The notes under the pieces were generated by a model, which did not search any database, was not told the DNA's origin, and saw only the letters and a list, made by a program, of their open reading frames with translations. A stretch of 32,916 bases of DNA from an uncultured Pirellula sp. Its GTDB lineage: Bacteria > Planctomycetota > Planctomycetia > Pirellulales > Pirellulaceae. The stretch lies in NCBI GenBank assembly GCA_903820735.1, contig CAIJIZ010000266.1:1-32916 (forward strand), read 5' to 3'. The position numbers and the translations under genes were made by a program. This document shows positions 1-32,916 of this stretch, in pieces (position 1 is the first letter of the stretch; each line of letters begins with the position of its first letter).

Positions 1-93
1 AAAGGCAATACCGGCAAACGACTCTCCCCGAAAGAACGTGAGAAACTTCAGAAGGAACGCGATCGCCTTCTGCGAAAAAAGAAACGTGACTAA
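1..93 (+). CDS. C-terminal end of an upstream CDS (truncated by window edge), Lys/Arg-rich tail
   Basis: Frame 1 reads KGNTGKRLSPKEREKLQKERDRLLRKKKRD then TAA at 91-93, with no internal stop. Confidence 0.5.
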   Translation, partial: KGNTGKRLSPKEREKLQKERDRLLRKKKRD

Positions 94-99
94 CAACAT

Positions 100-286
100 G
101 CCCATAGCCAATGCACGCCCATAGCCACTGCACGCCCATAGCGACTGCACGCCCATAGCCACTGCACGCCCATAGCCACTGCACGCCCATAGCCACTGCA
201 CGCCCATAGCGACTAATTTTTCATAGTCGCTGCACTCCCGTAGCTACAGCATTTCCGTAGTCGCTGCACTCCCGTAGATACTGCTG
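100..286. repeat. 17-bp tandem repeat array, about 11 units, decaying to the right
   Basis: GCCCATAGCCACTGCAC-type unit begins at 100, 117, 134, 151, 168, 185 and 202, followed by about four degenerate units (TTTCATAGTCGCTGCAC, TCCCGTAGCTACAGCAT, TTCCGTAGTCGCTGCAC, TCCCGTAGATACTGCTG). Confidence 0.93.
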
Positions 287-355
287 CTAAACGGTGGAAT
301 ATCACCTTCAGCGCCCACTATCCTCTCGCAACGGACTACGATCCATTCCCCATTC

Positions 356-964
356 CTAATTCCTCACTCCCCGGCCCACCGCACAACTTCGCGATGCCGC
401 ACACGATCGGCAGCCACCCACACCTGCCGAACCACAACCGCGACCAACTCGTTCCCCCGATCCATCTTCGGATTGATCCACTTGACCACAGGTGGGACCA
501 CATCCCTCTCGAAGTCGCTTTGCAATCTGCGAATTACTGACTGTCGATTGGTACAGCGCGCTGAGCGAAGCTTCTAACTCACAAGCCTTCGCGCTCGGTT
601 CACCCAAGTAATGAAAGACCACATCGTAGCCATCTAAACTGGATTCAATCTCCAACAAAGTATCTTTTGCCCCGTTCGCATCGAGATACTCTTGGCATAC
701 CGGCAAACACTGTTGGTTGAGATCAAGCAATTGTTTCCACAGCCAGCGATCCTCCTGTGTAGCTTTTCTTACACAAATCACTTGCGTTCCGCTTAAATCT
801 GCTTCCACGTCCGCTTGCGAACACCAAGCGACAAAGCGACCGATGCGCAGTCCGGTTTCCGTACGGCAGACAATCCAATCCCCGCGTTGCAGCTCCTCTA
901 CACCTGCGTAGAACGAAACCAAGCTTCCTTGAAGCTCGAATCGAACGAGTCCGTAAATGCTCAC
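356..964 (-). CDS. PSP1-domain-like protein with Cys-rich C-terminus
   Basis: 202 aa; N-terminal VRFELQGSLVSFY...LQRGDWIVCRTETGLRIGRFV resembles the PSP1 pattern; C-terminal CGPTCG and CGSAGVGGCRSCAASRSC. GTG start overlaps the stop of the upstream cyclase gene (GTGA). Confidence 0.6.
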   Translation of the reverse strand: MSIYGLVRFELQGSLVSFYAGVEELQRGDWIVCRTETGLRIGRFVAWCSQADVEADLSGTQVICVRKATQEDRWLWKQLLDLNQQCLPVCQEYLDANGAKDTLLEIESSLDGYDVVFHYLGEPSAKACELEASLSALYQSTVSNSQIAKRLREGCGPTCGQVDQSEDGSGERVGRGCGSAGVGGCRSCAASRSCAVGRGVRN

Positions 965-2265
965 TCGTCCCTCTTTCCCTGATGCTGTCCGACGGGTACT
1001 CCCGACAAAGCTTCTCTTTCAACTCGCATAGAATCCAATTCCTTGAGCCAAGCAATCGCTTGTTCCATCTTACTTCGGTCCACTTCATGTACCGAAACGC
1101 TTTGACCTACACTCTTGAGCATCGTCAGGGTCAATCTTCCGCCGAGATGCTGTCGAAATTCTTCGAGCCCATCGAAAACCGACCGCGATTCGAGCGCGGC
1201 ATCATAGATCGGTAGTTGCAAATCAACCAAGGCGTTGACAGCCCCAATCGCATCGCTGCGGTCGAGTCCAAACATCAGATGCGAATAGAGTGTATCGAGT
1301 GCCACGCCGATAGATACCGCTTCTCCATGCCGAAGACGGTACTTGGTATTTTGTTCGAGTTTGTGGGCAGACCAATGCCCGTAGTCCAAGGGGCGAGCTT
1401 CCTGCATCTCAAAGGGATCTCCGCCATGGGTGATATGGTGCAAGTGCATCAGGACGCTCGAGCGAATCGCCGGCATGACCGCAGTCCAATCTCTCGCTGC
1501 GATGTCTTTGGCATGCTGGCAAAGAAACCGGAATGCCGAGGGACTTTTGAGCAACGAAACTTTGACCGACTCGGAGAATCCCGCTCGGAAATCGCGATCG
1601 GGTAGTTTGGCAAGCAGACGTTGGTCGTTGACGACCCCCCAGGGGACTGCAAACGTTCCTTTCCAATTCTTCTTTCCGAACGCATTAATCGCGTTCTTGA
1701 CCCCAACCCCCGAGTCCGCTTGGGCCAAAGTCGTGGTTGGAAAACGAACCAATCGAATACCTCGGTGCGCAATTCCCGCCGCGTAGCCGACCGCGTCGAG
1801 CACCGCTCCACCACCGACCACAACGACATACGATCGCCGATCCAAGCCATCTCGCTCGATTGTGGAGAAAATCCGGTTTACTGCCTGCTCATCATTCTTG
1901 ACTTGCTCCCCACCTTCGACGCGATGGATATCCGAGACTAATTCTAGGGAATCGGAACTCTCAGCGATTCGTTGATGAATCTGATTTTCCAGACTCGGGT
2001 CGGCCGCAAGCACCGATGAATCGATCCACCATTGCAACCTCGCTTTGCCTGCTCCCCCACGCTCCCCGGAAATGCTGCCTCCGGAATTGCTATCTACGGT
2101 ATTGCTGCCTCCGGTATTGCTTTGGAAGATCGGAAGGACGTTCTCCCAGTCCGCGCCAAAGCAGTCCTTTGTAAACCGCAACCGCATAACCTGCGGGACA
2201 GAAAAATTGACATCCAGGGAATCTTCGGAGATCGACCAGGGAATCGAGGACATGGTGGGAAACAT
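961..2265 (-). CDS. 3-dehydroquinate synthase-superfamily (sugar phosphate cyclase) protein, EboD-like
   Basis: 434 aa; VVVVGGGAVLDAVGYAAGIAHRGIRLVRFPTTTLAQADSGVGVKNAINAFGKKNWKGTFAVPWGVVND, GGDPFEMQEARPLDYGHWSAHKLE, RHGEAVSIGVALD. Confidence 0.85.
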   Translation of the reverse strand: MFPTMSSIPWSISEDSLDVNFSVPQVMRLRFTKDCFGADWENVLPIFQSNTGGSNTVDSNSGGSISGERGGAGKARLQWWIDSSVLAADPSLENQIHQRIAESSDSLELVSDIHRVEGGEQVKNDEQAVNRIFSTIERDGLDRRSYVVVVGGGAVLDAVGYAAGIAHRGIRLVRFPTTTLAQADSGVGVKNAINAFGKKNWKGTFAVPWGVVNDQRLLAKLPDRDFRAGFSESVKVSLLKSPSAFRFLCQHAKDIAARDWTAVMPAIRSSVLMHLHHITHGGDPFEMQEARPLDYGHWSAHKLEQNTKYRLRHGEAVSIGVALDTLYSHLMFGLDRSDAIGAVNALVDLQLPIYDAALESRSVFDGLEEFRQHLGGRLTLTMLKSVGQSVSVHEVDRSKMEQAIAWLKELDSMRVEREALSGVPVGQHQGKRDE

Positions 2266-2328
2266 TCGAGGGAGGGAACGGCTCGGACGCAGTAGAACTT
2301 ACGCCCTTCGATTTAGCCACGCTCTATT

Positions 2329-3375
2329 CTACCCACCAACCCCCATAGTTCCAAAGTGCTTGATCACACATTCAGAGAATCGTTCCATTTCTTCGAGTTG
2401 CGGACTGCACTGCAGTAGCAATAAATCCACCCCAACCTCTGCAAATTCCCCGATCCGATCCTGAACTTGCTGAGGAGAACCGACTAATCCGGCTTGTAAT
2501 CCACGATTACTAACCGAATAGTCTTCCAGACTAACCCGTCGTTCTAACTGCGTGCCGGCCAGCCATTGCTGATAATTTGAGTAACCTAACGCTGAGTGTT
2601 TCACATCGGTAATCCTTTGCAATTCGGCTTGGGCCTCCTCAAGCGTCGGACGTGTGATGACATAAGCAGCAACTCCAAATCGCATCGGAGGCAGTCCGAG
2701 TGCATCGCGGCGGATTTGCATGTCTCGAATCTTCGGTGCGATACGTTCAGGCGGATCCCCGTGCATGACATAAGCATCGCATTTTCGAGCAATCAAATCT
2801 TTTGCGGCCTCTGACTCTCCGCCTGCATAAATCGTCGGCCTGGGCTGCGTCAATGGCTTCGGCTGCAATACGCCTTGTTTGATCTTGTAAAACGCTCCTT
2901 CATAATCGACCCCATCGCGACTCCACAACGCATCGACCACATCAAGCCACTCTTCTGTCCTCTCATAGCGTCGATCATGTTGCTCGAATTGAACTCCATA
3001 TTTTTCCGCTTCATCCTGCCACCAACTCGACACAACGTTCAAACTCAACCGACCAGCCCCACCTATTCGATCGATATTCGCAGCTTGCTTAGCCAACAAC
3101 GCGGGAGCATGAAACGTCGGGCGAACGGCCACCATCCACTCGATCCGCTCGGTGACGGCCATCAAAGCCGCGGCTGTTGACCAAGCATCGAGCGACGGCG
3201 CTGATTGACCTTTGATATCGTTGAGATTCAGCTCGGCAATAAGGCTTAAATCAAACCCAATCTGCTCGCTTCGCTGCGCAAGCCGTTTGACATACCCCCA
3301 GTCAGCTTGCATCCCCTCGTCCTCGACGTTCCTCAACCAACCGCCAAAGACCGGTAGCCAATATCCAAAACGCAT
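2329..3375 (-). CDS. LLM-class flavin-dependent oxidoreductase (SsuD/SfnG-like monooxygenase)
   Basis: 348 aa; FGYWLPVFGGWLRNV, RPTFHAPALLAKQAANIDRIGGAGRLSLNVVSSWW, HDRRYERTEEWLDVVDALW, LQPKPLTQPRPTIYAGGESEAAKDLIAR. Confidence 0.87.
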   Translation of the reverse strand: MRFGYWLPVFGGWLRNVEDEGMQADWGYVKRLAQRSEQIGFDLSLIAELNLNDIKGQSAPSLDAWSTAAALMAVTERIEWMVAVRPTFHAPALLAKQAANIDRIGGAGRLSLNVVSSWWQDEAEKYGVQFEQHDRRYERTEEWLDVVDALWSRDGVDYEGAFYKIKQGVLQPKPLTQPRPTIYAGGESEAAKDLIARKCDAYVMHGDPPERIAPKIRDMQIRRDALGLPPMRFGVAAYVITRPTLEEAQAELQRITDVKHSALGYSNYQQWLAGTQLERRVSLEDYSVSNRGLQAGLVGSPQQVQDRIGEFAEVGVDLLLLQCSPQLEEMERFSECVIKHFGTMGVGG

Positions 3376-3390
3376 CGCTATCTCCTTGCC

Positions 3391-4398
3391 TTAAGCTTTC
3401 GCCGACGGGGCTGTTGCCACCCGCATTTCCATGTAATCGACAAGTCGAGCAAAGGGATCGAGTCCCACTACATTCGTAGCATCAGCGACGAAATTCGACA
3501 AAGCGTTGATATCGTAGTAAACAACTCGTCCATCCCGATCGTCGACCATGTACTCAATCCCACCAACATCGATCTTCGCTCGCTGCATGATAGCTTCACA
3601 AGCTCGGATCACTTCCGAAGTAGGACTCGCGGCTTGAACCTTCAAACCAGACTTCGGCGCATCGATAGGACATGCCGCCCGCTGCAACTCCACACCGTCG
3701 GAACGTTGACAAATATCCGCTGGACACAGATTGAATGTATCCCCCGTTAAATGTACATCGATCGCATAGAGAAACTTGCCTCCTAGCAACTCAACCCGCG
3801 TGATTTTGCTACCTCGAGCAGGTGTGTACTCCTGCACCAACGCGGTGTGATCCACACCGAAATCCAGTGAACCTTGCTGTGCTGCTCGCTCTAGCCCCTG
3901 AAGTGAATCATATCGGACAATACCTGCCCCGGATCCCCCGATGTTCGCCTTGAAGACCACCGGAAATCGCAATCCTCCGGAAGCTTCAGCAACCTGGGAT
4001 GCATGATTCAAAACCCTTGAATGCGGATACCCTAACCCCAATTCCTCTAACAAAGTTAATTGCTTGGATTTGCTCGTCTCCATCGTAAACGCATCGAGTC
4101 CATTGATCACCGGCACTCCCAGCCGTTGAAGATGCGCCAGCCAATCTAGCGTAAAGAACATCCCCTGAACCCCACCCCGCAAATATGCTGATGGACTCAT
4201 CCGATTGAAAACCAAACCATACGGAGAACTCGATTCACTCGGATCAAACCAATGACCGCGAGGATCAAGTCGCACCCAGGGGATCCCGCGGCGATCAAGC
4301 TCCGCGAATAACGGTTTGAACCAATGCTCATGCTCGTGATAAATCGCCCAAGGTTTCCCGCCACTTACCTGGTTTAACGTCATTGCGTTCAACGTCAT
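3391..4398 (-). CDS. ATP-grasp-type carboxylate-amine ligase-like protein
   Basis: ORF track gives 3391..4485 from a GTG; the ATG at 4398 (MTLNAMTLNQVSGGKPWAIYHEHEHW...) is a better start, preceded by purine-rich GGCGAGG. Motifs: FPVVFKANIGGSGAGIVRYDS, ALVQEYTPARGSKITRVELLGGKFLYAIDV, VGGIEYMVDDRDGRVVYYDINALSNF. Confidence 0.75.
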   Translation of the reverse strand: MTLNAMTLNQVSGGKPWAIYHEHEHWFKPLFAELDRRGIPWVRLDPRGHWFDPSESSSPYGLVFNRMSPSAYLRGGVQGMFFTLDWLAHLQRLGVPVINGLDAFTMETSKSKQLTLLEELGLGYPHSRVLNHASQVAEASGGLRFPVVFKANIGGSGAGIVRYDSLQGLERAAQQGSLDFGVDHTALVQEYTPARGSKITRVELLGGKFLYAIDVHLTGDTFNLCPADICQRSDGVELQRAACPIDAPKSGLKVQAASPTSEVIRACEAIMQRAKIDVGGIEYMVDDRDGRVVYYDINALSNFVADATNVVGLDPFARLVDYMEMRVATAPSAKA

Positions 4399-4572
4399 TG
4401 CCTCGCCTACCTCTGTCGCTGCTTTGTACTTTGTAATCGTTTGAAATGAACTTATGAAGACATCCTGTGGATTCGTTGCGAACACTCTGGGTTAACCCAC
4501 CTAGAGTACGCCAGCATAACTCTCCAAAACAGAAAATAATAATGCTAGCCCAGTTGCCTGGATCCTACGAGG

Positions 4573-5628
4573 GTGGCATTGACGCAAGGTTCGATTTCCC
4601 CCTACAAAACGCAAGTGGCTGAGAAAAAGCAACTGCCTGAAAAACATACCGTAAAACCTTTTGATCCAAGTCCGCTCGTCGAAGGAATCTCTGGAATGAG
4701 CCGCCTGAAAAGCTTCTTGCTAGAAAACCAAAACAACCCAAAACGCTTGGATCACGGGTTTTCAAACGCCGCAGATGCGATGGATTTCTCGGGAGAGCAC
4801 GGAGCCGATTCAGGTTCACGAAACCCCCTAAAAGCCCCACCCTCCCTAAGCTTCCCACATCGGATCTTCGTCCCTGAACACTACGAAGCGGGTTATCAGT
4901 ACCCGTTGGTCATCTGGTTGCATTCCCAGCACAGCAGCGAATGCGAACTCGATGAAATCATGCCCAACCTGAGCATGCGCAATTACGTCGGCCTGTCCTT
5001 GCGAGCCACCCGCCCATCTCGCAAATCACCACGCCTGTTCCAATGGGGTAACACCTTAACGGATTACATCCTCGCAGAAGAATGTGTCTTTCAAGCTATC
5101 GAACAACTCAGTGAGTCCTTGTCGATCAATACAGAAAACGTCTTCGTCGCTGGATTCGGTAGCGGTGCTACCCTGGCCCAATGGATCGGCTTGCGAAACC
5201 CAAACGCATTTGCCGGCGTTGTCGCTTGCAACGGCCCCTTTCCAAACCATAAGCGAGCTCTCGCCGATTGGAAGTCGGCGCGAAATCTCCCCGTCCTCGC
5301 GATGCAAAACTCCGATTCGAATACCTGCGGGATCGATCAAGTTATCGATATGATGCGACTGGCTCATCGCGCACACTTGAACTATCAATTCATTCAATTC
5401 CAAGCAGACTCAACAGCACTTTCGAACCGCGAATCGAAACAACAAGCGGCCCAAGAAGAGAGCCTTGATTCACAGATGCTTCAAGTCGCCAATCGATTCA
5501 TGATGGGGATCGTTACCCGCACACCCATTACCCTCCAAACCAACGAAAACATCAACTACGCCGCCGCATCCACCGAACCCCGCTTCGCGTCGGATTTCAA
5601 CTGCCGTCGCCCCACTACTGGCAACTAG
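4573..5628 (+). CDS. alpha/beta hydrolase (phospholipase/carboxylesterase-like)
   Basis: 351 aa from GTG; YPLVIWLHSQHSS, ENVFVAGFGSGATLAQWIGLRNPNAFAGVVACNGPFP (nucleophile elbow in variant form G-F-G-S-G). Confidence 0.65.
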   Translation: MALTQGSISPYKTQVAEKKQLPEKHTVKPFDPSPLVEGISGMSRLKSFLLENQNNPKRLDHGFSNAADAMDFSGEHGADSGSRNPLKAPPSLSFPHRIFVPEHYEAGYQYPLVIWLHSQHSSECELDEIMPNLSMRNYVGLSLRATRPSRKSPRLFQWGNTLTDYILAEECVFQAIEQLSESLSINTENVFVAGFGSGATLAQWIGLRNPNAFAGVVACNGPFPNHKRALADWKSARNLPVLAMQNSDSNTCGIDQVIDMMRLAHRAHLNYQFIQFQADSTALSNRESKQQAAQEESLDSQMLQVANRFMMGIVTRTPITLQTNENINYAAASTEPRFASDFNCRRPTTGN

Positions 5629-5631
5629 GCG

Positions 5632-6318
5632 ATGTCAAAGCTACTCGAAATCCATTCTGCTCCCATCGATGTAACTCGCGAGAATCAAGCATCTTCTCCG
5701 GTATGCACGACCCTTGCGTTCTGCAAAAACGGCGACCGATTCACCCACGTCATGGCTATCGATGAAAAATCATCTGCAAGCCTTAAGCGATCGACCTTCC
5801 TACAGTCGATAACCACCGATGCGCAGTTGGCTTGGCCAAGCGATCCGCCACTGCAACAAGTCGTCCTCGAACCACTTGGACCTGACCTACAACACGTCGC
5901 GCTCGGAGTCGGATTGTCAGGACATGGTCACTGGTCACTCGCCGCCCGTTGTCTCGACGATAACCATTCCTTAGAACTCGATTTCGCTTGCCGTATCTCA
6001 CGCCCTGCCCTGTTTCTTGGGAGTACCTACCGAATCCTCGACGCAAACAGCGCAGATCATTGTCTAACAGACGCTCCTCCCAATACAAATCTAAACGGCA
6101 TTTCAAACCTATATTGGCACGAAGCCCACATCGATGGGAATTCATGGACCGGTACATGGACTCAACCTGAAAAAGCCCCATTAAACATCCAACTCGAAGT
6201 CACTCTCGGAAAGCTTCTTTGGAGCCCTGAACTACGGCAACTTCAAATCCTGCCGCTAGGCTCACTCGATAATCCTGCCACACTTCGTTGGTGCTATCGA
6301 TTCCGTCAGCTACCATAA
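5632..6318 (+). CDS. conserved-style hypothetical protein
   Basis: 228 aa ORF starting 3 nt after the preceding stop codon, same strand, no competing ORF of similar length. Confidence 0.6.
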   Translation: MSKLLEIHSAPIDVTRENQASSPVCTTLAFCKNGDRFTHVMAIDEKSSASLKRSTFLQSITTDAQLAWPSDPPLQQVVLEPLGPDLQHVALGVGLSGHGHWSLAARCLDDNHSLELDFACRISRPALFLGSTYRILDANSADHCLTDAPPNTNLNGISNLYWHEAHIDGNSWTGTWTQPEKAPLNIQLEVTLGKLLWSPELRQLQILPLGSLDNPATLRWCYRFRQLP

Positions 6319-6437
6319 TGGGATGAGCGTCCCACGCCGTCCACTCTTTGAAGCTAAGCAGTTAAGCAAATCCTATCCCATGGGGGATTCCGTAGTCCAC
6401 GCGCTTCGCAGGAGGAGTCAGGGCTTTCTTGGCTTCT

Positions 6438-6548
6438 TTGCGTAAGACCATACTCCCTAACGCACGGGCTAGGAGGCCCATTTTGCAATTCGTTGCGTAA
6501 GTCCAACACACCTTTAGGCACTTGCGTAGGACGTGGTTGGAGTATGGT
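6438..6548. repeat. intergenic cluster of TTGCGTARG direct repeats inside a 10-bp inverted repeat
   Basis: TTGCGTAAGACC (6438), TTGCGTAAGTCC (6493), TTGCGTAGGACG (6522); ACCATACTCC (6447-6456) and GGAGTATGGT (6539-6548) are exact reverse complements. Confidence 0.6.
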
Positions 6549-6588
6549 TGAAGACCGCTGCACATACCCGAATTTATAGGGACTGAAT

Positions 6589-8406
6589 CTACCTATCCGG
6601 ATGACCAGAGAGCTTGTTGCCAACGCGAAACTGTGGCAATCCAACGACTTGATCCCAGTTTCCACCCCAGAGAGCCAATTGCTGTTCGATGCTGCGCATC
6701 TTATCGAAGCTCTGTAACACCCCTGCTTCCCATTTGACCTTCTCGCGATTGCTTTGAACTGCAAGGCTCTCGGTTAACATCGCTTGAAGCCGCGTGCTTT
6801 CTCCTCGCACCCATTGTTCTTTCTTGGTACTAACCGACTGCTCGATTTCAAACAAGCTCTTGGGTTCAACAACTACGGATTCTTTCGCAATGTATCTCTC
6901 CCCACGGTATCTATTCCCTGGGTATCTATTCCCTAAGTATTGATCACTTGGGGGCGATTGTCTCTGGATTCCCACCCGAGACTGAAACACAAGAGCCCCT
7001 CGAACAGCATACGGTTCCGAAGTAGATACAAATCGGTGTTCACTTCCGATAGCACTATTCCATGGAGCGCTGACTCGTAACGTCCGATCGGATTCGTCTT
7101 GTACCACTTGAATCGATATCGATCGACCTTGCTCACCTTCAATGCTCTGGGTAGTTAACACCGCAGCAGCAGACCTCTTCCAATCGCAATCCATCTTCCA
7201 ACGCTCGAATTCTCCATCCTCCCAGCGGGCTTTGATCGTTAAGATCCCTTGGGAGTTTGGAAGCTCGAATCGCCATGTAGATACAGACGCTTGTTCAGCA
7301 GCTTGTTCACTTCCAACCGCATTGCTTGATCCACCGGATGAATATGTGCACTCAAATGGGATCTCCGATGTTCCGTCTACGATCGAGATCAACGTCCCCT
7401 GAAATGTCCCTCGTTCCAAAATCCATCGCTTGGAATCCGAAGCAGCACCCGTAAAAGGTCGCTCGTTAATCCAACCGGCAATCGCATCACAAAATGGCAT
7501 CACCGTTTCTTGAATCCGCTGCGAATAATTAACGGCTTGGCCTCGCACTTCTGGCTCAATATCCGGAACCATCCGTGCAACCTGCTCATCGAGTCGCTCG
7601 GAAAGCTGCCTCTCCAGGAGCGTCCACTTCTTTTCTCGAACCTTCGTGGCATCCCGCCATGCAATCCGCGTCTCGGCTAACTTCTGATTGATCGCATGAT
7701 ATTCCCGGGCAATCGGAGCAAGAATTTGTCGATCACACAAAGCCGCCGGCATCGACTGACGCAACTCTTGCTGTCGGGTTTCCAACCCTCGTAATCGATC
7801 TTCCATCTCTTGAATCGCAGATTGATACGGGTCGCTATCCCTATCTAATGACTGAACCGAATCGCTCACCCTCGACTCGATCCACTCCCGCACATCGGCT
7901 ACGCCCCGCGATTCATCACCAATGCTCAATCCAGACAGCTGACCGTTCGCTTGCCGTTGGCTGTTCGCTTGAACCAGACCGTCGACCCGCGACGATGAGG
8001 AAGCTTGCCATGAGCCAGTGGCCGGCAATTGAGGGTATTCGGGCAACGACCATCGCAACCGCTCAGGGGGTAACCAAGGTAGTCGCACTCCGCGAGCACG
8101 TAACGAATGGACTCGCAATTCCTCACTGAAAAGACTCCGCGGATCGACCGTCGCACTCAGATGCTCGACCTCTACAGGCACATCGATACTTCCGCCCTCG
8201 ATACTCTTGCAGTGAACCAATACCGGTCCGAATTCAACGCGTGAATCTTGAAATGAAACTGCAAGCAAATCACGCTTGCTCCCATATTGAACTTTTTCGA
8301 ACCGCTCAAGCCAAGAAGCGAAGAGGCGCTTGCGATTCGCATAGGCCGATAGCCCGACGAGCATTCCAAGAATCAGTATCCCTACGGACCAGCGTCGCCA
8401 GTTCAT
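6589..8406 (-). CDS. large membrane-anchored hypothetical protein with coiled-coil-like middle region
   Basis: 605 aa; N-terminal MNWRRWSVGILILGMLVGLSAYA anchor; LRVHSLRARGVRLPWLPPERL, EMEDRLRGLETRQQELRQS. Single long ORF. Confidence 0.75.
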   Translation of the reverse strand: MNWRRWSVGILILGMLVGLSAYANRKRLFASWLERFEKVQYGSKRDLLAVSFQDSRVEFGPVLVHCKSIEGGSIDVPVEVEHLSATVDPRSLFSEELRVHSLRARGVRLPWLPPERLRWSLPEYPQLPATGSWQASSSSRVDGLVQANSQRQANGQLSGLSIGDESRGVADVREWIESRVSDSVQSLDRDSDPYQSAIQEMEDRLRGLETRQQELRQSMPAALCDRQILAPIAREYHAINQKLAETRIAWRDATKVREKKWTLLERQLSERLDEQVARMVPDIEPEVRGQAVNYSQRIQETVMPFCDAIAGWINERPFTGAASDSKRWILERGTFQGTLISIVDGTSEIPFECTYSSGGSSNAVGSEQAAEQASVSTWRFELPNSQGILTIKARWEDGEFERWKMDCDWKRSAAAVLTTQSIEGEQGRSISIQVVQDESDRTLRVSAPWNSAIGSEHRFVSTSEPYAVRGALVFQSRVGIQRQSPPSDQYLGNRYPGNRYRGERYIAKESVVVEPKSLFEIEQSVSTKKEQWVRGESTRLQAMLTESLAVQSNREKVKWEAGVLQSFDKMRSIEQQLALWGGNWDQVVGLPQFRVGNKLSGHPDR

Positions 8407-8427
8407 GCCTGCCTCCCAGCATTCGAT

Positions 8428-8706
8428 TTATCTCCCGCCGTTTGACGGCGGAGGCTGCCCCTCTTGCGCTACGCACTGCTCGATCGCTACGCACTCCTCA
8501 ATCGCCATCCTCTGCATCGACAAGTGCCGCAACAGAAATCGTAACGAACTACCACTGCCGGGCCGCAAGACGATTCTGGTACCACCCGTTACTCGACTCC
8601 CAACCCCTTGCACACCCAATGCACTATCCCCATCCGTCGCTGCTCCATCCTGTCGGCTAGCAGCTACCGCAGGTACTTCGATCGGTGAGGTCGTCTCAGT
8701 CAGCAT
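8428..8706 (-). CDS. possible small protein upstream of the membrane-anchored gene
   Basis: 92 aa ORF ending 22 nt before the next gene on the same strand; no recognisable domain. Confidence 0.3.
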   Translation of the reverse strand: MLTETTSPIEVPAVAASRQDGAATDGDSALGVQGVGSRVTGGTRIVLRPGSGSSLRFLLRHLSMQRMAIEECVAIEQCVAQEGQPPPSNGGR

Positions 8707-9040
8707 TTCGTTTTTGGCTTCTCTTTGAACTACGCCAGAAAATCAAACGACAATCCGTCGTACAAGTTCCATCGGATGCAAAGCCCCACGAATTGAAACC
8801 AAAACATGATTGACTTCTATTTTCTCCCACGACACACAAACATCGTGGTTTATCAACCCCTTAACACCACCCTTTTGCTCCGTGATTTGCTATCATTGCA
8901 CCCTCCTGCCCCTACCCATTACCTGCAATCAACTTGCCTTCATCCAACGGCACTTCCAACACCTCGCCGTGCGACTATCGCATTCCCCTCCAAAACAAAC
9001 TTCACAGAGCAAACTTTATAAGGCGCATTAGGAACACAAC

Positions 9041-10987
9041 ATGATCCGACTCCTTCGACTCGCTTGCCTTGGACTCTTCGTCAGCATCCTCGGCTCAGCG
9101 ATGGCTCAAAACCCATCCACTGAATCCTCCCCAAACATCGTTCTGATCCTTGCCGATGATTTAGGTATCTACGATTTGGCTTGCTACGGTCGCTCGGAAC
9201 ATCGAACACCCAACCTGGACCGCTTAGCCAACGAAGGAATTAGGTACACCAGCGCCTACTGCGGTTTGTCGATCTGTTCAGCTTCACGCGCTGCATTGCT
9301 CACCAGCAAGTATCCGGCAAGATTGCATCTGACAACCTATCTTCCAGGGCGAGCCAACGCGGATACGCAAAGATTGCGACACCCGCTGATCGAGCCCGCT
9401 TTAATTCCAAGTTCTCAGACTCTGGCTGAAACACTGAAGCGCGCCGGATATGCCACAGGGATCTTTGGGAAATGGCATCTCGGTGGAGGAGACTCGGCCC
9501 CGGGAATGCAAGGCTTTGACATCGCATTCGAACCACCAGGAAATGGCGATCCACTTACCACAGGTGGCAAAAACGAATTCTTGATCACGGACAAGGCGAT
9601 CGAGTTTATCAAAGCCCAAAGCGAACCGAACAAACCTTACTTCTGTTACGTACCCCACCACTCCCCGCACATCATGCTCAAAGAACGAGAAGATCGCATC
9701 GCCGCAAACGCTGCGGCTTGGAACCCCTTGTATGCAGCCACTATCGAATCCCTCGATGAATCTATCGGTCGGTTGCTCCAAGCGATCGAGGAATCCCCTT
9801 CTGCTGCAAACACCATCGTAATCTTTTCCAGCGATAACGGCGGTCTACATGTCCCCGAAGGGCACGCTGAACCCGTCACACATAACGGTCCGTTCCGAGC
9901 AGGAAAAGGATACCTTTACGAAGGTGGACTCCGAGTCCCATTGATCGTTCGATGGCCAAAACATATCGCTTCAGGTAAACAAACCGACACCCCTGTCTCG
10001 CTCATGGATTTAATGCCATCGCTCCTCGAATCTGCCGGGATCGACGTCGGAAGAAGTGTCGGACCCGTCGATGGTATTTCGCTACGCAAACATTGGTTCG
10101 GCGAAAGCGAAGTTTCCGAAGACCGAACTTTCTTCTGGCACTTCCCTCATTACACCAATCAAGGGAGCAAACCATCGGGTGCCGTTCGAAAAGGGCAATG
10201 GAAATGGATCGAGGATTATGAAAACCTCTCGGGTGAACTCTATGACCTAAGCCAAGATATCTCAGAGGAGCACAATGTGGCCAAGGAGCATCCGGAAGTC
10301 GCAAAGTCCCTTCACACGGCTTTGGAAAAATGGAAAGCATCGATCGCCGCTCAGGAATGTGTTCCGAATCCTTCGATCAATCCAGAACTCAACCAAGAAC
10401 TCTATACGACAAATAATTCATCGAGATTGCGCATCGGCATGAAATCCCCTCAGCAAATCGGCGCTGAATGGAAAGATTGGCGATCGAAGTTAAACCAAGC
10501 CATCGCAGGCAAACCTACCATCTTGAAAAAGACTCCCGCAGGAATCACCTTGCCCGCCTCGAACGCGATCACCCATGGAACACGAATTCGCTACGAACCA
10601 GAAACATTTAAGAACGTTGTCGGCTACTGGACCGAAGTCGATGACTGGGCTGAATGGGAAATGCAAGTCCCCAAGTCTGGCTTGTACCGACTTGAGATCC
10701 ATTGTGGCTGTGGAGCTGGTAACGGTGGCTCCCTTGTGCATGTAGAAGTTGAATCGGGTGTCACCCAATCCAACGAGCCAAACGCAACTGAGGCTAAAAC
10801 TGAGGCTAAATCAGAGACGATTGAATGGACGGTCCGCGAAACTGGCCACTTCCAAAACATCGTGATCGAGTCGCTCGGCGAAGTCCGTCTGCTCGAAGGA
10901 AAAGGGACGGTGCGTGTGAAACCTCAAAAGAAAGCCGCTGCAGCAGTGGTCGATATCCGTGAAATCCACTTGATTCCGATCGACTAG
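9041..10987 (+). CDS. secreted type I sulfatase (CSASR active site) with C-terminal extension
   Basis: 648 aa; signal-peptide-like MIRLLRLACLGLFVSILGSAMAQ; NIVLILADDLGIYDLACYGR, ICSASRAALLTSKYPAR, GIFGKWHLGG, VIFSSDNGG. Confidence 0.93.
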   Translation: MIRLLRLACLGLFVSILGSAMAQNPSTESSPNIVLILADDLGIYDLACYGRSEHRTPNLDRLANEGIRYTSAYCGLSICSASRAALLTSKYPARLHLTTYLPGRANADTQRLRHPLIEPALIPSSQTLAETLKRAGYATGIFGKWHLGGGDSAPGMQGFDIAFEPPGNGDPLTTGGKNEFLITDKAIEFIKAQSEPNKPYFCYVPHHSPHIMLKEREDRIAANAAAWNPLYAATIESLDESIGRLLQAIEESPSAANTIVIFSSDNGGLHVPEGHAEPVTHNGPFRAGKGYLYEGGLRVPLIVRWPKHIASGKQTDTPVSLMDLMPSLLESAGIDVGRSVGPVDGISLRKHWFGESEVSEDRTFFWHFPHYTNQGSKPSGAVRKGQWKWIEDYENLSGELYDLSQDISEEHNVAKEHPEVAKSLHTALEKWKASIAAQECVPNPSINPELNQELYTTNNSSRLRIGMKSPQQIGAEWKDWRSKLNQAIAGKPTILKKTPAGITLPASNAITHGTRIRYEPETFKNVVGYWTEVDDWAEWEMQVPKSGLYRLEIHCGCGAGNGGSLVHVEVESGVTQSNEPNATEAKTEAKSETIEWTVRETGHFQNIVIESLGEVRLLEGKGTVRVKPQKKAAAAVVDIREIHLIPID

Positions 10988-11775
10988 TCCGCATCGCTTT
11001 GGCGATTTTGCAAATTGACAAAACTATTGGTCGCAAAAGGAGCTTCCTCGCCCCGAAGCTCTGCAAGTGCGTTACCCGCCGCTCGCTGCTCTGCTTCCTT
11101 TTTGTTTCGACCCCAAGCAGAAGTGAATCGCTTTCCAGAGATCTCTGCGGCGACTTCAAAGTACTTGCTGTGATCCGGTCCACTCTCTCCTACCAATCGG
11201 TACACAGGTGTCCCCTTCAAGTTACCTTGGGCCAACTGCTGCAACATCGATTTGTAGTTTCCGCCGCTGTGACCTTCGGCAGCCAACCGAATTTCGGTCT
11301 CCAAATGACGAAGGATAAACGACCGCGCTTGATCCAAACCACTATCAAGGAACACCGCCGCTACCACCGCTTCGAACACATCGCTCAACAAAGATCTTGG
11401 CATCCCGTGCCGCATCATCCCGCGTCCAACCACCAAGCAGTCTTCAAGCCCTAACGCTTTGGATATCTTCGCGCACACACGACGCGACACAACGATCGAT
11501 TTGATCTTGGTCAAATCCCCTTCAAGGTACTCCGGGTAAGCTTGGAAAACATGCTCACAGACCACCATCCCTAGAATCGCATCACCAAGAAACTCCATTC
11601 TCTCATTCGAATGCGTTCGACTGGTAGCAACACTTGCATGGGTAAGCGCAGAGGCAACCAGTGTCGGATTGGCAAAACAATACCCTATCCGCTCCTGGCA
11701 GAGTGTGACCTTCTCTTCGATACTCAAGCCCGCATCGGGATTGAACCCTTCTTCGGGAGATTCCGGAAACTTCAT
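10984..11775 (-). CDS. rnc: ribonuclease III
   Basis: NERMEFLGDAILGMVV signature, C-terminal dsRNA-binding motif (NYKSMLQQLAQ...KKEAEQRAAGNALAEL). Track ORF extends to 11928, but ATG at 11775 (MKFPESPEEG) avoids overlap with the upstream gene. Confidence 0.93.
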   Translation of the reverse strand: MKFPESPEEGFNPDAGLSIEEKVTLCQERIGYCFANPTLVASALTHASVATSRTHSNERMEFLGDAILGMVVCEHVFQAYPEYLEGDLTKIKSIVVSRRVCAKISKALGLEDCLVVGRGMMRHGMPRSLLSDVFEAVVAAVFLDSGLDQARSFILRHLETEIRLAAEGHSGGNYKSMLQQLAQGNLKGTPVYRLVGESGPDHSKYFEVAAEISGKRFTSAWGRNKKEAEQRAAGNALAELRGEEAPFATNSFVNLQNRQSDAD

Positions 11776-11873
11776 TATGGATTTCGGGGTTATTAGAAGC
11801 CGTAGAATGTAACCTTCAGCCCCGCTTCGGTGAAGTAGCGAACATAACGACAAGGGTGAAATCGTCGGGAGGA

Positions 11874-13103
11874 TTATATCTTTTTCGATCGGAGTTCCAA
11901 AACCGATATCTCGGGCAAACATCCCCAACGCAACGGTTGCACCCCGGCCATCCCACGACTGACGTGCATCAGTGTCGAATCCAACCCAAAAACACCCGAC
12001 GCGAATCTGCTACCGAAATGGCTAGGAGCAATGATCGGTCCAATCCAGGGAAAACGGATTTGTCCACCATGCGTGTGTCCACAAAGCATCAAATGCGCTC
12101 GCTCATCCCGCCCCCACCTCCATTGATCCGGCGAATGCGAGACGGCCAAAACCAAATCTTTCTCACCCGGTTCCCTGATCCCTTTGGCTCTCAATCCCGC
12201 ACCAGCTTTCCTCGTAAACCAAGGTCGCTCGTTTCCCAAAGCGTAAACGTCTCCCCGTGAGGTCTTTACGACTCGGTCTTCAACCCCAACATCCAACCAC
12301 CCCAATCCATTCATCGCGGCACGAATCTCATCGGGGATCCCACAAGCTCGATCGTGATTCCCCAATACAAATAGCTTGGGTACCCCCTCCAACATTCCGC
12401 CGAATATCGCTTCGAGACTCCCTAAGCAATCCGGTTCATCGAGCAGATCACCGGTCAAACAAAGCATTTCAATGTTTTCACCAGCCAACCATTCCACCGC
12501 TTTTCGGTAATACGGATCGGGTATTTCACCCATCAAGTGGATATCTGAAAAGTGACCGATCCGCATCCCTTCAAAACCTTCAGCAAGCCGATCAATCCAC
12601 AAGACTTTCGTGTTGGCTTCCAAACTGAGAATCTCGTTGCCTGGCAAACATAGATTACGCTTGGCAATCGCCCCTAACTCCCAGTGAGGATTGGTTCGAT
12701 GCAAATGTCTCTCGATGTGAGTCTTCTCAACGCGATATCGATCGCGCGCGACATGAAACACAGGTCGATACGCTAACCACACCGGTCCTTGAACGAAAAA
12801 ACAACCGATCGCAAACCAAATGTAAAGCCACGTTGCAAACGAGATATAGCTTAAATCTGCGTTGGCCAAAATCGCGTAGATCGCTTTGTCAATTCGCCAC
12901 GCTTGAGGATGATGGGTCCAGGTGTCTAGGAGCAACAGCACAAAGGGAAGTGCTAGGCAAGTAAGCACGATCACCTTTTCGGTAAACTTGATCCACTCTC
13001 GCTTGAATCCAGTGGCATTGATCCGGTTGTAGAGAGTGATCCAAAACCCAATATGGCCAAGAATGAAGGCAATGACTAATAGAATGCGTAAAATGACAAG
13101 CAA
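11874..13103 (-). CDS. membrane-anchored metallophosphoesterase (calcineurin-like)
   Basis: 409 aa; N-terminal hydrophobic segments, then GHFSDIHLMG, LCLTGDLLDEPD, FVLGNHDRACG, LMLCGHTHGGQIRFP. Confidence 0.92.
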   Translation of the reverse strand: MLVILRILLVIAFILGHIGFWITLYNRINATGFKREWIKFTEKVIVLTCLALPFVLLLLDTWTHHPQAWRIDKAIYAILANADLSYISFATWLYIWFAIGCFFVQGPVWLAYRPVFHVARDRYRVEKTHIERHLHRTNPHWELGAIAKRNLCLPGNEILSLEANTKVLWIDRLAEGFEGMRIGHFSDIHLMGEIPDPYYRKAVEWLAGENIEMLCLTGDLLDEPDCLGSLEAIFGGMLEGVPKLFVLGNHDRACGIPDEIRAAMNGLGWLDVGVEDRVVKTSRGDVYALGNERPWFTRKAGAGLRAKGIREPGEKDLVLAVSHSPDQWRWGRDERAHLMLCGHTHGGQIRFPWIGPIIAPSHFGSRFASGVFGLDSTLMHVSRGMAGVQPLRWGCLPEISVLELRSKKI

Positions 13104-13112
13104 GATCGCGGC

Positions 13113-14855
13113 TTAAGGGTTGGACGACAGAGGGGGTGTTTCCTCGATCAACATCTCGGTGACGCTGAGCAATTGATCAAGATGAAACGGTTTGTAAAGA
13201 ATCGCTTTGCGATGCAATCCCGCTTGTCGAGCTTTGACAATCGAATGCCCTGGATCATACCCAAAACCAGTCATCAACGCGATCGGCACGTAGGACATAA
13301 GCTTCTGTAAACGCAACATCAATTGATAGCCGGAATAGTCGGGCAACTTGATGTCCGAGAGGATCACATCGTACCTCTCATCTGTACTGCGAACCATGGA
13401 TACGGCTTGATCGCCGCAATGCGCTGTCTCTACCACACACCCGTAGCGTTCAAGCAACGCATGAGCATCATTTCGAACATTCTCGTCCGGGTCGACCACC
13501 AAAATTCGCCGACCATTGAGCTTGGCATAATGCTCGGTTAACTCCTGATTGTTCGCTACGTCATGCTGAGCCAAGGACTGGCCAATGGTCTGTATCGACT
13601 TCTTGATACTCCTCGCCTTGGTCAACACACTCCGCAATCGCGTGACAGTCTCAGGATCATGCCCGATGTATTTTTCCATCAAGAAGACGGAATCGAGTAA
13701 TAAGTCGTCCAAAGGCAAGGCGATCGCAGCGTGGATCGCATCACAACTCTGCTGGGCTGCATTGGAACGCTGTGCTACGAGGAGTTCCAAAGTGTTCAAT
13801 GCAACGGCAACATCTCTTGCGAAAATCTCCAAGAACTGTTGGTCACTCTCAGAGAATGCAGCAAGCTTTGGACTCTCGACATTGATCGTTCCAATCACTT
13901 CCTCATGCAGCAATATCGGCACCGTTAACGAACTGCGCGCACCCTTGAAAGCTTCTAAGTACATCGGGTCACTCGCTGTGTCCCGACACAAATAGCTTAC
14001 CGCATTGGCCGCCACGTAGCCCGTAACTCCATTGCCCGATGGACTCGCCATCAATCGACGATCCGCCGCCGCTTGATCAATCCCAACCGAAAGCAACGGG
14101 ATAAGATTTCCTGTCGGATGCTCCAACAGCCGAATCTCAATCACCTCAATGTTTAAAAGGTCTTCGGTGTAGTGACGGATGTTGTCTTTCAAAAGCTCAA
14201 TCCGCTGCTCGACATCCATCGCGAAAATCTCATCGGGCTTCAAGTCCGTCAACTTGGCTCCCGCTTGGTGAATCGCTGCTAACTTCTGCTCCTGCAAAAC
14301 TTCTTCTGTAATGTCGCGAATGGTTACGACGATTTTTGCAGCTGTAACCACATCATCCGATCGCCGCTGCGCTATGCCGTCCCCTGCAACACGATCAACC
14401 ACCGCCGAGCCACCCGATAACTCTTGGTCTTCAAGTTCCCCAGTTCTGATCGGTTGCAACTCCGACGCCTCAATTCCCTTAACGCGCAAACCACCATCCA
14501 ATGGATCGGCAACCCCAGACGCAGAAGCCTTCAATGAAACCGCTTGGACTTGATAGTAGGAAGGTGTCGCGCTGCTAGCCGTCGGTTCCGTCTTCAATGT
14601 CGCTGTGCAACGGGTCGGACGACGCAAGCAATTCTCCATCGGACATCCCACCGAGCCTTGCACCTCAGGATGCCCCAACGCAGAATAAAAATCTTGTCCG
14701 GTACGATCCACACCCCCAAACCACTCGTTGAAGCATTGGTTCGACCAAACAATAACTAACGACGGCGAAAGGACAGCAACGCCCTCGGGCAATCGATTCA
14801 GGATTTCCTGGGATGCAATCCCTGCGACATCACTATCTGTCACACCAACCTCCAA
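13113..14855 (-). CDS. PAS-like / GAF / response-regulator receiver protein, no kinase domain seen
   Basis: 580 aa; PAS-like N-terminus LPEGVAVLSPSLVIVWSNQCFNEWFG; GAF-like SLTVPILLHEEVIGTINVESPKLAAFSESDQQFLEIFARDVAVAL; REC-like ILVVDPDEN, VILSDIKLPDYSG, ILYKPFHLDQL. Confidence 0.85.
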   Translation of the reverse strand: MEVGVTDSDVAGIASQEILNRLPEGVAVLSPSLVIVWSNQCFNEWFGGVDRTGQDFYSALGHPEVQGSVGCPMENCLRRPTRCTATLKTEPTASSATPSYYQVQAVSLKASASGVADPLDGGLRVKGIEASELQPIRTGELEDQELSGGSAVVDRVAGDGIAQRRSDDVVTAAKIVVTIRDITEEVLQEQKLAAIHQAGAKLTDLKPDEIFAMDVEQRIELLKDNIRHYTEDLLNIEVIEIRLLEHPTGNLIPLLSVGIDQAAADRRLMASPSGNGVTGYVAANAVSYLCRDTASDPMYLEAFKGARSSLTVPILLHEEVIGTINVESPKLAAFSESDQQFLEIFARDVAVALNTLELLVAQRSNAAQQSCDAIHAAIALPLDDLLLDSVFLMEKYIGHDPETVTRLRSVLTKARSIKKSIQTIGQSLAQHDVANNQELTEHYAKLNGRRILVVDPDENVRNDAHALLERYGCVVETAHCGDQAVSMVRSTDERYDVILSDIKLPDYSGYQLMLRLQKLMSYVPIALMTGFGYDPGHSIVKARQAGLHRKAILYKPFHLDQLLSVTEMLIEETPPLSSNP

Positions 14856-14999
14856 TAGCCCTAAGGACTACCCCATTCCGGACTAACACCCCAATGGGTT
14901 AGCCCCTCATAGAGAACCAAACACGGTTCCCTTACCCCGAAAGCTTTCTGCAATGCTTCTAGCCAACGACTTATTAACCAACCCCTTCTGAGCCAAAGC

Positions 15000-15022
15000 T
15001 CTCTTCGGCATTATCGAAGAGA
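15000..15022 (-). terminator. hairpin downstream of the guanylyltransferase gene, possible terminator without U-tract
   Basis: TCTCTTCG (15000-15007) GCATTAT CGAAGAGA (15015-15022), perfect 8-bp stem about 70 nt past the 15094 stop. Confidence 0.35.
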
Positions 15023-15093
15023 CTAATTGAACAATATAAGCCAGGGACAAACTGGATCAACTATCGGAGTCAAGAAGCTCTGCAAATAGTCTT

Positions 15094-16176
15094 CTACAAA
15101 TATTCGCTGAGCCCCAACTCCTGCAATTGCTTGACCACCTCCCGAACTCGCTCTTCCTCCCGCTTCGGTGCAACCAACGTCGCATCCTTCGTGTGTACCA
15201 CTATGGTCTCTTCCATTCCAATAGTAACCACTAAGTGATTTGATTCGGACCGAATGATCATATTCTTCGAGTCGATTCCCAAATACGGCCCCTCGACGGC
15301 ATTTCCCTGAGCGTCGGTCGCAATCAACCTCGATATCGCTTGCCAACTCCCTACGTCGTCCCAATGAAACGGCGCTTCGATCACGGCAACCTTCGGGTGC
15401 CTTTCCATCACTGCAAAGTCGATTGACTTGCCCTTAATCTGCTCGAAATGTTCAAAAAACACCCGTTGGAAGTCTGGCGTCCCGATCGCCTTGGAGATCG
15501 CTTGCAAGTGCTCGTACATCTGAGGCTCATACTCGCGAATCGCTTCCAGGATCGTCCGTGCTTTCCAAAGAAAAATTCCCGCATTCCAATAAAAAGTACC
15601 AGCATCCAAGTACTCTTGCGCTTTCTCTCGACTCGGCTTCTCTCGAAACCGCTCGACGCCAAAGGCGCTGATACCCGCTCCTACTTCAATTCCATCCCCA
15701 CGCTGAATGTACCCAAAAGACTCCGCCGGATACGTCGGACGAATCCCAAAGGTTACTATTCGCTCAGGATCCTGCTCGATCAACTTCACCCCCGCCTGAA
15801 TCGCGCGATGAAACTCCCCGCGAGGCTCAATGACGTGGTCCGATGGCATGACGGCCATCACCCCCTCGCGATCCGCTGCCATAACCAACGAAGCCGCAAC
15901 TCCGATACAAGGTGCCGTGTCTCGCTTGAACGGCTCTCCAATAATGTGCTCGATCGGCAAATCCGGTAACTGCTTGGTCACCGATTCAACCAACTGACTA
16001 TTGGTCGCCACGAGTACATGCTGGCTCGATACCAACCCTTGCAAACGATCAAAGGTCGTCTGCAACATCGACCTTGGACCTCCCATCTTCAACAACTGCT
16101 TCGGTGTCTCTTGGCGACTCGCTGGCCAAAATCGAGTACCCGATCCGCCGGCCATAATTACTGCATGAAGTGTCAT
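15094..16176 (-). CDS. manC: mannose-1-phosphate guanylyltransferase
   Basis: 360 aa; MTLHAVIMAGGSGTRFWPASRQETPKQLLKM, MPSDHVIEPRGEF, SIDFAVMERHPKVAVIEAPFHWDDVGSW. Confidence 0.93.
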   Translation of the reverse strand: MTLHAVIMAGGSGTRFWPASRQETPKQLLKMGGPRSMLQTTFDRLQGLVSSQHVLVATNSQLVESVTKQLPDLPIEHIIGEPFKRDTAPCIGVAASLVMAADREGVMAVMPSDHVIEPRGEFHRAIQAGVKLIEQDPERIVTFGIRPTYPAESFGYIQRGDGIEVGAGISAFGVERFREKPSREKAQEYLDAGTFYWNAGIFLWKARTILEAIREYEPQMYEHLQAISKAIGTPDFQRVFFEHFEQIKGKSIDFAVMERHPKVAVIEAPFHWDDVGSWQAISRLIATDAQGNAVEGPYLGIDSKNMIIRSESNHLVVTIGMEETIVVHTKDATLVAPKREEERVREVVKQLQELGLSEYL

Positions 16177-16274
16177 GGTTTGAGAAACTTTTTTTAATCG
16201 TTCTTATCGCTCAATCAATCCAACAAACCGAACCGTAGTAACAACGCTTAGACAGCAAGCACTCTACGGCGCAA

Positions 16275-17768
16275 CTACGTAAAATATGTATCGCTCTCGA
16301 TCACCAACGGAACATCGCTTCGTCGGTCACTGATAAGCTTGCCCTGAACTTCAGACGCATCCCAACCCCACATCGGATGAATCTCTACCTGTACACCCTG
16401 AGCAACCCGAACTCCAGATTGCTCTAACCACTGTCGATGCAAATCGCTGATCGCTTGCCGCGATGTCTCCGGAGTATCTGTCGGTGAACCAGACGCATTT
16501 TTCACCGGCGCAAACGCTTCGCTCGGCCGGACCTCCACCACCAACGTCCTCTCGGCCGCTGGCAATAAATCGAATACGAATCGCTCAAGCTTGATCGCAT
16601 TTGGCTCTTTCGGCACGCAATGCTCGCCTCGCTCGTCCACATAAGAAACTGCCTTCTTCGCGCGATGAAAGGGCAACGCATCGCTCGAACCACAACAAGC
16701 CGCTAAAAAGGCCACATCAAAAACGTGCACGGCAATGTTACCCGCCCATAATTTAAGCGACCCATCGGCCAAAGTCTGAACCGCTGCCGGCTCAGGCAAA
16801 TCGCTGTATTCGATAATCTGCGTCCTGCCATCTACCTTCACCACATTGCCAACCCTCTCGGTGGCAAACCGCTTGGGGACAACCTGGGTACTAACCTGCG
16901 AACCCGCTACTCGATGCAATCCGATCAATCGAGGATCACAAGCCCTCACAAGCGGATTGTCGATTTGCGCGTAGAAAAATTGTTCAATCCCACGCTCTTT
17001 CGCCCAATCAAGCAGCCCGTTTTTCTCCAACGCACGAAGCACACCGCCATGGCCGTCAGGACTGAGCGCAATGGAACTCGGTGTGTCCATCAAAATACGG
17101 CCCGTCCGAGAATCAAAAGCAGGCATCGTCCCCTGCTCGAAGAACTTCAAATCCTCAGCACCTAACCCCAAATTCGAATGCTTGGCGAAATACTCACGCG
17201 TCGGCTTGTCGGTCGACGGACCCGTCATGATCAATAATGGAATCGATGAGCCAAAAGTCCGCATCGCTCCAAGCAAAGTGTCGACATGCATCTGAAACAA
17301 CGTCCGACCCGATACAGGTCCAATCGGAAACATCCCCTTGGGCTGATCAAAACCCAAACGTGTCCCCTGCCCTCCAGCTACCAAGATCATTGCGACCTTA
17401 CCCGCTGAAAGCGCCCGGGCTCCCTCTTCATCGGCTCGCTGCAAAATCTCCGAACTGCTGTCCACTAAACGGACAGCATCCGGCGACTCGGCTCGCATCG
17501 CAAGAGCAGACCAATCCACCTGGACTTCGTTTTGCTTCGAAAGCCCACTGCGAATCTCTCGATCTAGAATTTCAAAATCGATTCCCAAAATCTGCTCACC
17601 GAACTGTTGCCGCTGAGCTTCTGTTAACCGATCCCAATGAGCAAGCAGATGCTCTTGTCGAACCTCCGAGCCGCTCGCAAGATGCGAAGCGACTCGTGAA
17701 TACAAATCGTTTTCGGAAATTGAATCACCCAACGACTTATTCTGCGACTCACTCAGCGGCTTACTCAT
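16275..17768 (-). CDS. UDPGP-family uridylyltransferase (UDP-sugar pyrophosphorylase / UAP1-like)
   Basis: 497 aa; VAMILVAGGQGTRLGFDQPKGMFPIGPVSGRTLFQMH, FFEQGTMPAFD, GHGGVLRALEKNG, YAQIDNPLVRACDP. Confidence 0.93.
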   Translation of the reverse strand: MSKPLSESQNKSLGDSISENDLYSRVASHLASGSEVRQEHLLAHWDRLTEAQRQQFGEQILGIDFEILDREIRSGLSKQNEVQVDWSALAMRAESPDAVRLVDSSSEILQRADEEGARALSAGKVAMILVAGGQGTRLGFDQPKGMFPIGPVSGRTLFQMHVDTLLGAMRTFGSSIPLLIMTGPSTDKPTREYFAKHSNLGLGAEDLKFFEQGTMPAFDSRTGRILMDTPSSIALSPDGHGGVLRALEKNGLLDWAKERGIEQFFYAQIDNPLVRACDPRLIGLHRVAGSQVSTQVVPKRFATERVGNVVKVDGRTQIIEYSDLPEPAAVQTLADGSLKLWAGNIAVHVFDVAFLAACCGSSDALPFHRAKKAVSYVDERGEHCVPKEPNAIKLERFVFDLLPAAERTLVVEVRPSEAFAPVKNASGSPTDTPETSRQAISDLHRQWLEQSGVRVAQGVQVEIHPMWGWDASEVQGKLISDRRSDVPLVIESDTYFT

Positions 17769-17831
17769 TCAGTGTATTCCCACTTGCGATCGAACCTCAC
17801 GATTCATCGTTAACCGATACTCGCTAACGGA

Positions 17832-18584
17832 CTACTTGACGTCCAAAAGCTCGACTTCGAAGACCAACAATTGGTTCGGTCCAATGTCGGGTGGCGAACC
17901 ACGCTCTCCGTAAGCCAATCCAGGTGGAATGAACAATTTCCACTTGTCACCAACCTTCATGCGCTGCAAAGCCTCCGTCCAACCAGCGATAACACCGTTG
18001 ACCGGAAACTCAATCGGCTCCTTGCGTGCAATCGAACTGTCGAACACAGTCCCATCCAACAACTTGCCCTCATAGTGAACCTTTACCGTGCTCGTCAACG
18101 TAGGGGCCTTCCCCTTACCCGCTTGAATCACGGAGTACTGAAGCCCAGACTTGGTGGTCTGAACCCCTTCTTTGTCTTTGTTCGTCTTGAGAAACTCGTT
18201 GGCCTTCTCCAAATTCTTGCGGCCCGTCTCAATCATCTTCGACTGAATGCGTTCCTGCAAAGTTTTGAATGCTGCCATCATTTGCTCTTCGGTCATCTTC
18301 GACTTCTTGAGCAATCCATCGGAAAAACCTTCCAACAACTCTTTCGTGTCGAAGTCGGTCAATTCGAGGCCCGCTCCAGCCATGTCTTTACCAATTTGAT
18401 AACCGAGCGAATAACTTTTTGGATCTTTCAAACCCGTGTTTCCTTGATCTGCTGCCACAATTTTCGGCGCCTCTTGGGCTACCGTATTTCCAGAGAATCC
18501 AGCTAGCCCACAAGCGATGATCGCCCCGGCTACACAAACTCGAATCCCATTGACTGGAAAGTGATTCCAACGCTTCATTTGCAT
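17832..18584 (-). CDS. FKBP-type peptidyl-prolyl cis-trans isomerase, exported (Mip/FkpA-like)
   Basis: 250 aa; [13 protein letters not shown]-terminal domain and [63 protein letters not shown]. Confidence 0.95.
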
Positions 18585-18800
18585 GGTGTCCTTTCACCGA
18601 TCGATTACAATTCCTCGAACCAATTTCCAGGATTTGGAAAAAATACCCTCGAGGACGCTTCAAAGACTACAGCACAGGCCGGGGAATTTACAGTCCACTC
18701 CCGACAAAATACAACCTCGGTCTCCGCTCCCCAAGCAACTATTTTCAAAATCTCCGACCAATTCTCTAACCAATCCACCGTCGATAAGGCAAACGAATCC

Positions 18801-19832
18801 ATGAAAGCTCTCCTGCTGACCGAAGTCAAGAAACTCCAAGTCGTCAATCTGCCCGAACCTTCCTGCGGCCCTGAGGACATCGTCGTCCGCGTTCAAGCTT
18901 GCGGTATATGCGGCTCAGATATCCACGGCTTTGATGGAAGCTCCGGTCGACGCATTCCGCCATTGGTCATGGGACACGAAGCCGCCGGGATCGTCACTGA
19001 AATCGGAGAAAACGTTCGCGGATTGGCGGTTGGAGATCGCGTCACCTTCGACTCGACCGTCTCCTGCGGAAAATGCCACTTCTGCCGCGCAGGCTCGATG
19101 AACCTCTGCGAAAATCGCCAAGTCCTCGGCGTCTCTTGCAAAGAATTCCGCCGCCAAGGCGCCTTCGCGGAACTTGTCACTGTCCCCATGAATATCGTCT
19201 ACAAAATTCCCGAATCACTCCCCTTCGAACACGCCGCGATGATCGAAGCCGTCTCGATCGCTGTGCACGCCACAAACCGCACGCCGAAAACCCTCGGAGG
19301 TAGTGTCGTGGTCGTCGGCTCCGGGATGATCGGCCTGCTGTGCATCCAAACCCTTAAACTCGCCGGTTTCCACAAAATCATCGCCGTGGATCTCGATGAC
19401 GATAAACTAACCCTCGCTCGCCAACTCGGCGCTACGCATACAATCAACGCGAAAAACCAAGACCCCGTCGCTGCCGTCCTGGAATGGACTGCCGGTCGCG
19501 GCGCAGATGCAGCCATGGAAGTCGTCGGCGCAAATAAACCTGTAAGCACTTGCTTTCAAGTCGTCCGCCGTGGCGGCTCGGTAACCCTCGTGGGAAACCT
19601 CACTCCCAACGTCGAACTCCCACTGCAAACGGTCGTCACCCGAGAACTCTCTATCTACGGCTCGTGCGCTTCGAACGGCGAAATCCCTCAATGCATCGAA
19701 CTACTCGCCTCCGGTGCCATCCAAGTCGCACCCTTGATCACCGCTACCACCTCGCTCGATGATGCGGCCTCGTGGTTCGATCGTCTCTACGCAGGTGAAA
19801 AAGGTGCGATGAAAGTGATCGTTAAACCCTAA
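18801..19832 (+). CDS. zinc-dependent medium-chain alcohol/polyol dehydrogenase
   Basis: Start chosen at ATG 18801 (MKALLLTEVKKLQVVNLPEP); GICGSDIHGFDG, MGHEAAGIVTEIG, CGKCHFCRAGSMNLC, VVVVGSGMIGLL. Confidence 0.93.
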   Translation: MKALLLTEVKKLQVVNLPEPSCGPEDIVVRVQACGICGSDIHGFDGSSGRRIPPLVMGHEAAGIVTEIGENVRGLAVGDRVTFDSTVSCGKCHFCRAGSMNLCENRQVLGVSCKEFRRQGAFAELVTVPMNIVYKIPESLPFEHAAMIEAVSIAVHATNRTPKTLGGSVVVVGSGMIGLLCIQTLKLAGFHKIIAVDLDDDKLTLARQLGATHTINAKNQDPVAAVLEWTAGRGADAAMEVVGANKPVSTCFQVVRRGGSVTLVGNLTPNVELPLQTVVTRELSIYGSCASNGEIPQCIELLASGAIQVAPLITATTSLDDAASWFDRLYAGEKGAMKVIVKP

Positions 19833-19861
19833 ATCCAATTCACTCTTAACCAGAGCTGAAA

Positions 19862-21139
19862 TCACTTAAGCTGAAATAACCTACGCAGCGCATCGACCAA
19901 CGAGTCTCGCTGCGCCTCATGCGGAGCCTCTCGTAGCGACTGCAAGGGACTGTGCAATAACTTGTTGATCACGCGATCCATCGATTGCTGAATCTCTTGC
20001 TGCACCCCCGGCTCGACCCCTTGCATCGTCTGCTTGCCAAACAACCGCTGCAACTCCGCATCGCGTATCAACTCCGCTTGCGCTCGCAACGCGCGTATCG
20101 TGTCACCTGATGCTCTTAAATTCCAATCCGCCACCAACCGCTGAACCTCCTCCTCAATGATCCGCTTGGCCTTCGGAAACTGCTGACGACGAAATGCTTC
20201 GTTGCGCTGACAAACCGATTGCAAATCATCCACGGAATATAAGTAAACACTCGGTATTCTTCCTATCCCAGCCTCAAAATCCCTCGGAACGGCCAGATCA
20301 AGGATCAGTAAATTCCCCCGAGTTCGCTTCCCATGAATCCCCCGAAATCGAGCTTCGGTCATTATCGGCTCCGTCGCTCCCGTCGTGCTTACCACCAAGT
20401 CCGCTTGAACCAACAAAGCATCCAACTGATCCCACACCGCAGCTCGAACCCCAAAACGCTGCGCAACAGACTCCGCACGCTCCCAAGACCTGTTCACAAT
20501 ATCGATGCTTTTTACTCCAGCATCCATCAAATACTCCAACGTATCGACCCCCATCTCTCCGCTGCCAATCACCACCACGCGCTTGTCGTCAAACCGCTCG
20601 AAAAACTCCGATGCTACCTCGCTCACCGCTACGCTCGGTACACTGATCCGCCGCCGGTGAATCTCCGTCTCGTTCGACACTCTTTTCGACACCAAATTCG
20701 CATGCTGGAATAACCCATGCATCACCGATCCGGCAAATCCTCCCGAACGGGATGTCTCATAAGCCGCACTGACCTGCGATGATATCTGCGATTCTCCCAC
20801 CACCAACGAATCGATGCTGCTCGCTACCGAAAACAAGTGCATCACAGCCGCATCATCCTCACGCATCCGAAACGTTTCTTGAATCAACCGACTCTGCACC
20901 CGATGAAAGTCGGCAAGAAACGCAACCAACTCAGAACCGCTCGGCACCACCTCCGACTCCAAACTCCCAACATACAACTCCACCCGATTACACGTACTGA
21001 GCAACACCAACTCGCAATCGGGATATTGATGCTTTAAACGCTCAAGCGCCTCGCGAACTTGTTCGGGCGAAAACGCCACCTGCTCACGAACCTCCAACAC
21101 GGTGTCGTGATGACTGCATCCCAACATCCGTAGTTTCAT
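19862..21139 (-). CDS. hemA: glutamyl-tRNA reductase
   Basis: 425 aa; MLGCSHHDTVLEVREQVAF, VLLSTCNRVELYV, VVGESQISSQV, VVVIGSGEMG. Confidence 0.96.
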   Translation of the reverse strand: MKLRMLGCSHHDTVLEVREQVAFSPEQVREALERLKHQYPDCELVLLSTCNRVELYVGSLESEVVPSGSELVAFLADFHRVQSRLIQETFRMREDDAAVMHLFSVASSIDSLVVGESQISSQVSAAYETSRSGGFAGSVMHGLFQHANLVSKRVSNETEIHRRRISVPSVAVSEVASEFFERFDDKRVVVIGSGEMGVDTLEYLMDAGVKSIDIVNRSWERAESVAQRFGVRAAVWDQLDALLVQADLVVSTTGATEPIMTEARFRGIHGKRTRGNLLILDLAVPRDFEAGIGRIPSVYLYSVDDLQSVCQRNEAFRRQQFPKAKRIIEEEVQRLVADWNLRASGDTIRALRAQAELIRDAELQRLFGKQTMQGVEPGVQQEIQQSMDRVINKLLHSPLQSLREAPHEAQRDSLVDALRRLFQLK

Positions 21140-22062
21140 CGGCCCACCCCTGCATCTGCTTCCACAGGTACACCCGCGTCTACAGGAACTTGACCAACAC
21201 CGCTCGCCCCCTGGTTCTCATTGCTAACACCCGCCCCATGCGGCGCACTGACCACCGCCGCTATCGCCAAGACTACGATCAGAAACGAAAGCAAATTAAC
21301 AGCAGCCGTCCACTCTCCACGACCACGATGCGCCGAAATCCGCTGCGCCGCCGCCGCGATACATAACCACACAAACATCCCCGAAGTAAGCAAGATCCCG
21401 CGATCCGTCCAAGCCACCGAGCCATCGCGAGTGAAATTCATGATCGCTCCCGAAATCACCCCAAAACCAATCGCACCTGCACTTCCCAATATGCACTGAC
21501 GACCCATCGACTGAAGATATTCCAACGAAGGCAATCGAAATGACGAGAAAGCACGACTGCGATGCTTGAGCTTCCAAGCATGCACCAAGTACATCACACC
21601 AAAGGCAAAACCCAACGTCACCAACATCGTGCCGACCAACATCGCCATCGAATGAACCAACCGCCAAAACGATACACTCGAAGCCGATCGAACTATCGGA
21701 CCCGCAGAAGGAAAAAACACCGACAGCGAAACCAATAACAAAATCAACGGCAACAAAAACAAACCGATCTGCTTGTCGCTCCGACGCCAAAGCATCCCAC
21801 CATACGCGATAGCGATCGTCCAAGCCGCCAGAATGCCCCAGTCTTCCCAAGTCGAAACAATAGGCCCCGGCTCATTCCCCCCAAATGCTCTCCAAGCCAA
21901 GTCGACCAGATACAAGCTATGGGTTACGAAAGCCAATACAAACATCCCAAGCGAGATCCGACCCCACATCCCGCGCCATCGCTCATCAAGGACCCACAAT
22001 CGCACGACCTCAAGCAACAAAACCAAAGCGTACGCGATCAAGAAACAAGTTGCGTTTGGCAT
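21136..22062 (-). CDS. CcsA/HemX-type cytochrome c assembly-like membrane protein
   Basis: Multi-TM; ATG at 22062 (MPNATCFLIAYALVLLLEVVRLWV) preferred over track start 22152; stop overlaps the hemA start (ATGA). Confidence 0.8.
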   Translation of the reverse strand: MPNATCFLIAYALVLLLEVVRLWVLDERWRGMWGRISLGMFVLAFVTHSLYLVDLAWRAFGGNEPGPIVSTWEDWGILAAWTIAIAYGGMLWRRSDKQIGLFLLPLILLLVSLSVFFPSAGPIVRSASSVSFWRLVHSMAMLVGTMLVTLGFAFGVMYLVHAWKLKHRSRAFSSFRLPSLEYLQSMGRQCILGSAGAIGFGVISGAIMNFTRDGSVAWTDRGILLTSGMFVWLCIAAAAQRISAHRGRGEWTAAVNLLSFLIVVLAIAAVVSAPHGAGVSNENQGASGVGQVPVDAGVPVEADAGVGR

Positions 22063-22156
22063 CAATGGTTTCCCATCCGGTCTGCATTCCTCTAAATGGT
22101 CGAAGTCAAAATGATGAGCGAAATCATAATGGGCGAAATCATCATGAATCATTCCG

Positions 22157-22190
22157 AAAAAAAATCCCCATGCATCGCTAGCACGGGGAT
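22157..22190 (-). terminator. rho-independent terminator (minus strand)
   Basis: On the minus strand ATCCCC-G-TGC-TAGCGAT-GCA-T-GGGGAT followed by a run of T. Stem arms at 22164-22173 and 22181-22190; A-run 22157-22164 on the plus strand. Confidence 0.85.
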
Positions 22191-22243
22191 CCTATTTCAT
22201 GACGCACCCTCCTTAAAAAGGTGCCTGACTCTCAACGACTTAA

Positions 22244-22552
22244 TCAATCCCAGTCGTCGTCATCGTCTTCATCATCCGAATCTTCGTCGTCATCCCAGTC
22301 ATCATCCTCGTCGTCCCAGTCTTCTTCTCCCTCTTCCTCTTCCTCGTCCTCCTCCTCATCGTCGTCTCCCTCGACCTCCTCCCAATCCCCATCTAGCTCT
22401 TCATCATCATCGAGCTCTTCATCCTCGTCCTCATCGAGCTCCTCTTCCTCATCGAGCTCCTCGTCGTCTCCGAGTTCCTCGTCCTCAAACTCCTCATCCT
22501 CTTCATCGTCTTCGAATTCTTCTTCTTCAAAGTCTTCGTCATCGTCAGACAT
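22244..22552 (-). CDS. hyperacidic Asp/Glu-rich low-complexity protein
   Basis: MSDDDEDFEEEEFEDDEEDEEFEDEE...DDDDDWD, about 102 aa, no Lys/Arg; same strand as flanking scpB and hemA genes; terminator follows. A longer GTG-initiated form to 22669 is possible. Confidence 0.65.
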   Translation of the reverse strand: MSDDDEDFEEEEFEDDEEDEEFEDEELGDDEELDEEEELDEDEDEELDDDEELDGDWEEVEGDDDEEEDEEEEEGEEDWDDEDDDWDDDEDSDDEDDDDDWD

Positions 22553-22856
22553 GACTATCGGAGAGGCGATCGAGGTTCCTACAAGGTCGCTTTGGAACCA
22601 ATCGGCCGACGCACCAGAACCGAACTCACGCAACGTAGCGGTAGCGAACGTCTTCTTCACAGTGGGCACCCTTACTTCTTTCGAGTCTACTTGTTCGAGA
22701 TTTTACGATCGACCGGAGGCTAAACGCTTCGCTTCCGTTGCTATCGTTCTAACGAATCCGTTGGGGCAATCTAGCCACCAGTACGAGGAAATCAATATCT
22801 GGTTGCGAAAAATCAACCCAACATCCCCAGCTTACTCATCCGGAAATCACCGTCGC

Positions 22857-23552
22857 TCAAGCCAATCCCGGCGACGAACCCCCAGAACGTGTCCGCTGAA
22901 TCCTTTCTGCAATTTCGGCCTCCGCGTCAATAATCTTTTGAAAGCGTGGAAGATTATCCAAGGATTGCAGCCCAAATATTTTCAAAAACTCCCGAGTCGT
23001 CCCGTAAAGAAAGGGACGACCAAGCTCCTCGTCCCGGCCAGCAATGCGAACTAAATTTCTTTGTAATAATTGTCGCAGGACCTCCTCGCAGCTGACCCCA
23101 CGGATCGCCTCAACCTCCGCTCGTACAACCGGCTGACGATACGCAATGATCGCCAACGTCTCTAACATCCCCGAACTGAGCAACTGCTCCCCAGGCACGA
23201 AATCGGCCCGCCTTAGCCAGTACGCAAACTGTTTCCTAGTAAGCAGTTGCAGCCCGCCAGCGACTTCCTCCACCCGGTACGAACGCCCCGAACGATCATA
23301 CCGCTGATTCAACTCCGCTACCGCAGATCGAACCGCCGTCGGATCCGAAAAACCTAACGCCAATGCTAACTTACGTGTCGCTAATGGCTCGTTGTTTACC
23401 ATCAGCAATGCCTCTAATAGGCGCAGGCGATCTGCCGAACTATCCCCACCGGAGTGCTCGTGTTCGCTAGCATCCCCCCCTTTTTTGCTCCTCCACCAAG
23501 CCATCTGCGACTCCCTCCCTCTTCCGGCGAACCCTAAAGTTCCTAACCCCAA
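22857..23552 (-). CDS. scpB: segregation and condensation protein B
   Basis: 231 aa; LLEALLMVNNEPL, ETLAIIAYRQPVVRAEVEAIRGV, RPFLYGTTREFLKIFGLQSLDNLP. Confidence 0.93.
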   Translation of the reverse strand: MGLGTLGFAGRGRESQMAWWRSKKGGDASEHEHSGGDSSADRLRLLEALLMVNNEPLATRKLALALGFSDPTAVRSAVAELNQRYDRSGRSYRVEEVAGGLQLLTRKQFAYWLRRADFVPGEQLLSSGMLETLAIIAYRQPVVRAEVEAIRGVSCEEVLRQLLQRNLVRIAGRDEELGRPFLYGTTREFLKIFGLQSLDNLPRFQKIIDAEAEIAERIQRTRSGGSSPGLA

Positions 23553-23618
23553 CCAAACTAAGATGGGATAAACTATTAGTCAATCCAACGCCATACGAGC
23601 ACCCATTAAAACGCACCC

Positions 23619-24299
23619 GTGACCATCAAACGCAATAGCCCTGCCCCAGGCCACATGGGCCAAAGCAACAAGTCCTCACGAAAACGCTACTTGCTGTTGG
23701 TCTTCGCCCTCGGACTCATAGCCCTCGTCGCTTGCATCCCCTTCACAAAAATCGAAGGGACAGAGTTTTCTCCAAACGCATTTCAAACTCGCTCTTTTAG
23801 TTACTACCGCTTACCATTCATAAAACTAAGAGTCTCCCGAACAACCCTGACGATCCCCAATCAAGCCACAGAACTGGAAATCCTCAAACACCTCTCGCGC
23901 CCGGCATCCGAAGAACTCTGGCACCCCGTCGCACTCGCTCCCTACGACGAAACCAATAGATACCCAGCCGCCCTTTTGGTCGACTCGCTCGCACGACGCA
24001 CGCCCGAAGGAAATCACCTTTGGGCCGCTTGGTCCGCACTTCATCCAAACCAAGCCGCAACCCTTTGGCCGTTCATCCAGTCGATGGCGATGTACAATCT
24101 TTACTTGGAAATCCCCGAAATCCTACAGTTCGCCGAAAACTACCAAGGCCCAGATAATCAATTCAAATCCGACCTGCACAGCTTCGCTTACGACTTGGTC
24201 AACCAACGACGCGACCTCTACACGCACAGCCCAGACTGGGAGAACCTGCAAGCCTGGCTCGATCCCTTGATCCCTCCCCAAAAATCAAATACTCGCTAA
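23619..24299 (+). CDS. membrane-anchored hypothetical protein
   Basis: 226 aa; N-terminal TM segment RYLLLVFALGLIALVACIPF; single long ORF. Confidence 0.65.
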   Translation: MTIKRNSPAPGHMGQSNKSSRKRYLLLVFALGLIALVACIPFTKIEGTEFSPNAFQTRSFSYYRLPFIKLRVSRTTLTIPNQATELEILKHLSRPASEELWHPVALAPYDETNRYPAALLVDSLARRTPEGNHLWAAWSALHPNQAATLWPFIQSMAMYNLYLEIPEILQFAENYQGPDNQFKSDLHSFAYDLVNQRRDLYTHSPDWENLQAWLDPLIPPQKSNTR

Positions 24300-24341
24300 G
24301 ATCCCCTCCCCTTAACCTATTTCCTTTATTTGGGGCTCTCC

Positions 24342-25709
24342 ATGCCTGACATTCGCGCCTTTCGTGGCCTGCGTTACAACCTCGCTCAAGTCGGTTCACT
24401 CTCTGAATGCATCGCCCCCCCCTACGATGTCATCGATGCAAGTTTGCAATCCAAACTCTACGACGCATCCCCGTACAACATCATTCGACTAGAACTCCCT
24501 CGCAGCAATCCAGCCGATCCCACAACGACAAATTCTCCAGAGACAGCTGTTCCGGACTACGAACAAGCCGGCAAGACACTGCGCGCTTGGCAAAACGAAA
24601 AAATCCTTCAGCCCGACCCAGATCCTGCAATCTACGTCTATCACCAACAATTCGAACTCTTCGGTCAAAGCTTCCTGCGCAGAAGCCTCATGGCAAAAAT
24701 CCGATTGGAACCATTCGGCCAAGGCTCCATCTACCCGCACGAGCAAACGTTTCCCAAAGCCAAAGAAGACCGTCTGCGGCTCCTTAGAGCCACGGCAGCA
24801 AACCTCTCTCAAATCTTTGGGCTATACCCTGATCCCGATAATGAAATCCAGGACTTTCTCGAATCAAAACTTATCGGCGTCCTGGGCAACGAAGCTATCG
24901 ATCACCTCGGAGTCAAACACACTCTCTGGCCAATCTCTGACCTCGAAACCATTCAACGAGTCAGCACAATGATCGCGAACAAACCGATGTTCGTCGCCGA
25001 TGGCCACCACCGCTACGAAACAGCTTGCACCTACCGCGACGAAGTCGCTTCGCAATATCGAAACAACAATCCGTCCCAAAGCGAGTCGGAATTTCCCGAC
25101 GATCACCCCGCGAACTTCATTCTCTGCGCACTGGTCAGTATGAACGACCCAGGCCTTGTCGTCCTACCTACCCACCGACTACTGCACGGTATACCAAACT
25201 TCACCACCGAAGAACTTCACACAAAACTCTCGCCGTTCTTCGATTGTGAACTCGTCGGCCAAGGCCCCGATAGCACCGGCGCGGTGTGGGCTGAACTCGA
25301 TCGCCTCGATGAACAATGGATCCTAGCTCTCTACTCTCAAGCGTCGCAGCAATGGACTCGCATCAGCGCGAAACAACAAGCTGCTGATCGCTTGGAGACA
25401 ATCGCCGCTGAACACTCCGCCCAATGGCGGGAACTCGGTGTCTCCGCTCTTCATCGACTCGTCCTCGAAGACGCACTAGGCCTGAAAGATGCACCCACAC
25501 CAACTTACGTGCATAGTGTCCAAGAAGTAATCGACGGCCTGAAAGGCAATCTTCCTAATCAACCCGATTTCCAACTCGCCGCTTTGGTGATGCCCGCTAC
25601 CGTCGACCAAATCGAGACCCTCTGCACCTTCGGCGAACGCATGCCACAGAAAAGCACCTACTTCTACCCGAAACTCGCCTCCGGGCTCGTCATCAACACG
25701 CTCGATTAA
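24342..25709 (+). CDS. DUF1015 family protein
   Basis: MPDIRAFRGLRYN...CIAPPYDVID, YPHEQTFPKAKEDRLRLLRAT, MFVADGHHRYETACTYRDE; ATG at 24342 preferred over TTG at 24330. Confidence 0.9.
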   Translation: MPDIRAFRGLRYNLAQVGSLSECIAPPYDVIDASLQSKLYDASPYNIIRLELPRSNPADPTTTNSPETAVPDYEQAGKTLRAWQNEKILQPDPDPAIYVYHQQFELFGQSFLRRSLMAKIRLEPFGQGSIYPHEQTFPKAKEDRLRLLRATAANLSQIFGLYPDPDNEIQDFLESKLIGVLGNEAIDHLGVKHTLWPISDLETIQRVSTMIANKPMFVADGHHRYETACTYRDEVASQYRNNNPSQSESEFPDDHPANFILCALVSMNDPGLVVLPTHRLLHGIPNFTTEELHTKLSPFFDCELVGQGPDSTGAVWAELDRLDEQWILALYSQASQQWTRISAKQQAADRLETIAAEHSAQWRELGVSALHRLVLEDALGLKDAPTPTYVHSVQEVIDGLKGNLPNQPDFQLAALVMPATVDQIETLCTFGERMPQKSTYFYPKLASGLVINTLD

Positions 25710-25797
25710 GCCTTAAGTCCCAACCCGATACCTTTTCATCCCCGTGCAGCCCCGGACAATGCCCTAAGCAAATCTGGTTGCAACAGACTTTTCCCAG

Positions 25798-25845
25798 TAC
25801 ACTCAAAGTTCAATACACTCAAAGTTCGGTACACTCAAGGGACTT
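25798..25845. repeat. 16-bp tandem repeat, 3 units
   Basis: TACACTCAAAGTTCAA (25798), TACACTCAAAGTTCGG (25814), TACACTCAAGGGACTT (25830), upstream of argC. Confidence 0.85.
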
Positions 25846-25908
25846 GCGGTAAACTTAAAGGCTTACCCAACCCCACTTCTTCTTTCACTCTATACCCTAC
25901 GCTTTCCA

Positions 25909-26931
25909 ATGTCCCAACCAAAGATTCGCGTTGCCATCGTCGGTGCCTCTGGATACACCGCCCTCGAAGCCATCGAATGGCTGCTCGGACACCCACATGT
26001 CGAAATCGTTGCCGCTACTAGCCGACAAGCCGACGGAAGTATGCTCTCAGATATGCACCCTTCGTTGGTCCGACGCATCCGACTACCGGTGGAAGACCTA
26101 AACCCAAAACAAATCGCCGAGCGCTCCGATGTCGCAATGACCTGCCTGCCTCACGGTGCTTCTGCTCATATCATCATGGAACTGTTGGCCAATGGTTGCC
26201 GCGTGATCGACCTCTCGGCAGACTACCGACTGAGCACCCCGGAACTTTATCAAAAATGGTATGGCGAAGCTCACCCGGACCCATCGCGTCTCGGCTCGAC
26301 TCCCTACGGTCTACCTGAACTTTTCCCCTCCGAACTCCGTTCCGCGAAACTTGTTGCGAACCCCGGATGCTACCCGACCTCGGCGATCCTTCCCCTCTCT
26401 CCTCTCTTGAAAGAAGGATTGATCTCCCCGAAAGATATCGTCGTCGATAGCAAGTCAGGTGTCAGCGGCGCAGGACGAACTCCCAAACTCGGAAACCTTT
26501 ACTGCGAAGTCAACGAATCGATTTCCGCTTACTCAGTCGGAAACCACCGCCACCAACCTGAGATCGTCGATATCGTGAAACGCTTCAGCGGCGTCGAACC
26601 CGAAATCATCTTCACTCCGCACCTGACACCCATGGAACGCGGTATCCTCTCAACCATTTACGTACACCCCAGCCCAGGCGTCTCGGCAAACCAAATCCGT
26701 GAATGCCTTACAAGCTACTACCCACTCGATGGCTTTGTTCGTATCGTCTCGCACTTGCCCGCCACCAAGTTTGTCGCGCGGACCAATTACGTCGATATCA
26801 CCGTCCGAGAAAACGGCCCTCGCATCATCCTCATCAGCGCTATCGATAACCTGGTGAAAGGTGCAAGCGGCGCTGCGGTCCAGAATCTAAATCACATGTT
26901 CGGATTCGAACCAAGCTTGGGGTTGATGTAA
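25909..26931 (+). CDS. argC: N-acetyl-gamma-glutamyl-phosphate reductase
   Basis: 340 aa; VAIVGASGYTALEAIEWLLGHPHVEIVAATS, FLAN-type VANPGCYPTSAILPLSPLL, KSGVSGAGRTPK, YSVGNHRHQPEI. Confidence 0.96.
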   Translation: MSQPKIRVAIVGASGYTALEAIEWLLGHPHVEIVAATSRQADGSMLSDMHPSLVRRIRLPVEDLNPKQIAERSDVAMTCLPHGASAHIIMELLANGCRVIDLSADYRLSTPELYQKWYGEAHPDPSRLGSTPYGLPELFPSELRSAKLVANPGCYPTSAILPLSPLLKEGLISPKDIVVDSKSGVSGAGRTPKLGNLYCEVNESISAYSVGNHRHQPEIVDIVKRFSGVEPEIIFTPHLTPMERGILSTIYVHPSPGVSANQIRECLTSYYPLDGFVRIVSHLPATKFVARTNYVDITVRENGPRIILISAIDNLVKGASGAAVQNLNHMFGFEPSLGLM

Positions 26932-27014
26932 GGACTTAATCGTCGCACTCCGTCATATCGTTGCCCTGCGATTGAAACAAGTGAAGGGAAACCTCTTATC
27001 AATCAGGAGCGCCC

Positions 27015-28019
27015 ATGCAAGACGACGATTTGCAGTCCAACACAACACTTCCTAGCAGCATAGAACATCCAGCTAAAAAACCACTTGGCTGGATATTGCT
27101 TTTCGCAACTATCGGCTGGTTGCTCGTCGTTGCGGGCAACTTCGGCGCAACACCGAGCTTAGTCGCTTTTGCTTCAGGCTTTTACTTCGAACTCGTACTG
27201 GCTTGGTCTGCACTGATTGCACCGCAACAATGGAAAACACTGCTGTGCGCACTTCTGTATATCGCATGCTTGGCGGCTACCCAAGTATTTATGATCTATC
27301 TCACAAGCCAATCATCTCACACCCTGATCACGATTGATCTCGCTGATGTCCTGTACCCATTAGCAATCGGATGGTTCATGCTGAAACTCGCAAGCCTCGT
27401 AACGGGTATCGAGTTCTCCGACAAGTTGATCCAAGACAACAGCAACGTCACCCAAGAGAAACTTCCCCCGTTTTGGACCATATCACGATTGCTGTATGTC
27501 ATGGTATGCGTCGCGATGACTTGCCAATTTCTCGTTTTGCACGCTCGTTGGTACGCCAACCTGATGGGAGACCCAGCGACTTTCTCCAATGTCCTCGGGC
27601 CGATCGATCGATCCGGATTCGAAGCCACACAACTGAAACTCATTGCGCTGCGATTCATGGCCATCGCAAGCCAATTTGTTATTCCTGTAATGCTCGCATG
27701 TTGGTTAGCTTGTGGCACACCCAGACGCTGGCTACTTCTTCCAGGTAGCGTCGCGCTAGCTTGGATCATTGAGTTTATGGTGAACGAACAAGCCAATCGG
27801 ATCGCTAAAGCCGACCTGGAAATCCGCAAATACTGGGAATGGATCGACATTCGAACCATCTACGCCAATCTTCTAGGTGGACCGCTTGTGCTCATACTCC
27901 TCTCCATGCTCGGTTACATCCTCCTTGCCGCCCTCACCCCAACAATAAGCTACGCTTGGCGAAAAACGCCAACCTTCAACCTCTTTGGACTTCGAAGATT
28001 TTTTAGGATATTTTCCTGA
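27015..28019 (+). CDS. multi-pass membrane hypothetical protein
   Basis: 334 aa; several hydrophobic segments; AGGAG about 9 nt before the ATG. Confidence 0.75.
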   Translation: MQDDDLQSNTTLPSSIEHPAKKPLGWILLFATIGWLLVVAGNFGATPSLVAFASGFYFELVLAWSALIAPQQWKTLLCALLYIACLAATQVFMIYLTSQSSHTLITIDLADVLYPLAIGWFMLKLASLVTGIEFSDKLIQDNSNVTQEKLPPFWTISRLLYVMVCVAMTCQFLVLHARWYANLMGDPATFSNVLGPIDRSGFEATQLKLIALRFMAIASQFVIPVMLACWLACGTPRRWLLLPGSVALAWIIEFMVNEQANRIAKADLEIRKYWEWIDIRTIYANLLGGPLVLILLSMLGYILLAALTPTISYAWRKTPTFNLFGLRRFFRIFS

Positions 28020-28030
28020 AACCCAATTCC

Positions 28031-28051
28031 TAGTGACCAAAGGTGTCACTA
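28031..28051. promoter_or_regulatory. 7-bp dyad upstream of recA (candidate operator or hairpin)
   Basis: TAGTGAC-CAAAGGT-GTCACTA perfect inverted repeat, about 100 bp upstream of the recA ATG. Confidence 0.45.
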
Positions 28052-28076
28052 CCCAATGCGATCATTGATGCAGTTG

Positions 28077-28105
28077 TTGACGACCTCGCTTGGCGTTAGC
28101 ATGAT
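28077..28105 (+). promoter_or_regulatory. possible sigma70-like recA promoter
   Basis: TTGACG (28077-28082), 17-nt spacer, CATGAT (28100-28105); -10 match is weak. Confidence 0.3.
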
Positions 28106-28149
28106 CCAATCTTGTGTGTTTGACTTAAGGAATTTCGGGAGAATAAACC

Positions 28150-29277
28150 ATGGCGGGATCATCCGGCAAAAACACTGCAGCAAAGAAAAAAGAAAAAGGG
28201 GCCCCAACCGAACCAGTCACAGGCTTGGAAGGTATCCTCAAACGCGAGCCAAGCCTTAAATCAACCCTTCAGCAAATCGAAAAAGCATTCGGCGAAGGCT
28301 CCATCATGCCTTTGGGTGGCGAAGCCCAATTGAAAATCGAAGGGATCAGCACCGGCTCCCTCTCCCTCGACTTGGCTCTCGGCGGTATCGGACTGCCTCG
28401 CGGTAGAATCATTGAAGTCTTCGGACCAGAATCCAGCGGTAAGACCACCATCGCCCTCCACGTGTGCGCCGAAGCACAAAAAGCTGGCGGCATCGCCGCA
28501 ATCATCGACGCCGAACACGCTTTCGACCCTAGCTGGGGAAAGAAACTTGGTGTCCAACTCGATACCCTGCTCGTCAGCCAACCTAGCAGCGGTGAAGAAG
28601 CGATGCAGATCACCGAAATGCTCGTGAAAAGCAACGCCGTCGACGTCATCGTCATCGACTCGGTCGCTGCCCTCGTCCCTCGCCAAGAACTCGAAGGCGA
28701 GATCGGTGATTCGCACGTCGGACTTCAAGCCCGTTTGATGAGCCAGTCCATGCGGAAACTTACCGGTGCAATCGCCAAAAGCAAAACCTCAGTGATCTTC
28801 ATTAACCAAATTCGCGAGAAAATCGGTGGCATGAGCTACGGTAGTCCTGAAACAACTCCCGGTGGTCGTGCCCTGAAATTCTACGCAAGCGTTCGGGTCG
28901 ATGTGCGACGTATCGGACAACTCAAAGATGGCGAAGAAGTCGTCGGGCAGCGAGTAAAGACGAAAATCGTCAAAAACAAAGTTGCCCCACCATTCCGCAT
29001 CGCTGAATTTGACATGATGCACACCAATGGAATCAGTTACGAAGGTGACTTGATCGATATGGGAATCGCCCACAAGATCATCAGCAAAAGCGGCGCGTGG
29101 ATCAAATACGGCGAAACCTACATTGGCCAAGGTAAAGAAAAAGCACGAAACTACCTCATGGAAAACAAAGAAGTAGCCCAGGAAATCCGCGACGCTATCG
29201 TTGCCGCAGGTGGTTATACAGGCCCCGAAGGCCCTGCGACCCCTGAAGAAGCCAGCGAAGCCGCCGCAGATTCTTGA
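28150..29277 (+). CDS. recA: recombinase RecA
   Basis: 375 aa; [104 protein letters not shown]. Confidence 0.98.
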
Positions 29278-29307
29278 TCCTCTGAGCGTTCTACCGGTTG
29301 GAAAACC

Positions 29308-29347
29308 CGACGCAGAGGATTATCCTCAAGGAATCCCACCTGCGTCG
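29308..29347. other. inverted repeat just downstream of recA
   Basis: CGACGCAG (29308-29315) and CTGCGTCG (29340-29347), exact reverse complements; inner AGGA-TTA-TCCT. Confidence 0.6.
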
Positions 29348-29372
29348 AACTTTCCTCCCCTCCTGACGTTTC

Positions 29373-29407
29373 GCCTCCTGCAGCCGATAAAAAATCCTGT
29401 AGGAGGC
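29373..29407. other. 11-bp hairpin in the recA / transglutaminase-like intergenic region
   Basis: GCCTCCTGCAG (29373-29383), 13-nt loop, CTGTAGGAGGC (29397-29407); one G-T pair. Confidence 0.7.
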
Positions 29408-29429
29408 AGACCATCCTCCCTCTCCCTCC

Positions 29430-30662
29430 ATGAGCAACCCTCCCTCCGCCGCTTTATCTCAAAGCCCGATTCGTCCTATTGGAATTCGAATCGCAACCTC
29501 AGCCAACACCGCAGCCCAACTTCACAATGCGTGTGCCCGATTCCTGAACGAGTTCGGGGTCTTGGATTTCGTTAGCTTCGAAACCATCGAGAATCCCCTT
29601 GCAGTAACCGAGAATCCCCGTGCAGCAACAGAGACTGCCCCGTCCGAGGCGGGTAACAGCACGATGGTATTGCAGGTGAGTCTGAGCGACCTAGCGTTCG
29701 CGCGGTGGACGCCGAACTTCAATACCGTCGATCTTTCGCAATTGCTCTCTAGTCATTTTGGGTCCGACGATCCGCAACTGCTTGAAAAAGAAACCCTTAT
29801 TGCAATGCTCGCTTGCCCAATCGGTTTCGAGTATCCAAGCTTTGAAGAGTGCGACTCCTCCTTTCGCATACGTGTAAACATTGCCAGAGCAGCGGCCAAA
29901 ACTTTCTTGTCATTCGATGCGTATGGTGCCGAGCGGCCGGAAGCGTACTGGCACTACGATGAAGAGAAAGGGTTCCTCATCAAACCCGGGATGCCTTTGA
30001 TCGATGCCTTACGACTCGCAACCCAACCAGGTGAAGACGGAACGGTTTACTCGTTTTCATGCTATCGGGCGACAGAATATGTAGTTGCATTGGGAATTGC
30101 CCAAGAAGCACAACGCGTCAATCCAATTTTAATGCAGCAACTGCAAGCTCAGGCGGAGCGGAGAGCCATTCGATCTGGGGAGTTCCACGAAGTCTTCATG
30201 AAAGAGTACGGTTCGCGTGAGAATCCACTTCCTGCAAAGTATTACGTCCCGGGTGACCGCGTATGGTTCAAAAACCCTGATCCCGAATCGGCCAACGCAC
30301 TGGGTTTTGAAGGCTCTTGGCTGTTTTATATCGGGAGCGGACTCTTTTCTGATTTTTGGAAAAGAGACAAGACTTTTACCCTGGAATTAAAGTGTCTTGA
30401 GATCTACCACTGGCGAGATTCGACCTATCAAGACCAGCAGGGGGTCCATTGGATGGACGAAAAGCGAGTCCAGCAGCACATGCGAGAAACGGAGAAATCC
30501 CAAGAGCAATATCAAGCTGTGATGGACAAAATGCAGCGCATGCAGGACGGGCGAGGCATATATGCAGAGGGAGGTTGCATCGATCCTTCGCGGGAATACA
30601 CCCGATGGGTTCGTCCTGGGACTTGCGATATACGTCTGAGCGACGCTTGTGATATCTCGTAG
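29430..30662 (+). CDS. protein-glutamine gamma-glutamyltransferase (Tgl-like transglutaminase), candidate
   Basis: 410 aa; FEYPSFEECDSSFRIRVNIARAAAKTF, YWHYDEEKGFLIKPGMPLIDALR, VYSFSCYRATEYVVALGI, DRVWFKNPDPES...GFEGSWLFYIG resemble, in order, the core of Bacillus Tgl. Confidence 0.6.
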   Translation: MSNPPSAALSQSPIRPIGIRIATSANTAAQLHNACARFLNEFGVLDFVSFETIENPLAVTENPRAATETAPSEAGNSTMVLQVSLSDLAFARWTPNFNTVDLSQLLSSHFGSDDPQLLEKETLIAMLACPIGFEYPSFEECDSSFRIRVNIARAAAKTFLSFDAYGAERPEAYWHYDEEKGFLIKPGMPLIDALRLATQPGEDGTVYSFSCYRATEYVVALGIAQEAQRVNPILMQQLQAQAERRAIRSGEFHEVFMKEYGSRENPLPAKYYVPGDRVWFKNPDPESANALGFEGSWLFYIGSGLFSDFWKRDKTFTLELKCLEIYHWRDSTYQDQQGVHWMDEKRVQQHMRETEKSQEQYQAVMDKMQRMQDGRGIYAEGGCIDPSREYTRWVRPGTCDIRLSDACDIS

Positions 30663-30731
30663 GAGGTGATTCCCAGAGGGTTCCGACGATTGTCTGCCTT
30701 AAGCGGCAGATTGGTCAAAAACATCGAGACC

Positions 30732-30765
30732 TAAAAAGAAAAAAGGTCGGCAAGAAGCCGACCTT
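30732..30765 (-). terminator. rho-independent terminator of the tRNA-Gln gene
   Basis: Minus strand AAGGTCGGC TTCTT GCCGACCTT followed by TTTTCTTTTTAG; perfect 9-bp stem. Confidence 0.9.
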
Positions 30766-30770
30766 AGAAG

Positions 30771-30842
30771 CTACCCCGCTAGGACTCGAACCTAGAATAA
30801 AGGAACCAAAATCCCTTGTGTTGCCAATTACACCACGGGGCA
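30771..30842 (-). tRNA. tRNA-Gln (anticodon TTG)
   Basis: Minus strand TGCCCCG...TTTTGGT anticodon loop...GGTTCGAGTCC...CGGGGTAG; 7-bp acceptor (one wobble), 5-bp anticodon stem AGGGA/TCCTT, T-loop TTCGAGT. CCA not encoded. Confidence 0.93.
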
Positions 30843-30943
30843 ATTGAGTAGAGGTCGGCAAAGTGTAGCGATCCTAACCGTTGCTGGCAACTGGAAACCG
30901 CCATGAAAAATGCCTACGAGTTTCTAAATCGGCGGATTGGACC

Positions 30944-32305
30944 TTAGCGCACTTTGGCTTGTTCGGGGGTTAGAGCGATCATCAATTGTTGGCGTTTTCG
31001 GATCACGTAGTATTTTGCAGGCGAAGCCGATTTGAAGTGAGGGCTAGCCAGGATCCATTGGAGGTTTTCCAGGCTGACAGTTTGCCACTCCATGATTCCG
31101 ACGATGATATCGCCGGGGACCAAGCGTTGTTTAGCGGCCGGGCTTCCGGAACGAATCTCGGTAATGCGAAGCCCGCCTCGATAATCCTCGTTAATACTAG
31201 CAACATCATTTGCGGGAACTGGGGTTACGCGGATACCGATTTGATCCCAGACGAGTTTTGCGATTGTCGAGTCGGAGAGAGTGTTACCGGCAGAGCGGAG
31301 TTTTAGAGGTAGGGGGTATTTTGCGTTACCGCGAGCGACGACCATATCGACCGACTCACCGGGACGGTGTTCAAGGAGAGCGAGTTCGAGTTCGAGACGG
31401 TTTGAAATGGGCAGACCGTTGATACTTTCGATCACATCGCAGACTTGAAGGTCACGGTTTTCTGAGCGTTCGTCGTTGGAGGAGCGAAGAGATAGTTTCG
31501 ACGAGCCGGCTTCGTAGGTACGGACCAGGTCAAGGCCGTGTTCGATAGGTTCACGTCGGGAGGAAGCGACGAGATCGGCCATAACTTCGAGAGCCGAGTC
31601 GATAGGGATAGCGAATCCGATACCTTGGGCGCCGACACGGACAGCGACATTGATACCGATAACGTCCCCTTCAAGGTTGAGCAGAGGGCCGCCGGAGTTA
31701 CCTGGGTTGATATCCGCGTTTGTCTGGATCAAGTTCTTATATTCTTGAGTGACATTGACAGGGATATCTCGGTGCAGGGCGCTGATGATGCCTTGGGTGA
31801 CAGTATTTTGGTAGCCGAATGGGTTTCCGATAGCGATAACGGTTTCGCCTCGCATGAGATCGGAGCTTGTGCCGAACTGGATGGTGGGTAAGTCTTTCGA
31901 AGTGGGGATTTTGATCATAGCCAGATCGGTATCTGGGTCGTAGTTGATCAATTTAGCGATAGCCGTCGAACCGTCTGAAAGGGTAACTTCGATACGGCTG
32001 ACGTCTTCGACCACATGGAGATTCGTAATGATGTATCCGCGTGGATCGATGATCACGCCGGTACCCATTCCGTTGACTTCCTGCTTGGCCCCTGCTCCGT
32101 TGGAGGACGCAGTGGTCACAAATTTATTCCCTTGGATGTTCACAACCGCTGCTTCTGCGCGTTGGATGGCGCGCACGATTGGGCTCATTCTGGGACTCGG
32201 GTCCGTGGCTTGCGCCGAAACAATTCCGACCGATAGGCATAGCCCCAGCGCCGCGCAAGGGAGGCGTAGAAAAGCTAGGCTGGAAGTAGCAAAACGAAAT
32301 TTCAT
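30944..32305 (-). CDS. HtrA/Deg-like exported serine protease with PDZ domains
   Basis: ITNLHVVEDVSRIEV (His), DPDTDLAMIKI (Asp), DINPGNSGGPLLN (Ser); PDZ-like RSGSPAAKQRLVPGDIIVGI. Start at ATG 32305 (MKFRFATSSLAFLRLPCAALGL) gives a signal peptide. Confidence 0.93.
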   Translation of the reverse strand: MKFRFATSSLAFLRLPCAALGLCLSVGIVSAQATDPSPRMSPIVRAIQRAEAAVVNIQGNKFVTTASSNGAGAKQEVNGMGTGVIIDPRGYIITNLHVVEDVSRIEVTLSDGSTAIAKLINYDPDTDLAMIKIPTSKDLPTIQFGTSSDLMRGETVIAIGNPFGYQNTVTQGIISALHRDIPVNVTQEYKNLIQTNADINPGNSGGPLLNLEGDVIGINVAVRVGAQGIGFAIPIDSALEVMADLVASSRREPIEHGLDLVRTYEAGSSKLSLRSSNDERSENRDLQVCDVIESINGLPISNRLELELALLEHRPGESVDMVVARGNAKYPLPLKLRSAGNTLSDSTIAKLVWDQIGIRVTPVPANDVASINEDYRGGLRITEIRSGSPAAKQRLVPGDIIVGIMEWQTVSLENLQWILASPHFKSASPAKYYVIRKRQQLMIALTPEQAKVR

Positions 32306-32665
32306 TCTGGGTCCGGTTTCCTGCTCGGGGAATCTGTGCAGTTTCGGCGCGTCGAGTCTTACGGGGAATGCGGGTTCCACCACCAGTTTCGACGACGCGG
32401 TATGCATCGGATGATCCGGTTCTCCCGCATGATTACGAAGTCTGGTGGATAAACAGTTCCCCTACACAGAGAAGTTTTCCGGAACGGCGCAAGTTACCCA
32501 GCTTGAACCAAGCCTCGGGTTGCTAGCATTCCTCCACGGGTAAGCGAAAGCGGATCCAGAACGGTCGCACAATTGGGATTGATAGCGTTTGGGGTGGATA
32601 ATGGTTCCGTTCATGCTGAGCGGCGTGGTATTCGAACTCGCATCTTCCGGGCGACGCTGTAGATC

Positions 32666-32916
32666 GCTAGCATTTCTACCACCCTCACCACGCCATTTGC
32701 TAGCATTTAAAACGCCGCCGAACTGGGGACAGTCCCTGAACCGCGAGTTACGAGCAGCTAGTTGCTAGCATTCCCACCACACTCACTACGCCATTTGCTA
32801 GCATTTAAAACGCCGCCGAACTGGGGACAGTCCCTGAACCGCGAGCCACGAGCGACTAGTTGCTAGCATTCCCACCACACTCACTACGCCATTTGCTAGC
32901 ATTTAAAACGCCGCCG
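32666..32916. repeat. 98-bp tandem repeat array, at least 2.5 units, continues past the window edge
   Basis: Unit GCTAGCATTCCCACCACACTCACTACGCCATTTGCTAGCATTTAAAACGCCGCCGAACTGGGGACAGTCCCTGAACCGCGAGCCACGAGCGACTAGTT; GCTAGCATT at 32666, 32699, 32764, 32797, 32862, 32895 (spacing 33/65, period 98). Confidence 0.95.

Follow-up and report, generated by a model that had tools for sequence, protein, structure and literature searches.

The closest described relatives of the protein analyzed here are Tgl, the spore-coat transglutaminase of Bacillus subtilis (4p8i), and the corresponding Geobacillus protein (7c9j). The nucleophile of Tgl is Cys116 and its partner is Glu187, for which Glu115 can substitute (PMC6490927). 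The mutants C116A, E115A, and H200A are inactive and E187A retains about 60% of the activity; Arg185 and Asn188 are located at the tunnel's front entrance, on the Q-substrate side, and the R185A mutant is less active (PMC6490927). In the literature searched, we found no paper on a planctomycete Tgl. We analyzed a whole stretch of 32,916 nucleotides (hereafter, the window) from the genome of a Pirellula-like planctomycete, for which an earlier note had proposed a Tgl-like enzyme encoded next to recA in a presumably non-sporulating host.

The locus and its protein

The gene of the TGL-family (PF20085) protein lies at positions 29430..30662 (+) and encodes 410 amino acids plus the stop. The open reading frame is the one described in the earlier note: all the motifs quoted there occur in the order given, together with the Cys-containing tail, and the frame comes directly after recA (28150..29277, +; TIGR02012, 500 bits), whose stop codon is separated from the ATG of the TGL gene by 152 nt. 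The order upstream of the TGL gene is a DUF1015 protein, argC, a membrane protein, and recA, and the downstream neighbor is a convergent HtrA-type protease. The membrane protein between argC and recA (27015-28019, +) has no meaningful match in Pfam or NCBIfam. The assembly of this genome (5.9 Mb, 842 contigs, 94% complete) has one PF20085 gene. Within the limits of such completeness, SpoIVA is absent from the genome searched and LexA was not detected. The absence of SpoIVA in a Pirellula-like planctomycete agrees with a non-sporulating host, and, with relatives that are likewise planctomycete, the sporulation context expected of a spore-coat Tgl (NF002869) is missing.

By profile searches and structural modeling, the protein belongs to the Tgl family. 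The Pfam TGL profile (PF20085) matches residues 115-309 (E=5e-27), and its score of 95.2 bits is four times as high as the curated cut-off (23.7 bits). A single-query sequence search of the PDB retrieved 7c9j (E=4e-6) and 4p8i (E=5e-4) alone, and a profile of 14 relatives matched the two at 2.5e-14 and 7.5e-8. The AlphaFold model, built from a 24-sequence alignment (pLDDT 85, pTM 0.88), has 4p8i as its best Foldseek match (E 1.3e-7, probability 1.00, TM 0.59 over the target) and 7c9j as the second (E 7.5e-6), the next one being at E 0.53. Hence, the family and fold named in the earlier note, which had suggested comparing the protein with Tgl structures, were recovered by all three approaches, and Foldseek gave no different fold. 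Judging from these searches, the resemblance to Tgl is far beyond chance. The identity within the fold match is 17%, and the NCBIfam Tgl equivalog NF002869 gives 31.7 bits for a cut-off of 307; on sequence grounds, the protein is a distant cousin of Bacillus Tgl, not an equivalog. A Pfam match to APOBEC_N (E 0.02) is under the cut-off and was attributed to chance.

The extra N- and C-terminal regions that had been noted around the Tgl-like part can be seen in the AlphaFold model. The first is a small alpha/beta domain (29481..29708, +; residues about 18-93) with a strand-helix-strand-strand-helix topology, in which an insert at about residues 58-77 has low confidence and is particular to the window copy. 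This domain is kept in all complete copies of the genus, and the profile alignment covers the same region in L048, one of two full-length relatives found outside the genus (the other is L049). Its resemblances to NUS1 (E about 0.7 in a profile search) and to PII, NusG, and other small alpha/beta proteins (Foldseek E above 2) are at chance level. The Tgl-like catalytic domain, delimited by the Pfam match and by the Foldseek matches to 4p8i and 7c9j, follows at 29772..30347 (+; residues about 115-306). The C-terminal extension (30348..30659, +; residues about 307-410) has helices at 318-330, 344-356, and 358-370 and a short strand in the model, and its QD...GG...R motif is common to L048 and L049.

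In a hydropathy scan, which is a crude measure, the maximal 17-residue Kyte-Doolittle mean within the first 60 residues is 1.0 for the window protein, and 1.5 and 1.8 for L048 and L049, which have a strongly hydrophobic N-terminal stretch. The scan detected neither a signal peptide nor a membrane segment in the window protein. Since a strongly hydrophobic N-terminal stretch is lacking, a cytosolic site is likelier than the envelope, and the cross-linking of envelope proteins envisaged earlier is unlikely for this copy.

The active site and its candidate chemistry

The predicted nucleophile is Cys211 (codon at 30060..30062, +), which the alignments place at the position of Tgl Cys116. It is the sole residue invariant across all 24 aligned relatives and it starts a helix (residues 211-230 in the model), an N-terminal placement like that of papain-like folds. 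The proposal that the Cys of YSFSC corresponds to the Tgl nucleophile therefore holds. The same is not true of the acid. Using verified residue numbering for the 4p8i segments, the alignments place Ser210 at Glu115, Ser296 (30315..30317, +) at Glu187, Trp297 at Asn188, Trp279 at Tyr171, and Glu294 (30309..30311, +) at Arg185. An ungapped extension from Ser296 puts Phe309 at the position of His200, the residue at the back entrance of the tunnel, which holds if the stretch has no gap. The Glu of the FEG motif, taken earlier for the Tgl catalytic Glu, is thus two residues off, and neither glutamate that can partner the Cys in Tgl is present. By alignment, a plain Tgl-type Cys-Glu site in register is absent.

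Glu294 does not vary within the genus or in L048 and L049 (23-25% identity), and it is kept in most distant Pirellulales relatives. More precisely, the genus and L047, L048, L049, L067, L068, L069, and L070 have Glu there, and L051 has Gln. At the Glu187 position, Glu is found in 7c9j, L043, L044, L045, and L047; Ser is found in the genus and in L051, L067, and L070; L048 and L049 have Cys, and L068 and L069 have His. L047 has the two glutamates together (EGEN), which is what an intermediate between the arrangements would look like. The tree of the TGL domain did not resolve the deep branching order, on which the order of glutamate loss and gain depends. The simplest reading of the alignment is that the acid may have shifted two residues along one strand. 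Given the conservation of Glu294, Cys211 and Glu294 are the best candidate dyad.

We slightly favor the view that the protein is a cytosolic cysteine enzyme of acyl transfer in the Tgl family, with a papain fold (NlpC/P60-type), acting on glutamine side chains with Glu294 as the base. Cys211 would attack the side-chain amide of a protein glutamine and form an acyl-enzyme with release of ammonia, after which the acyl group would pass to a lysine amine (a cross-link), to a small amine, or to water (a deamidation). Glu294, which precedes the classical Glu187 position by two residues, is the likeliest base to activate Cys211, because both glutamates usable by Tgl are serines in the window protein. 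The location of position 185 by the Q-substrate opening of the Tgl tunnel, and the reduced activity of R185A, also speak for this reading. The activity need not be Tgl-like, as Ser210 and Phe309 replace residues whose E115A and H200A mutants are inactive, and a Gln deamidase activity would also be compatible with the data. The Gln found in L051 counts against the Cys211-Glu294 dyad, and the low equivalog score given above counts against the mechanism. More tentatively, one can picture a Pirellulales branch of Tgl in which the catalytic acid was shifted two residues along its strand, from Tgl position 187 to Tgl position 185, with L047 as an intermediate bearing both glutamates, L068 and L069 having a Cys-His-Asp papain triad, and the cytosolic proteins of the window type performing a protein modification unrelated to sporulation.

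Among the other explanations, the protein could be a true Tgl-type cross-linker, joining proteins of a cytosolic or storage assembly by gamma-glutamyl-lysine bonds, with Glu294 and Ser296 as a tolerated variation of the dyad. The Tgl family and fold and the conserved Cys fit this, and the Tgl acid is movable, as E187A keeps about 60% of the activity thanks to Glu115 (PMC6490927). However, both of these acids are Ser and His200 is Phe in the window protein, there is neither SpoIVA nor a coat context, and no conserved neighbor gene resembles a substrate; we regard this explanation as unlikely. We give somewhat less credit to a cysteine amidohydrolase, deamidase, or peptidase of the same fold, which would use water instead of lysine as the acceptor. 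Papain-like relatives do both chemistries (PMC10318531), and the wider family is not uniformly Tgl-like, since L068 and L069 have His at 187 and Asp near 200, like a Cys-His-Asp site, but in the clade of the window the residue at 187 is a Ser and not a His. Finally, a catalytically dead member retained for binding or scaffolding is improbable: three positions important in Tgl are replaced and other systems offer examples of inactive transglutaminase domains (PMC3482391), but a dead enzyme would not need the full conservation of YSFSCYRATEY in the genus nor an invariant Cys211. GFEGSW is almost unchanged in the same copies. The gene is under purifying selection, with a pairwise dN/dS of 0.08-0.22 (six pairs with unsaturated dS), and hence it works.

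Distribution and the recA neighborhood

The protein has an orthologue in 14 of the 27 genomes of the genus, a count that leaves out G023, whose weak match (it would be the fifteenth) is to another protein, of the RHS type. Beyond the genus, 397 sampled genomes of the order yielded the two full-length relatives L048 and L049, both from the same other family, as well as a few distant TGL domains. At the level of the phylum, PF20085 has matches in 6 of 294 genomes, G000 included. Searches of phages, plasmids, and viral contigs gave no match, and no PADLOC model matched the protein, which led us to discard a phage, plasmid, or viral origin and a role in anti-phage defense.

The position next to recA, given in the earlier note, is true at the window and does not extend to the family. 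The copies adjacent to recA are found in seven genomes and make up one clade of the TGL tree, where the window copy is basal, and they also belong to a single clade of the recA tree. In other lineages, the copies adjoin unrelated housekeeping genes, such as those of seryl-tRNA synthetase, short-chain dehydrogenases, an acyltransferase, or a PAC2 protein. Because of this, the adjacency is best described, from the two trees and the gene orders, as a single local historical event in one subclade. One genome of that recA clade (G004) has no TGL match, an absence that is uncertain because the contig stops about 450 nt past the aligned recA. The gap between recA and the TGL gene varies from 5 to 300 nt. 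It is just 5 nt, from stop to ATG, in four related genomes (L031, L032, L033, and L034), which suggests that the two genes may be co-transcribed in this subclade. A family-wide link to recA or the SOS response was rejected given the lack of LexA in the genome, the variable gap, and the location of half of the genus copies elsewhere; in the subclade with the 5-nt gap, the two may be linked.

Relatives and known systems

The TGL family is already known, and the new part is the altered combination of residues: the literature searched, in which a single open paper names PF20085, has no description of the loss of Glu115, Glu187, and His200 together with a conserved Glu two residues upstream. In non-sporulating bacteria, a conserved branch that is under purifying selection and has neither Tgl glutamate would illustrate how an active site of this fold can be rebuilt. 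It would also hint that proteins are cross-linked or deamidated in planctomycete cells, of which the same literature gave no description.

In Planctomycetota, the TGL family also occurs as C-terminal domains of RHS-repeat and eCIS-type proteins. L051 (8345-17998, -), in the same genus (G023), exceeds 3200 aa and has RHS repeats and a dockerin domain, with a divergent TGL-like domain at its C-terminal end (QGSN motif, below the Pfam cut-off), a polymorphic-toxin-like architecture. L067 (1578-6029, -) is RHS-type by Pfam and has a C-terminal TGL domain. L043 (9314-10312, +) has an RHS-core-like motif, read by eye, and a C-terminal TGL domain with the Tgl-type GEN and His200 motifs. In L047 (3080-4330, +), an eCIS core domain (PF13699) is fused to a C-terminal TGL domain with glutamates at positions 185 and 187; it is possibly an injected TGL-family effector, distinct from EAT14. 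Another family of Pirellulales (L068:3004-4065, +; L069:124-975, -) has signal-peptide-like N-termini; in these proteins His occupies the Glu187 position and an Asp lies close to that of His200, a canonical papain-like Cys-His-Asp set within the TGL family.

The window protein has in common with the Tgl of B. subtilis and Geobacillus the fold, the order of the catalytic domain, the nucleophilic Cys (Cys116/Cys211), and the NIxxAAKT, GDxxxFKNP, and YxG strand motifs. It differs from them by five replacements (E115 to S210, R185 to E294, E187 to S296, N188 to W297, and H200 to F309), by the added N-terminal domain and C-terminal extension, and by its planctomycete host devoid of SpoIVA. The other Pirellulales proteins L048, L049, L068, and L069 share with it a TGL domain with an E-G-x motif, and the first two also have its N-terminal domain and C-terminal motif. 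However, all four bear a hydrophobic, signal-peptide-like N-terminus, and Cys (L048 and L049) or His (L068 and L069) replaces Ser at 187. The RHS-repeat (L043, L051, and L067) and eCIS-core (L047) proteins have a homologous catalytic domain with the invariant Cys, but they are large or multi-domain and toxin-like, and L043 and L047 keep the GEN motif. EAT14, a toxin associated with eCIS that has a transglutaminase-like domain, is similar in the transglutaminase-like chemistry proposed for it (PMC11297309) and differs in its family (Transglut_prok, PF09017), which has a Cys-His-Asp site.
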